In this document: positions 1 to 64,000 of the stretch, piece after piece
How the letters are laid out: each line of letters opens with the position of its first letter
How positions within the stretch are numbered: the stretch's first letter is position 1
Assembly: GCA_004168015.1 (NCBI GenBank)
Contig: SEYW01000006.1
Coordinates: 99,638-163,637, forward strand
Reading direction: 5' to 3'
Source: Methylolobus aquaticus
GTDB taxonomy: Bacteria > Pseudomonadota > Gammaproteobacteria > Methylococcales > Methylococcaceae
Length of the DNA stretch: 64,000 nucleotides
Program-made: the position numbers and the translations under genes
The notes under the pieces: model-generated
Database searches by the model: none
Told to the model about the DNA's origin: nothing
What the model saw: the letters and a program-made list of their open reading frames with translations, nothing else

Positions 1-140
1 TCATCCCCACGGGCGTGGGGGTGAGGCGGAATCAATCGGGGCGCCGGTGGCGCCACGATCCCCCGAACGACCGCCCAGGGATGGGCGGGCTGGGGAACGC
101 TACAGGACGTAAGCACCGCTGGCCTTCTCGCCCCCTTCCC
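1..140 (-). repeat. Decayed leader-distal end of the CRISPR array
   Basis: Positions 1-20 match repeat positions 5-24 exactly (TCATCCCCACGGGCGTGGGG), but the sequence then diverges (GTGAG instead of AACGG). A second weak relic lies at about 72-100, where only the 3' part (GGGGAACG) is preserved. No full repeat occurs until 141. This fits the usual decay of the oldest, leader-distal end of an array. Whether more repeats lie to the left of the window cannot be seen. Confidence 0.7.
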
Positions 141-903
141 CGGTTCATCCCCACGGGCGTGGGGAACGGTTCCCGGCGAATTTCCCCGCCTCGCCCAGCG
201 GCGGTTCATCCCCACGGGCGTGGGGAACGGGTGAAATCGGGCGAGACCAATACCGGCGCGATCGGTTCATCCCCACGGGCGTGGGGAACGGATGTCGTAC
301 TGGCAGAGTACCTCACCGTTCGCCGGTTCATCCCCACGGGCGTGGGGAACGGGTTGGGTCGTATGGGGCTGCAAAGACTAGGTGCGGTTCATCCCCACGG
401 GCGTGGGGAACGGACGCGCATGAGTACGGAAGGGCTCGGCGGGGCCGGTTCATCCCCACGGGCGTGGGGAACGGGCAATCACATTCCCGACCGGCGTGCT
501 GCCGATCGGTTCATCCCCACGGGCGTGGGGAACGGAGGCCCGCAAACGCCTGGCCGAGAAGTACGAACGGTTCATCCCCACGGGCGTGGGGAACGGTCGC
601 TCCTGTGTTCGGACGGGACTACACACGACGGTTCATCCCCACGGGCGTGGGGAACGGGACAGCACGTCGAATCGGTCCAGCGCGATGAACGGTTCATCCC
701 CACGGGCGTGGGGAACGGGGGCTACTGGGGCTTCCGCTCCGTCGCCCTCGGACGGTTCATCCCCACGGGCGTGGGGAACGGATCGCGAGGCGGATGCCGC
801 GCGGATTGAATGCCGGTTCATCCCCACGGGCGTGGGGAACGGATGCGCCGTCCGGTGCCCACTCGGGCCAATCGCGGTTCATCCCCACGGGCGTGGGGAA
901 CGG
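141..903 (-). CRISPR. Type I-E CRISPR array, 13 intact repeats and 12 spacers
   Basis: A 29-nt repeat beginning CGGTTCATCCCC and ending GGGGAACGG on the plus strand starts at 141, 202, 263, 324, 385, 446, 507, 568, 629, 690, 753, 814 and 875. All 13 copies look identical. Spacers are 32 nt, except the one at 719-752, which is 34 nt. Read on the minus strand, the repeat resembles the E. coli I-E repeat (CCGTTCCCC...GATGAACCG) and can fold a 7-bp stem, TCCCCAC/GTGGGGA, with loop GCCC, the expected Cas6e substrate. The array is therefore transcribed leftwards, in line with the cas operon, and new spacers should enter at the right (903) end. The spacers differ from one another; their targets cannot be told from the window. 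Confidence 0.98.
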
Positions 904-994
904 ACCATTTCTAAGCCACTGTCAGAAATGGCAAAAACGGCCGCATGAAATTCTACCGATTTCCGGCGCCGTTTCGAAAGACATTTTCAGATTG
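904..994 (-). promoter_or_regulatory. CRISPR leader with inverted repeat next to the first repeat
   Basis: This 91-bp stretch between the cas2 stop and the first repeat is richer in A/T than its surroundings and sits where a type I-E leader is expected. It holds a perfect 8-bp inverted repeat, CCATTTCT at 905-912 and AGAAATGG at 924-931, with an 11-nt gap, one base from the leader-proximal repeat. In I-E systems leader sequences near the first repeat guide Cas1-Cas2 and IHF; I did not find a convincing IHF consensus or a clear promoter here. Confidence 0.7.
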
Positions 995-2216
<1,222 letters not shown>

Positions 2217-2248
2217 CTGGCGACCCGCCCTACCGTTACCGGGTACGC

Positions 2249-2818
2249 CTAGAGCACGACATCTTCATAGATGTCGGCGAAATCCAGGCTCAGAGCCACG
2301 CTGTCCAGGCGCACCGGTTCACCTGGCGACGGAATCCACTGGTCCCAGCCCCCTGCGGGCAGCCGGCGATAAATCTCGAGTCTGGCGGAACGGCTATCGA
2401 CCAGAACGTATTCCTGCAGGCTCTCAAGCGTCGCATACGCGCGCATCTTCTCACGCCGGTCGATAGCCTCGGTACTCGCCGACAATACCTCAACGATCAG
2501 CACGGGTTCGGTCAGGTAGTCGTTCGGAGCGTCGGCGGCAAGATCCCGGGGTGAACCGGTCACCACCACGTCCGGATAGAAATAGGCCTGCGCGTGCGCG
2601 ACATGGACCTTCATGTCGGAAATAAAGCCGCGGCACGGCTTGCCCCGCATGTGGGCGCGCAGATGGGAGAACAGATTGCCGGCGATGAGGTTATGGGCCT
2701 TGCCCGCCCCCGCCATCGCGTAGATATGTCCGGCCACGTATTCATGGCGGGCCGCGCTCGCCAGCTCGCCGGACAGATAATCGGCTTCGGCCACAGGAAG
2801 AACGGTTGCATGTTGCAT
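2249..2818 (-). CDS. Uma2-family (DUF820) restriction-endonuclease-like protein
   Basis: 189 aa, typical of the Uma2 family, which has a PD-(D/E)XK nuclease fold. Visible family blocks are EYVAGHIYAMAGAGKAHN near residues 27-44, YPDVVVTGSP near 81-90 (acidic catalytic residue) and LIVEVLSASTEAIDRREK near 107-124 (Glu and Lys of the active site). A GGAG motif lies about 7 nt upstream of the ATG, so it has its own ribosome binding site. It sits between cas6e and cas1 on the operon strand, with a 196-bp gap upstream and 32 bp downstream, and is not a standard component of type I-E loci. Biological roles of Uma2 proteins are largely unknown. It may be an insertion carried as cargo, or it may act with the system; the sequence does not decide. 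Confidence 0.88.
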   Translation of the reverse strand: MQHATVLPVAEADYLSGELASAARHEYVAGHIYAMAGAGKAHNLIAGNLFSHLRAHMRGKPCRGFISDMKVHVAHAQAYFYPDVVVTGSPRDLAADAPNDYLTEPVLIVEVLSASTEAIDRREKMRAYATLESLQEYVLVDSRSARLEIYRRLPAGGWDQWIPSPGEPVRLDSVALSLDFADIYEDVVL

Positions 2819-2961
2819 GGTTTGCTCCGCCAGTAAGGATCCCGGATCTCAATGGCCAACTTCCCGCTACAGGCTATGCCTGTTGCCCCGAGGGGAACGA
2901 CGGGGACGTCCTCTCCCCCCCGATTAGGCGGCTCCGCGCCTTGAAGACGGCCAAGGCATGA

Positions 2962-3042
2962 TCACACGCCCGAGAGACGCCGCACCAGCATCAGCCCGCA
3001 GCCGAAGGCCTTGTTCATCCGACCCTTGCAACCGAGAGTAAT
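2962..3042 (-). pseudogene. 3' remnant of a second cas6e
   Basis: Just past the cas6e stop, in a different frame, the minus strand reads MNKAFGCGLMLVRRLSGV and then a stop at 2962-2964. KAFGCGLML is the glycine-rich C-terminal motif typical of Cas6e proteins. The intact cas6e upstream already ends with its own version of that motif (GHGKALGLGLLSVAR). The extra tail overlaps the end of the intact gene and continues it out of frame. The simplest reading is the end of a former cas6e left behind when the current copy replaced it. The fragment is too short for the family call to be certain. Confidence 0.6.
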
Positions 3043-3638
3043 CCGAGTCCCAATGCTTTTCCATGCCCCAATCCGCGGAGCATAGCGTCGCGGAATGTTT
3101 CAGCGGACTGGACGGACAGGATTCCTTCAAACAATGCGGTGTCGAAAGTCATGCGGTGCCCCTTCGAGCCCTGGCGCACGTCCAGGCGTTCGCTCGCGCC
3201 GCGAATACAGCCCCGGACTTCGAAACCGTGCCGAGCGCCCTGCCGGTTGAGCCATTGGAGTTGATCCTCCTCCCGCAGCAAGCCGTAACGCTTACCCGCG
3301 CGGGTCACGGTGGGATTGGCCAGGAGTCGAAAGCGGTAGCGGGCGCCGGATTGGATCAGGCCTTCCAGTGCCACAGACTTGTTCCCATGTATCGCAAACG
3401 CGTAGCCACCGAGGGAATCCAACACGGTCCAGTTGCCTGGCTGCACCGACTGGACCAGAACGACACTGGCCGGCTGGCAGTCCGCACTACGCTCCAGACG
3501 CCAAAGGAATCCTGATGGTCGTGCGTTCTCGTCAGCGACGAAAGCGCGACTCAGCGAGCGATGCATGTCGTAGGCATTGGCCAGATCGCGGCGGGCGAGC
3601 GGGTGACGCGGATCGAGGGTCAGCTTAGACAGGTACAT
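3015..3638 (-). CDS. cas6e: CRISPR RNA endoribonuclease Cas6e (CasE/Cse3)
   Basis: 207 aa starting MYLSKLTLDPRHPLARRDL, a typical Cas6e N-terminus, with His26 of DMHRSLSRAF at the position of the family's catalytic histidine. The C-terminal glycine-rich loop is GLGHGKALGLGLL. It cleaves the repeat hairpin of the pre-crRNA and stays bound to the 3' handle as part of Cascade. The start at 3638 was chosen over longer upstream frames because it matches the family N-terminus; it overlaps the end of cas5e by 14 nt, the usual coupling. The 3' end is followed at once by an out-of-frame relic of another cas6e tail. Confidence 0.95.
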   Translation of the reverse strand: MYLSKLTLDPRHPLARRDLANAYDMHRSLSRAFVADENARPSGFLWRLERSADCQPASVVLVQSVQPGNWTVLDSLGGYAFAIHGNKSVALEGLIQSGARYRFRLLANPTVTRAGKRYGLLREEDQLQWLNRQGARHGFEVRGCIRGASERLDVRQGSKGHRMTFDTALFEGILSVQSAETFRDAMLRGLGHGKALGLGLLSVARVG

Positions 3639-4275
3639 GAGCCACCTCCGACGCCACATATCGGGGGCCGAAGCGTCGCTCCGAAAACGGCGCGACCGGT
3701 TGATCGAGGCGAATCGAGCCCTCGCTTTCGTGTTCCAGCACAAACCGCAGCGGTTCGTCCCGGTGCTCGAAGCGCGGTGCAGCGATCCGCGGCCACTGCC
3801 GCAACGTCTCACCGAGTGCGGTCTCCCTGACGCCTCCCGCAAGCCATACGGGTTCACCCGGCGGAAAGCTCTTGCGCCCAAGGGCCAACGGCCACACGGG
3901 ACAGCGGAGGGCCGCGTGAATACGATCCAGCAGGTCTCGGTCTTCACCCTCCAATCCGACCAGGAAGGCGGCATCGGCGAGGTAATACCGGGGGCTGACG
4001 ACCGTGCGCTTCAAATCGACTTTTCCGGCCGCCGTCATGACGCCAGTCGCGGTTTGGTAATCCCGCATCAGTAGTCCTTCACGGTCGACACGTACGCCCA
4101 TCCTCAAGCGAGCCAGATCCTCCACTGATTCGGCCCGATCCCGTCCCAGGGCGGCACACACCAGGCCCAGCACGCCCGACTTGGACGGCTCCAACTGGCT
4201 GTCCCGCTCATCGAAGCGGCTGGTAGTGCCCCAGGATTGCATCGGGCCGGCCAGCCGCAACAACAGTGTCGGCAT
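3625..4275 (-). CDS. cas5e: Cascade subunit Cas5e (CasD)
   Basis: 216 aa, close to E. coli CasD in length. It starts MPTLLLRLAGPMQSWG, the characteristic Cas5e N-terminus, and contains TSRFDERDSQLEPSKSGVLG near residues 18-37 and RDYQTATGVMTA near 71-82. In Cascade it caps the 5' handle of the crRNA next to Cas7e and Cse1. Its ATG lies 3 nt after the cas7e stop, and a GGAGG sequence in the end of cas7e provides the ribosome binding site. No defect is visible. Confidence 0.96.
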   Translation of the reverse strand: MPTLLLRLAGPMQSWGTTSRFDERDSQLEPSKSGVLGLVCAALGRDRAESVEDLARLRMGVRVDREGLLMRDYQTATGVMTAAGKVDLKRTVVSPRYYLADAAFLVGLEGEDRDLLDRIHAALRCPVWPLALGRKSFPPGEPVWLAGGVRETALGETLRQWPRIAAPRFEHRDEPLRFVLEHESEGSIRLDQPVAPFSERRFGPRYVASEVAHVPV

Positions 4276-4278
4276 GGC

Positions 4279-5421
4279 TCATCCTCCCATTTCGACGCGG
4301 ACCTTGTTCTGCACCCACTGGGCCAGTGCGTCCAAGTTCGCCTGGGCTTCGCCTTTGGTCGTAGGCCAGGCGCCCGTTAAGTCGATATAAGCCCAGTCGT
4401 CCTTCCCGTCGCCATAGAAGCCGGCCACCTTGGCATCGTGCTCCGCCAGCTTTTCCACCGACAAGCTCGTCAGCTCCCGGTCGGCCCTGGGCCAGACCGG
4501 CTTTTCGAAGGCATTGGCCAGATTGAACGGGCTGGAATGGCGCAGGACCACGCCGGCAAAGCTGGGAGGATTGTGCGCGGCAAAGGTATTCTGCTTGCCC
4601 GTCGGAATAGCGCGCGCCATCGCCTCCGTGAACGCGCCGATGCCGGTCAATGCCAGATCCTGATCGTCTTGCAGGTTCTCCTTGAGCTTTTGCACCTCGA
4701 TCACGGCATACCGGTAGAAGGTCGCGGAGTTGAACTCGACCTGTCCGATCATCCCGGCCCCAGTTTCTCCGACTTCGCCTTCGTCATCCACCGCGGTGAA
4801 GTAATCGAACTCCCGCTCGACCTTGTGCGTGGAGATGGCGTGGGCGACCTGGCAAGCCGCATCCTGGTTGACTTCCGGCATATCGGCCAACATGCGCCCG
4901 AACAAGGCAACGTCGACCGCTTTGCGACCGTCAAGCAGCCCTTTGGCTTCCTTGACCACCTCTGCCGGCACACTGGCCTTGGCTTCCTTCTTGGACCTCT
5001 TGCCCTCGACTACCGGCGCGTTACCCAGTGCATCCCAATACTTGTCGATCAATTGCGCGAAGTCTTCGATTTCGCCCCGCCCAAGAAAGAGCAGATACTC
5101 GGTGTCGCCATCGTCCTTGAGCTTCAGGCCCGCTCCCGCGAGAGCCTCGTCCACTTTGGCGCCGGCGTCTCCCCTCCCTAATTCGGCCAAACGTGACACT
5201 AAGAGGCGTTTGAGCTTTTTTGTCCGAACCCCGGTGTACTCGGTCGCAATGGCCGGGCCATCGGCCGCGTTCAAGCGGATCGCCCGCTTGAAGCATTGGC
5301 TGCTCACTCGCGCTCGCCGATGGCCGCCGAAGATGGCGTCCTTCGGCGCCCCGGTGTCGTCGCGATTGAGATTCGACGGTGCAAAATTCTGGATCAGGTG
5401 GAACTCGACAAACAGGCTCAT
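4279..5421 (-). CDS. cas7e: Cascade backbone subunit Cas7e (CasC/Cse4)
   Basis: 380 aa, slightly longer than E. coli CasC (363). It starts MSLFVEFHLIQNFAPSNLNR, and DDTGAPKDAIFGGHRRARVS follows, both hallmarks of Cas7e; the C-terminal half holds FTEAMARAIPTGKQNTFAAH. Six copies form the helical filament that holds the crRNA. The reading frame is open for another 106 codons upstream, but the family start is preceded by AAGGAG at a good distance, so 5421 is preferred. It lies 10 nt after the cse2 stop. Confidence 0.97.
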   Translation of the reverse strand: MSLFVEFHLIQNFAPSNLNRDDTGAPKDAIFGGHRRARVSSQCFKRAIRLNAADGPAIATEYTGVRTKKLKRLLVSRLAELGRGDAGAKVDEALAGAGLKLKDDGDTEYLLFLGRGEIEDFAQLIDKYWDALGNAPVVEGKRSKKEAKASVPAEVVKEAKGLLDGRKAVDVALFGRMLADMPEVNQDAACQVAHAISTHKVEREFDYFTAVDDEGEVGETGAGMIGQVEFNSATFYRYAVIEVQKLKENLQDDQDLALTGIGAFTEAMARAIPTGKQNTFAAHNPPSFAGVVLRHSSPFNLANAFEKPVWPRADRELTSLSVEKLAEHDAKVAGFYGDGKDDWAYIDLTGAWPTTKGEAQANLDALAQWVQNKVRVEMGG

Positions 5422-5431
5422 GGTGTACTCC

Positions 5432-5992
5432 TTACACGGTAGCTTCGGTTTCGGACTCGATTTCGTTGGCGCTGGCAGCGGGCGCGAATGCTCGGTAGAA
5501 ATCCCTGGCCCAACCCTGACGGACACGATCGCGTTTTTGCTCGTCCGAGTGATCGAACGCCTCGTACCAGCGCGCCAAGTCGTCCAGGAGCTTGCTGTAG
5601 TCGCAAGGGAAGCCATCGGCAGCCAACAGCGACACGACCTGGCGCAACAAGGAGGAGAGGCTGTCCGGAGATGCGCCCAATAGCGCGATGAACCGCGTTT
5701 CCAGACTGGCGCTGCCACGCGCACGCGCCAAATGGCCAAACGCAGCTGACAGACTCGTATTCGTCACGTGCTGCGGATGTGAAGCATACAAACCGGCCGT
5801 GAGATACAAGGCCTTCCGCCAGGGATCGTCTGCGTGCCTGTCCGCTCCAACGAAGCGCTCCACATAGGGATAAGCCCGCGGATAGGCGCCCGGCTCGAAC
5901 CCCAGGCTGCGCTTTAGATGGGCGAAGGCGCCCCGGTCGTGCTCCTTGAGGCCAGCCAGGTGGGCGATGAATGACTGAGCGAGCTCGCTCAT
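5432..5992 (-). CDS. cse2: Cascade small subunit Cse2 (CasB)
   Basis: 186 aa, a little longer than E. coli CasB (160). It is mainly helical by composition, starting MSELAQSFIAHLAGLKEHDR and containing ALYLTAGLYASHP and a C-terminal AFDHSDEQKRDRVRQGWARD segment typical of Cse2. A dimer lies along the belly of Cascade and stabilises the crRNA-target strand. Its start overlaps the cse1 stop by 4 nt. The last dozen residues are an acidic tail. The assignment rests on this sequence together with the fixed operon position. Confidence 0.94.
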   Translation of the reverse strand: MSELAQSFIAHLAGLKEHDRGAFAHLKRSLGFEPGAYPRAYPYVERFVGADRHADDPWRKALYLTAGLYASHPQHVTNTSLSAAFGHLARARGSASLETRFIALLGASPDSLSSLLRQVVSLLAADGFPCDYSKLLDDLARWYEAFDHSDEQKRDRVRQGWARDFYRAFAPAASANEIESETEATV

Positions 5993-7590
5993 GGATTAAC
6001 CTCCTCTGTCATGGGTTCGTCGATCGGCGGAGTCAGGGACTTCAGGAGGCCGATAAACCGCGGATAAGTCTTTGCCTCCGCCCGCAATGCGGCGGGCGAA
6101 TCGCCCAAGCTGCGGCGCACCGTTTCCCAGGCATCTCTGGCGCCTTTTTCCAAGGCGGTTTTCCATTCCCGGTCGGCCGCTTCGATCTCCCCAGCCGCGA
6201 GCTGTTGCATGAGCTTGGGTAAGGCGCGCTCAGCGTTAAGAAAATACACGGTCGCAAACGGACTCCGGTCTCTGATGTCTCTAGCTCTCTCCCTGGTGTC
6301 AGCGTTTCCAGAATCTGGCAGCGACTCAGCGACGAACTGAGCCAATAAGGAAGACAGCCCTCCTTTCTTAAACACAAACTCCTCTGCCATACTTACGTGG
6401 CCACGCAGTTCCGCTACTGAATCTGGATTGGTAACTAACGAACACGGAAGCTGAATCTGTTCAATACGCCACCTGAAAACCTTGCACTGAACCGGATCGC
6501 TGGCTGTACCCGCTGCCATAAAACTCATCGCCTGATCGACATCAACATGTTCCAGACAATTGAGCGCATGGCTAATGACTGCCGGCGCATGGTAGGCAAG
6601 CTCGCTGCTAGGCAACAATGCGGGCAGATCCCGCCACAGCGCCCGTCCATCCTGAAAGGTAATCGGCGAAATTTTGGTTTCACCACGTCGCCTATATGCA
6701 ACCATCTCATCTGGGAATCCAGGATCATGCGATTCCAAGGTCAACCCAGCACCAAACCGCACATAACTGACACCGATGGATCCTTTTTCACCATCAGCTA
6801 CGAGCAATGCAGCCCTGGTCAGTCGTGTACAAGCGTCGACTTGTCCCGTTGGCAAAGTTGCTCGTGCGCCGCGTAGATCTGGAGCAGACGGGGGATTTAT
6901 CTCCCATGGCGGTAGATCGTTCGAAGCATCACGTGACCATGAATGTAGAGCAAGACAGAGAGTCTGAGCTAGCGTCTTTCCAATAGGTAATATTGCACTG
7001 GCGTTGTCTAATGGGCCGGATTCATCACGAAATCGAAAACGTCTTACCATCCCACCCGGAACAAACTGCAGATAGCCCAAGAGGCTTCGTATTCCCTCCG
7101 CGTAGCTAATTCGTGTCGGGGCATCGTCAATGGAATGGTCAAAAACTGCTGGAGCATTACCGCTCACGTGATCTAAAGTGAGTTGAGTCCACGGTCTAAG
7201 GGCTTTATCTTCACGTGTCTCTGGGGCATCGGTTAATTCCGCCACCTGCATAAAGGGATGCGTGGGATGAAACAGCCAAAACCGCTCGCGCCATTGCTCC
7301 AAATAAGCCCGAATCGGGGTCTCAGGCAGGCCTTCCCGAAACCAGCGGGCACGGTCGGCGTCTTTCCACGGACCATGGTGCGTGGTCAACGCGCGATGCA
7401 GGGTCGCCAGCAGCACCCGGTAGAGTGCGATCAGGTTGGGTGGCGAGGTTTCGGCAATCGCGACGTACGCGCGGGCGTTCAACAGGGCCTTGGTCAGGCT
7501 GACCGGCACGACTTCGCCCGCGAGATTCCGCACTGGAATCCACGGTTCGTCGAGAAGGTTGAAGGCGGGGGCGTCGGCGTCGGTCGTCAT
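5989..7590 (-). CDS. cse1: Cascade large subunit Cse1 (CasA)
   Basis: 533 aa, slightly longer than E. coli CasA (502). It starts with FNLLDEPWIPVRNLAGEVVP, the Cse1 signature, and keeps HPTHPFMQVAEL near residues 122-133. Cse1 recognises the PAM, opens the target and recruits Cas3. Its start overlaps cas3 by 4 nt. Hand counts of 60-bp rows suggest that the part encoding about residues 110-450 (about 7250-6240) is AT-richer (43-53% GC in four rows) than the adjoining 5' end of the gene (62-67% in two rows), so the gene may be a mosaic. The reading frame is intact throughout. Confidence 0.96.
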   Translation of the reverse strand: MTTDADAPAFNLLDEPWIPVRNLAGEVVPVSLTKALLNARAYVAIAETSPPNLIALYRVLLATLHRALTTHHGPWKDADRARWFREGLPETPIRAYLEQWRERFWLFHPTHPFMQVAELTDAPETREDKALRPWTQLTLDHVSGNAPAVFDHSIDDAPTRISYAEGIRSLLGYLQFVPGGMVRRFRFRDESGPLDNASAILPIGKTLAQTLCLALHSWSRDASNDLPPWEINPPSAPDLRGARATLPTGQVDACTRLTRAALLVADGEKGSIGVSYVRFGAGLTLESHDPGFPDEMVAYRRRGETKISPITFQDGRALWRDLPALLPSSELAYHAPAVISHALNCLEHVDVDQAMSFMAAGTASDPVQCKVFRWRIEQIQLPCSLVTNPDSVAELRGHVSMAEEFVFKKGGLSSLLAQFVAESLPDSGNADTRERARDIRDRSPFATVYFLNAERALPKLMQQLAAGEIEAADREWKTALEKGARDAWETVRRSLGDSPAALRAEAKTYPRFIGLLKSLTPPIDEPMTEEVNP

Positions 7591-10250
7591 GGTTCCTCCT
7601 TGCTCTGGTAGGTGATGCCGAGTTCGGAATCGAGCCGCACTCGCAGCTTGCCGAAAGCAGCCTCGCTATTGCAGAGCCGCAATGGCTTGAGGTTCCGCAC
7701 CAGCGGATGGGATTCAAAACCGGCGGGGACGGATTCTGCTGCCAGAGCCAACACGACATCCTTCCGGCTGAGTCGCACCTGGCGCTGGAAGAGACGGCGC
7801 GCCAGGGCATCGTCGAATTCCACATTCGGGTCGAAGGGAGGCTCGCCCGCAAACAGGCACCAGCCCCCGTCGGTGACGTGGACCGGTACAACGGCAAGGC
7901 CTTCCTCACCCAGGCGGGTCACGACGGGTAATCCCTCGCCTTCCCTTTCCTCATTCGCCCGCGGTGCGCTGGTGTAGGCGTTCTGCGGTTCGGCCGCGGC
8001 GTCGAGCGAAACATTGATGGCCTGTTGCCGCTGCTTTTGTATCTCCGCGAAGTGCTCACCTAGGGCACGATCGAGCTTCTTCGCGAATTCCGCACGATTC
8101 TCGTCTTCCCACTCCACGTCGCCATAAACCGCCTGCACCAAGCGATCGATGTCTTGCGGCAAGTGCCAGACGGTTTCCTTGCCAGCGATACCCCAGGTCC
8201 GATACAGCACATAGGGATCGTAGACAAACCCCCAAGCCGTACCGATCAATTCGGGTTCCCGTTCGCGCTGGAAACCGGCGACGAACAGACGTGGTTCCCG
8301 ATGCTGAATCGGACGCACTCGGAAATGGCGATGGAGGCGCCCGGCCCGCTGCAGCAACAAATCCACCGGTGCCAGATCGGTCAGCATGAAGTCGAAATCG
8401 ACATCGAGGCTTTGCTCGACGACCTGCGTCGCGATCAACAAGGCCCGAGCCGGACGTCGGCAGTCTGCGCTATTCCCGAAGTACGCCAACACCTGCCTTT
8501 CCCGCTCGCTGCGTTCATCCGCGGGGTAACGCGCATGGAACAGCAATAACTCGGTATCGCCGGTACAGTCCTCTTGCATCAAGCGATAGAGGTCTTGAGC
8601 GCGCTGCACGGTGTTGACGATGACGGCGCCACAGCCGCCCCCGGACAATGCCTCGAGGCCGGCGTCCCTAAGCATGTCCAAGCCTTCGGCGATGCCAACG
8701 ATCGCGACCGGCGCGAGCGGACGGCACTCGACGTGCTCGCCGATGACCTCGGCTTCACGCGTCATCAGCACCCGTGGATACGGCAGCTCCGGTGCGCCGG
8801 TCGCTCCCCATGCACCGAGGAAAGCCGCCCGTGTTTTCGCTGGCAGCGTCGCGCTCATCAACACCACGGAACAATTCATGGCCCTGAGCCACCGCAACAG
8901 CGCTGCGATCAGGCCGCTGGTATACGTGTCGTAGGCGTGAACCTCGTCCAGCACCACGACACGGTTGGCCAGCCCCCACAACCGAACGAAATGGTGCTTG
9001 ACATGCAGTGTCGCGAACAGCGCTTGATCGACCGTGCCGACGCCATAAGGCGATAGCAGCGGGCGCTTGCGCTGCGAGAACCAGGCCGATGCGCTGACAG
9101 ACTCCCGTGGCGAATGATCGACGTCCCGCAACCGATGCACACGCGAATCCAAGAGCGCTCCGGCGTGGACCAACTGCATGTCGAGTTGAATATCCGGAGA
9201 ACAGCCCTGTAGGAACGTCAAGGCCCGGTCGAACATCGCGTTACCCGTCGCTTGGGTGGGGAGCGCAACGTAAAGCCCTCGATGTCCGTTCGCAGCCTGA
9301 AGTCGAAGGTGGGCCAGGAAAGCCAACTCCGTCTTCCCTTCGCCCATGGGTGCTTCGACGATCATCAGCGCCGGACCCTTCGACCTGGCAAGTAACCGAT
9401 CGGCAGCCAATTGCAGCGGCCGCGCTTGGATCTGGGCCCGGTTAAGTATGCGGCGCACCAGTGCGTGACTATCGGCCTCGCATTGCAGCAGCCTATGGAA
9501 ACGCGGCCAGCCGATTTCCGACAAGGCCCGGTCGGCCGGTTCCAGGGAACGCTGGTAGTGTCCGGACAAGGTCCGATCCCGCTCTCCCGGCGGAAACCAG
9601 TCCTGATTGGAGCCAATCCAGTCAGCGACGCTGGTCAGCCCGGCCAACCAGGCCACCGCGGGCAACTCTATTGCAGTCGCGGATGGGCTCTGTTCGGGGA
9701 CGAGGGTCTGCCAATAGGCCGCAAACAACGCTTCCCTGGCTTCCAGCCACGCTCCTCCCTCGTACCTCGGCTTACCGTTAGCGATCTCACTGGACTTTGG
9801 CATATACCCATGATGGGCCGCCAAAGCCTGGGTGATCGGGTCAATCCACGCCGCCTCCGGGAAGCGAGCCGAGAACACGCGGCGTAGCAACGCCGCACTG
9901 GCCACATCATGCCGCGCCACCGTCCGTGAGACGGGGCTGAAGGGCAGACCCGCCGCTTCGTCGAGTGTTTGCCCTTCAGGCCACTTTGCTTGAAAGCCGG
10001 GAATCCCCTTGCCGAAATCGTGGAGCCCGGCCATCGCGGCCAGCCAGCGCGGTGTCGATGACAGCGGCAACCCGAAAGCTTGTGCGGCCCACTCCAAAGT
10101 CTTCTCGGATTCGCGGTGCAGCAAGGCTTCAGCGACGGCCGCGACATCCAGCATGTGGGCCAGCAGCCCATGCCCTTGCACTTCCCCGCTCTTGGCCCAC
10201 AAACTTCGGGCCGCCTTCGGGAGTTGATCAAACTCCATCTCCAACTGCAT
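7587..10250 (-). CDS. cas3: CRISPR-associated nuclease/helicase Cas3, type I-E
   Basis: 887 aa, essentially the length of E. coli Cas3. The N-terminal HD nuclease domain shows His27 and His32 (GHGLLAHMLD), His77-Asp78 (GLHDFGK), His114 and His146-His147. The SF2 helicase part shows Walker A GEGKT at 303-307, DEVH at 435-438, SAT at 466-468 and QRAGR at 634-638. It is recruited by target-bound Cascade and degrades the displaced strand. It is the first gene of the operon; GGGAGA upstream of the ATG is a plausible ribosome binding site. All catalytic motifs are present, so interference is predicted to be functional. I saw no strong sigma70 promoter upstream. Confidence 0.98.
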   Translation of the reverse strand: MQLEMEFDQLPKAARSLWAKSGEVQGHGLLAHMLDVAAVAEALLHRESEKTLEWAAQAFGLPLSSTPRWLAAMAGLHDFGKGIPGFQAKWPEGQTLDEAAGLPFSPVSRTVARHDVASAALLRRVFSARFPEAAWIDPITQALAAHHGYMPKSSEIANGKPRYEGGAWLEAREALFAAYWQTLVPEQSPSATAIELPAVAWLAGLTSVADWIGSNQDWFPPGERDRTLSGHYQRSLEPADRALSEIGWPRFHRLLQCEADSHALVRRILNRAQIQARPLQLAADRLLARSKGPALMIVEAPMGEGKTELAFLAHLRLQAANGHRGLYVALPTQATGNAMFDRALTFLQGCSPDIQLDMQLVHAGALLDSRVHRLRDVDHSPRESVSASAWFSQRKRPLLSPYGVGTVDQALFATLHVKHHFVRLWGLANRVVVLDEVHAYDTYTSGLIAALLRWLRAMNCSVVLMSATLPAKTRAAFLGAWGATGAPELPYPRVLMTREAEVIGEHVECRPLAPVAIVGIAEGLDMLRDAGLEALSGGGCGAVIVNTVQRAQDLYRLMQEDCTGDTELLLFHARYPADERSERERQVLAYFGNSADCRRPARALLIATQVVEQSLDVDFDFMLTDLAPVDLLLQRAGRLHRHFRVRPIQHREPRLFVAGFQREREPELIGTAWGFVYDPYVLYRTWGIAGKETVWHLPQDIDRLVQAVYGDVEWEDENRAEFAKKLDRALGEHFAEIQKQRQQAINVSLDAAAEPQNAYTSAPRANEEREGEGLPVVTRLGEEGLAVVPVHVTDGGWCLFAGEPPFDPNVEFDDALARRLFQRQVRLSRKDVVLALAAESVPAGFESHPLVRNLKPLRLCNSEAAFGKLRVRLDSELGITYQSKEEP

Positions 10251-10526
10251 GCATCCGTTCTCCCGTGAGCTTCGAGCATAGCACCAGCCGGCTCGAGTTA
10301 GCTGGTCAGCATACCCAGCCCGAATCAGAGCGGTGCTCTAGACCGAAGGAAGTATGCCCAACCCCAGTCTCATATCGTGAGCCTGTGAGGCACAGAACGG
10401 TAAATCGGCTGTTTCCGAAATATGACATCCCGCCGGGTGTGAACGCCGAGAAATTCCTACGCCATTCGGACCACGGGGATTCCCCTACCTGACGCGCGAC
10501 GATGTTCAGCCGATTCAAAGAAAATT

Positions 10527-10622
10527 GTCGTTCCGGCAGGGATGGCCGTAATCCAGGGCCAAGGACGGTACCGGGCATGCCATCCCTGGCTGCTGGATAC
10601 CAGCTTCCCAGCCGGTATGACG
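10527..10622. repeat. REP-like palindromic element
   Basis: A 96-bp segment with imperfect inverted ends: GTCGTTCCGGCAGGGATGG on the left and CAGCCGGTATGACG on the right, with the inner pair ATCCAG/CTGGAT. Elements with the pattern TTCCGGC...ATCCAG...CTGGAT...GCCGG.ATGACG are common intergenic repeats in proteobacteria. I found no second copy in this window. It carries no coding capacity. Confidence 0.65.
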
Positions 10623-10978
10623 TTGTTACGCCAACCTGCTGAAGATTGTCGCTAATGAGGTTCCCCCCTTATTTCGACTCGAACAGAGTCTACGGCCCAA
10701 GGGACACCAGCCGCAGCATCCATCAGATATGGCTTAGAAATCACTGGGGCCCTAACGATAGCTTCAACACCCGACGCCCCGAGTGAGGCATGAAATCCTG
10801 AGGTACCTCAGCGTCTCACGGCAGGGCTCAACCCTCGTCGCCCGCCCCGACTGCGAGAGGCCGACTTTGCTGTGGGGTAATCGCGATGTACCTCACCTCC
10901 AGCACGTCCGCCTTACGCCTCCTTAAGGCGTTCCCTGATGCGCCTGCCAGAGCGCCGTCACCCCTGTTCCAACAGCCT

Positions 10979-11006
10979 TTGCCAAGGTTCCGGTTTGCAG
11001 TAAACT
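10979..11006 (+). promoter_or_regulatory. Candidate sigma70 promoter of dusB-fis
   Basis: TTGCCA at 10979-10984 and TAAACT at 11001-11006 are separated by 16 nt, with a predicted transcript start about 25 nt before the dusB ATG. No operator was recognised. Confidence 0.4.
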
Positions 11007-11035
11007 TCGCGACCTTTCCCCGCTCGCCCCAAGTC

Positions 11036-12019
11036 ATGCAGATCGGACCGTACCGACTGGCCAACCGTCTGATCCTCGCGCCGATGGCGGGCATTACGGA
11101 CTTGCCCTACCGAAACCTCTGCCGCCGCTGGGGCGCCGGCATGGCGGTAGCGGAGATGGCAACGAGCAACCCGGCCCTGCTCGACAGTCGGAAGACCCGG
11201 CAGAAAACGGATCACCGCGGTGAAACAGAACCGCGTGTGGCACAGATTCTGGGTGCCGAACCCATGCAGATGGCTGAGGCGGCGCGCTTCAATGTGGAGC
11301 GCGGTGCACAAATTATTGACATCAACATGGGGTGCCCGGCGAAGAAGGTCTGCAACAAGGCCGCCGGTTCCGCGCTGCTTCGCGATGAGCGACTTGTGGC
11401 GCAGATTTTGGATGCCGTGGTCCAGGCAGTCGACGTCCCCGTGACGCTGAAGATTCGGACCGGATGGGATGCTGCCGAGCGCAATGCGGTAAGCGTTGCG
11501 AAACTGGCCGCAGCGGCCGGCGTGAGCGCCCTGTCGGTGCATGGCCGGACCCGCGCCTGCGGCTTCTCCGGGTCTGCGGAATACCATACAATCGCCATGG
11601 TCAAAGCCTCTGTCAACATCCCGGTCATCGCCAACGGCGACATCGACTCTGCCGAGAAAGCGCAGCAGGTACTGGAGGCAACGCGGGCGGACGGGATCAT
11701 GATCGGTCGCGCGGCCCTTGGCCGACCCTGGATCTTCCGCCAGATCGAGCGTTTCCTCGAATCAGGGATCGACTGCCCGCCCCCCGGACCCGATGCCATT
11801 CTGGCCACGGTTCGCGAACACCTGCAGGGGCTGTACGCGCACTATGGTGAATACGCGGGCGTGCGTATCGCTCGCAAGCATGTCGGCTGGTACCTTGGTC
11901 AGGCCGCCGCAACGTCCTCCGAACTCCTGCGGCGCTTCAATCAACAGGAGACAGCGCCGCAGCAGTGGGCTCTGCTGCCGGAGTTGTTCAATAGTCAACG
12001 GCAGGGAGAATCCGAATGA
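11036..12019 (+). CDS. dusB: tRNA-dihydrouridine synthase B
   Basis: 327 aa from MQIGPYRLANRLILAPMAG, the usual DusB start; an open frame reaching 50 codons further upstream is not supported by the family. DusB is an FMN enzyme that reduces specific uridines in tRNA. Visible motifs are LAPMAGITDLPYR (FMN site), DINMGCPAKKVCNKAAGSAL (active-site Cys in GCPAKKVC) and VIANGDIDS. It overlaps fis by 4 nt (ATGA), the same dusB-fis operon as in enterobacteria, where fis levels are set by the dusB promoter and leader. Confidence 0.97.
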   Translation: MQIGPYRLANRLILAPMAGITDLPYRNLCRRWGAGMAVAEMATSNPALLDSRKTRQKTDHRGETEPRVAQILGAEPMQMAEAARFNVERGAQIIDINMGCPAKKVCNKAAGSALLRDERLVAQILDAVVQAVDVPVTLKIRTGWDAAERNAVSVAKLAAAAGVSALSVHGRTRACGFSGSAEYHTIAMVKASVNIPVIANGDIDSAEKAQQVLEATRADGIMIGRAALGRPWIFRQIERFLESGIDCPPPGPDAILATVREHLQGLYAHYGEYAGVRIARKHVGWYLGQAAATSSELLRRFNQQETAPQQWALLPELFNSQRQGESE

Positions 12020-12303
12020 CAGCGGAATCACGCAGCGCCTCGATGGACATCGCCATACCCTGTGCGCCTGAAGGTCGTGACTTGCTCTGCAATCACGTCC
12101 GCATCGCAGTCGACCACTATCTTCGCGCCCTGAACGGTAGCGCGCCGAACGGCCTGTACGAGATGGTGCTGCAGGAAATCGAGCGCCCCTTGCTCGAGGT
12201 CGTCCTGGAGCACTGCGGACACAATCAGAGCAAGGCGGCTCAGGTCCTGGGCCTGAGCCGCAGCACACTACGCAAGAAGATGGCGCAGCACGGGCTGGCC
12301 TGA
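12016..12303 (+). CDS. fis: DNA-binding protein Fis
   Basis: 95 aa, close to the family's usual 98. The C-terminal helix-turn-helix is clear: LLEVVLEHCGHNQSKAAQVL followed by GLSRSTLRKKM. Fis is a nucleoid protein that bends DNA and activates stable RNA promoters. The N-terminal part (first 25 residues) is poorly conserved, as is usual outside enterobacteria. It is translationally coupled to dusB through a 4-nt overlap. Confidence 0.95.
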   Translation: MTAESRSASMDIAIPCAPEGRDLLCNHVRIAVDHYLRALNGSAPNGLYEMVLQEIERPLLEVVLEHCGHNQSKAAQVLGLSRSTLRKKMAQHGLA

Positions 12304-12342
12304 ATCTGTTTTCTCCTACTCACTGGACCCGTCTTGACTCCC

Positions 12343-13899
12343 ATGTCCCAGCAGAAGGTCGCGCGCGCGCTGATCAGCGTCTCCGATAAAGCCGGTATCG
12401 TCGATTTCGCACGCGATCTGCACGCGCTGGGTATCGAACTGATCTCTTCGGGCGGCACGGCGCGCCTGCTCGCCGATAACGGCGTTCCCGTCACCGAGGT
12501 TTCCGACTACACGGGCTTTCCGGAAATGATGGATGGCAGGGTCAAGACCCTGCACCCGAAAGTCCATGGCGGGATCCTGGGCCGGCGCGGGCTGGACGAA
12601 GCCATCATGGCAGAGCACGGCATCCCGCCGATCGACCTGGTCGTCGTCAACCTGTATCCCTTCGAGGCGACGATTGCGCGCCCCGATTGCGACCTGGACG
12701 CGGCGATCGAGAACATCGACATCGGCGGTCCCGCGTTGCTCCGCGCTGCCGCCAAGAATCATGCCTCGGTCGGCGTCATCGTCGATCCTGCGGACTACCC
12801 CGCTGTCCTGGACGAGTTGCGTCGGAATGACGGGGTGCTGAGCGATGCGACCCGCTTCGCGTTCGCGGCCAAGACCTTTCGGCACACGTCGTGGTACGAC
12901 TCCGCGATCGCCGAATACCTGGGCGGAGACACTGCGCTGCCGGAACGCTTGTTGCTGCGCTTCACCCGGGCGCAGCCCATGCGTTACGGAGAGAACCCTC
13001 ACCAGCGGGCCGCCTTCTACACCGAAACGCACCCGAAACCCGGCAGCATCGCCGGCGCCAGCCAGCTGCAGGGCAAGGAGTTGTCGTTCAACAATATCGC
13101 CGACGCCGACGCCGCGCTGGAATGCGTCAAGACCTTCGCCGATGCGCCGGCCTGCGTGATCGTCAAGCACGCCAACCCGTGCGGGGTTGCCCAGGCTGCG
13201 ACGACGCTCGAAGCCTATGATCGCGCGTACGCCACCGACCCCACCTCAGCGTTCGGCGGCATCATCGCCTTCAACCGCCCGCTCGACGCGACGACGGCGA
13301 AGACCATCGTCGAGCGGCAGTTCGTTGAAGTCATCATCGCGCCCGGCGTCAGCGCCGACGCGCGCGCCGCGCTGGCCGTCAAGCCGAATGTCCGGGTGCT
13401 CGATTGCGGCAGCGCCGACCCGGCGGATGGAGCAGAGTGGGACTACCGGCGGGTAGCGGGGGGGCTGTTGGTTCAGGATCGCGACATCGTCGCGGTCGAC
13501 CGGTCGCACCTCAGGATCGTGACGCGACGCCAGCCCGATCAGCGTGAGCTGGAAGACCTGCTGTTTGCCTGGAAGGTGGTTCGTTACGTGAAATCGAACG
13601 CCATCGTCTACTGCCGCGACCTGCGCACCATCGGCGTCGGCGCCGGACAGATGAGCCGCGTCTACTCCGCTCGCATCGCGGCGATCAAGGCTGAAGACGT
13701 GGGCTTGACGGTGCAGGGCTCGGTGGTGGCGTCGGACGCCTTCTTTCCGTTCCGCGACGGGGTCGACGCGGCGGCTGCGGCGGGCGTAACCGCCGTGATC
13801 CAGCCCGGCGGCTCGGTTCGGGACGATGAAGTGATCGCCGCGGCAGACGAACATGGCCTGGCGATGGTCTTCACCGGCATCCGTCACTTCCGCCACTGA
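12343..13899 (+). CDS. purH: Bifunctional AICAR transformylase/IMP cyclohydrolase
   Basis: 518 aa from the ATG at 12343; a TTG three codons upstream is in frame but less likely. It performs the last two steps of IMP synthesis. The N-terminal cyclohydrolase (MGS-like) domain shows [31 protein letters not shown] and [15 protein letters not shown]; the C-terminal transformylase domain shows [10 protein letters not shown] and [11 protein letters not shown]. It lies 39 nt after fis and may share its transcript. A long hairpin follows the stop codon. Confidence 0.98.
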
Positions 13900-13903
13900 T
13901 TCC

Positions 13904-13942
13904 GAAGCCGCTGCCGCGAGGCCATGCGGCGGCAGCGGCTTC
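13904..13942 (+). terminator. Strong hairpin downstream of purH
   Basis: A perfect 14-bp stem, GAAGCCGCTGCCGC (13904-13917) and GCGGCAGCGGCTTC (13929-13942), with an 11-nt loop, begins 4 nt after the purH stop. No T-tract follows, so it is not a classical intrinsic terminator and may act as a 3' stabiliser or a weak terminator. Confidence 0.55.
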
Positions 13943-14143
13943 GCTACGCGTCCCGCGCGGGTCGTCTGTCGGCGGTGCGACTGAGGCCGAGCCCCAGCCC
14001 ATTCAGACTTCGAGCCAGCCACACCGGAAAATCTCCCGGCGGGCACTTTCCGTAAGGCCGCCCGACTGGCTCAGGGCCGCGGGGAAGCGATGTCACCTCA
14101 CCCTAGGCCCATCGGTTCGCGAATGCGGCCGCAGGGCGCTGCG

Positions 14144-14938
14144 TCAACGTCGCAGCTTGTAGTTCCGGCCGTAGAAGATCTCGGCCATCTCCTGCTTCAA
14201 CTGCTTCTGGATCGCCGTGCGCTCTTCCGGGGTCAGCGCATCCTTTGCCGTTTCGAAAAGATAGTTGTCCAGCACGAAGTCCTTGAGGATCATCTTCGTG
14301 TGGAAGATCTGTTCCTGATAGACGTTCACATCGATCATCTGATACCGCTCCGCCATACTGTCGGAGATGTAGTTCTGGATCGAGGTGATCTCGTGATCGA
14401 TGTAATGCTTCTGACCGCTGATGTCGCGGGTGAATCCCCGGACGCGATAGTCCATGATCACGATGTCCGACTGAAAGCTGTGAATCAGGTAGTTCAGCGC
14501 CTTCAGCGGTGAAATGCGTCCGCAGGTCGACACGTCGATATCGGCCCGGAATGTGCTGAGTCCGCCGTAGGGATGGCTCTCCGGGTAGGTGTGGACGGTG
14601 ATGTGGCTCTTGTTCAGGTGACCGACCACGGATTCGGGGACCGGTCCCGGACCCTCGATATTGGTCACGCTGTTCGGCACATGCCCCTCCGAGATCAGCA
14701 TCGTGACGCTCGCGCCCTGCGGCTCGTAGTCCTGACGGGCAATGTTAAGGATTTCAGCCCCGATGATCGCATTCACATCGGTCAGAATCTGCGTCAACCG
14801 CTCGGCGCTGTAGGCCTCGTCGATGTATTCGATGTAGCGGCGCTGCTGCTGCTCCGACTTGGCGTAGCAGATGTCGTAGATGTTGAAGCTGAGCGACTTC
14901 GTGAGATTGTTGAAACCGTGCAGTTGCAACTTATCCAT
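14144..14938 (-). CDS. speD: S-adenosylmethionine decarboxylase proenzyme, E. coli type
   Basis: 264 aa from [12 protein letters not shown], matching the E. coli enzyme in length and start; three extra upstream codons are not supported. It makes decarboxylated AdoMet for spermidine synthesis. The self-cleavage site is visible at Lys110-Ser111 in [17 protein letters not shown], where the serine becomes the pyruvoyl group. Other conserved blocks are [15 protein letters not shown] and [15 protein letters not shown]. It lies downstream of the OsmC-family gene on the same strand (125-bp gap). No spermidine synthase gene is nearby. Confidence 0.97.
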
Positions 14939-15063
14939 GGACTTCACGCCACCCCGGTGATCTAGATTTGGAGCTGATTAGCTAGCGACTGCGAAGCGGG
15001 ACTCTTCGGCGGCTGGGTTTGGAATCGGTGCTGGATTGCCCGACAAAACCGCTCGAACCCGCA

Positions 15064-15480
15064 TCAATCCGTCAGGATTTCGAAGTCATGGGTGATGGAG
15101 GCAGTTGCCCCCAGCATGATGGAAGCGGAACAGTACTTCTCGGCAGACAAGTCGACTGCACGCCGCACGGCCGCGTCTGTCAATCCAACGCCCTTCAGAA
15201 CGAAGTGAGCGTGTATCTTGGTGAACACTTTCGGATCCGCTTCGGCCCGCTCCGCAACGAGGAGCACTTCGCAGTTCTCGACGACGTGCCGCCCCTTGCG
15301 CAGGATATGCACCACGTCGAAGGCGGTACACCCACCCATGCCGAGCAGCAGCATTTCCATCGGCCGAACCCCGAGATTGCGCCCGCCGCTATCCGGTGGC
15401 CCATCCATCACGACGGCATGTCCGCTGCCGGACTCGCCGACGAACAGGACATCTTCAACCCACTTAACCCGCGCTTTCAT
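15064..15480 (-). CDS. OsmC-family protein
   Basis: 138 aa from MKARVKWVEDVLFVGES; a non-ATG frame extends 6 codons further upstream. Conserved OsmC features are LLLGMGGCTAFDVVHIL, with the first redox cysteine near residue 51, and SAEKYCSASIML, with the second cysteine near 117. OsmC/Ohr proteins reduce organic hydroperoxides; this one resembles the YhfA-type subgroup more than Ohr. YhfA homologues commonly sit next to crp, and here it is divergent from the crp-like gene. Its precise substrate is unknown. Confidence 0.9.
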   Translation of the reverse strand: MKARVKWVEDVLFVGESGSGHAVVMDGPPDSGGRNLGVRPMEMLLLGMGGCTAFDVVHILRKGRHVVENCEVLLVAERAEADPKVFTKIHAHFVLKGVGLTDAAVRRAVDLSAEKYCSASIMLGATASITHDFEILTD

Positions 15481-15610
15481 GCTTCTCGGTGCCACCAAAA
15501 TAGCGCGCTAGAATACCATAATTTTCCGGCCCAAACGCAGGAACGCACTACTAGACTTAGGTCCGCATCCGCCTCGAACCCGAAACCGTGCCACGGGGGA
15601 TCAAGACGTC

Positions 15611-16285
15611 ATGGTTGAACTACACACTCCTGCCATCAGCGCGCTGCTGAAGAACTCTCATCAGCGTCGGTATGCTTCGCGCGCCTATATCTTCAGGCCA
15701 GGCGACCGAATCGATACCCTGCATTTCGTCACCGAAGGCTCGATCGCCATCGTCATGCCCGAAAAGAGCCTGCGTGCCGCGGACAGCCAGACGACACTGG
15801 CCACCGACCAGGACGTGGTGCTGTCGTACGTTTGTCGCGGCGAATTCCTTGGCGTGGCCGGCTTCTTTCTGGGCGAGGGGGCGTACGAGGTCAATGCCAT
15901 CGCGCGCGAACCAGCCGTGGTGGCCTCACTGAGCTATGCCCGCCTCCGCGAGCTGCTGCGGACGACTCTGGCGCCCTACGCCACCGACATCCTGATCGAA
16001 TTAGGCCGGCAAGTGGCACTCCGTCTGGTCAAGAGCGACCGCCGCAGCGCGTCTTTGGCGGTGCACGACGTGTCGGAACGCATCGTTCATGCGCTGCACG
16101 AACTTTGCACTCAGCCCGATGCAATGACACACCCCGACGGCATGCAGATCCGCATTACGCGGCAGGAGCTCGGGCGCCTCGTCGGTTGCTCGCGCGAGAT
16201 GGCCGGCCGCGTGCTGAAACAGCTGGAGCGCGAACGGCGCATCAGCGCCCATGGCAAAACCATCGTGGTATTCGGGACTCGCTAG
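15611..16285 (+). CDS. CRP-family transcription regulator with altered effector pocket
   Basis: 224 aa. The C-terminal half is strikingly close to E. coli CRP: QPDAMTHPDGMQIRITRQEL, then GCSREMAGRVLKQLE (recognition helix, Arg195, Glu196, Arg200) and ISAHGKTIVVFGTR. The N-terminal cyclic-nucleotide-binding fold is present, but the phosphate-binding cassette reads GVAGFFLGEGAYEVNAIA. An ungapped alignment to E. coli CRP places Val82, Tyr92 and Glu93 where CRP has Glu72, Arg82 and Ser83, the cAMP contacts. The protein probably binds CRP-like sites (TGTGA-N6-TCACA) but is unlikely to respond to cAMP in the usual way. It could use another ligand or none. It is divergent from the OsmC gene. Confidence 0.9.
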   Translation: MVELHTPAISALLKNSHQRRYASRAYIFRPGDRIDTLHFVTEGSIAIVMPEKSLRAADSQTTLATDQDVVLSYVCRGEFLGVAGFFLGEGAYEVNAIAREPAVVASLSYARLRELLRTTLAPYATDILIELGRQVALRLVKSDRRSASLAVHDVSERIVHALHELCTQPDAMTHPDGMQIRITRQELGRLVGCSREMAGRVLKQLERERRISAHGKTIVVFGTR

Positions 16286-16379
16286 GGAAGCTCGAAGCTA
16301 AGCGGGGCTTTCCACGCGGAACGCGCCGCGGCGAACAACGTTTCGCAGTCGCGCTCACGCACCCTTGCCAACTCCATCG

Positions 16380-18434
16380 TCAAGCCGTCGCCGGTAGGAT
16401 GCCGTTGTGACGCAACAGGGCATCGATCTGCGGCGGGCGCCCACGGAAGGCGACGAAGGAGTCCATCGCCTTGCGGCTGCCTCCTTTCTCCAGCACGTTT
16501 TGCAGGAAGGACCGCCCCGTGTCCGGGTTGAACACGCCCTCCTCCTCGAACCGCGAGAAGGCGTCGCTGGACAAGACCTCAGCCCATTTGTAGCTGTAGT
16601 AGCCGGCAGCGTAACCACCCGCAAAGATGTGCGAAAAACTGTGCTGAAAGCGGTTGAAGCGCGGCGGGATGAACGCGGCGACCTGCTCCCGCACCTCGTC
16701 GACAATGGCCTGCACCCGACCGCCGACCGCCGGGTCGTATTCGCGATGCAGACGGAAGTCGAACAGGGCGAACTCGAGCTGTCGCACCATCTGCATTCCT
16801 GACTGGAAATTCCGCGCCGCCAGCATCTTGTTGAACAAGTCCGCCGGCAGAGGGGCTCCGGTCTGATAATGGCCGGACAACAGGCTCAAAGCCTCTTTCT
16901 CCCAGCAGTAGTTTTCCATGAACTGGCTCGGCAGCTCGACGGCATCCCATTCCACCCCATGTATGCCCGACACGCTTCGGTGATCGATCTGCGTCAGCAT
17001 GTGGTGCAGGCCATGCCCGAATTCATGGAATAGCGTGACCATTTCATCGTGCCGCAGCAATGCCGGCGTGTCGCCGGCCGGCGGCGTGAAATTGCACACC
17101 AGGTACGCGACCGGGTACTGCACGCTGCCCCCTAAACGATGGCGGGCCGCGCATTCGTCCATCCAGGCGCCGCCGCGCTTGTTCGGGCGGGCATAGAGAT
17201 CGAGATAGAACGACCCGCGTCGCTCACCGCGCCCGTCCAGCACGTCATAGAAGCGGACATCCGGATGCCAGACCTCGACGCCGTCGCGGACCCGGATCTG
17301 CAGGCCATAGAGCCGCTCGACGACCGCAAAGAGGCCGTCGAGCACGCGCGGCGCCGGGAAGTAAGCCCTGACCTCCTCCTGCGAAAACGCATAGCGGTGT
17401 TGACGCAGGCGCTCGGAACAATAGGCCATGTCCCAGACTTCGAGAGTGTCCAGCCCACAGTGCTCTCGGGCGAACGCACGGAGTTCGTCGAGATCACGCC
17501 GCGCCACGGGCAGCGACCGCTCGCCCAGGTCGACCAGGAAGGCCATGACCTGATTGGCCGATTCAGCCATTTTGGTGGCCAGCGACAAGTCGGCAAAACT
17601 GGCGTAGCCGAGCAGTTGCGCTTTCTCGTGTCGCAGCGCCAGAATCTCCTCCATGAGTCCGGAGTTGTCCCATTGCCCGGCGTTCGGTCCCTGGTCTGAG
17701 GCACGCGTCGCGAAGGCCGTGTACATTTCCCGCCGCAGTTCCCGATCGTCGGCGTAAGTCATCACAGCGATATAGGACGGGAATTCCAGCGTCAGCAACC
17801 AGCCTTCCTGACCGCGTTGCTCGGCCGCCTGGCGGGCACCGGCCAGCGCCGACTCCGGCAGACCGCCCAGAGCCGTGAGCTCGCTGATTGACTTGGTCCA
17901 GCCCTGCGTCGCATCGAGTACGTTGTCCTGAAAACGGCTCTGCCGCTGCGACAACTCTTGTGCGATGGCCTTGAAGCGTTCCCGCTGCGCCGGCTCCAGT
18001 TCGATACCCGAAAGCCTGAAATCGCGCAGTGCGTCCTCGACGATCTTGCGCTGCGCCGGCTCGAACGTTGCGTAAGCCGGGCTTTCGGACAAGGCGCGAT
18101 AGGCGGCGTAAAGCCCTTCGTTCTGACCCAATTCGGTCCAGTAGGCGCTCAGCAGCGGCAGACAGGTGTTGTAGGCAACCCGCAGTTCGTCGCTGTTCAT
18201 CACCGCGTTCAAATGGCCGACTGGCGACCAGGCCTTGGCGAGGCGGTCGTCGAGCACCTCCAGTCTTGCCACCAGCCCGCCCCAATCGAAGGGACCCGGC
18301 TGCGCCGCAATACGGGCGACCTCGGCACGATTCTCCTCGAGGATCTGCTGAATGGCGGGCACGACGTCGGAGGGCTTGATGGCGGTGAAGGCCGGAAGTT
18401 CGCGGTTCTCGAGCAGCGGATTCACGTTGGTCAT
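16380..18434 (-). CDS. prlC: Oligopeptidase A (M3 metallopeptidase)
   Basis: 684 aa, near the 680 of E. coli PrlC. The zinc site is TLFHEFGHGLHHML at about residues 463-476, with the third ligand in the downstream GVEWDAVELPSQFMENY block. The N-terminus NPLLENRELPAFTAIKPSDV is typical. It is a cytoplasmic enzyme that degrades signal peptides and other short peptides. It follows gcvT on the same strand after a 161-bp gap that holds a GC-rich hairpin, so co-transcription is uncertain. It converges on the crp-like gene. Confidence 0.97.
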   Translation of the reverse strand: MTNVNPLLENRELPAFTAIKPSDVVPAIQQILEENRAEVARIAAQPGPFDWGGLVARLEVLDDRLAKAWSPVGHLNAVMNSDELRVAYNTCLPLLSAYWTELGQNEGLYAAYRALSESPAYATFEPAQRKIVEDALRDFRLSGIELEPAQRERFKAIAQELSQRQSRFQDNVLDATQGWTKSISELTALGGLPESALAGARQAAEQRGQEGWLLTLEFPSYIAVMTYADDRELRREMYTAFATRASDQGPNAGQWDNSGLMEEILALRHEKAQLLGYASFADLSLATKMAESANQVMAFLVDLGERSLPVARRDLDELRAFAREHCGLDTLEVWDMAYCSERLRQHRYAFSQEEVRAYFPAPRVLDGLFAVVERLYGLQIRVRDGVEVWHPDVRFYDVLDGRGERRGSFYLDLYARPNKRGGAWMDECAARHRLGGSVQYPVAYLVCNFTPPAGDTPALLRHDEMVTLFHEFGHGLHHMLTQIDHRSVSGIHGVEWDAVELPSQFMENYCWEKEALSLLSGHYQTGAPLPADLFNKMLAARNFQSGMQMVRQLEFALFDFRLHREYDPAVGGRVQAIVDEVREQVAAFIPPRFNRFQHSFSHIFAGGYAAGYYSYKWAEVLSSDAFSRFEEEGVFNPDTGRSFLQNVLEKGGSRKAMDSFVAFRGRPPQIDALLRHNGILPATA

Positions 18435-18544
18435 GGCAGATGGGTTGGGATAGTCTGGAAATGCGGTTGTAAGCTGCGGGTAACCCTTTAGTCAGCGGAT
18501 CGCGACAAGGGTTCGCACGCTGCCCAGTCGGGGCACCTGTTAAC

Positions 18545-18572
18545 GGCCCCCCACGGGGATGGGCCGGGGGCC
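18545..18572 (-). terminator. GC-rich hairpin downstream of gcvT
   Basis: GGCCCCC (18545-18551) and GGGGGCC (18566-18572) form a 7-bp stem about 24 nt past the gcvT stop. There is no U-tract on the minus strand, so any termination would be weak or factor-dependent. Confidence 0.35.
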
Positions 18573-18595
18573 ACCGCGGCGCGCCGGCCGGCGGC

Positions 18596-19681
18596 TCAGA
18601 GGGCCACCAGCGGCTGGCCGTGTTTCACGAAGCGAGGCGGGATGATGCGACAGGGCTTCCAGTGGCCGCGAATCTCGACCAGGCAGCGAGCTTCATTGCC
18701 GGCCGGCAGGCGGGCAAAACCGATGGAGCGCTGCAGCGTCGGCGAATGGCCACCGCTCGTCGTCACGCCCTCGCCGCCGCCCGGCAGTTGCACGCGCAGG
18801 TGGCCGCGCAACACCCCGGGCTCTTCGAGGATCAGACCGACGAAACGGGAGCCACCTTGCGCGCGTCGAGCGAGCAGCGCGGCGCGCCCGATGAAATCGC
18901 GATCGGCCGGCTCCAGCGCCACCGTCCAGGCGAGACCGCAATCGTAGGGTGTGACTGATTCGTCCATGTCGCTGCCATAGAGCCGAAGCCCGGCTTCGAG
19001 CCGCAGCGAATCGCGCGCGCCGAGGCCACAGGGCGCGACGCCGGCGTCGCGCAGGGCTTCCCAGGTCACAACGGCCTCGCTGCCGGGAACGATCAGCTCG
19101 TAGCCGTCCTCGCCGGTATACCCGGTCCGCGCGGCCTGCGCATCGCCGATCGTGATGAAGTGCATGACGGGCAGTCCGGGCGCCCCAGCCGACAGCCAGG
19201 GCAGGGCCTGGTGCGCCAGATCCCGCGCCCGCGGGCCCTGGACGGCGATCATCGACAGGTCGGCACGGCAGCAGACGTCGACGCCGAAAGGCTCCGCCTG
19301 ACGCATGATCCAGTCCAGATCGCGTTCCCGGGTCGCGGCATTGACCACGAGGCGGAAACGGCCGGCATCCCCGCGGTAGGCGATCACGTCGTCCAGGATG
19401 CCGCCGGCCGGATTCAGCATGCACGAATACAGCGCGGCGCCGGGCTCGCCGGCGCGGTTGATGTCATTCGCCAACAGGTGGCGTACGAAGGCGTGCGACC
19501 GCGGTCCCGACAGATCGATGACCCCCATGTGCGACACGTCGAACATGCCGGCCGCCTTGCGCACCGCCATGTGCTCGCCAATCTGGGAACCGTAGTGCAG
19601 CGGCAGTTCCCAGCCGGCGAACTCCACCAGCTTGCCACCGGACTGTCGATGGACGGCATTCAGCGCGGTCTGCTTTGGCAC
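18596..19681 (-). CDS. gcvT: Glycine cleavage system T protein (aminomethyltransferase)
   Basis: 361 aa from a GTG at 19681, chosen because GGAGAG precedes it and the protein then starts (V/M)PKQTALNAVHRQSGG in line with the family. Conserved blocks are FAGWELPLHYGSQIGEH, GMFDVSHMG, GGILDDVIAYR, RTGYTGEDGYE and GLGARDSLRLEAGLRLYGSD. GcvT transfers the methylene group of the aminomethyl-lipoyl H protein to tetrahydrofolate. The partner genes gcvH and gcvP are not adjacent, and no glycine riboswitch fits in the 89 bp upstream. It follows hppA on the same strand. Confidence 0.95.
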   Translation of the reverse strand: MPKQTALNAVHRQSGGKLVEFAGWELPLHYGSQIGEHMAVRKAAGMFDVSHMGVIDLSGPRSHAFVRHLLANDINRAGEPGAALYSCMLNPAGGILDDVIAYRGDAGRFRLVVNAATRERDLDWIMRQAEPFGVDVCCRADLSMIAVQGPRARDLAHQALPWLSAGAPGLPVMHFITIGDAQAARTGYTGEDGYELIVPGSEAVVTWEALRDAGVAPCGLGARDSLRLEAGLRLYGSDMDESVTPYDCGLAWTVALEPADRDFIGRAALLARRAQGGSRFVGLILEEPGVLRGHLRVQLPGGGEGVTTSGGHSPTLQRSIGFARLPAGNEARCLVEIRGHWKPCRIIPPRFVKHGQPLVAL

Positions 19682-19770
19682 CGAAATCTCTCCGGTCGTG
19701 GTCGCACAACAGCGCGACGGTCCTGGGCGTTGAGTCCCCCCGGGGACGCTCTGCATGGAACAGAGCTTTC

Positions 19771-21906
19771 CTAGGACAGTAGCGGAACAATCAGCAACGC
19801 AACGATGTTGATGATCTTGATCATCGGATTGACGGCCGGGCCGGCGGTATCCTTGTACGGATCACCAACGGTATCGCCGGTCACCGCGGCCTTGTGGGCT
19901 TCAGAGCCCTTGCCGCCGAAGGCTCCGTCCTCGATGTATTTCTTGGCATTGTCCCACGCGCCGCCTCCGGTGGTCATCGAAATCGCGACGAACAGGCCGG
20001 TGACGATCGTGCCGATCAGCACGCCGCCGAGTGCCTCCTTGCCCAGCAGCAGGCCGACCACCAGCGGGACCGCGACGGGCAACAGCGACGGGACGATCAT
20101 TTCCTTGATCGCCGCCTTCGTCAACAAATCCACCGCCTTCGAATAATCGGGCTTGGCCTTGAAATCCATGATCCCGGGGATCTCCCGAAATTGGCGACGG
20201 ACCTCCGTGACGATACCTGCTGCCGCCCGTCCGACCGCTTCCATGGCCATCGCGGCGAAAAGGTAGGGCACGAGTCCGCCGATGAACAAACCGATGATGA
20301 TGCGATGGTTGGACAGATCGAATGCCACCTGCCCACCCAGAGCGTGGGTATAGTCCGCGAACAGCACCAGCGCAGCCAGTCCGGCCGAGCCGATCGCATA
20401 CCCTTTGGTCACCGCCTTCGTCGTGTTGCCGACGGCGTCCAGTGCATCGGTAATATGACGGACTTCCTCGGGCAGATTCGCCATCTCCGCGATGCCGCCG
20501 GCGTTGTCCGTGATGGGGCCGTAGGCATCCAGGGCGACGATCATGCCGGTCATCGACAGCATGGATGTCGCCGCGATGGCGATACCATAGAGACCGGCCA
20601 GCGAGTGCGCGGCCCAGATACTCGCACAGACCGCAATGACCGGGATCGCGGTAGACTTCATGGAGACCCCGAGACCGGCGATGATGTTGGTCGCATGACC
20701 GGTCGTCGAGGCTCCGGCGATGTGTCTGACGGGCTGATACTCGGTCGCCGTGTAATACTCGGTGACCGCCACCATCACGGCGGTCAGCACCAGACCGATC
20801 AGGGCCGTGCCGTAAATGCCCATGGCAGACAGGGTGGTGTCACCGGAAGGCAGACCACCCCAGAACATGAACACGGTCACCGGCAGGAAGGCCACCGCCG
20901 AAAGGCCGCCGGACACGATCACGCCCTTGTAGAGACCGCTCATGATGCGGCGGCCCGTGGTGATCCTTACGAAGAAGGTGCCGACAATCGAGGCCAGAAT
21001 AGACACGCCGCCCAGCACCAGCGGATAGATCACGGCGTTGTCACGTCCGTCGGTGATCAGGCCGCCCAGCAGCATCGTGGCGACGATCGTCACCGCATAG
21101 GTCTCGAACAGGTCGGCCGCCATGCCGGCACAGTCACCGACGTTGTCCCCGACATTGTCGGCGATCACAGCCGGGTTGCGTGGGTCATCTTCCGGGATGC
21201 CGGCCTCCACCTTGCCGACCAGATCGGCCCCCACATCCGCGCCTTTCGTAAAGATACCGCCGCCGAGACGGGCGAAGATGGAGATCAGCGATCCGCCAAA
21301 CGCCAGTCCCACCAGTGCATGCAGGGGATCGGCAACGCCCAGGCTCTTCAGGATGGTGTAGTAACCGGCCACTCCGAGAAGGCCGAGGCCCACCACCAGC
21401 AGACCCGTGATGGCACCGCCACGAAAGGCCATGGTGAAGGCCGCGTTCATGCCGCGCGACGCGGCCTGCGCCGTGCGCGAGTTGCTGCGCACGGAGATGT
21501 GCATGCCGATGTAGCCGGCGGCACCCGACAATGCGGCGCCCACGGCGAAACCGCCCGCCACGGCCCAGCCGAGCGCGAAACCAATCACGACGAACAGCAC
21601 GCCGCCGACCGCGGCGATGGTGCTGTACTGACGATTGAGGTAGGCCTGAGCGCCTTGCTGGATCGCCGCGGCGATCTCCTGCATACGCAGATTGCCGGGG
21701 GACTGGACATTGATCCAGGCGATGGACAGGATGCCGAAGACCAGGGCGGCGATGGACGACACGAAGGCGAAGGACACCCCCCAACCGACCGAGAAGCCAA
21801 TCGTGAAGAAAGCCACCAGCGCGCCGTAACTGATGGTTCTCGTGCGCCGGTCCGCCAGAATCAGCTGCAACCCCTCCTGGGCGCACGCGACAATCGACAT
21901 GGCCAT
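19771..21906 (-). CDS. hppA: Membrane proton-translocating pyrophosphatase, K+-independent type
   Basis: 711 aa with about 15-16 hydrophobic segments, typical of the family. The start at 21906 follows a clear AGGGGAG and is preferred over one 35 codons upstream. The active-site region [20 protein letters not shown] and the acidic [20 protein letters not shown] are intact, as are the C-terminal [19 protein letters not shown] residues. The segment [10 protein letters not shown] carries Lys where K+-dependent enzymes have Ala, which marks the K+-independent H+-pumping class. It couples PPi hydrolysis to proton transport across the inner membrane, either conserving energy or running in reverse to make PPi. 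Confidence 0.97.
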
Positions 21907-22499
21907 ATTGCTCCCCTTCCCTACTCGCCGTTCAATGTTGGATTTGGAACGCGCAAGAGGCGTGTCCTGGCGGCTGCCGTCGGCCACCGCAACCGACGCC
22001 GGCACCCGCACGGCGACACGATATTCCCACGCACAAAAATAAAGTCTGCTAGACGTACCGCCGGCCCGTGTTCACGGATGGCGCGGCAACGCTGGAAGAT
22101 GACACGAAGAACGGGCAGCGGTAGTCGGCGCTCGGCTGTCCGGACTTCCGGATGCGGTACGTTAGACGAATTGACTCTCCCGCACAAGTTGGCCCCGAGC
22201 GCACCGGCGTGGCATTCAGTGCGGGCAAGTCTGGCCGTTTCTCGGCGCCGTCCCCTATAATCGGGACCGTATCACCATTAGCGAGTCACCTCCCGTTTTG
22301 CCATCATCCTCCCCCCATCCGGCTCCGCTAACCCAGCCGGGACGGCGGCGTCGTCCGGCAATCAACGCTTATCAGCCCGGCGCTTCGAGCCCGAAGCCGG
22401 CATTTCATCGGCCGGGTTCCGTCACTGCAACCGCAGCGCACGAGCCGTATCCGATCACCGTTGGCAGCGTGCTCGCAGAGCCTACATCCGGATCTTGCC
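21907..22499. other. Divergent intergenic region, hppA / CNNM-type gene
   Basis: 593 bp with no recognisable gene. A consensus -10 box TATAAT lies at 22256-22261 on the plus strand, but the expected -35 position (GGCCGT) is poor. Transcription from there would give a leader of about 230 nt before the CNNM-type gene; I recognised no known riboswitch in it. Frames in this stretch start at non-ATG codons and look like shadows. Confidence 0.45.
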
Positions 22500-23801
22500 A
22501 TGTGGTTTGACATCGGGTTGATACTCTTCCTGATCGTGATGAACGGACTGTTCGCGATGTCCGAGATCGCGATCGTGTCCGCGCGTCGCGTGCGGCTGCA
22601 GCATGCGGCCGAGAAGGGCAGCAAGGGGGCGGCTCGCGCGTTGGAACTGGCCGAGCAACCCGGACGCTTCCTGTCGACGATACAGGTGGGCATCACCTCG
22701 ATTGGCATCCTGAGCGGTGCGCTCGGCGAGCGGGTCATTGCCGATCAGCTTCACGATTACTTCCTGACGGTACCGGAGCTAAGCACTTACGCCCATGAAC
22801 TGTCCCTGACGATCATGGTCGCCACGATCACCTATATCTCGCTCATCATCGGCGAGCTGGTCCCGAAACGCCTGGCACTGCTGCGCCCCGAGGGAATTGC
22901 CGCCTTCTTCGCAAGACCCATGCACCTGCTGTCGGTCGTTGCGCTGCCGCTGGTCAAGCTGCTAAGCGTTTCCACGGATCTCGTGCTGCGGGCACTGGGC
23001 GTCCGACCACCGGATGAGCCCTCCATGACGGAGGAGGAGATCAAGGTCCTGCTGGAACAGGCCACGGTCGAAGGCGTGTTCGAGCGCAGCGAACAGCAGC
23101 TGGTCGAGAATATCCTGCGTCTCGATGACCGCAAGGTCGGCGCGATCATGACGCCCCGCAAGGACATCGTTTATCTCGACATTCAGAAGCCCTTTGAACG
23201 AAACCGGCAGACCATTACCGAACACCCCCATTGGATACTCCCGCTGTGCAACGATGGGCTGGACAACCTGATCGGCTTCGTGAAGACGAAGGATCTGCTG
23301 AACCGAATGCTGGGCGGCGAGAAGGCGGATCTGATGGAATTGTTGACACCGGCACTGTTCGTGCCGAACTCGCTGTCGCTGATGCAGGTGCTGGAACAGT
23401 TCAAGAAGTCGCACTTGCATACCGCGATCGTGGTCGACGAGTACGGTGAGTTGGACGGGCTCGTTTCGCTGAGCGACATTCTCGAGGCGATCGTCGGAGA
23501 CATACCTTCCGACGCGAACGACGAGGAACCACAAGTGGTCCGGCGCGAAGACGGGTCCTGGCTGATCGACGGCATGCTCGACATCGAACGGTTCAAGGAA
23601 CTGTTCGACCTGAACCTGTTGCCCGAGGAACAGATGGGCAACTTTCACACGGTCGGAGGATTCGTGATGCTGCGTCTGGGGAATGTACCACGCGTCACCG
23701 ACTGCTTCGAATTCGAGGGCCTACGCTTCGAAGTGATCGACATGGACCGCAACCGGGTCGACAAGGTGCTCGTCACGGAAGTCGCAGTTCCGGCGGTGTA
23801 A
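22500..23801 (+). CDS. CNNM/CorC-type (hemolysin family) membrane protein
   Basis: 433 aa from the ATG at 22500. Order of domains: an N-terminal DUF21/CNNM transmembrane domain (about residues 1-180; MWFDIGLILFLIVMNGLFAM is the first helix, ITYISLIIGELVPKRLALLR a later conserved block), two CBS domains (about 205-330; IMTPRKDIVYLD and VVDEYGELDGLVSLSDIL), and a C-terminal CorC/HlyC transporter-associated domain (FHTVGGFVMLRLGNVP). Relatives include YtfL, YoaE and CorC, linked to Mg2+/Co2+ handling or membrane repair. The exact substrate cannot be inferred. The older name hemolysin is historical. Confidence 0.93.
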   Translation: MWFDIGLILFLIVMNGLFAMSEIAIVSARRVRLQHAAEKGSKGAARALELAEQPGRFLSTIQVGITSIGILSGALGERVIADQLHDYFLTVPELSTYAHELSLTIMVATITYISLIIGELVPKRLALLRPEGIAAFFARPMHLLSVVALPLVKLLSVSTDLVLRALGVRPPDEPSMTEEEIKVLLEQATVEGVFERSEQQLVENILRLDDRKVGAIMTPRKDIVYLDIQKPFERNRQTITEHPHWILPLCNDGLDNLIGFVKTKDLLNRMLGGEKADLMELLTPALFVPNSLSLMQVLEQFKKSHLHTAIVVDEYGELDGLVSLSDILEAIVGDIPSDANDEEPQVVRREDGSWLIDGMLDIERFKELFDLNLLPEEQMGNFHTVGGFVMLRLGNVPRVTDCFEFEGLRFEVIDMDRNRVDKVLVTEVAVPAV

Positions 23802-23979
23802 CGACGGAATCTGGGCCTGGGCGAGCGCGATGCGCGCGATCACGCTTCGTTGGCAACGGGGCGACGCCCCCCCCGTGTCGCGGTCAGGCGGCCCATGCAC
23901 TCCATCGGACCTGACGCGAGGACCAGACCCGCCCGGTAACACCCCGGGGAGCGAGGGCCTCCGATAACGCCAAGGATGG

Positions 23980-24603
23980 CTAGAGCGTGCGGCCGTGAAA
24001 AATCAGATGACCGAGAAATTCGTCGCCCTGCTCCAGGCATTCGATGCGCGTGATCATCGCGTTATCGACCTTGATCCGGAACAGGTTCCGCAGCGGAACC
24101 TCGAGTATGTGTGCCAAGACCATTCGGATCACACCCGCATGACACACCATCAGGACGTGCTGGCCAACATGTTTGTCGACCGTCTCCTGCAACGCAGCGA
24201 CGACACGCTCCCGAAAATCGCCCAGCCCCTCGCCGTCCTTGGGCCGATTCGTCATCGGGTCTCGAAAGAAGCGCTGCAGCACGCCCGGGTCGTATAGCGT
24301 CGCCAGTTCTTCGTGGGTCTTGCCCTGCCACGCGCCGAAGCCCAGTTCCTTGATGCGCGGCTCGGGCTCAACCGGGATCCCGTGCCGTAGCCCGAGTTCT
24401 TCCGCAAATGCCTGGCAGCGCTGCAAAGGGGACGTGATGATGATGTCCCAAGGCGGAGCATCGCGGCCGACGGCGGCCCACATTTGCTGCCAACCCTTGT
24501 CGCTGAGCGGATCATCGACCTGACCGCGGTAACGGCTCCCGCCGACGGGCTCGCCGTGGCGCATCAGGTCGATCAGCGTGGATACGCGCTCTTCGGTAAT
24601 CAA
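23980..24603 (-). CDS. Histidine phosphatase family protein (phosphoglycerate mutase-like)
   Basis: 207 aa. The catalytic histidine is in LIDLMRHGEPVGG (the RHG motif) and the second histidine in VLMVCHAGVIRMV; Glu of the KELGFGAWQGKTHEEL block completes the pocket. It resembles CobC-type alpha-ribazole phosphatases, but no cobalamin genes are nearby, so the substrate is open. The start given is a TTG, 2 nt after the argH stop; the next ATG is 13 codons downstream, directly before the RHG motif, and would give an unusually short N-terminus. It is probably co-transcribed with argH. Confidence 0.9.
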   Translation of the reverse strand: MITEERVSTLIDLMRHGEPVGGSRYRGQVDDPLSDKGWQQMWAAVGRDAPPWDIIITSPLQRCQAFAEELGLRHGIPVEPEPRIKELGFGAWQGKTHEELATLYDPGVLQRFFRDPMTNRPKDGEGLGDFRERVVAALQETVDKHVGQHVLMVCHAGVIRMVLAHILEVPLRNLFRIKVDNAMITRIECLEQGDEFLGHLIFHGRTL

Positions 24604-24605
24604 CG

Positions 24606-25994
24606 TCAGTCCGCCGGCAAGTGGCGCCGGGCCTCAGCGACCGCTTCGCGCACACGGATGGGAGCCGTACCGCCGAAATGATCGCGCGCCGAGACCGAGC
24701 CATCGAGCGTCAGTACGGCAAAGACGTCGTCATCGATGAGTTCGCAAAAGTGCTGCAGCTCTCCGAGCGAAAGCGCGGCCAGATCGCGCCGGGTCTCGAC
24801 CCCAAGCCGCACGGCCTTGCCGACCACTTCGTGCGCATCGCGAAAGGCCAAGCCCTTGCGTACCAGATAATCCGCCAGATCAGTCGCGGTCGCATAACCG
24901 CGGCTCGCGGCCAGGCGCATTTCGTCGCGATTCGCGCGAATGTGGGGAACCATATCGGCGAAGGCGCGCAGACAGGCCCTCAGTGTGTCGACCGTGTCGA
25001 AGACGGGCTCCTTGTCTTCCTGGTTGTCCTTGTTGTACGCCAGCGGCTGGCTCTTCATCAGCGTCAGCAGGCCGAACAGGTGACCGAAGACGCGACCCGC
25101 CTTGCCCCGCACGAGTTCGGGAACGTCCGGGTTCTTCTTCTGCGGCATGATCGATGAGCCGGTGCAGAACTTGTCCGGGAGTTCGATGAAGGCAAACTGA
25201 CTCGATGTCCACAAGACCAGTTCCTCGGCGATCCGGGTCAAATGCATCATCAGCAGGCTGGCGCAGGCAGCGAACTCGATTGCGAAGTCGCGGTCACTGA
25301 CGGCGTCCAGCGAGTTGGTTGCAGGCCGGTCGAAGCCCAGTAATTCCGCCGTGCAGTGCCGATCCAGCGGGAAACTGGAGCCGGCCAGGGCGGCGGCACC
25401 CAAGGGCAGGACATTGATGCGCTTCCGGCAATCCTGCAGCCGCTCACGGTCGCGCGCCAACATCTCGTACCAGGCCATCAGATGGTGGCCGAAGGTAATC
25501 GGCTGCGCGGTCTGGAGGTGTGTGAACCCGGGCATGATGGTGTCGGCCTCCCTCTCCGCCAGATCGACCAACGCACGCTGCAGGCGCGCGAGGTCCCGGC
25601 AGATCAGATCGACTGCCTCGCGCAGGTAAAGACGCAGGTCGGTGGCGACCTGATCATTTCGGGACCGGCCGGTGTGCAGTTTCTTTCCGGTCTCCCCGAT
25701 GCGATCGACCAGCCGCGCCTCGATGTTCATGTGCACGTCTTCGAGTTGCAGCGACCAGTGGAAATCGCCCCGGTCGATGTCGCCGGCAATGTCCTCCAGG
25801 CCGCGCACGATGGCCTGCATCTCCTTTTCCGTCAGCACGCCGATGCGCTGCAACATCTGCGCGTGGGCGATGGAACCCTGGATGTCATGCCGCGCCAGCC
25901 GTCGATCGAACTCGACCGAGGCCGTGAACGCTTCCACGAAGGCATCGGTGGCCTCGGAAAAACGCCCACCCCAAGGTTTCTGTTCGCTGCTCAT
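24606..25994 (-). CDS. argH: Argininosuccinate lyase
   Basis: 462 aa, the usual length. The fumarase-superfamily signature [12 protein letters not shown], with the catalytic serine, is present near residues 280-291, together with the N-terminal [24 protein letters not shown] and [16 protein letters not shown]. It splits argininosuccinate into arginine and fumarate. No other arg genes are adjacent; the downstream histidine phosphatase probably shares the transcript. It is divergent from pgi. Confidence 0.98.
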
Positions 25995-26163
25995 CGTCGA
26001 TCCCGCATCTGTTCCACCAGGCGGGAATTATACCGAAAAGCAAGCTTCATTCCCGCGATGACGCGCTCCTCCTGGTTTGGGCGCGGGTGCGTACCAAGTC
26101 CCTTGCGTCTGTAGTAGCATTTCCAGCACAACCAAAGCGAACCGCCGTCAGAGTGAGGCATCG

Positions 26164-27810
26164 ATGACCCAACCCACCCGGCTCCCAGCATGGAACGCCT
26201 TGCAGGCCCATAAGGCGGAAATTGCCGGCTTGCATATGCGCGACCTGTTCAAAGAGGATCCTGAGCGCTACTCCCGCTTTTCCATCCACTGGGACGAGTT
26301 CGTTTTCGACTATTCGAAGAATCGCATCACGCCGCGCACCGTCGACCTGCTGCTGCAACTCGCCAGGCAGGCCGACCTGGCACCCCGTATCGAGGGGATG
26401 TTCCGAGGCGAGAAAATCAACGTCACCGAGGAGCGGGCCGTGCTGCATGTCGCGCTCCGCAACCGGAGCAATCGACCCATCCGCGTCGACGGGGTCGACG
26501 TCATGCCCGCGGTCAACCACGTTCTCGAACGCATGGCCCGCTTCACCGCGGCCGTCCGTTCCGGCGAATGGCGGGGCTACACCGGCAAAGCCATTACCGA
26601 TATCGTCAACATCGGCATCGGCGGATCCGACCTCGGCCCCAGAACGGTGGTGGAAGCCCTGAAGCCGTACGGGTCCGACAAGCTGCGAGCCCACTTCGTT
26701 TCGAACGTCGACGACGCCGACCTGATCGAGACGCTCAAGCACCTCAGCCCCGAAACCACACTCTTTTGTGTCGCCTCCAAGACGTTCGCGACACAGGAAA
26801 CGATGACCAACGGCCTATCCGCCCGGGCCTGGCTACTCGATCACGCGCGGGACGACGCGGCGGTGGCCAAGCACTTCGTCGCGGTTTCGACGAATGCCGA
26901 GCGGGTGGCCGCATTCGGGATCGATGTGGCGAACATGTTCGAGTTCTGGGACTGGGTCGGCGGCCGCTACTCGCTGTGGTCGGCCATCGGGCTCCCGATC
27001 GCGCTGGCGGTCGGCATGGACCGCTTCGAAGAATTGCTGGAAGGCGCTCACCAGGTCGACGAGCACTTCCGGACAACGCCATTTGAACGCAATATCCCGG
27101 TGCTGATGGGATTGCTCGGCATCTGGTACAACAACTTCTTCGACGCCCAGACCTACGCGATCCTGCCTTACGACCAGTATCTCGAGTATCTCCCGACGTA
27201 TCTCCAGCAGGGAGACATGGAGAGCAATGGCAAAACCATCGACATCAACGGACAGCCGGTAGCTTATCCCACGGGTCCGGTGATCTTCGGGCAGCCCGGC
27301 ACGAACGGACAACATGCTTTCTATCAGCTAATCCATCAGGGCAGCGAGCTGATTCCCTGCGATTTCATTGCCGCCGCGCAAGGGCATCATTCCCTGGGGC
27401 GTCACCACGAAATCCTGATCGCGAACTTCCTCGCCCAACCCGAGGCGTTGATGCGCGGCAAGACCTATGACGAGGCCCTGGCGGAACTACGCGCCAGCGG
27501 CGTGGATGAAGACGATCTCGCCAAGCCCGCCGCAGCGAAGACTTTTCCCGGCAACAAACCAACCAACACCATCCTCTACCGGAAACTGACCCCGCGCGTT
27601 CTCGGTTCCCTGATCGCTCTCTACGAGCACAAGATCTTCACGCAGGGGGCGATATGGAATATCAACTCCTTCGACCAGATGGGGGTCGAGTTGGGGAAAC
27701 AGCTCGCACAGACCATCCTGGCCGAGTTGGGCAACGATGAACCGGCGTCGTCGCATGACTCCTCAACCAACGGCCTGATCAATGCCTACAAGCATTTGCG
27801 CCAGAAGTGA
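26164..27810 (+). CDS. pgi: Glucose-6-phosphate isomerase
   Basis: 548 aa from [20 protein letters not shown], in line with the E. coli enzyme (549); a frame open 29 codons upstream is not supported. Signatures are [27 protein letters not shown] and [18 protein letters not shown], with the catalytic Glu in the middle of the last region and the conserved C-terminal [14 protein letters not shown]. It interconverts glucose-6-phosphate and fructose-6-phosphate in the cytoplasm. Confidence 0.98.
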
Positions 27811-27934
27811 ACTGCCTGCATCGACCTGCAGGGTACTTCCGGGGAGGGCGCCGTGACCACAATAACCGGCGGCGGGCCTAGCGTGCCCTGCCATCTCCCC
27901 TGAGCCCCTCCCTTTCAGCGCCCCCCTCCTCACC

Positions 27935-28660
27935 GTGACGACCGACACGCTCTTTCGCGAACGGCGCTCCACGCTCGAAGATTTCGATTTTGGCCCGGAG
28001 ACAGCCGCGGTCTTCGACGACATGTTGGATCGCTCGATCCCCCTGTATCGCGAAATTCAGCGGATGATCGGCGAGATCGCCGCCGACTTTGCGACACCGG
28101 GGTCCCGGGTCGTCGATCTCGGGTGCTCCACCGGCAACACGCTGCTGACGGTGGACCGCGCCGTGACGGTGCCCGTCCGACTCGTCGGCGTCGACTCCTC
28201 CGCCGCCATGCTGCGTCAGGCCGAGGACAAATTCAGGCGCGAAGGCCTGAATAACGGCTATGAGCTCGTATGCCGGGATCTGGCCGACGAGACCCCCGTC
28301 CACGACGCGTCCGTGGTCATCATGGCCTGGACCCTGCAGTTCATCCGGCCACTGCACCGAGACCGGGTCATTCGCGACATCGCCCGCGGACTCCGGGACG
28401 ACGGCTGCGTCGTGCTGATCGAGAAGATGTCGAGCGAAAATTCTCGTCTGAACCGTTTTTTCATCCGTAGCCATCTCGAATTCAAACGGCGGCATGGTTA
28501 CAGCGACATCGAAATCGCTCAAAAGCGCGAATCACTGGAGAACGTGTTGATTCCCTACCACGAAAATGAGAACCGCGAGCTCTTGCTCCGCAATGGCTTC
28601 ACGGCGTGCGAGACTTTCTTTCGTTGGTACAACTTCTGCGGCATACTCGCTGTCAAGTGA
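27935..28660 (+). CDS. cmoA: Carboxy-S-adenosyl-L-methionine synthase
   Basis: 241 aa from a GTG. The protein follows E. coli CmoA throughout: DFGPETAAVFDDMLDRSIP, SAM-binding VVDLGCSTGNTLL, WTLQFIRPLHRDRVIRDI, then HLEFKRRHGYSDIEIAQKRE and SLENVLIPY. It makes carboxy-SAM from SAM and prephenate for the cmo5U34 tRNA modification. Its usual partner cmoB is not adjacent. The ribosome binding site is weak, and the next in-frame ATG comes too late to be the start. Confidence 0.94.
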   Translation: MTTDTLFRERRSTLEDFDFGPETAAVFDDMLDRSIPLYREIQRMIGEIAADFATPGSRVVDLGCSTGNTLLTVDRAVTVPVRLVGVDSSAAMLRQAEDKFRREGLNNGYELVCRDLADETPVHDASVVIMAWTLQFIRPLHRDRVIRDIARGLRDDGCVVLIEKMSSENSRLNRFFIRSHLEFKRRHGYSDIEIAQKRESLENVLIPYHENENRELLLRNGFTACETFFRWYNFCGILAVK

Positions 28661-28750
28661 CTAGCGACAGCGGTACGGCTCCAGCTAAACCTGAGAATAT
28701 TGAGCTCTCACTTCAACCCTCCGGACAACTCTGCAGATTCCCCCATCGTC

Positions 28751-30202
28751 ATGCGTGAGCTGCTTTCAATCGCAAGAGCCGAAACGTTTCTGGGCGTGCT
28801 GCCGGCCATGGCCAATCGCCATGGCTTGATCACGGGCGCCACCGGAACCGGTAAGACCGTGACCTTGCGCGTCCTGGCCGAAGCGTTCAGCGAGATCGGC
28901 GTTCCGGTCGTCATGGCCGACGTCAAGGGCGACCTGTCCGGACTTGCCGCGGCGGGTTCCGACGACGCCAAGATCAATGAGCGGGCCCGGCAACTCGGCG
29001 TCGATGAGTTCTCGTACCGCGGCTTTCCGGTCCTGTTCTGGGACTTGTATGGCGAGCGAGGGCATCCGATCCGAACCACAATCTCGGATATGGGACCCCT
29101 GCTGCTATCGCGTGTCCTGAACCTGAACGAAACGCAGAGCGGCGTCCTGAACCTCGCGTTTCGTGTCGCCGACGACAACGGGCTGTTGCTGCTGGACTTC
29201 AAGGATTTGCGAGCGATCGTGCAGTACGTGGGCGATCACGCGTCGGAACTTAAGACGCAGTACGGCAATGTGTCGAGCGCCAGCGTCGGCGCAATTCAAC
29301 GCAATCTGCTCGCGCTGGAATCACAGGATGCCGAGCGTTTTTTTGGTGAACCCGCTCTGAATCTGGAGGACCTGATGCAGACCGACGCGCGTGGCGCCGG
29401 CTGCATCAATATCCTCGCGGCCGAGCGGCTGGTGCAGTCACCGACGCTATATGCCACCTTCCTGCTCTGGCTGCTGGCCGAATTGTTCGACCGCCTGCCG
29501 GAAGTGGGCGACGTCAGCAAGCCGAAACTGGTCTTCTTTTTCGACGAGGCTCACCTGCTGTTCGACGACGCACCGGACGCGCTGATGGACAAGATCGAAC
29601 AGGTGGTCCGATTGATCCGTTCGAAGGGTGTGGGCGTGTATTTCGTCACGCAGAACCCAATCGATATCCCTGACCGGGTTTTGGGGCAACTCGGAAACCG
29701 GGTACAGCACGCGCTGCGCGCCTTTACTCCGAAGGATCAGAAGGCCATACGGGCAGCGGCCGAAACCTTCCGGATCAATCCGAAGCTCGATGTGTCCAGC
29801 GCGATCAGCGAATTGGCAGTCGGCGAGGCCCTCGTGTCTTTCCTGGACGATCTGGGCCAGCCCACGGTCGTGGAACGCGCCAAGATCCTGCCTCCCCGGA
29901 GCCGGCTGAAACCCTTGAGCGATGCCGAGCGCACGGAGGTCATCGGTGCTTCCGTTTTGGCGGGAACCTACGACGAACCGGTCGACCGTGAATCCGCCTA
30001 TGAAATTCTACGGGCCCGCGCCACTGAGGCGGCGGTGCTGACAGCACAGGTCGGGCGACCGGCGGCGTCTCGAAGAACCGACACGGTACTTGAGGCCTTC
30101 GCCAAGACTGCAGCTCGCTCGATGGCGAAATCGATCAGCAACCAGTTGGTCCGAGGTGTGTTGGGCTCCCTGCTGGGCCAGAGCACGGGCCGGAGACGCT
30201 GA
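28751..30202 (+). CDS. HerA-like ATPase/helicase, YjgR family (DUF853)
   Basis: 483 aa from the ATG at 28751; a TTG at 28700 would add 17 residues with no family support. Walker A is GATGTGKT (residues 29-36), followed by [14 protein letters not shown]; Walker B is [16 protein letters not shown], and the arginine-finger region lies near [19 protein letters not shown]. These features match the FtsK/HerA superfamily proteins of the YjgR type. The cellular role is not established. The C-terminus is basic (GQSTGRRR). It converges on the exopolysaccharide block. Confidence 0.92.
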
Positions 30203-30345
30203 GGTACAGGCATCTGCCGTTCGATCATGGCACGGGAAATCCGCGTAACCGGAAATCCCAGTTAGCGGCAGTTTGCGATTAGGAAGCGTCATCCAGCGCC
30301 AGAAGCGCCAGGCCATTTTGGCACACCGACCCGGCGGAACTCCAG

Positions 30346-31680
30346 TCAGAAATAGAGACGCCCGATCGCCGAGATGCTGTCGAAGTTGTACTGGAAGAAC
30401 TGAGAGTCGATGATGCCGCCATTCGCGCCGCGTCGTCCATACTCGTAAATCAGGCTGAAGTCGGCATAGTCGACGGGCGTATAGGTCGCTGCGACGCGGG
30501 CAGAAAACGCGTTATCGTGCCGGTCCGGCGCCACAACCTCGTTTTGCCGATTTATCCCGCTCCGGGGATAATCACGGGTCTCATAATTCAGCGTCGCCGA
30601 GATCAGCGTTTTGTCGGTCGGGTACCAGCTCGGTTCGATCAAAACGCCCTCGGCCATGTAGAACAGGCCCTGCTCTTCGAAGTAGGTTCCCAGCGTGTGG
30701 TAACCGGCGACAGTCAACCCAGTCTTGATCGTCGGCAACCACGTCATGCCCAATCGCCAGACCTCGCCGGAAAAGTCGCGGTCGGCGTTGTCGAAGTTGC
30801 GCCACAAATAGCCGACGTTTCCATCAAAGGTCAGTTTTTCACTGATCCGATAGCGCGTCACGAGAAGCGGCTTATCCTGGGACGTGCGCGTAAACCCATT
30901 CGCGACTTCAGCACCACGCCCCGGGTACTTGCCTTCCAAGCGCGTGTACTCCAAGCCGAAAGAGTTGCCCAGCGGGGTCGCGTACACTGTCTCGATGCGG
31001 GCCGTGGTATTTTCCACGTCCTGATTTTGACGTCGTTGCAGGCTGTGCGTCACCTCATTCCAGTCGCCACCCGCGGTGACCCGCAAACGCGGACTGATCC
31101 GGTAGGTGACGTTCCCGAAATAGTTGATAAACGTCAATAGATCCTTGCCGGGAAAACGGAAGTTGCCGAATCCACCGAGTTGACGCGCGTAACGCGCGCC
31201 CACTTTCCCAGACCAGGAGTCCGCCCACTCGAGATCGAACGCCGTGCTGGTATCCCACGAGAGGTTGTCGAGCGAGCTGTTGCGTACGAAGGAATTATTG
31301 GCACCCAATAGATTCAGTGTCCACAGCTGCCTGGAGAAAGGCACGAGGATCTTGCTACCTATGGACAGCTGGTTGATGAAGTCGCTCTTGCTCGCACCGG
31401 GCGGCAGATAACAGGCCGTGGCACCACCGCGATCACAGTTCGGATCGACGATGGGCGGATCGTTGGGTGCGCGGTATATGTTGCTGTCGTAGCTGAAGGT
31501 ATTCCAGATGAAAGGCTGGAAATACTCATTCAGATTATTCGGCAGCTTGGTCAGGGTTTTCGGTGGGACCGCCGATACCCCCGGAGACACGAGTGTCAGC
31601 GCAGTAACCCACAGCAGCAAGGCATGCAGTCTCGGCGCTGAACCCCTCTGGCGGCCTGTCTTCACCGCGGCATCTGCCAT
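30346..31680 (-). CDS. epsL: Outer-membrane beta-barrel protein of the EpsL type
   Basis: 444 aa from 31680. The N-terminus is basic (KTGRQRGSAPRLH), followed by a hydrophobic stretch ending near VSPGVSA, a plausible signal peptide. The rest alternates aromatic and polar residues in short strands and ends in ISAIGRLYF, the C-terminal aromatic signature of outer-membrane barrels. It resembles EpsL proteins of exosortase-linked exopolysaccharide clusters, thought to be the outer-membrane component. In-frame ATGs at 31707 and 31728 are alternatives for the start. It is the last gene of the eps block. Confidence 0.75.
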   Translation of the reverse strand: MADAAVKTGRQRGSAPRLHALLLWVTALTLVSPGVSAVPPKTLTKLPNNLNEYFQPFIWNTFSYDSNIYRAPNDPPIVDPNCDRGGATACYLPPGASKSDFINQLSIGSKILVPFSRQLWTLNLLGANNSFVRNSSLDNLSWDTSTAFDLEWADSWSGKVGARYARQLGGFGNFRFPGKDLLTFINYFGNVTYRISPRLRVTAGGDWNEVTHSLQRRQNQDVENTTARIETVYATPLGNSFGLEYTRLEGKYPGRGAEVANGFTRTSQDKPLLVTRYRISEKLTFDGNVGYLWRNFDNADRDFSGEVWRLGMTWLPTIKTGLTVAGYHTLGTYFEEQGLFYMAEGVLIEPSWYPTDKTLISATLNYETRDYPRSGINRQNEVVAPDRHDNAFSARVAATYTPVDYADFSLIYEYGRRGANGGIIDSQFFQYNFDSISAIGRLYF

Positions 31681-31762
31681 TTCGCGCAGCACGCCTTGCC
31701 CGAGCATCAGGTCACGAAGCTTGGCCATGCGCCCGCTGAAGAGTCCAATCCCCACACCGTGA

Positions 31763-33205
31763 CTAATCGCCACCGGCTCGTCCCCAGGGTAATGCCGCCA
31801 CGGTCGGTCCCTTGCTGCCGCCCAGTCGTCGTGCCCCGCCATTGCCAGGCAACAGGCCGAGCACCGGCAAATCGAGCGCGAACTCCAGATCGTCGATTCC
31901 ACGCACCCGACGATCGAGCATCTCTAGGCCGAGGGCAGCCAGCAGCCCCAGCAACGAACCGAGTATTCCGGCTAGCGCGACGTTTAAGAGAGTCCGCGGG
32001 AATGAGGGTTCGAGCGGGGGCACCGCGGGATTCAGGACGGCGATGTTCGTCTGGCTTGCTTCGCCCTGGAGGCGGGTCTGGGAAAAACGCTGCATGGCTT
32101 CATCATAGGAGCGCTGCGCGCTCTCCACTTCATGCGTCAACACCGCCAATTCGTCGCGTTTGTTCCCCAGTTCCAGGACCTTTTGTTTCTCGACTGCGAT
32201 CGTGGCACGCAGTTGCGCTTCGCGCTGCTTCGCAATGGTCACCCCCGAGTTGATTGCGTTGACGATCGTTGCAATTTCGAGCTTCAATTTTTCCCGCAGG
32301 CTCGCCAGTTCCGCCTTGGCGCTGAGGTACTGGGGATGGTTGCGCCCCTCGCGATCGGACAGGTCGGCCAGTTTGGCCTCGGCCTGCGCGATCTGGGTCT
32401 TGAGGTTGACGACCAGCGGGTGGGAGATGATCTCGGGCAACGATTCCAGGGATCGACCTGACGTTCGTGCCGCCTGCAGTTCCTGTTGATGCGACAACGC
32501 CTCTGAAAGGTCGGCCTGCGCCAACACCAGCTTCGACGACAGTTCTGCCAGGCGAGCGCTTTCCAGATCCCGCGTCTGGGAATCTGCCGCGAAGACACCT
32601 TTTTCCCGCTCCAGATCGGACAGTCTGCCTCGGGCCCTTTCCAGGTTCTCTCGCAATCCCTTCAACTGTTCCTCAAACCATGCCGCATTCTGACGCGCTG
32701 GTACCGTCCGAAAGTTGAGATTGGTCTCGACGAACGCCTTGCCGAATGCGTTGGCAATCATCGCGGCAAATTCCGGATCTGCAGCGGTGAAACTGATCCA
32801 GATCACGTTGCTCTGTTTGGAGGGCTCGACGGCCAGGTCGTTCAATAACAGATCTGCAGTCCAGTCGCGGATGTTCCCGCGACCCTCCGTGCTCATCTGG
32901 TAGGACTCGCGCAGTTCGGGGCTTTCGGTCAGTTTGGTGGCATCGACCACCCGGACCGCGACCGCATGGCTCTTGATGATGTCGACCTGGGTCGCCATGT
33001 ACGTGGGCAGAAGCTGCTGGGCATTGATAACTGCGCCGGTAATCGGATCCATGCCCTGGAAATCCACGATGAGTGTCGTGGCGGCGGTGTACTTCTTGGG
33101 CAGAAGCTTGCTGATCCCGTAGGCCGCGATCACGGTCACGAAAAATACGGCCGCCGCGATCTTCCACCGCGCCAGAAGAATCTGGAAAACCTGGTTAAAG
33201 TTCAT
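31763..33205 (-). CDS. epsF: Polysaccharide chain-length determinant, EpsF/Wzz type
   Basis: 480 aa. The first transmembrane helix is near residues 15-35 (WKIAAAVFFVTVIAAYGISK), a long periplasmic region rich in coiled coil spans about 170-390 (for example ELQAARTSGRSLESL), and a second helix sits near 412-432 (LLNVALAGILGSLLGLLAAL) preceded by the Pro-rich PAVPPLEPSFPRT typical of Wzz proteins. It sets polymer length during export. There is no fused tyrosine kinase domain, and no separate kinase gene is in the window. It overlaps epsE by one base (TGATG). Confidence 0.92.
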   Translation of the reverse strand: MNFNQVFQILLARWKIAAAVFFVTVIAAYGISKLLPKKYTAATTLIVDFQGMDPITGAVINAQQLLPTYMATQVDIIKSHAVAVRVVDATKLTESPELRESYQMSTEGRGNIRDWTADLLLNDLAVEPSKQSNVIWISFTAADPEFAAMIANAFGKAFVETNLNFRTVPARQNAAWFEEQLKGLRENLERARGRLSDLEREKGVFAADSQTRDLESARLAELSSKLVLAQADLSEALSHQQELQAARTSGRSLESLPEIISHPLVVNLKTQIAQAEAKLADLSDREGRNHPQYLSAKAELASLREKLKLEIATIVNAINSGVTIAKQREAQLRATIAVEKQKVLELGNKRDELAVLTHEVESAQRSYDEAMQRFSQTRLQGEASQTNIAVLNPAVPPLEPSFPRTLLNVALAGILGSLLGLLAALGLEMLDRRVRGIDDLEFALDLPVLGLLPGNGGARRLGGSKGPTVAALPWGRAGGD

Positions 33206-34080
33206 CAGAACCAGCTCTCGTAAATGTACAGAACATCATCGGGTTTGAGCATGTCGGTCGGCTCGACCTCGATCGTCACCTGCTCACCGTTGGGCTGTGT
33301 TCGGCGAACCTCCATGCCTCGCTCGGTCCCTTTCGTCGTCAGTCCACCACCCACCGAGATCGCCTGCTGCACGCTCATGTTGCGTTCGATCTTGTAGTGC
33401 CCTGGTTTGGTGACCTCGCCATAGATATAGAATTGCGCGGCCTTCGGGACGAAAATAATGTCCCCGCCCTGAACGGGAAGGTCATGCGTGGCGTCGGCAT
33501 GCATCAGTGCGTGCAGGTCGATCTCGATTTTCTTGGTCGGATCCTCCTTGCGCGTCAGATAGGCTTTGTCCCCGCCAGTCTCTACGTTGACGCCGCCAGC
33601 GAGCGCAATGGCCTCCGTCACCCTGGTCGCTTCCTGAGTCGAAAATTTGCCGGGTGACCTGACCTCTCCCAGCACCGACACCTTCTGGCTGACGAACTCC
33701 TGCACCTTTACATGCACCTGGGCCTGCTTGATAAAGCCCCCACTGCTCAGTGACCCCGTGATGAGCTTCTCGATCTCCGCCGGCGTCTTGCCGGAAACAC
33801 TCACTTCACCGATCAAGGGAAAAGTGATCGAACCGGAATCGCTGACGCGCGTTTCGGTCAGCAGTTCCGGGTAGTCATATACGTTGATCGACACGACATC
33901 GCCGGGGCCCAGCCGATAGTCCGCCGCCATCGCCGCCGGCGCAAGGCACCAGGCCAGAATCAGCAAGATCAGCGAGTTGAGCCCGAAGCCGGAACGCCGA
34001 AGGCGCCGCCAGCCACCTGCCAACGCCATCGGCTTCGGCATTTTTCGAGGGTTCATAGTGTTTCCGTAGCCACGGTTCAT
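33205..34080 (-). CDS. epsE: Polysaccharide export outer-membrane protein, EpsE/Wza type
   Basis: 291 aa from 34080, chosen for the AGGAC upstream; 34056 is an alternative. A signal peptide is visible (LNSLILLILAWCLAPAAMA, cleavage before ADYRL). The polysaccharide export domain begins YRLGPGDVVSINVYDYPEL, followed by SLBB domains (VSVLGEVRSPGKFSTQEA and FYIYGEVTKPGHYKIERN). No lipobox cysteine is present at the mature N-terminus, unlike Wza. It should form the outer-membrane export channel together with EpsF. Confidence 0.94.
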   Translation of the reverse strand: MNRGYGNTMNPRKMPKPMALAGGWRRLRRSGFGLNSLILLILAWCLAPAAMAADYRLGPGDVVSINVYDYPELLTETRVSDSGSITFPLIGEVSVSGKTPAEIEKLITGSLSSGGFIKQAQVHVKVQEFVSQKVSVLGEVRSPGKFSTQEATRVTEAIALAGGVNVETGGDKAYLTRKEDPTKKIEIDLHALMHADATHDLPVQGGDIIFVPKAAQFYIYGEVTKPGHYKIERNMSVQQAISVGGGLTTKGTERGMEVRRTQPNGEQVTIEVEPTDMLKPDDVLYIYESWF

Positions 34081-34130
34081 ACTCTTGTCCTGTTCCTTGG
34101 CAGCAAACTCGTTGGTGAGTCGCACGCCCG

Positions 34131-35132
34131 TTACTTTACCAAACCCGACAGCCCACGTTCGACGTGCGACGGCAAAGCTTGCTCGGGTAGCACTAACTCG
34201 TCCTGAGGCTTCGCCGGTGAAGGATCGGCCGCGGCAGCACGCTCAAACTCGCCGAGATAGCGGATTTCAGCCTTTGCTCTCAGTTCCTTCACGAGCGCCG
34301 CGAGCACCGTCTGCCTATCCAGATTGACCAGGTATTCCTTGATATTGACGCGCGCCTGTTCGCTATCGAGCGGCTCTTCGCGAAAATCTCGAATGAAGAT
34401 CAGCTGCGCCTCGGGACCATCGCCGAAAATCACGATATCGCCCTTCGTCATCGGCAACAGCTTGCTGGCCAGCTCCATCGGTAGCTGCTCGGCACCCCGA
34501 CTCACCGCCACCAGGGCGTAGTCCACTTTTGCGGCCTTAAGGGACTGCTCGATCTCACGCTCGCTACGCGCCCGTTCGAACTGCGCCAGCAGTTCCTGAC
34601 GCAAGCCGTCACGCGCAATGGTGAATTGGCCGAGCTCGTACACACGACGTTTGGCGAACAATTCAGGGTGCGACTGTTGGAAGGCCTGCATCTGCTCCGC
34701 GGTCGGTTCCGGGCGACCGGCCATTCTCCGCTCAAGAACGGCCTCGGCCAGAATGGTGGCGCGGGCCTGTTCGATCGCCCTCATGATTTGCGGATCACGG
34801 TCGAACTTCATGTCGACCGCGCGCTGCTTCAGCAACTCACGATCGATGAGTTCATCGAGAATTTCCTGCTTGACCTTAGAGGCGAGCTCGGGCGTGGGGA
34901 GTTCCACATTCGCCAGGCGTTGGTTGAGTTCGTGAACGGTGACCTCGTGGCCGTTCACCTGCGCGGCAACCTGCCCCCCCGCGTTGGGCTTCGGCTTGCA
35001 GCCGACTCCGGCGAGGACCAGCATAAGCCAACACAAGGCGACAGCCAGCTCCCCACCGGCTGCCCCCCGTTTGAGCGTTTCAGCGGAATCGACGGTCACG
35101 ATTACTCGTGCCTCCATGTCATTCATGATCAT
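34131..35132 (-). CDS. epsD: EpsD-type peptidyl-prolyl isomerase-like protein
   Basis: 333 aa. An N-terminal hydrophobic stretch ends in LVLAGVGCKPKP, a degenerate lipobox, so it may be a periplasmic lipoprotein. The region VAAQVNGHEVTVHELNQRLA and the following helical segment resemble the SurA/PpiD N-terminal chaperone domain; the later part is a reduced parvulin-like domain. It matches the EpsD family found in exosortase-associated exopolysaccharide loci. Start choice among three nearby ATGs (35132, 35126, 35117) is uncertain. The C-terminus is Pro/Glu rich. Confidence 0.8.
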   Translation of the reverse strand: MIMNDMEARVIVTVDSAETLKRGAAGGELAVALCWLMLVLAGVGCKPKPNAGGQVAAQVNGHEVTVHELNQRLANVELPTPELASKVKQEILDELIDRELLKQRAVDMKFDRDPQIMRAIEQARATILAEAVLERRMAGRPEPTAEQMQAFQQSHPELFAKRRVYELGQFTIARDGLRQELLAQFERARSEREIEQSLKAAKVDYALVAVSRGAEQLPMELASKLLPMTKGDIVIFGDGPEAQLIFIRDFREEPLDSEQARVNIKEYLVNLDRQTVLAALVKELRAKAEIRYLGEFERAAAADPSPAKPQDELVLPEQALPSHVERGLSGLVK

Positions 35133-35199
35133 CGAGACCGGCAGATAGATCGGACCAGCCTCCCCGCACCTCTCGCAATGTTACCGCATCCGCCGCGCC

Positions 35200-36687
35200 T
35201 CAAAAAGCGTCCTTGTCCCTGAAGACAAGCAATACCGTTTTGAAGATGATCCAGAGATCCAAGGCCAGAGACCAGTTTCGCAAATAGTCCAGATCGTATT
35301 CCACCCGGGCTTTCATCTTGTCGACGCTTTCCGTCTCGCCACGAAATCCGTTTACCTGAGCCCAACCTGTAATACCGGGCTTGACTTTGTGGCGAATCAT
35401 GTAGCCCTTGATAACCTTTCGGTACATCTCGTTGTGGGCCACCGCATGAGGCCTTGGACCAACGATGCTCATCTTGCCTTCAAGCACATTCAGAAACTGA
35501 GGCAATTCATCCAGCGATGTCTTTCGAAGAATCCGTCCTAGCGGTGTGATTCGATCGTCGTCACGTCGTGCCTGAACGACGGTGTCGCCATCCTCGCATA
35601 CCCGCATCGTTCGAAACTTGTAGACGACGATCTCGTCGCCATCCAGGCCGTACCGTCGCTGTTTGAAGATAATGGGACCCGGCGAAGTCAGCTTGACCCC
35701 CAAACCCACCGCAAGCATGACCGGCCATATGAGCAGCAGAATGAAAATCCCCAGCAGAATGTCGCTAACCCTTTTCACCAACCCGCGAAACCCATAGAAC
35801 GGTGTTTCACAGATCGCCACCACCGGGATGCCGGTTATCCGGTCAATCCGCGCCTGGATAAGGTCGAACATGAAAATGTCCGGTACGAAATAGATCGAGG
35901 CCGTGGTGTCCCTGAGCTCGTCCAGCAAGCGGATGATGCGTGGCTGCGACGCCATCGGCAGGCACACATAGATCAGATTGATTCCGTTCTCTTTGACGTA
36001 ATCAGGCAAATCCTTCAGTTCGCCGAGTTTCTGTGCATCGGACACGAGAGGCAGGCGCTGGATCCGGCGGTCGTCAAAAAAGCCCTTGACGTGTGTATGC
36101 AGTAATCGATCGTCGTTTATCTTCCGGCAAAGCTCATACCCGAGCTGATTCGCTCCGACGATGACGGCATTACGGGTTTGCTGCGTTGCCGTGAGCACGT
36201 GGTAAATGGCGGAACGCGCCGCGACCTGGGCACCCAGCAGTACCACCGGCGTGATAACAAACCAGCGGATCAGCACCGCTTCCGAAAAATGACCATGCAA
36301 CTCGGTTGCATATCCGAGAAAGACGATGATTGCAACGATAATGACCCATCGCAACAGGATATTACTCAGGGCGACGAAGACCGGGAATCGCTGCAGGGCG
36401 CGGTAAAGGCTTATCTCCTCGAATACGTGCGCCGAAATCAAAAAAGACAGCAATGCCAAAATCACGTAGTAGCTGGTAAATACCTCTCCCTGCAAGCGCA
36501 CGGCCAGCGCCAATGTCGCAACGATCATCGCGGGAAATAGGAGCAGCTTGACGAGGGTAACCAGCGGGAAGTCAACATTCGTCATGCTGCGCATGCTGCC
36601 GAGCGCCGACACGCGATACGCGTAAGTTGAAGGGCTTTCCTCTTCAACGTCCAAGGTTCTCGGCCTCGATTGCACGATCTTCATCAT
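35200..36687 (-). CDS. epsB: Undecaprenyl-phosphate glucose phosphotransferase (EpsB/WcaJ type)
   Basis: 495 aa. Four N-terminal transmembrane helices (about residues 40-165) precede a Rossmann-like CoA-binding domain (NAVIVGANQLGYELCRKIND), a further helix (FILLLIWPVMLAVGLGVKLT) and the bacterial sugar transferase domain with IIFKQRRYGLDG, VYKFRTMR, KTSLDELPQFLNVL and MSIVGPRPHAV. It transfers the first sugar phosphate onto undecaprenyl phosphate to start repeat-unit synthesis. It is the first gene of the eps block, preceded by a 677-bp gene-free region. Confidence 0.95.
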   Translation of the reverse strand: MMKIVQSRPRTLDVEEESPSTYAYRVSALGSMRSMTNVDFPLVTLVKLLLFPAMIVATLALAVRLQGEVFTSYYVILALLSFLISAHVFEEISLYRALQRFPVFVALSNILLRWVIIVAIIVFLGYATELHGHFSEAVLIRWFVITPVVLLGAQVAARSAIYHVLTATQQTRNAVIVGANQLGYELCRKINDDRLLHTHVKGFFDDRRIQRLPLVSDAQKLGELKDLPDYVKENGINLIYVCLPMASQPRIIRLLDELRDTTASIYFVPDIFMFDLIQARIDRITGIPVVAICETPFYGFRGLVKRVSDILLGIFILLLIWPVMLAVGLGVKLTSPGPIIFKQRRYGLDGDEIVVYKFRTMRVCEDGDTVVQARRDDDRITPLGRILRKTSLDELPQFLNVLEGKMSIVGPRPHAVAHNEMYRKVIKGYMIRHKVKPGITGWAQVNGFRGETESVDKMKARVEYDLDYLRNWSLALDLWIIFKTVLLVFRDKDAF

Positions 36688-37364
36688 TCAGGTCTAAGTG
36701 GAAACATCAGTTACTATGATCAGCACCACTCCCGATCAGGCTGGGAGCCGTTCGCTGAGACCCCGCCACCGCTTTGCCCAGCGACGGCAACCAACAGGGG
36801 GGAAACCCGATCTCAACATGCCGTCTGAGGCACAGTTCGAACGACGATGGGGCCGCCCGCCTTTTGTCGTCACGTAGCCTGCCACCGACCGAAGCTCCCC
36901 CCAAAGGACTTCGGCCCTTAACCATTGGCATGATCTCGCTTACGCGCTGGCCGGTTGTGCCGTGGAACTCGCCCTCCACCACGCCCTCACGATGAAATGT
37001 CCCTGCCACTCCGGAAAGGTCGTCCACGGCAACCGGTGGGCACGGCCCCGATAATCCCTGCCGTGACATCTGACGACCTGGCGCGGGCAATCGCAGTCGG
37101 ACAGTCTCGCCGCCCGCGCTGCGCAGTCGTCTCGGCGTGTCGTGTGAAGACCTCAGACGAATCACATCCATCGCGATGGCGGTAGACCGGCCCCAGGGCT
37201 ATCGATCACCTCTTCACGCCGGGCCACTGACCGAATCTCACGTGCGCTATGCAATGGCACCCGCAATTAACCGCCAGCTCTGAATTAGAGCAAAAGCCCG
37301 TGAAAAAGGCCACTCGCCCGCATCGGAACAAAAGCATTCGGTCCATGCCATGGACCTGGCGCCA
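36688..37364. other. 677-bp gene-free region upstream of epsB
   Basis: It lies between the trxB stop and the epsB start, both minus strand. I looked for sigma54 (GG-N10-GC), riboswitch and coding signals and found none convincing. Two dyads are visible: CCGAAG/CTTCGG around the GGGGGG run near 36890-36915, and the 8-bp inverted repeat at 37340-37356. A 154-codon minus-strand frame (36707-37171) is Arg/Gly/Ser-rich with no family resemblance. The region is long enough to carry the eps promoter and a structured leader. Confidence 0.5.
37340..37356 (-). terminator. Inverted repeat just downstream of trxB
   Basis: GGTCCATG (37340-37347) and CATGGACC (37349-37356) form a perfect 8-bp dyad with a 1-nt centre, 8 nt past the trxB stop. 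On the minus strand it is followed by GAATGCTTTTG, a poor T-tract. It could be a weak terminator or a protein-binding site. Confidence 0.35.
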
Positions 37365-40843
<3,479 letters not shown>

Positions 40844-40876
40844 GCCGGCGAAGCGGACCGCCCGGATCCCGCAGCT

Positions 40877-41947
40877 CTAGAGATCCAGTCCCAGCGGATT
40901 GTCCGGATCGACGTTCGGCATGAAGGGAACGCGGCGGTTCTTGTCGGTCACCTGGTAGATGCGGCCCAGCCAGTTATTAAACAGCGCGCCGGCGGAGTCC
41001 CGCCAGGTGTTGTCGAGATGGGACACGACATAGGCTTCGGGAAATTCGGGGATCGGCCGACCCACGCGTTTTGCGCTGCGCAGGTGCTGGCCGTATTCGT
41101 TCAGAACCCCGGCGACCTCGAGATTGAAGTAGTGCTCGGGAAACGGGGGATAATCTTCCCGTTCTCCCTGTACATAGCGCGCAATCTCGCGCTTGTATTC
41201 CTTCAGCAGGCTGATCGTGTCGTACTCCGGGTGACCCTGGAAAAACACGACACGAAACAGGTCCGGACTCACCGCCAGGTGAACCCCCGCTTCCTCGCTC
41301 TCGACCAGCACCTTGAGACCAGCGCTTTCCATATCCTCGCGAAAAATCTCGTTGAACCGGGAGTGTGGCACGTCGAAACGGGTATTGATGTTGGAAACTA
41401 ACGGATGGCGGCGTTCCACCACTCGGTGGGAATAGACGCCCCAGCGCTTTCCTCCCAAATGCGTCCGCTGGATTCCGTAACAGTACTGAAACAGCGCATG
41501 CGTCGCGAGACATGAGCACAGAATCGATGTCACATTCTCCCGCGCCCAGTCGAATACTTCGGTCAGGGGCTCCCAGAATGTCTCCTCGGGCAAGCTCGGC
41601 TGAGACACGTTGGCGCCGCTGACGATCAAGCCGTCGAGGCCTTCGTCGCGGAGTTGCTCGAAGGTCTCGTAATGCCGCGCGATGTGCTCCCGGGCCGCCT
41701 CACCGCGCGGGAGTCCCTCGATCGTGAACGGATGCATGTGAAACTGGACGATCGGGTTCGCAGCCCCGACCAGTCGGAAGAACTGGCGCTCGGTTGCTTC
41801 CAGCGCGGCATCAGGCATCATGTTCAGCAACCCGATATGCATCTCCCGGATGTCCTGATGCTCCGCCACATCAACGGAGAGCACGGGCTGCCCCTCGTCG
41901 ATAAGACGCTGAAACGTAGGCAGCGCAGTGTGGGCAACCAAAGGCAT
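40877..41947 (-). CDS. metA: Homoserine O-acyltransferase, MetA family
   Basis: 356 aa, longer than E. coli MetA (309). The glutamine-amidotransferase-like fold shows the nucleophile Cys146 in SILCSCLATHA and His239/Glu241 in VFFQGHPEYD, equivalent to Cys142, His235 and Glu237. It acylates homoserine in methionine synthesis; whether succinyl or acetyl is used cannot be decided here. The N-terminal HIGLLNMMPDAALEATERQF block is typical. It lies 38 bp downstream of the P-loop ATPase gene on the same strand. Confidence 0.9.
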   Translation of the reverse strand: MPLVAHTALPTFQRLIDEGQPVLSVDVAEHQDIREMHIGLLNMMPDAALEATERQFFRLVGAANPIVQFHMHPFTIEGLPRGEAAREHIARHYETFEQLRDEGLDGLIVSGANVSQPSLPEETFWEPLTEVFDWARENVTSILCSCLATHALFQYCYGIQRTHLGGKRWGVYSHRVVERRHPLVSNINTRFDVPHSRFNEIFREDMESAGLKVLVESEEAGVHLAVSPDLFRVVFFQGHPEYDTISLLKEYKREIARYVQGEREDYPPFPEHYFNLEVAGVLNEYGQHLRSAKRVGRPIPEFPEAYVVSHLDNTWRDSAGALFNNWLGRIYQVTDKNRRVPFMPNVDPDNPLGLDL

Positions 41948-41985
41948 GGGGTCAGGATCCTCCGCAAGGGCTCAGGCCCGTCACA

Positions 41986-42825
41986 CTAGCGACCCAGAGC
42001 GGCCGCGATCAGTTCCAAAAAATCGCTCTCGTCGCGAACCTGCGCGGCATCGGCCACATCCAGCGTGTAGCCGTAGCGATCGGCGATGGCCTGGTACCGC
42101 GGCAGTCGGGCGTGGAAAAGTCGCGGAAACACCCAGGTCACGAAGTCGTCCGGAGGAATCTCGTCGACGCTGCCATAGCCCCGCTCAGCCACGAAAACCG
42201 GCAGTTCCTGGTCGAGGAATTCGGGCCGGTAGTACAAGGGCTTGGGATCCAGGCGGGCGCGTTCGATCAGCACCTGCTCCAGTTCAGGGGTGGTCCGGAG
42301 GTACACGATGAGCGTATTCTCGGCCAGCAGTGCCAGCGTCTCGGGATCGTCGAGCTCACAGACACTCCCACCGGCATCGTTGATGAAATGCTGATAGCCA
42401 TAAATCTCCCGCGCCTTTTCACGGAACGCCGGCACGTCCCGCATCGCCATGATCTCGGCCTGACGGTGCAGGGCCTGGCGTCGCTTGAATTCAACCAGCG
42501 ACAGTCCTCCGGCTGCCGGATTCCCAAGTTTGCCGAGAAACGTGGAAATTGGCGCCAGATTCCCGACAGTGATGTTGCTGCCAATGTAGATCGAGTCGGA
42601 CAGCAGTAAATCCCGGAGGAAGGGCACGTCCATCGCCCGTCGCTTGATGTTGTCCAGGATTGGCTCTTCCAGATATTTGGTGCCGATCCGGTAATCGCCT
42701 GAGTAGTGAAACCAGCGATCCTTGGGCAATTTGTCGGCCAGCGTGGTCTTGCCCACGCCGGACATACCGAGCAGCGTGATCGCTTTGCGCTCACAATCCA
42801 GGAATTCCCGTGGGGTCATGCGCAT
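41986..42825 (-). CDS. P-loop ATPase of unknown function
   Basis: 279 aa. Walker A is GMSGVGKTTLADKLP near residues 20-34, followed by WFHYSGDYRIGTKYL, giving an N-terminus like nucleotide or shikimate kinases. Further on are QHFINDAGGSVCELDDPETL and an acidic/aromatic C-terminal half. I recognise the family only as a conserved proteobacterial ATPase; no reaction is known to me. It lies between the truncated haemoglobin (15-bp gap) and the metA-type gene (38-bp gap) on one strand, which suggests a three-gene operon. Confidence 0.8.
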   Translation of the reverse strand: MRMTPREFLDCERKAITLLGMSGVGKTTLADKLPKDRWFHYSGDYRIGTKYLEEPILDNIKRRAMDVPFLRDLLLSDSIYIGSNITVGNLAPISTFLGKLGNPAAGGLSLVEFKRRQALHRQAEIMAMRDVPAFREKAREIYGYQHFINDAGGSVCELDDPETLALLAENTLIVYLRTTPELEQVLIERARLDPKPLYYRPEFLDQELPVFVAERGYGSVDEIPPDDFVTWVFPRLFHARLPRYQAIADRYGYTLDVADAAQVRDESDFLELIAAALGR

Positions 42826-42840
42826 CGTCTGAAATCTGCC

Positions 42841-43260
42841 TCAGGGCCCTTGGACCGTGGGTTCATCGGGGGTGTTGATCATGTGGTAAGCGGTACGCGC
42901 CAGCGCTTCGAACAGGCGCTGTTTGAGGACCGGATCGACATCGGTCTCATCCAGCGCCCGGCCCATGCACTGCAACCACTGATCGGCTTCCGCAGGGCCG
43001 ATCGCAAACGGGAAATGGCGCATGCGCAACCGCGGATGGCCGAATTCCTCGATATAGAGATTGGGGCCGCCTAGCCACCCTGACAAAAACTTGAACAGCT
43101 TGTCCCTGGATCCGGAGAGGTCCGCCGGGTGCATCGCCCGAATCGGCGCCGCCGCGGGCAGCGCGTCCATGTAGCCGTAGAACCGCTCGACGACATCGCG
43201 CAGTACAGCTTCACCGCCCAGCAGCGCGTAAGGGCTGGGTGCAGGGGTTCCGTTCATCAT
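42841..43260 (-). CDS. Group II truncated haemoglobin
   Basis: 139 aa from the first of two tandem ATGs. The group II signature EEFGHPRLRMRHFPFAIG contains the proximal histidine (RHFPF), and Trp at position G8 is in ADQWLQCM. An aromatic FYGYM segment near residues 26-30 lies at the distal pocket. Such proteins bind O2 or NO and are usually linked to oxygen delivery or NO/ROS protection. It leads a likely operon with the P-loop ATPase and metA-type genes. A longer upstream frame reads through the intergenic inverted repeat and is not real. Confidence 0.93.
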   Translation of the reverse strand: MMNGTPAPSPYALLGGEAVLRDVVERFYGYMDALPAAAPIRAMHPADLSGSRDKLFKFLSGWLGGPNLYIEEFGHPRLRMRHFPFAIGPAEADQWLQCMGRALDETDVDPVLKQRLFEALARTAYHMINTPDEPTVQGP

Positions 43261-43361
43261 CTCGGCCAGTGGTTCGTCCAGCGCGTATTTTATCGCACGC
43301 GGGCCGCTCGGGCGCGCCCGGAAAAGCCGAGCGTGCACCTGTCGGGGTGACCCACTCTCGT

Positions 43362-43529
43362 CACGGTGTAACCGTTCACACCCCCTCGGAGCGGTAACGG
43401 GAGAGGGACCGGGGAGACGGGACCGTCTGCGGGACGGACCCCGCAGCCGAGCCGACAGGGACGTCTTCACCGCGTGTCTCGTCTCCCCGGCCCCTCCCCC
43501 AACAGGATGGGTGTGAACGCTTACGCCAC
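43362..43529. repeat. Large inverted-repeat (MITE/REP-like) element
   Basis: About 168 bp with long imperfect inverted arms. GTTCACACCC (ending 43383) pairs with GGGTGTGAAC (starting 43509), and GGAGACGGGAC near 43412-43423 pairs with GTCTCGTCTCC near 43476-43486. A perfect internal stem CTGCGGG/CCCGCAG lies at 43427-43446. It occupies the middle of the 425-bp gene-free space (43261-43685) between the divergent haemoglobin and mfd genes. It has no coding capacity and no second copy in the window. Confidence 0.7.
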
Positions 43530-43685
43530 GGTACGTGATTGCCGCTGGCAATCCCGCCTGACACAATAAGGAACCACGCGCCGTATCCCTTGCGACCCGC
43601 GAAGTCGGTGCCCTGCCGCGGATTCGTCCGCGCCCTCCAACCCGATACGGCGATCCGGAACTTCCCAACCTGCCTGTTCGTGTTC

Positions 43686-46600
43686 ATGTCCGACGACCCG
43701 ACGTCTCCCTCCTCAGCATCGCCACTGGCCCCTCCCCTGCCAACCCGACAGCGGCGCTCGCTGACCTGGAGCGGCCTGCACGGCTGCGCGGACGCGCTCG
43801 CCCTCGCCGCGGCCGTCGCACACAGCGAGGAACTCCTGTTATTGGTGACGACCGACACGCAGACTGCGCTTCGGCTGGAACACGAGATCGCTTTCTTCGC
43901 CGGCCCGAAGTGCACCATCCTGCCGTTCCCTGACTGGGAAACGCTGCCCTACGATGTGTTCTCGCCGCTGCCGGAGATCGTGTCACAGCGTCTGAAGACC
44001 CTGGCCGAACTCGGCGACCATCGCAAGGGAATACTGATCACGTCCGCCGGCACCTTGATGCAACGGCTGGCGCCCCGCAATCACATCGTCGGCAAGACGT
44101 TTGCGATCAAGCCCGGTAGCCGGATCGATCTGGCGGAGATTCGTCAGCGCCTGGAGAGTGTGGGCTATCAATGCGTGTCACAGGTGCTCCAGCACGGCGA
44201 TTTCGCCGTACGCGGCTCCATCCTCGACCTGTTTCCGATGGGCAGCCACCACCCCTATCGGATCGAACTGTTCGACGACACCGTGGAATCGATCCGCACC
44301 TTCGATACGGAGACTCAGCGATCCATCGAACGCGTGCCGGCGATCAATCTGTTTCCGGCGCGGGAGTTTCCATTCGACGACGCGGCCATCAAGCACTTCC
44401 GACGCCAGTTCCGGGAACGCTTTCCGGAGGCTGCGCACCACAGCGACATCTACCAGGATGTCACCAAAGGCCTGGCACCCGGGGGCATAGAGTATTACCT
44501 GCCGTTGTTCGTCGAACAGACCGAGACGCTGTTCCATTACCTGCCGCCAGGCACCACGATCGTACTGCATGGTGACGTCGCCGGCGCTGCCGCCGCCTTT
44601 CACGAAGAAGCGACCGAACGCCACCGTCAGCGCGAAGGTCATCTCGATCGCCCTCCGCTACTGCCTGAGCAGCTCTTTCTCGATGCTGCCGAACTCGATG
44701 CGCGCATTGCGCGCTTCAGGCAAATCGGGATCGATCCCGCGAACGGGTCGACGCCGACTAGTGACACGGTTGCATTCGATACGCCCCCGCTGCCGGTCGT
44801 CGCTCTCGATGCCAAGTCGGGGGAAGCCGCTGCCGGTTTGAAGGCCTTTCTGGAACAGCTGTCGGGCCGTGTTCTGTTCGTTGCGGAAACGGCCGGTCAT
44901 CGCGAAGCGCTGCGGGAGACGCTTGCGAAGCATGCGCTGCGCCCACGACTGTTCGATGGTTGGGGAGCGTTCCACGCCGCGGACGCGCCGCTCGGTCTCG
45001 TCATAGCACCCGTAGAGCACGGGCTCTGGTGCCGGAGCCAGGGGCTGGCCGTCATCACCGAGACGCAACTCAGCGGTGAGCGGGCCCAGCAGCGACGGCG
45101 CCGCCGACGCAGCAGCGAGCGCACCTTCGACCAGTTGCTGCGCGATCTCGAGGATCTCGAGATCGGCGGACCGGTGGTCCACCAGGATTATGGTGTCGGA
45201 CGCTATCAAGGGCTGCAGCGGCTGACCGTCGGCGGCATCGACGGGGAATTCCTGACGCTGGAATATGCCAATCAGGAAAAGGTCTACGTACCGGTCGCAT
45301 CGCTGCACCTGATCGGACGCTATAGCGGCGCCGCACCCGAAAGCGCACCGCTCCACAAGCTGGGCGGCGACCAGTGGCAGAAGGCCAAACGGCGCGCACT
45401 GGAGCGCGCCAAGGACGTGGCCGCCGAGTTGCTGGACATTTACGCCCGGCGCGCCGCCAAGGCGGGCCGCGGGTGCACCTTGGCGGCCGACGAATACGCA
45501 GCCTTCGCCGCGGGCTTTCCGTTCGAAGAGACGCCGGACCAAGAACAGGCCATCCAGGACGTCTTGCGCGGCATGTGCTCCGCGGAGCCGATGGATCGGG
45601 TCATCTGCGGCGATGTGGGCTTCGGCAAAACCGAGGTCGCGATGCGCGCCGCCTTCGTCGCCGCGCAAAACGGGCTGCAGACAGCCGTGCTGGTGCCGAC
45701 GACCCTGCTCGCTCAGCAGCATTTCCAGAATTTCCGCGACCGCTTTGCCGATACTCCGGTGCGGGTCGAATTGCTATCGCGCTTCGTTGGGCGCAAGCAG
45801 CAGCAGGAGACGATCGACGCCGTGAAGGACGGCAAGGTGGACATTCTGATCGGCACCCACAAGCTGATGCAGAAGGGCATCGAATTCAAGCAGCTCGGCC
45901 TCGCCATCATCGACGAGGAGCATCGTTTCGGGGTTGCGCACAAGGAGCACTTCAAGAAACTCCGAACGGAACTCGATTTCCTGACGCTGACCGCGACACC
46001 AATCCCGCGCACTTTAAACATGGCGTTGTCGGGACTTCGGGACATTTCGATCATCGCGACCCCGCCGCCGAACCGGCATGCGATCAAGACCTTCGTCAGC
46101 GAATGGGAGGACGCGCTGGTCCAGGAAGCTATCCTGCGCGAGATCAAGCGCGGGGGTCAGGTCTACTTCCTGCACAACAAGATCGAAACGATGGAAAAGA
46201 CCGCGGCCCGGCTGGAAGCGCTGGTACCGGCCATTCGCCTGCGCATCGCCCACGGCCAGATGCCGGAGCGCGAACTCGAAAAAATCATGCTGGACTTCTA
46301 TCACCAGCGCTTCAACGTGCTGATGTGCACGACCATCATCGAGAGCGGCATCGACGTACCTTCCGCCAACACGATCATCATCGATCGGGCGGACCTGCTT
46401 GGGCTGGCCCAGCTGCACCAGTTGCGCGGCCGCGTCGGCCGCTCGCATCACCGGGCTTACGCCTATCTGATCACGCCGCCGAAAAGTGCCATCACCGCAG
46501 ATGCGCTGAAGCGCCTCGAAGCAATCGAAGCCTCGGGCGAGCTCGGCGCGGGCTTCGTACTGTCAACCCACGACCTTGAGATCCGCGGCGCCGGCGAACT

Positions 46601-47162
46601 GCTCGGCGACGAGCAAAGCGGGCAGATTCAGGAAATCGGCTTCGGACTGTACACCGAGCTGCTGGAACGCGCGGTGGCCGCGTTGAAGTCGGGCAAGCAG
46701 CCGGAACTCGAACTTTCGCACGAGGCCGGTCCCGAGATCGATTTGCAGAGCCCCGCCCTGATCCCGGACGACTATCTGCCTGATGTCCATAATCGGCTGG
46801 TGTTGTACAAGCGGATCGCAGGCGCCGGCAGCGCCGGGGAACTGCGCGATCTGCAGATCGAGATGATCGACCGCTTCGGACTCCTTCCGCCTGCCGCGAA
46901 GACACTGTTCAGCGTCGCCGAATTGAAGCTCCGCGCGCGGGAGCTGGGTATACAGAAGATCGAGGTTGGCGCGACCGGGGGTCGCATTCTGTTTGCGCCG
47001 AATCCGAATATTGACCCGGTCAAGATCATTCTGTTGATCCAGCAACCGGCCGGCAAGTACCGGCTCGATGGCCCCGACAAACTCCGGTTCAATCAGAGCT
47101 TCGAAGGCCCGGAGGAAAAGGCCGCCTACCTCGAAGAACTGCTTGCCAAACTCGCTGCCTGA
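43686..47162 (+). CDS. mfd: Transcription-repair coupling factor Mfd
   Basis: 1158 aa, near E. coli Mfd (1148). The start at 43686 is preferred; the frame is open for 49 codons upstream without family support. Order of domains: UvrB-like region (about 35-330), RNA-polymerase interaction domain (EIGGPVVHQDYGVGRYQGLQ), RecG-like translocase with Walker A CGDVGFGKTEVAMRAAFVA, DEEH box IIDEEHRFGV and LRGRVGRSHHRAYAYL, then the C-terminal TRCF domain. Mfd removes stalled RNA polymerase and recruits UvrA. Confidence 0.98.
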   Translation: MSDDPTSPSSASPLAPPLPTRQRRSLTWSGLHGCADALALAAAVAHSEELLLLVTTDTQTALRLEHEIAFFAGPKCTILPFPDWETLPYDVFSPLPEIVSQRLKTLAELGDHRKGILITSAGTLMQRLAPRNHIVGKTFAIKPGSRIDLAEIRQRLESVGYQCVSQVLQHGDFAVRGSILDLFPMGSHHPYRIELFDDTVESIRTFDTETQRSIERVPAINLFPAREFPFDDAAIKHFRRQFRERFPEAAHHSDIYQDVTKGLAPGGIEYYLPLFVEQTETLFHYLPPGTTIVLHGDVAGAAAAFHEEATERHRQREGHLDRPPLLPEQLFLDAAELDARIARFRQIGIDPANGSTPTSDTVAFDTPPLPVVALDAKSGEAAAGLKAFLEQLSGRVLFVAETAGHREALRETLAKHALRPRLFDGWGAFHAADAPLGLVIAPVEHGLWCRSQGLAVITETQLSGERAQQRRRRRRSSERTFDQLLRDLEDLEIGGPVVHQDYGVGRYQGLQRLTVGGIDGEFLTLEYANQEKVYVPVASLHLIGRYSGAAPESAPLHKLGGDQWQKAKRRALERAKDVAAELLDIYARRAAKAGRGCTLAADEYAAFAAGFPFEETPDQEQAIQDVLRGMCSAEPMDRVICGDVGFGKTEVAMRAAFVAAQNGLQTAVLVPTTLLAQQHFQNFRDRFADTPVRVELLSRFVGRKQQQETIDAVKDGKVDILIGTHKLMQKGIEFKQLGLAIIDEEHRFGVAHKEHFKKLRTELDFLTLTATPIPRTLNMALSGLRDISIIATPPPNRHAIKTFVSEWEDALVQEAILREIKRGGQVYFLHNKIETMEKTAARLEALVPAIRLRIAHGQMPERELEKIMLDFYHQRFNVLMCTTIIESGIDVPSANTIIIDRADLLGLAQLHQLRGRVGRSHHRAYAYLITPPKSAITADALKRLEAIEASGELGAGFVLSTHDLEIRGAGELLGDEQSGQIQEIGFGLYTELLERAVAALKSGKQPELELSHEAGPEIDLQSPALIPDDYLPDVHNRLVLYKRIAGAGSAGELRDLQIEMIDRFGLLPPAAKTLFSVAELKLRARELGIQKIEVGATGGRILFAPNPNIDPVKIILLIQQPAGKYRLDGPDKLRFNQSFEGPEEKAAYLEELLAKLAA

Positions 47163-47194
47163 CCGGATGCGCATGTCATCCACTGCCGCCCCTC

Positions 47195-47223
47195 TTGTAA
47201 CGGTCTCCGGCGTAAGACATAAT
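47195..47223 (+). promoter_or_regulatory. Sigma70 promoter of the SRP RNA gene
   Basis: TTGTAA (47195-47200) and CATAAT (47218-47223) are spaced by 17 nt. The predicted start near 47230 leaves about 40 nt of 5' precursor before the RNA, in line with processing of the E. coli precursor. It may also drive dnaX. Confidence 0.6.
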
Positions 47224-47271
47224 GGTCGTCCTTTGCAAGGGCGCTCGATTCGGATGCCCTCGACAACGAAT

Positions 47272-47369
<98 letters not shown>

Positions 47370-47411
47370 CCCCTCTCGCCGCCCTCTCCGTCCGCTGGTC
47401 GATCGCCGCCT

Positions 47412-49058
47412 ATGGCTTATCTAGCCCTCGCGCGCAAGTGGCGTCCGCGAAACTTCGACGAAGTCGTCGGGCAAGAGCACGTCATCAAGGCGCTGAAGCA
47501 CGCGCTGCAATTCGACCGAACCCATCACGCCTACCTGTTCGCCGGTACCCGCGGCGTCGGCAAGACCACGATTGCGCGGATTCTGGCCAAGGCGCTGAAC
47601 TGTCAGGCCCGCGACGGCTATAACCCGTGCGGATCCTGTGCCACCTGTCAGGAACTCGACGGCGGCCGTTTCGTCGATCTGATCGAGGTCGACGCCGCAT
47701 CGCGCACCAAGGTGGAGGACACGCGCGACCTGCTGGAGAACGTCCAGTACGCCCCGAGCTACGGCCGCTACAAGGTCTATCTGATCGACGAAGTGCACAT
47801 GCTGTCGGCGCATAGCTTCAACGCCCTGTTGAAGACCCTGGAGGAGCCGCCCCCCCATGTGCAATTCCTGCTGGCCACGACCGACCCGCAACGAATCCCG
47901 GTCACGGTCCTGTCGCGGTGCCTCCAGTTCAACCTGAAGCATCTCAGCGCCGAGCAGATCCGCAGCCAGCTAGAGCACATCGCGCAACAGGAGCACATAG
48001 CCCACGACGCCAGCGCGTTGCGCGCCCTGTCGCGAGCCGCCGCCGGCAGCATGCGGGATGCACTCAGCCTGATGGATCAGGCGATCGTCCATGGCGGCGG
48101 CAGTTTGCGGGAGGCCGAGCTGAGTTCGATGCTCGGTACCGTTGCCCGAGAACCCGTATTCGGCTTGCTGACGGCCATCGCTGCGCAGGACGCTGTGGCC
48201 GTGCTGCAGCTGACCGCCGAGATTGCGCAGTACACACCTGATTTCACCGACGTACTGCAGCATCTTCTGGCGATCCTTCATCATGCCGCACTCGCGCAGT
48301 GGGCACCCGACATCCTGAAACGTGACGAGGACGCAGACCGCATCAAGGCCCTTGCCGAACAACTCAGTGCCGAAGACCTCCAGCTGTTCTACCAGATCGC
48401 TCTGATCGGACAACGTGACCTGCCGCTGGCCACGGATCCCCAGAGCGGATTCGAGATGGTTCTGCTGCGGATGCTGGCGTTCCGCCCCACCGTAAGCTCG
48501 GTTCGAACCCCATCGCAAAGCGCGGCGCCAGTCCGGACGCCGGGGGCCAGTGCCTCTCCGCGCGCCAGGCATGAGCCGCCGGTCGCCCACGCGAATCCCG
48601 TTGTCGTCGATTCCGTCAGGCCGGTGCCTGCAGTGGCCGCTTCGCCCGCCTCACCGTTACGCGCCGCCCCAGGCTCACCCAACAGCGAATGGGCGGGTCT
48701 GATCGAAGCCACCGGGCTGGGTGGAATGGCGCGTGAACTCGCTAGCCACTGCCTGCTGCGGACGCTGACGCCCGAAGCCTGCCATCTGATTCTGGGCCGC
48801 CCTCAGGCGCATCTCCGAACACCCCAGGTCGAGAGCACGATCGAGGCAGCGCTGCGAAAACATCTGGCCACCCCGGTGAAGCTGACGATCAGTGTCGAAG
48901 GCGAAGTTGATGACACCCCCGCCATTCAACAGCAGCGCGCGCGCGAGGAGCGACAGCGCCGGGCTGAACTGACGATCGAGCAGGACGACAACGTGAAGGC
49001 CTTCAAAGAGTTGTTCGATGCCGAGATCGTATCGGGCTCGATCCGTCCTTTGGACTGA
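47412..49058 (+). CDS. dnaX: DNA polymerase III subunits gamma/tau
   Basis: 548 aa from [20 protein letters not shown], the family start; the frame upstream runs through the SRP RNA gene. Walker A is [14 protein letters not shown], the zinc module is [13 protein letters not shown] with an upstream Cys, and DEVHMLS and the sensor [17 protein letters not shown] follow. After about residue 370 comes a Pro/Ala/Ser linker and then the tau-type C-terminal domain. I saw no A6-type slippery site, so a separate gamma form is not predicted. It is the clamp-loader ATPase. Confidence 0.97.
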
Positions 49059-49074
49059 ACTGAGGAAAACGACC

Positions 49075-49398
49075 ATGAAGAATCCCTTGGGCGCCTTGAT
49101 GCAGCAGGCGCAGAAAATGCAGGAAAACTTTCAGAAGGCCCAGGAAGAATTGGCCAATTCCGAGGTGCACGGCGAAGCCGGCGGCGGCTTGGTCAAAATC
49201 AACATGAACGGCAAGAAAGAGGTCCTGAGGGTCAGCATCGATGACAGTTTGCTGGCTAACGACCGGGACATGCTCGAAGACCTCGTCGCCGCGGCCGTGA
49301 ACGATGCCGTCCGCCGTGTCAACAAACTCAAGCAGGAGAAGCTCTCCGGCCTGACCGGCGGCCTCGATCTGCCGGGGGATTTCAAGCTGCCCTTCTGA
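49075..49398 (+). CDS. ybaB: Nucleoid-associated protein YbaB/EbfC family
   Basis: 107 aa from [20 protein letters not shown], with GAGG about 10 nt upstream of the ATG. Family blocks are [20 protein letters not shown] and a C-terminal Gly/Leu/Pro tail. It is a small dimeric DNA-binding protein of unclear function, and genes in the order dnaX-ybaB-recR are widely conserved. The gap to dnaX is 16 bp, so co-transcription is likely. Confidence 0.96.
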
Positions 49399-49504
49399 TG
49401 CGCCGCGGCACCCAACGCTCCCGCTTGCACCACTGCGCGGCGCCCTCCGCTGGCTGCCAAGCAGCGCGAGCCGAGCCTGTGGCGGCCACAATCCCCGACC
49501 CAGC

Positions 49505-50101
49505 ATGAGAAAAAGCGGCGCTCTTGTCGAACTTGTCAACGCCCTCCGATGCCTGCCCGGCGTCGGTCCGAAGTCGGCACAGCGGATGATGTTCCATCTG
49601 CTACAGCGGGACCGGGACGGTGCCGCGCGCCTTGCGACGGCACTGCAACATGCCCTGGGGCGAGTCTCGCAGTGCAGCGAATGCCGCACCCTGACCGAAT
49701 CGCCACTGTGCGACCTCTGCGCGAGCCCGACCCGCGACCGGACACTGCTGTGCGTCGTGGAAACCCCGGCCGACGTGTATGCCATCGACGACGCAGCGAA
49801 CTACGGAGGCCTGTTCTTCGTGCTAAACGGACGGCTGTCGCCGCTGGACGGCATCGGCCCGCAAGAACTACGCCTCGATCACCTGGAAAGCCGACTCCGC
49901 TCGGGCGAGGTGCGCGAAGTGATACTCGCGACGAACGCCACCGTTGAGGGCGAAGCGACCGCGCACTACGTCGCCGAAATGGCCCGCCATTTCGGTGTCC
50001 GGCCAAGCAGAATCGCCCACGGCGTGCCGTTCGGGGGCGAACTGGAATACGTTGACGTGAACACCTTGTCCCACGCCTTCAAGGGCCGACAGGAACTGTG
50101 A
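49505..50101 (+). CDS. recR: Recombination mediator protein RecR
   Basis: 198 aa, the standard length. An N-terminal helix-hairpin-helix ([15 protein letters not shown]) is followed by a C4 zinc finger ([16 protein letters not shown]), a Toprim domain ([14 protein letters not shown]) and the C-terminal [18 protein letters not shown]. With RecO and RecF it loads RecA on gapped DNA. The 106-bp gap after ybaB holds no feature I recognise, and no clear ribosome binding site precedes the ATG. Confidence 0.98.
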
Positions 50102-50118
50102 CCCCGGAGGACCAAACG

Positions 50119-50463
50119 ATGTCCGAGTGTTTGTTTTGCAAGATGGTTGCCGGGGAAATCGCACCCGACATTGTTTACGAGACGTCGGAGGTACTCGCGT
50201 TTCGCGACATCCATCCGCAGGCGCCGGTCCACATCCTCGTCATCCCGAAGCGCCATATCGCCACCCTGGATGATTTCCCGGACGATCAGCCGGCCCTGGC
50301 AGCGGAACTGCTAGCCGCAGCGCGCCGCGTTGCCGCGCAGTCAGGATTGGCGGAAAGCGGCTACCGCACCGTCATCAATTGTCGATCAGACGCCGGGCAG
50401 GCAGTCTATCATCTGCATCTGCACGTGCTCGGCGGCCGCCGACTGCACTGGCCGCCCGGCTGA
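50119..50463 (+). CDS. HIT-family nucleotide hydrolase (HinT-like)
   Basis: 114 aa from the ATG at 50119, which is preceded by GGAGG; a GTG at 50098 is less likely. The start MSECLFCKMVAGEIAPDIVY is typical of HinT, and the catalytic histidine triad is YHLHLHVLGGR. HinT-type enzymes hydrolyse nucleoside phosphoramidates such as AMP-lysine. It follows recR with a 17-bp gap and probably closes the dnaX operon. Confidence 0.95.
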   Translation: MSECLFCKMVAGEIAPDIVYETSEVLAFRDIHPQAPVHILVIPKRHIATLDDFPDDQPALAAELLAAARRVAAQSGLAESGYRTVINCRSDAGQAVYHLHLHVLGGRRLHWPPG

Positions 50464-50513
50464 GCGCTCCCGCCGCACCAGCCTCCGAGCATGCCGCGAA
50501 CACGGACCAGCGC

Positions 50514-50939
50514 CTACTCGTTGAAGTCGATACCGCCCACCGTCCAACTGGCCGCATTACCCTCCTCGGTGCCCGTGTACTGGATCTTGCAGGCGTACTT
50601 TTTTTCCACCAACTTCTGATTCTCGTCCGGCGCGCGCACCGAGGATCGAATCAGGTAGGTCCGGTTACCTAGCGCCCAAGCCTCGTAGTCACTGCTGTTC
50701 AGGTCGGCGCCGTCCCCCAGTTCGAATTCGTCCTTGAACGCGCTCTTGCAGTGGGTGAACGCGAAATCGGTGCGGGCATTACGGATATTCCCGAGTTCCT
50801 CATCCTCCTCGACACTGTCCTCGAAAAACATATCCGACTCGGCCACTTTGGTAACAAAGGGAATGATCCCCTTATTCTGGAAGAAATAGAGGCCAATGAT
50901 GAATAAAATCAGCAAAATGGCCGAATGCTTTCTCCTCAT
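50514..50939 (-). CDS. Unrecognised protein with one N-terminal membrane anchor
   Basis: 141 aa, with a strong AGGAGG upstream of the ATG, so it is very likely expressed. A single hydrophobic segment near residues 7-22 (AILLILFIIGLYFFQN) anchors an acidic soluble part (FFEDSVEEDEELGNIRNART), presumably periplasmic. Three later segments (DFAFTHCKSAFKDEFEL, RTYLIRSSVRAPDENQKLVE and KKYACKIQYTG) carry two cysteines, near residues 64 and 117, that could form a disulfide. I do not recognise the family. It is convergent with the HIT gene. Confidence 0.75.
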   Translation of the reverse strand: MRRKHSAILLILFIIGLYFFQNKGIIPFVTKVAESDMFFEDSVEEDEELGNIRNARTDFAFTHCKSAFKDEFELGDGADLNSSDYEAWALGNRTYLIRSSVRAPDENQKLVEKKYACKIQYTGTEEGNAASWTVGGIDFNE

Positions 50940-50976
50940 ATGATCCCTCCTCGAAACTTCTAGCTTTGTCGACCGA

Positions 50977-51228
50977 CTAAGCGACCCCCGGTGTGCCGCC
51001 GCCGAATGGTTCTTCAAACTCCGCAGCCATCGTGGCCGGTACGGCATCGGCGAAGGGTCGCGCCGCGCCTTGAAGCGCCACGCTGACAAGCAACCCGACC
51101 TTTGTGAGAATAAAGAAGGGCGCGATGATACCAAAGCGCCGCGCGCCGGGAAATTCGGCCGCCGCCCCGATCCCGAAATAGCCACTGTTAAGACCCGCGA
51201 CCATGCCGAATGACAGCAAGTTGGTCAT
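50977..51228 (-). CDS. Possible small membrane protein, unrecognised
   Basis: An 83-aa frame starting MTNLLSFGMVAGLNSGYFGI with two hydrophobic segments (about residues 5-22 and 30-53, the latter FGIIAPFFILTKVGLLVSVA). It lies 37 bp upstream of the membrane-anchored gene and overlaps the start of the 5'-nucleotidase gene on the other strand by 26 bp. The ribosome binding site is weak. The hydrophobic pattern is not what a random high-GC shadow frame usually shows, but I have no family match. Confidence 0.35.
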   Translation of the reverse strand: MTNLLSFGMVAGLNSGYFGIGAAAEFPGARRFGIIAPFFILTKVGLLVSVALQGAARPFADAVPATMAAEFEEPFGGGTPGVA

Positions 51229-52093
51229 TGCAATCTCATCGCGCGCCTTGTTCGACCTGGACGAGTCACACCGCGTCTTCGAAACCAGCGGCAAGGAGGC
51301 CTACTGCCGCTACCAGATCGAGCACGAAGACGAGGCCCTGGCGCCGGGCGTCGCGTTCCCCCTGGTCAGCAAACTGCTGGCGCTCAACAACGAGCGGCCC
51401 TCCCCTCTGGTCGAGGTGATCCTGATGTCGCGCAACAGCGCCGACACCGGCCTGAGGATATTCAACTCGATCCGGCACCACGGACTATCGATCAGCCGGG
51501 CAGCCTTCACGGGCGGTCAGACACCCTTCCAATACATCTCGGCCTTCGGGGCTCATCTGTTTCTTTCCGCGCACGCCGAGGATGTCGTCGCAGCGTTGGA
51601 TGCCGGTCTGGCCGCTGCGACCATCATCGGGTCCAGCCCGCTCGGCAGCGCATCGGCCCAGCTGCGCATCGCGTTCGACGGGGATGCGGTGTTGTTTTCG
51701 GATGACTCTGAACGGATCTATCAGGCACGGGGTCTGGCGGCCTTCACCGAGAACGAAGCGGCGGCGGCCCGCACGCCCTTGTCGGGTGGGCCCTTCAAGG
51801 ACTTTCTAGCGGCGCTGCACCATATCCAGACCCAGTTTGAGGCCGATCAGGCGCCGATCCGAACCGCATTAGTCACCGCCCGGGCGGCGCCGGCCCATGA
51901 GCGGGTCGTGCGTACCCTGCGCGCCTGGAATATCCGGATCGACGAGGCCCTATTCCTGGGGGGGATGGACAAGGGTCTGTTTCTACGCGCTTTCGGCGCG
52001 GATATCTTCTTCGATGATCAGCGCGGACACTGCGAATCCGCAAGCCGCCACGTGGCGACCGGCCACGTGCCTCACGGCATCACTAACCGCTGA
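51203..52093 (+). CDS. 5'-nucleotidase, cytosolic NT5C1 family
   Basis: 296 aa. The N-terminus LVIAISSRALFDLDESHRVF and the blocks VEVILMSRNSADTGLRIFNS, SRAAFTGGQTPFQYISAF and RIAFDGDAVLFSDDSE are typical of the bacterial members of the 5_nucleotid family (related to eukaryotic cytosolic 5'-nucleotidase I). They dephosphorylate nucleoside monophosphates; the preferred base is not predictable. The stop codon abuts the end of epmB, which is convergent. Confidence 0.88.
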   Translation: MPNDSKLVIAISSRALFDLDESHRVFETSGKEAYCRYQIEHEDEALAPGVAFPLVSKLLALNNERPSPLVEVILMSRNSADTGLRIFNSIRHHGLSISRAAFTGGQTPFQYISAFGAHLFLSAHAEDVVAALDAGLAAATIIGSSPLGSASAQLRIAFDGDAVLFSDDSERIYQARGLAAFTENEAAAARTPLSGGPFKDFLAALHHIQTQFEADQAPIRTALVTARAAPAHERVVRTLRAWNIRIDEALFLGGMDKGLFLRAFGADIFFDDQRGHCESASRHVATGHVPHGITNR

Positions 52094-53071
52094 TCACAGC
52101 AGCGTCTTGTAGGGCTCGCCGGCGATCTCCCTGGCCAGCCGCGGCACCAGATACCCGGGCAACTGGCGGCGCAGGGATTCGTGGATGGCGCGCGCGCGTT
52201 CGTCGCTCACGAGGAAATGCGCGGTGCCCGACGCCCGATCCAGCTGATGCAGGTAATACGGCAGCACCCCGGCCAGCGCGAGCCGGCGGTTCAGCGACGC
52301 CAGCACCTCGGCCTCATCGTTGATCCCGCGCAGCAATACGGCCTGATTCAGTAGCATGAAGCCTTTGTCCCGCAGTTGCTGCAGCGCGGCCAGAACCGCG
52401 CCGTCCACCTCGTTCGGATGATTCGCGTGGATCACCATCACCGTCACCAGCCGGCTGGAAGCCAAAGCATCAGTCAGGCCGTGCGTGACTCGTGACGGCA
52501 GCACGACCGGCAAGCGCGTATGGACCCGCAACGTCTGGAGATGCGGGATGGCCGCCAGCCCCCAGACCAGATTGGACAAGCGTGTATCGGACAGCACCAA
52601 CGGGTCGCCTCCGCTCAGGATGACTTCACGGATCGATGGATCGGCGGCCAGATAGCCCAAGGCCTCCGATTCCGCTTGCCGGCCGAGTTGGTACGCGCCA
52701 TACGGGAAGCCGCGGCGGAAACAATAACGGCAGTTGATCGCGCAAGCACCGGTGGTCACCAACAAGGCACGGCCATGGTATTTGTGCAATACGCCGGGGA
52801 CCACCGCAGCAGCCTGATCGCCGACAGGATCGGCGGTAAAACCGGGGGCCCCGAACAGTTCCTCCCGGGCAGGCAGGACCTGCAACAGCAAGGGATCGTG
52901 CGGATCTCCGCGGCGCATGCGGTTGGCATAGCTGCGGGTGACGCGGAACCCAAAGGCCCTCGCGGCGGCCGCGTCGGCAAGAACGGAATCGGCCAAGCCC
53001 AGATGGGCAAGCAAGCGGCCGGGGTCGGTGAAGGACTCGGCCAGGTCAGCCTGCCAGCGAAAGTTAGTCAC
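52094..53071 (-). CDS. epmB: EF-P (R)-beta-lysylation pathway lysine 2,3-aminomutase
   Basis: 325 aa. The radical-SAM cluster is Cys110, Cys114 and Cys117 in TTGACAINCRYCFRRGFPY, and VILSGGDPLVLSD and LPYYLHQLDRASGTAHF are typical of EpmB. It converts alpha-lysine to (R)-beta-lysine, the substrate of EpmA. It is divergent from efp, with 87 bp between the start codons. The neighbourhood (epmB, efp, epmA) confirms the role and argues against a catabolic aminomutase. Confidence 0.97.
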   Translation of the reverse strand: MTNFRWQADLAESFTDPGRLLAHLGLADSVLADAAAARAFGFRVTRSYANRMRRGDPHDPLLLQVLPAREELFGAPGFTADPVGDQAAAVVPGVLHKYHGRALLVTTGACAINCRYCFRRGFPYGAYQLGRQAESEALGYLAADPSIREVILSGGDPLVLSDTRLSNLVWGLAAIPHLQTLRVHTRLPVVLPSRVTHGLTDALASSRLVTVMVIHANHPNEVDGAVLAALQQLRDKGFMLLNQAVLLRGINDEAEVLASLNRRLALAGVLPYYLHQLDRASGTAHFLVSDERARAIHESLRRQLPGYLVPRLAREIAGEPYKTLL

Positions 53072-53089
53072 CTGCAGATGGGTATCGGC

Positions 53090-53120
53090 TTGTCGTCAGG
53101 GGAAAGCCCGGCATTATAAT
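53090..53120 (+). promoter_or_regulatory. Candidate efp promoter with palindromic -10
   Basis: A consensus TATAAT lies at 53115-53120 with TTGTCG at 53090-53095 (19-nt spacing, long). The -10 is embedded in ATTATAAT (53113-53120), a perfect palindrome flanked by CCCGGC and GGCCGG. The same bases offer a TATAAT on the minus strand for epmB, although no good minus -35 was found. Confidence 0.5.
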
Positions 53121-53158
53121 GGCCGGCTTTATCGAAAACTCCGAACGACGAGGAAAAC

Positions 53159-53725
53159 ATGGCTCTTATCAGCACCAGTGAATTCAAGGGCGGACTCAAG
53201 GTCATGCTCGACGGCGACCCGTGCACGATCCTCGAGAACGAGTTTGTCAAGCCGGGCAAGGGCCAGGCTTTCAATCGCGTCCGGCTGCGCAATCTGAAAA
53301 CGGGCCGCGTGGTCGAGCGGACCTTCAAGTCGGGTGACACGCTCGAAGGCGCCGACGTGGTCGATACGGACATGCAGTACCTATACAGCGACGGCGAGCA
53401 GTGGCACTTCATGGCACCGGAAACGTTCGAGCAGCACGGTGCTGACGCCAACGCCGTCGGCGAGGCCGTGAAATGGCTCAAGGAACAGGACATGTGCACG
53501 GTCACGCTGTTCAACGGCTCGCCGATCGCCGTCAGCCCGCCGAACTTCGTCGAACTGACGATCACCGAAACCGATCCGGGAATCCGCGGCGACACCTCGG
53601 GCGGCGGCGGCAAACCGGCGACGCTCGAAACCGGGGCGGTGGTGCGCGTTCCACTGTTCGTCCAGACCGGCGAAGTCATCAAGGTCGACACCCGCACCGG
53701 CGAATACGTCTCGCGTGTCAAGTAG
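53159..53725 (+). CDS. efp: Elongation factor P
   Basis: 188 aa, the standard length. The modification loop is [10 protein letters not shown] with Lys34 between two glycines (PGKGQ), the residue beta-lysylated by EpmA. The three beta-barrel domains are present, with the C-terminal GVRGDTS-like signature appearing as [23 protein letters not shown] relieves ribosome stalling at polyproline. GAGG lies about 8 nt upstream of the ATG. The end overlaps epmA. Confidence 0.98.
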
Positions 53726-54713
53726 CCCCGATTGGGGGCCCACGGCGACGCCCGACGTCCTGCGGGCGCGCGCCGAAATGCTCCGAGAGATCCGCGGCTT
53801 CTTTGCCGAGCGGAACGTCCTCGAAGTCGAAACGCCGCTGCTGGCGGCCCACAGCGTGACCGAACCGCATCTGGTTCCCTTCGAAACACTATTTCGCCCC
53901 GCCGGGGGTGGAACAGGTTTGCAGCGACCCTTATTCCTGCAGACTTCCCCCGAGTTCGCGATGAAGCGTCTGCTGGCCAGCGGCCTCGGCTCTATCTACC
54001 AAATCTGTAAAGCCTTTCGGAACGAGGAGCGCGGGCGGCTGCACAACCCCGAGTTCACCCTGCTCGAATGGTACCGTGTCGGCTTCGGCCTGAACAAACT
54101 GATTCGGGAAACGGAAGACTTGCTGCACAGCCTGTTGACTCCATCCCGACCAACGATCCGTTCCGTTTGCTTCGACTACTGCTCACTGTTCGAACAACAG
54201 GTCGGCGCCGATCCGGTCACCGCTGATTTTTCTGCCTTGGCGCGGGCCGCCGAACGCCTGGGTTATCCCGAGGCCGCAGCCCTGTGTGCCGAGGCGCGTC
54301 CCGTCTGGCTGGATTTTTTATTCAGCCAGTGCGTGCAGCCAAGGCTTGCGGACTGGGATCTGGTGTTCGTGACGGGTTTTCCGGCGTGCCTGCCCTCGTT
54401 GGCCCGCACCCATCCGGACAATCCGGCCATCGTCGAGCGTGTCGAAGTCTTTATCGACGGCATCGAACTCGGCAACGGCTTTCACGAACTCGCGGATCCA
54501 GCCGAACAGGCGCACCGTTTCGAGCAGGACATCGCCACGCGCCGGGCACTTGGCCTGCACGAACCGGAAGAAGACAAGCGCCTGCTGGCGGCGCTGGAGG
54601 CGGGCTTGCCTGACTGCTCAGGGATCGCCATCGGGCTGGACCGGCTTCTCATGGGGATCCTGACCGCCTCGCGCATCGAAGACGTGCTTGCCTTTCCGGT
54701 CGAACGCGCCTGA
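53715..54713 (+). CDS. epmA: EF-P--(R)-beta-lysine ligase
   Basis: 332 aa from a GTG at 53715 that overlaps the efp end by 11 nt; the next in-frame ATG is 21 codons in and would cut the N-terminus. It is a lysyl-tRNA-synthetase catalytic core without the tRNA-binding domain. Motif 2 is [20 protein letters not shown] and motif 3 is [12 protein letters not shown], with [20 protein letters not shown] in between. It ligates beta-lysine to Lys34 of EF-P. The coupling to efp supports the assignment. Confidence 0.97.
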
Positions 54714-54735
54714 CCAACGGCAGCAGGTGCAAGGC

Positions 54736-55470
54736 TCAGGCTCCGGCGTCAACCGCCTCGAAATGGTAGCCGTCGGGGCCCCACGCCAGAATGGGCCGCC
54801 CCGTTATCCATTCCGCCAGCACGATGCGCTGCGCGATCCGTTTGTCCAGCGTTGTCTCATGCACCGCCGGTCGGTGCGTATGGCCGTGGATGAGCCGCTC
54901 GACCCCGAAGTTCTGCAGGGTCTGGACCACGGTATCGGGATTGACATCCATGATCTCCGCCGTCGTGGCCCCCTTGTGCCGACTGCTGCGGAAGCGGTAC
55001 CAGCGCGCGTACAGGCGCCGGGCAAACAAGGGCTTACTGAGAGCATTGGCCTTCCACTCCTCGGCCCTGACACGCTGCCGCGCGGCCTGGTAGCGCACGT
55101 CGTCGGTACACAGCAGGTCACCGTGCGTCAGCAGGGTCGGCGTACCGTACAAGTCAATGACGGCGTAGTCGCCCAGCAGCTCGATTCCGGCGGCCACACC
55201 GAAGCGCGGACCGAGCAGAAAATCGCGGTTACCGTGCTGGAAGTGGACGCGTGTGCCGCGGTCCGCCAGGGCGCGCAGCGCGCGACGAACCACACCGTTG
55301 GGGAATCGGTCGTCGTCGTCGCCTATGTAGGCATCGAACAAATCCCCGAGGATATAGAGCGCTTCCGCCCGGGGCGCGCGCCGCTCCAGAAAATTTAGAA
55401 AAGCGCGAACGATCTCCGGACGCACCGCCGCCAAGTGCAGGTCGGAAATGAACAAGGTCTCCCGCTGCAT
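54736..55470 (-). CDS. lpxH: UDP-2,3-diacylglucosamine diphosphatase
   Basis: 244 aa from MQRETLFISDLHLAAVRPE; a longer upstream frame is not supported. The metallophosphoesterase motifs are all present: ISDLHL, LGDLFDAYIGDDD, GNRDFLLG, THGDLLCTDD and IHGHTHRPAVH. It makes lipid X from UDP-diacylglucosamine in lipid A synthesis and acts at the inner membrane surface. It converges on epmA with a 22-bp gap. Confidence 0.96.
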   Translation of the reverse strand: MQRETLFISDLHLAAVRPEIVRAFLNFLERRAPRAEALYILGDLFDAYIGDDDDRFPNGVVRRALRALADRGTRVHFQHGNRDFLLGPRFGVAAGIELLGDYAVIDLYGTPTLLTHGDLLCTDDVRYQAARQRVRAEEWKANALSKPLFARRLYARWYRFRSSRHKGATTAEIMDVNPDTVVQTLQNFGVERLIHGHTHRPAVHETTLDKRIAQRIVLAEWITGRPILAWGPDGYHFEAVDAGA

Positions 55471-55538
55471 GCCGTCAGCCTCGGCGGCACTGACCGGCAC
55501 CAGCCGGCTGGCGCAGCGGCAGGTCACCTCGGCCTTCA

Positions 55539-55567
55539 TTCAAAACATCGAAACAACGTGGTATCAT
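55539..55567 (+). promoter_or_regulatory. Candidate promoter of the rimP-nusA-infB operon
   Basis: TTCAAA (55539-55544) and TATCAT (55562-55567) are separated by exactly 17 nt. The start would be near 55574, some 140 nt before rimP. The predicted transcript begins directly in front of the structured leader. Confidence 0.5.
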
Positions 55568-55618
55568 ACTCGTTGTGGTAGGCCACCCGGTGCTTGACCG
55601 GGACGGGGTGGCAGGAAC

Positions 55619-55638
55619 AACCCCTTCGGGGGTTTTTT
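55619..55638 (+). terminator. Intrinsic terminator 1 in the rimP leader
   Basis: AACCCC (55619-55624), loop TTCG, GGGGTT (55629-55634), then TTTT: a 6-bp stem closed by a UUCG tetraloop with a U-tract of six T in total. A textbook Rho-independent terminator on the plus strand. Confidence 0.85.
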
Positions 55639-55660
55639 AGTTTCTGTGCGACAGATAACC

Positions 55661-55683
55661 ATGGGCCTTGAGCCCATTTTTTG
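55661..55683 (+). terminator. Intrinsic terminator 2 in the rimP leader
   Basis: ATGGGC (55661-55666), loop CTTGA, GCCCAT (55672-55677), then TTTTTG. A 6-bp perfect stem with U-tract, 23 nt after the first terminator and 29 nt before the rimP start. Confidence 0.75.
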
Positions 55684-55711
55684 TTTGGCAGCGAGCAAAT
55701 TCAGATCCGTG

Positions 55712-56185
55712 ATGGTTGGCAAAGAGTCCGATCGCCTGACTCAGCTCATCGAGCCGATTGTGGCACAACTCGGTTACGAGTTGGTCGGCATTGAATTCGA
55801 CGGGCGGAGCCGCGTGCTGCGCGTCTACATCGACCGCGCAGAGGGCATCGTCGTCGACGATTGTTCCCGGGTCAGCTACCAGGTCAGCGGCATGCTGGAT
55901 GTCGAAGACCCGATCCCCGGTCAATACCAGCTAGAAGTGTCGTCGCCAGGGCTCGACCGACCCCTGTTCACGCTGAGTCACTTCGAACGCTTCATCGGGT
56001 CTATCGCCAACATCCGGCTCCGGATGCCCGTCGACAATCGCCGGCGAGTCAAGGGCCGGATTGTCGGCGTCGAAGGCGAAGAGATCCTGGTGGAAGAGGA
56101 TACGGGCACACTGCGACTGCCCTACGGCGCGATCGACCGGGCGCGGCTGGTACCCGAATTCCAGAAGACAACGAATAAAGGATGA
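55712..56185 (+). CDS. rimP: Ribosome maturation factor RimP
   Basis: 157 aa from [20 protein letters not shown]; the longer frame upstream runs through the second terminator and is not real. A GTG directly before the ATG is also possible. Conserved blocks are [33 protein letters not shown] and [16 protein letters not shown]. RimP helps mature the 30S subunit. It is the first gene of the nusA operon; nusA starts 4 nt after its stop. Confidence 0.96.
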
Positions 56186-56189
56186 CGCC

Positions 56190-57695
56190 ATGGCCAATAA
56201 AGAAATACTGCTCGTCGTCGATGTGGTCTCGAACGAGAAGGACATCGAGAAGGAAGTCATTTTTGGTGCCATAGAGGACGCCTTGAAGACGGCGACCATC
56301 CGGCGCCACGAGAACCGCATCGATGCCCGGGTTTCCATCGACCGCAAGACCGGCGACTACGAGACGTTCCGGCGTTGGGAAGTGATCGAACCCACCGAGG
56401 AATTCCCGGATGTGCCGGAGTTCCCCGAGAAGCAGATCTTCTTGGACGAAGCGCGCCAGCGCGATCCCGCACTGTTGCCCGGCGACTTCATCGAGGAACC
56501 AATCGAGTCAATCGAGTTCGGACGCATCGCCGCCCAGACCGCCAAACAAGTCATCGTGCAGAAAGTGCGCGAGGCGGAACGGCGCAAGATCCATCAGGAA
56601 TGGGAAGGACGGATCGGCGAGCTCGTCACGGGCATCGTCAAGCGCGTCGAACGTGGGAACGTCATCCTGGACCTCGGCGGTAACGTCGAGGCGCTGATTC
56701 CTCGGGACGAGATGATTCCCCGCGAAGCCGTGCGCTCCGGCGACCGACTGCGTGGGCTGCTGCGCGCGGTCCGCAACGAGCCCCGCGGCCCGCAGCTTTT
56801 CCTCAGCCGCAGCGCGCCAGAATTGCTGATCGCACTGTTTCGACTGGAGGTCCCGGAGGTTGGCGAGAACGTCATTGAAATCAAGGGTGCGGCTCGCGAC
56901 CCGGGCATCCGGGCCAAAGTCGCGGTGAAGAGCAACGATCCCCGGCTCGACCCCGTCGGCGCCTGCGTCGGCATGCGCGGTTCCCGCGTGCAGGCCGTGT
57001 CGAACGAACTCGCCGGCGAACGGGTCGACATCATCTTGTGGAACGAAAACGAAGCCCAGTTCGTGATCAATTCCATGTCGCCGGCCGAAATCGTCTCGAT
57101 CGTCGTCGACGAGGACCGCCATTCCATGGATATTGCCGTCGCCGACGAAAACCTGTCCCAGGCCATCGGACGCAATGGGCAGAACGTGCGGCTGGCCAGT
57201 CAGCTGACCGGCTGGGAACTCAACGTCATGAGCGCCACCCAGGCCGAAGCAAAGAACGAGGAAGAGGCGCTGAAGCTGATCGCCTCGTTCATGACCCAGC
57301 TCGAAGTGGATGAAGACGTCGCACAGATCCTGGTTCGAGAGGGCTTTTCGAGCATCGAAGAGCTCGTCTACGTGCCGACCAAGGAGATGCTGGAGATCGA
57401 AGAGTTCGACGAGGAACTGGTCGAGGAACTGCGGAATCGCGCCCGCGACGCACTGCTGATCAAGGCCATCGCGACCGAAGAGAAAATCGAAACCACGCAG
57501 CCGGCTCAGGACCTCCGCGACCTGGAGGGAATGGACGACGAGACCGCCGAACGGTTGGCCGCAGCGGGCATCCACACCGTTTCCGATCTGGCGGATCTGG
57601 CCGTGGATGAGTTGATGGAAATCGACGGGATGAGCGAGCAGCGCGCCGCGGACTTGATCATGCAGGCGCGTTCCCCGCTGTTTGCTGAGGGTTAG
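56190..57695 (+). CDS. nusA: Transcription termination/antitermination factor NusA
   Basis: 501 aa from [19 protein letters not shown], near E. coli NusA (495). Order: N-terminal RNA-polymerase-binding domain (1-130), S1 domain ([18 protein letters not shown]), KH1 ([20 protein letters not shown]), KH2 ([20 protein letters not shown]) and two C-terminal acidic helix-hairpin-helix repeats ([17 protein letters not shown] and [20 protein letters not shown]). AAGGA precedes the ATG. The acidic repeats bind the polymerase alpha C-terminal domain in enterobacteria. Confidence 0.98.
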
Positions 57696-57718
57696 GCTAC
57701 AACGACAGAGGCCGAGAA

Positions 57719-60337
57719 ATGAGCGACGTAACCGTACGACAATTAGCAGAAGTCGTTGGCATCCCCCTGGATCGACTGTTGACGCAGCTCGGCGAAGCCG
57801 GACTCGCGGTGGCCGAACCCGACGATGTCCTCAGCGACAGCGAGAAGCTGAAGCTGCTCGCCCATCTGCGCCAGAGTCATGGCAAGGAAAAGGGCGACGC
57901 GGTCGAGCCGACCCGTGTGACGCTGCAACGCCGCACCGTCAGCGAGTTGAAGCAGGGTAAGATTCCCGGCAAGGGCGTCAAGACCATCAGCGTTGAGGTG
58001 CGCAAGCGCAAGACCTATGTCAAGAAGAGCGAACTGCCCGAATCGAGCGAGCGCAAGACCGAAGCAGAGAAGGCGCGTCAGGCTTTAGACGAGCAACAGC
58101 GCGAGATCGAAGCTCAGGAAGCCCAGCGCCGCGAGCTCGAGGAGGCACGCCGTCAGCGCGCGCTGGAAGAGGAAGAGCGGCGCCGCGCGGCCGAAGAGGC
58201 CCGACAGGCGGAGCTGGCCCAGCGGGCCGAGGCGGAGAAGGCCGTCGAGATTGCCAAGCCGGAGGCGGAAGTACCGGCAGCACCCGAACCGGTGATTCCC
58301 ATCGAGGTTCCCGTCGAGAAGCCCGTCGCGCGTCCGTCCGTACCCACGCCGCCCCCCGCGGCGCCGGTTCCACCGGCAGCGCCCCGCCCACCTTCCGAGG
58401 CGGATGTCCGCCGCGCGAAAAAGAAGGGCAGTGCAGGCAAAGGCCAAGTTGGTGAATACCAGGAGGAAACCACTGAAACCGAAAGCTCTGGCAAGTTCAA
58501 CAAGCGCCGCAAGTTCAAGCCCAGTCGCCCGGTCGTGTTGCCGGAACAGCGGCACGGCTTTGAACGCCCGACCGCGCCCATGATCAGGGAAGTGCAGGTT
58601 CCGGAAATGATCACCGTTTCCGACCTGGCGATGCGCATGTCGGTGAAGGCCACGGAGGTCATCAAGAACCTCATGCGTCTGGGCGTCATGGCCACGATCA
58701 ATCAACCCCTCGATCAGGAGACAGCCATGCTCGTGGTCGAAGAAATGGGCCACAAACCGATCGCGCAAGCCGAGGACAATCTCGAGGCCGAGTTGGTGCA
58801 TGCGATGGCGGGTGAAGCCGACAGCGAACATCGCGCCCGGCCGCCGGTGGTCACCATCATGGGCCATGTCGATCACGGCAAGACCTCGCTACTCGACCAC
58901 ATCCGCAAGAGCCGCGTCGCCGCCGGTGAGGCAGGCGGCATCACCCAGCACATCGGCGCCTATCAGGTGCGCACCGACCGTGGCTCGGTGACCTTCCTGG
59001 ATACCCCCGGCCATGCCGCATTCACAGCCATGCGTGCCCGCGGCGCGCGGGTCACCGACATCGTCGTGCTGGTCGTGGCGGCCGACGATGGTGTGATGCC
59101 CCAGACCAAGGAAGCCGTGGAGCACAGCCGAGCCGCCGGCGTCCCGTTGGTCGTCGCCATCAACAAGATCGACAAACCCGACTCCGACCCGGATCGCGTC
59201 AAGCAGGAACTGGTGGTGCTGAACGTGGTGCCCGAGGATTGGGGCGGTGACACGCAGTTCGTGAGTGTCTCGGCCAAGACCGGGGTCGGTATCGACGACC
59301 TGCTCGAAGCCATCCTGTTGCAGGCCGAAGTCCTCGAACTCAACGCACCCTACGATCTTCCCGCCACCGGTGTGGTGCTGGAATCCAAGTTGGAGAAAGG
59401 CCGCGGACCGGTAGCCGATCTGCTGATCCAGAAGGGAACCCTGCACAAGGGCGACTTCATTCTGTGCGGCCGTGAATTCGGCCGCGTTCGGGCGATGTTC
59501 AACGAGAACGGCAAGCCGCTTAAAGAGGGCGGCCCGTCGAGCCCGGTCGAGATTCTCGGCCTATCCGGCGCACCGGAGGCCGGCGACGAGTTCATCGTCG
59601 TGGCCGACGAACGGAAGGCACGCGAGATCGCCATGCACCGCGAGGAGAAACTCCGGAGCACGAAGCTGGCAGCCCAGGCGGCCACCAAACTCGAGGATGT
59701 GTTCTCGAAGATGGGGACGGAGGAAGCCGTCGAGCTGGCGCTCGTCATCAAGACCGATGTGCAGGGCAGCCTTGAGGCGCTGCGCGGGGCGCTGACCGAA
59801 CTGACCACCGACAAGGTCCGCGTCCGGGTGATTTCCGGCGGCGTCGGCGGTATTACCGAGACCGATGCCAATCTGGCCCTCGCGTCGAGCGCAATCATCA
59901 TCGGCTTCAACGTACGGGCCGACGCCACCGCGCGCAAGCTGATCGAGGAGCGCGGAATAGACCTGCACTACTACAGCGTGATCTACGAGGCGATCGACGA
60001 GATCAAGAAGTCGATCACTGGCATGCTGGAGCCGGAATACAAGGAGCAGATCGTCGGCATCGCGGAGGTCCGCGAGGTCTTCCGCTCGTCGAAATTCGGC
60101 ACGATCGCCGGCTGCATGGTCATTGACGGCCACGTCAAGCGTAACCTGCCGATCCGCGTGCTGCGCGACAACGTCGTGGTCTTCGAGGGGCAACTGGAAT
60201 CCCTGCGCCGCTTCAAGGACGACGCCAGCGAGGTCAAGGCTGGCATGGAATGCGGCATCGGCGTCAAGAACTACAACGATGTCAAGGTCAAAGACCAGAT
60301 CGAGGCCTATGAACGGGTCCTGGTCCCGCCGCGATAG
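57719..60337 (+). CDS. infB: Translation initiation factor IF-2
   Basis: 872 aa. The N-terminus carries an IF2_N domain ([20 protein letters not shown]), then a long charged Glu/Ala/Arg coiled region (about 100-180) and a Pro/Ala linker (about 185-225). The second IF2_N copy is near 295-345, followed by the GTPase domain with G1 [15 protein letters not shown] near residue 381, DTPGHAAF and NKID. The C-terminal domains C1 and C2 are complete. Such charged linkers also occur in other gammaproteobacteria. Confidence 0.98.
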
Positions 60338-60349
60338 GTCGATTTCCGC

Positions 60350-60721
60350 ATGCCCAGAGAATTCAGCCGCAATGTGCGGGTCGCCTCGCAGTTACAACGG
60401 GAACTGGCCGAGTTGCTGCGCAGCGAAGTCAGGGATCCTCGCCTGGGGATGGTGACGGTCAGCGACGTCGAGGTCACACGCGACCTGTCGGTCGCCAAAG
60501 TCTATGTCAGTTTCCTCGGTGCCCGGCAGACGAACAGCGAGTCGCTGAAATTGCTGGCCGGGCTCGCCCCATTGTTGCGGCATGAGGTCGCCCGTCGGAT
60601 GCGGATGCGGGTGATTCCGGAGTTGCGGTTCATCTTCGACGATTCGGTCGAGCGCGGGCTGCACATGGATGCCGTGATCGACAGTCTGCACCTTCCCAAG
60701 TCAGACCCGCACGACACGTGA
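60350..60721 (+). CDS. rbfA: 30S ribosome-binding factor A
   Basis: 123 aa with the KH-like fold of Rbf[41 protein letters not shown] and [20 protein letters not shown]. It acts late in 16S rRNA and 30S maturation and in cold adaptation. It lies 12 nt after infB, and its stop overlaps the truB start by one base. Confidence 0.97.
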
Positions 60722-61755
60722 TGGCTCAGCGGCCACGGCGCCCGCAGTTCAAGCTCCACGGCGTATTGCTGCTCGACAAGCCAACTGGCCTGACGTCAAA
60801 CGCAGCGGTGCAGCGCGTGCGGCATCTCCTCTGTGCGCATAAAGCCGGGCACACCGGCAGCCTCGATCCATTGGCTTCCGGTGTGCTGCCGATCTGTCTG
60901 GGGGAAGCCACCAAGCTGGCCGGTTACCTGCTGGATACCGACAAACGCTACCGGACCACGATCCGTCTCGGCGTGACCACCGACACCGCCGATGCCACCG
61001 GTCAGGTTATCGCCACCGCCCCGATCCCGCCGCTCGACCCCGTGCTACTTGAAAGTGTGCTGGACCGTTTCCGCGGCACGATCGACCAGATACCGCCCAT
61101 GTATTCCGCGCTCAAGCAGGGCGGCGTCCGGCTTTATGAACTGGCACGACGCGGCATCGAAGTGGAACGTCAGAGTCGCCGTCTCGATATCCATGAACTG
61201 CGGCTCGTGAACTTTGCGGCCGATAGTCTCGAACTGGATATCCATTGCTCCAAGGGCACCTACATCCGCGTTCTGGCCGAGGATATCGGGCACGCGCTGA
61301 GCTGCGGCGCCCACATGGAAACGCTGCGCCGGACCGCCGTCGGCCCGTGGACGCTGAGCCAGGCCTGCCCTCTTCAGGCGCTCGAAGCACTGACCCCGGA
61401 CGAGCGCCTATCTCGCATCGCGCCGATGGACCTGCTGGTCCCCGACTTCCCGCGCGTCGATTGCGACGACCCGCTCCGCACCCGGCTCCAGCAGGGCCAG
61501 GTCATGCCGGCGCCGGCCGTCCTTACCGACGGACTCGTCCGCCTGTATGACAGCACGGGAAGCTTTTTCGGGCTCGGCACCGCGGCAGCGGGCAAACTGG
61601 CCCCGCAGCGTATGTTCAACCTCGACTTACCGTCCGCCGTGACCTCCGTCACAGTCGGCAACGAAGGTGCTGCCCCTGCGGCTGCCGAGCCGACGCCCGG
61701 CTCTGCACCTTGTTCGTCGGCGACAGGTCACGTTAAAATACCCAATTGTTTTTAG
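60721..61755 (+). CDS. truB: tRNA pseudouridine(55) synthase
   Basis: 344 aa, longer than E. coli TruB (314) because of a C-terminal extension rich in Ala/Pro (after about 305). The catalytic Asp49 is in [35 protein letters not shown] and the PUA domain region follow. A GTG one codon upstream is also in frame, but the ATG overlapping the rbfA stop (TGATG) is preferred. It makes the pseudouridine of the T-loop. Confidence 0.97.
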
Positions 61756-61778
61756 AACAGGCCCTTCAGGAGTTCGCC

Positions 61779-62048
61779 GTGGCATATACCGCCGTAGAAA
61801 AGCACGCCGTCGTGGAGCAGTACCAGCGCTCCGCCAACGACACCGGATCACCCGAGGTTCAGGTCGCTCTGCTGACCGCCCGGATCAACCATTTGAGCCC
61901 GCATTTCGCGGCGCACAAGAAGGATTTCCACTCCCGTCGCGGCCTCTTGCGGCTCGTGAATCAGCGCCGGAAGCTGCTGGATTATCTGAAGAACAAAGAC
62001 GTCGAACGCTATCGCACGCTGATCGAAAGCCTCGGCTTGCGTAAGTAA
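61779..62048 (+). CDS. rpsO: 30S ribosomal protein S15
   Basis: 89 aa from a GTG at 61779, preceded by AGGAG at 6 nt spacing; this gives exactly the family length. The frame open further upstream is not real. The conserved [20 protein letters not shown] and [19 protein letters not shown] residues are present. S15 binds 16S rRNA early in assembly and represses its own mRNA in E. coli. It lies 23 bp after truB. Confidence 0.98.
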
Positions 62049-62110
62049 GACCCGGCTCATCCCGGTCCATCGCGTCTGATTCAGATATCACTCCAGCATA
62101 AGGAAACGTC

Positions 62111-64000
62111 GTGAACCCCTTTCGAAAGCAATTTCAGTTCGGACCGCACACCGTCACCTTCGAGACCGGGGAAATCGCGCGTCAGGCGGACGCCGCCGTC
62201 ATGGTGGAAATGGCCGGGACCGTCGTGCTGGCCACTGCAGTGGGAAAAAAAGAGGCGTCAGCGCATGGTGACTTCTTCCCGCTGACCGTCAACTACCAGG
62301 AAAAAACCTACGCCGCAGGACGCATTCCCGGGGGGTTTTTCAAGCGCGAGGGCCGTCCGAGCGAAAAGGAAACGCTGACCGCGCGGCTTATCGATCGTCC
62401 GATCCGGCCACTGTTTCCCGATGGGTTTACGAACGAGGTCCAAGTCGTCGCGACCGTCATGTCGCTGAACCCCGAGATCGACCCCGACATCCCTTCCCTG
62501 CTTGGTGCCTCGGCCGCGCTGTCCCTCAGTGGCCTGCCCTTCCAGGGGCCGATCGGGGCCGCTCGCGTTGGCTACATCAACGGCGAATACGTGCTCAATC
62601 CGAGCGCCACGCTATTGGATGACTCCCAGCTGGATCTCGTCGTCGCCGGCACCGAACATGCCGTGCTGATGGTCGAGTCCGAGGCCGATGTCCTGTCCGA
62701 GCAGACGATGCTCGGAGCTGTGCTGTTCGGGCATCGCGAGCTGCAGGCAGCGGTCAAGGCCATCCAGGAATTGGTCGCCGAAGTCGGACCCAAGACATGG
62801 CCATGGACGCCGCCAGCGGTCGATGAAGGATTGCGCAGCGCCCTCGCCTCCGTCGCCAAGGCGGCACTTGCGGAAGCCTATCAGATCCCTGAGAAGCTCG
62901 TCCGCCAGCAGCAGGTCCGCGCTGCCCGGGATGCGGCCGTGCAGGCTTTGACCCAGGATGGGCAATATGGCGAAAAGGCAGTGATCCGCGAGTTCGAGAA
63001 ACTCGAGGAGCACATCGTCCGGAGCAACATCCTCGATCACAAGCGCCGTATCGACGGTCGGGACCTGGCCACGGTGCGCCCGATCTACATCCGTACCGGT
63101 GTTCTCCCCCGTACCCATGGCTCGGCCCTGTTCACGCGTGGCGAAACGCAGGCACTGGTGGTAGCCACGCTGGGATCGGGACGCGACGCCCAGTTGATCG
63201 ACGCGATCGAAGGCGAGTATCGCGAGTCGTTCATGCTGCATTACAACTTCCCGCCGTATTGCGTGGGCGAGACGGGTGCGATTGGCTCACCGAAGCGCCG
63301 CGAGATCGGCCATGGCCGCCTCGCCAAGCGTGGTGTGCAGGCCATCATGCCCGACACCGATGAGTTCCCTTACGTAATCCGCGTGGTCTCGGAAATTACC
63401 GAGTCCAACGGTTCCAGCTCGATGGCATCGGTTTGCGGTGCCAGCCTGGCCTTGATGGACGCCGGCGTGCCGACGAAGGCACCCGTGGCCGGCATCGCCA
63501 TGGGCCTGATCAAGGAAGACAGCGGCTTCGCCGTTCTGTCCGACATCATGGGTGACGAGGATCACCTGGGCGATATGGACTTCAAGGTTGCCGGGACCAG
63601 CGAGGGTGTCACCGCGCTGCAAATGGACATCAAGATCGACGGAATCACGCCCGAAATCATGGAAGTTGCCCTGGAGCAGGCCAAAGCCGGTCGGCTGCAC
63701 ATCCTGGAGAAGATGGCGGCGGTCCTGCCCACACCGCGCCATGAAATGTCCGACTACGCCCCACGGATCATGAGCTTCACTATCGATCCCAGCAAGATCC
63801 GTGAAGTCATCGGTAAGGGCGGCAGCACCATTCGCGCCATCACCGAGGAAACCGGTGCCCAGATCGACATATCGGACGAAGGCGTGATCAAGATTGCGTC
63901 GGTGGACAAGCAGGCCGGCATGGAAGCACGGCGCCGCATCGAGGAAATCACCGCTGAAGTCGAGGTCGGGAAGATCTACGAAGGTAAGGTTGCCCGCCTG
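62111..64000 (+). CDS. pnp: Polyribonucleotide nucleotidyltransferase (PNPase), partial
   Basis: 630 codons from a GTG at 62111 to the window edge; the last tenth of the gene is outside. AAGGA precedes the start at 6 nt. The first RNase PH domain ([40 protein letters not shown]), the helical linker, the second RNase PH domain ([39 protein letters not shown]) and the KH domain ([20 protein letters not shown]) are visible; the S1 domain begins at the edge. It degrades RNA phosphorolytically in the degradosome. Confidence 0.98.

Follow-up and report, generated by a model that had tools for sequence, protein, structure and literature searches.

Why should a type I-E CRISPR operon carry a gene for a Uma2-family nuclease at the point where its effector genes give way to its adaptation genes? 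The question is raised by a contig of Methylolobus aquaticus (SEYW01000006.1), of which a stretch of 64,000 nucleotides, here called the window, was analysed. Its type I-E locus has all parts present and is laid out entirely on the minus strand in the order cas3 (7587..10250), cas8e (cse1; 5989..7590), cse2 (cas11e; 5432..5992), cas7e (4279..5421), cas5e (3625..4275), cas6e (3015..3638), uma2 (2249..2818), cas1e (1290..2216), cas2e (995..1309) and CRISPR array (1..903). The first five cas genes were recognized by profile matches, cas6e by TIGR01907 (85.9 bits), cas1e by TIGR03638 (369 bits) and cas2e by TIGR01873. The array has 14 repeats, mostly with a 61-bp period, and an irregular distal end; its first two repeats are separated by 144 bp (positions 1-144), with a partial repeat near 90-110. 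The uma2 gene starts with ATG, encodes 189 amino acids and is preceded by a GGAG-like ribosome binding site. It is separated from the cas6e stop by 196 bp and from the cas1 start by 32 bp, and no promoter or terminator patterns were found in window positions 2100-3700. With these coordinates, the GGAG-like site and a match to PF05685, the initial annotation, which placed a Uma2 gene with its own ribosome binding site between cas6e and cas1 on the strand of the operon, was confirmed, and the gene is intact.

The sole Pfam match of the protein is to Uma2 (PF05685), with E 1.2e-32 and a score of 113.3 bits where 27 would suffice. Its AlphaFold model has a mean pLDDT of 88 and matches the solved Uma2/DUF820 folds 6okh, 9y1l, 3ot2 and 1wdj with E of 2e-8 or better, the predicted structure thus having the restriction-endonuclease-like fold of Uma2 proteins. 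The PADLOC candidate-defence model PDC-S03 also matches (E 1.8e-22); we take the PDC-S prefix to mean a candidate single-gene system, and no paper found in a literature search names PDC-S03. The PD-EXX-K site and the conserved histidine are intact, and H42, P82-D83, E110 and K124 are invariant across the nine rows of the Uma2 alignment. The putative active-site residues H42, D83, E110 and K124 are the equivalents of H43, D83, E111 and K127 proposed for COG4636 (PMC551604). Profile, fold and PD-EXX-K pattern are therefore those of the family (PF05685, COG4636, DUF820), for which a role as a solo toxin was considered likely in a 2009 paper (PMC2701414). The difference lies in genomic setting, the cas1-linked clade having been encountered solely at cas1e of type I-E operons.

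This setting is conserved. Among 38 genomes of the family, 12 carry a close Cas1e and three of these 12 carry uma2; the three closest Uma2 proteins in the family are those of the window and of genomes G015 and G007, each encoded just upstream of cas1. A wider scan of about 85,000 species with two peptide patterns, which can miss relatives, gave two places above 60% identity, namely L055 (the same locus as that of G007, with an identical protein sequence) and L056. The latter is a 5-kb contig on which uma2 is followed, after 3 bp, by cas1 and then by cas2 and an array; it belongs to an assembly labelled Verrucomicrobia and may be misbinned, and the label was not counted as cross-phylum spread. 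Every Uma2 protein with 65% identity or more, four in all with that of the window, is thus encoded directly upstream of cas1e (identity to the window protein 75% in G015, 72% in G007 and 65% in L056). No cas matches were found near about 40 Uma2 genes below 60% identity, in flanks that were mostly 1.5 kb per side with a few contigs shorter, and none of 30 type I-E loci elsewhere in the phylum has a Uma2 gene near cas1e. Uma2 genes of the cas1-linked clade were not found in viral contigs, and Uma2 relatives on plasmids reach only 47% identity. The initial annotation would have taken uma2 for a chance insertion had it been missing from other I-E loci and had close paralogues been scattered through its own genome. 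The same position is occupied in three more loci, and of the six other, scattered Uma2 genes in this genome the two that BLAST could align are 44% and 33% identical. Judged from these comparisons, uma2 at the cas6e-cas1 junction is not a chance insertion. The four cas1-linked genes, with dN/dS of 0.09-0.24 in all six pairs, are also under purifying selection and selectively maintained.

Maintenance of this kind bears on the view that uma2 is a passenger, that is, a mobile or solo defence gene that settled in a slot tolerant of insertions within a well-expressed operon and persists for its own benefit, unconnected in mechanism with CRISPR. Besides the purifying selection, this view has to accommodate the finding of the cas1-linked clade only at cas1 and the constant placing of the linked genes on the operon strand. 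It does fit the patchy presence in the family genomes, the proliferation of Uma2 as a family, evident from the six further copies in this genome, and the existence of related Uma2 genes away from cas. A fully supported group of seven on the Uma2 tree unites the four linked genes with three unlinked ones (G006, G380 and G509). On the Cas1 tree the four uma2-bearing loci do not form one branch but are scattered within a single 13-member clade, which requires repeated loss or repeated gain and so argues against a tight functional need. A single old gain followed by losses is the simplest reading, and repeated gain is also possible.

A further point against a mere passenger comes from the history of the operon itself. 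Cas1 and Cas2 of the window are about 89-93% identical to those of family relatives, whereas its effector proteins reach at most 34% (Cas6e), 46% (Cas7) and 52% (Cas5) identity to those of any locus examined, the limit for Cas6e holding also against relatives in the order. Directly past the cas6e stop, on the same strand, lies a 36-nt remnant (2978..3013) of another cas6e 3' end, identical at 34 of 36 nucleotides to cas6e of G015; the alignment scores 32, against a maximum of 15 for shuffled sequences. This G015-like remnant points to replacement of the effector genes while uma2, cas1 and cas2 stayed together. On the simplest reading, effector genes of an older, G015-like kind were swapped out and uma2-cas1-cas2 was left in place. 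Tandem double cas6e C-termini were observed in seven other loci (L091, L097, L109, L110, L115, L118 and L130), which suggests that effector genes have been replaced repeatedly, with the break falling at the cas6e 3' end. As a separate observation, the cas1 genes of G033:C378 and G061:C177 each contain one in-frame TAA, so both may be decaying.

The gene that stays with cas1-cas2 could be an adaptation factor, as Uma2 might process prespacers or otherwise aid Cas1-Cas2 as an analogue of Cas4. Cas4 is a PD-(D/E)XK nuclease encoded beside cas1, and type I-E, to our knowledge, lacks it. The Uma2 protein likewise belongs to a PD-(D/E)XK nuclease family, has a predicted fold resembling that of Cas4, is encoded immediately before cas1 at each of the four loci (at 3 bp in L056) and moves with cas1-cas2, not with the effector genes. 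Against this, the closest Cas1 relatives manage without uma2, toxin-antitoxin (TA) genes otherwise occupy its position, and the 61-bp repeat period is found in arrays both with uma2 (window, L056 and G015) and without it (G010), so that no effect on spacer length is seen. The single cysteine of the protein (C62) also differs from the four cysteines of the Cas4 iron-sulphur cluster, which it therefore could not form. Membership of the Cas4 family itself was considered and rejected, as the protein has no Cas4 profile match, its only Pfam match is to Uma2, and C62 is its single cysteine. An adaptation role in general is thus considered improbable. Equally doubtful is the specific proposal of a Cas4-like nuclease for prespacer processing or spacer capture, recruited to the Cas1-Cas2 of a system otherwise without a dedicated one; a role of the Cas4 kind is conceivable but lacks support.

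What else occupies the cas6e-cas1 interval is more informative. The order, inferred to be Methylococcales, was represented by 311 genomes, of which 77 have a close Cas1e; 74 loci were examined and 68 of them, the window included, have a placeable cas6e end. In 57 of the 68, cas6e and cas1 are 100 bp or more apart, and in the other 11 they abut. Elsewhere in the phylum cas6e abuts cas1 in 28 of 30 I-E loci and a gap occurs in two, so the view that canonical I-E operons have no gap here largely holds outside the order. The difference in gap frequency has a Fisher p of 2e-13, ignoring relatedness, the locus counts being raw and uncorrected for it. Recognizable TA genes lie inside the gap in 44 of the 68 loci, with every match on the operon strand. 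Pfam analysis of representatives identified ParE, PhdYefM, PIN, HepT, MNT-type nucleotidyltransferase, TacA with GNAT, HigB with HTH, HicB-like and BrnT families, and the pairings include Phd/ParE, RHH/PIN, MNT/HepT, TacAT and HigBA, the RHH assignment having been made by reading the sequences, since two representatives have no Pfam match. In all, 106 TA matches were counted in 61 kb of slots against four in 317 kb of effector DNA, a contrast that is partly built in because the query set came from the slots themselves; this bias does not affect the gap-length comparison. Taken together, the sequences indicate that the cas6e-cas1 junction in the order is an accessory slot, filled by TA modules or by a lone Uma2.

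In G015 and G007 the slot reads RHH-PIN-uma2-cas1, which raises the idea that the three genes form one TA module, with RHH holding Uma2 in check. The window retains uma2 alone, with no detectable RHH or PIN, and a search for a remnant of either between its cas6e and uma2 gave no significant match. Furthermore, RHH and PIN matches occur without uma2 in at least three relatives (L063, L066 and L071), and identity between G015 and G007 is 79% for Uma2 compared with 57% for RHH and 61% for PIN. Such a module is considered very unlikely.

Because TA modules otherwise fill the slot, uma2 more probably encodes a replaceable nuclease of toxin-like or defence type than an enzyme of adaptation. The best explanation, to which we give about an even chance, is that uma2 encodes an accessory nuclease in a TA-type slot, inherited with cas1-cas2, which would serve as a back-up or toxin-like effector by cutting DNA and be exchangeable with TA modules. 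The gene would most likely be expressed together with the cas genes, and its product would cut DNA. If CRISPR immunity came under stress, Uma2 might provide defence by damage or dormancy, possibly under the control of Cas proteins, and could be functionally interchangeable with the TA modules that fill the slot in relatives. Directly observed are the gene, its position, its conservation and selection, the intact putative active site, the predicted fold, the content of the slot and the scar of the exchange. Counting against the back-up toxin reading are the presence of uma2 in only four loci and the three members of the same supported clade (G006, G380 and G509) that lie away from cas1. An adjacent cognate antitoxin, as in a type II TA pair, was not found at the window uma2, so a toxin would need control by some other factor. 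Passenger cargo is accordingly a strong rival, if one that falls clearly short of an even chance, as the slot also takes many unrelated TA families; survival of uma2 beside cas1-cas2 through the effector replacement speaks against it. Among the roles suggested in the initial annotation, cargo and back-up effector are thus retained and spacer capture is disfavoured, the slot holding mostly TA modules. Judged by its TA-type slot in these methanotrophs, Uma2 is most probably cargo or an exchangeable weapon in reserve and not a new core part of CRISPR.

Uma2 accessory genes have been published in type III-B (PMC11855584) and type V-A (PMC9067536) CRISPR loci, so a Uma2 gene beside cas genes is not new as such. 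Those genes likewise lie among or near cas genes, but in other CRISPR types; here the position before cas1 is fixed and the gene tracks the adaptation genes. The association at the conserved I-E position is tied to an order-specific slot that mostly holds TA genes, and not to CRISPR adaptation generally. The hypothesis that immunity and toxins are coupled is established (PMC3506569), and toxin-type genes within CRISPR loci are known from that work and from CreTA (PMC9458426). Typical antitoxins were said to be absent from immunity loci (PMC3506569), whereas the slot in this order holds complete protein TA pairs. An ectopic repeat of the CreTA type at uma2 was considered and rejected, as repeat similarity in the cas6e-uma2 intergenic stretch was no better than in shuffles. 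A literature search, covering few subscription journals, brought up no account of this I-E slot or of TA genes lying between cas6e and cas1. With a lineage-specific I-E slot between effector and adaptation genes, holding exchangeable TA modules or a lone Uma2, methanotrophs would offer a test of whether CRISPR immunity is coupled to suicide or dormancy, as has been proposed. For the little-understood Uma2 family, the slot supplies a definite genetic setting in which intact and conserved members are found.

Some minor observations concern other loci of the survey. The locus of G015 (L187) has a very long array, in which 138 repeats were counted in the 10 kb that follow cas2. HicB-like stretches were seen outside the slot, upstream of the cas6e end, in L095, L099, L114 and L119. 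The slot of L067 (G029) contains a pair of genes for proteins of 109 and 183 amino acids, both lacking a Pfam match, which is a candidate for an unknown TA pair.
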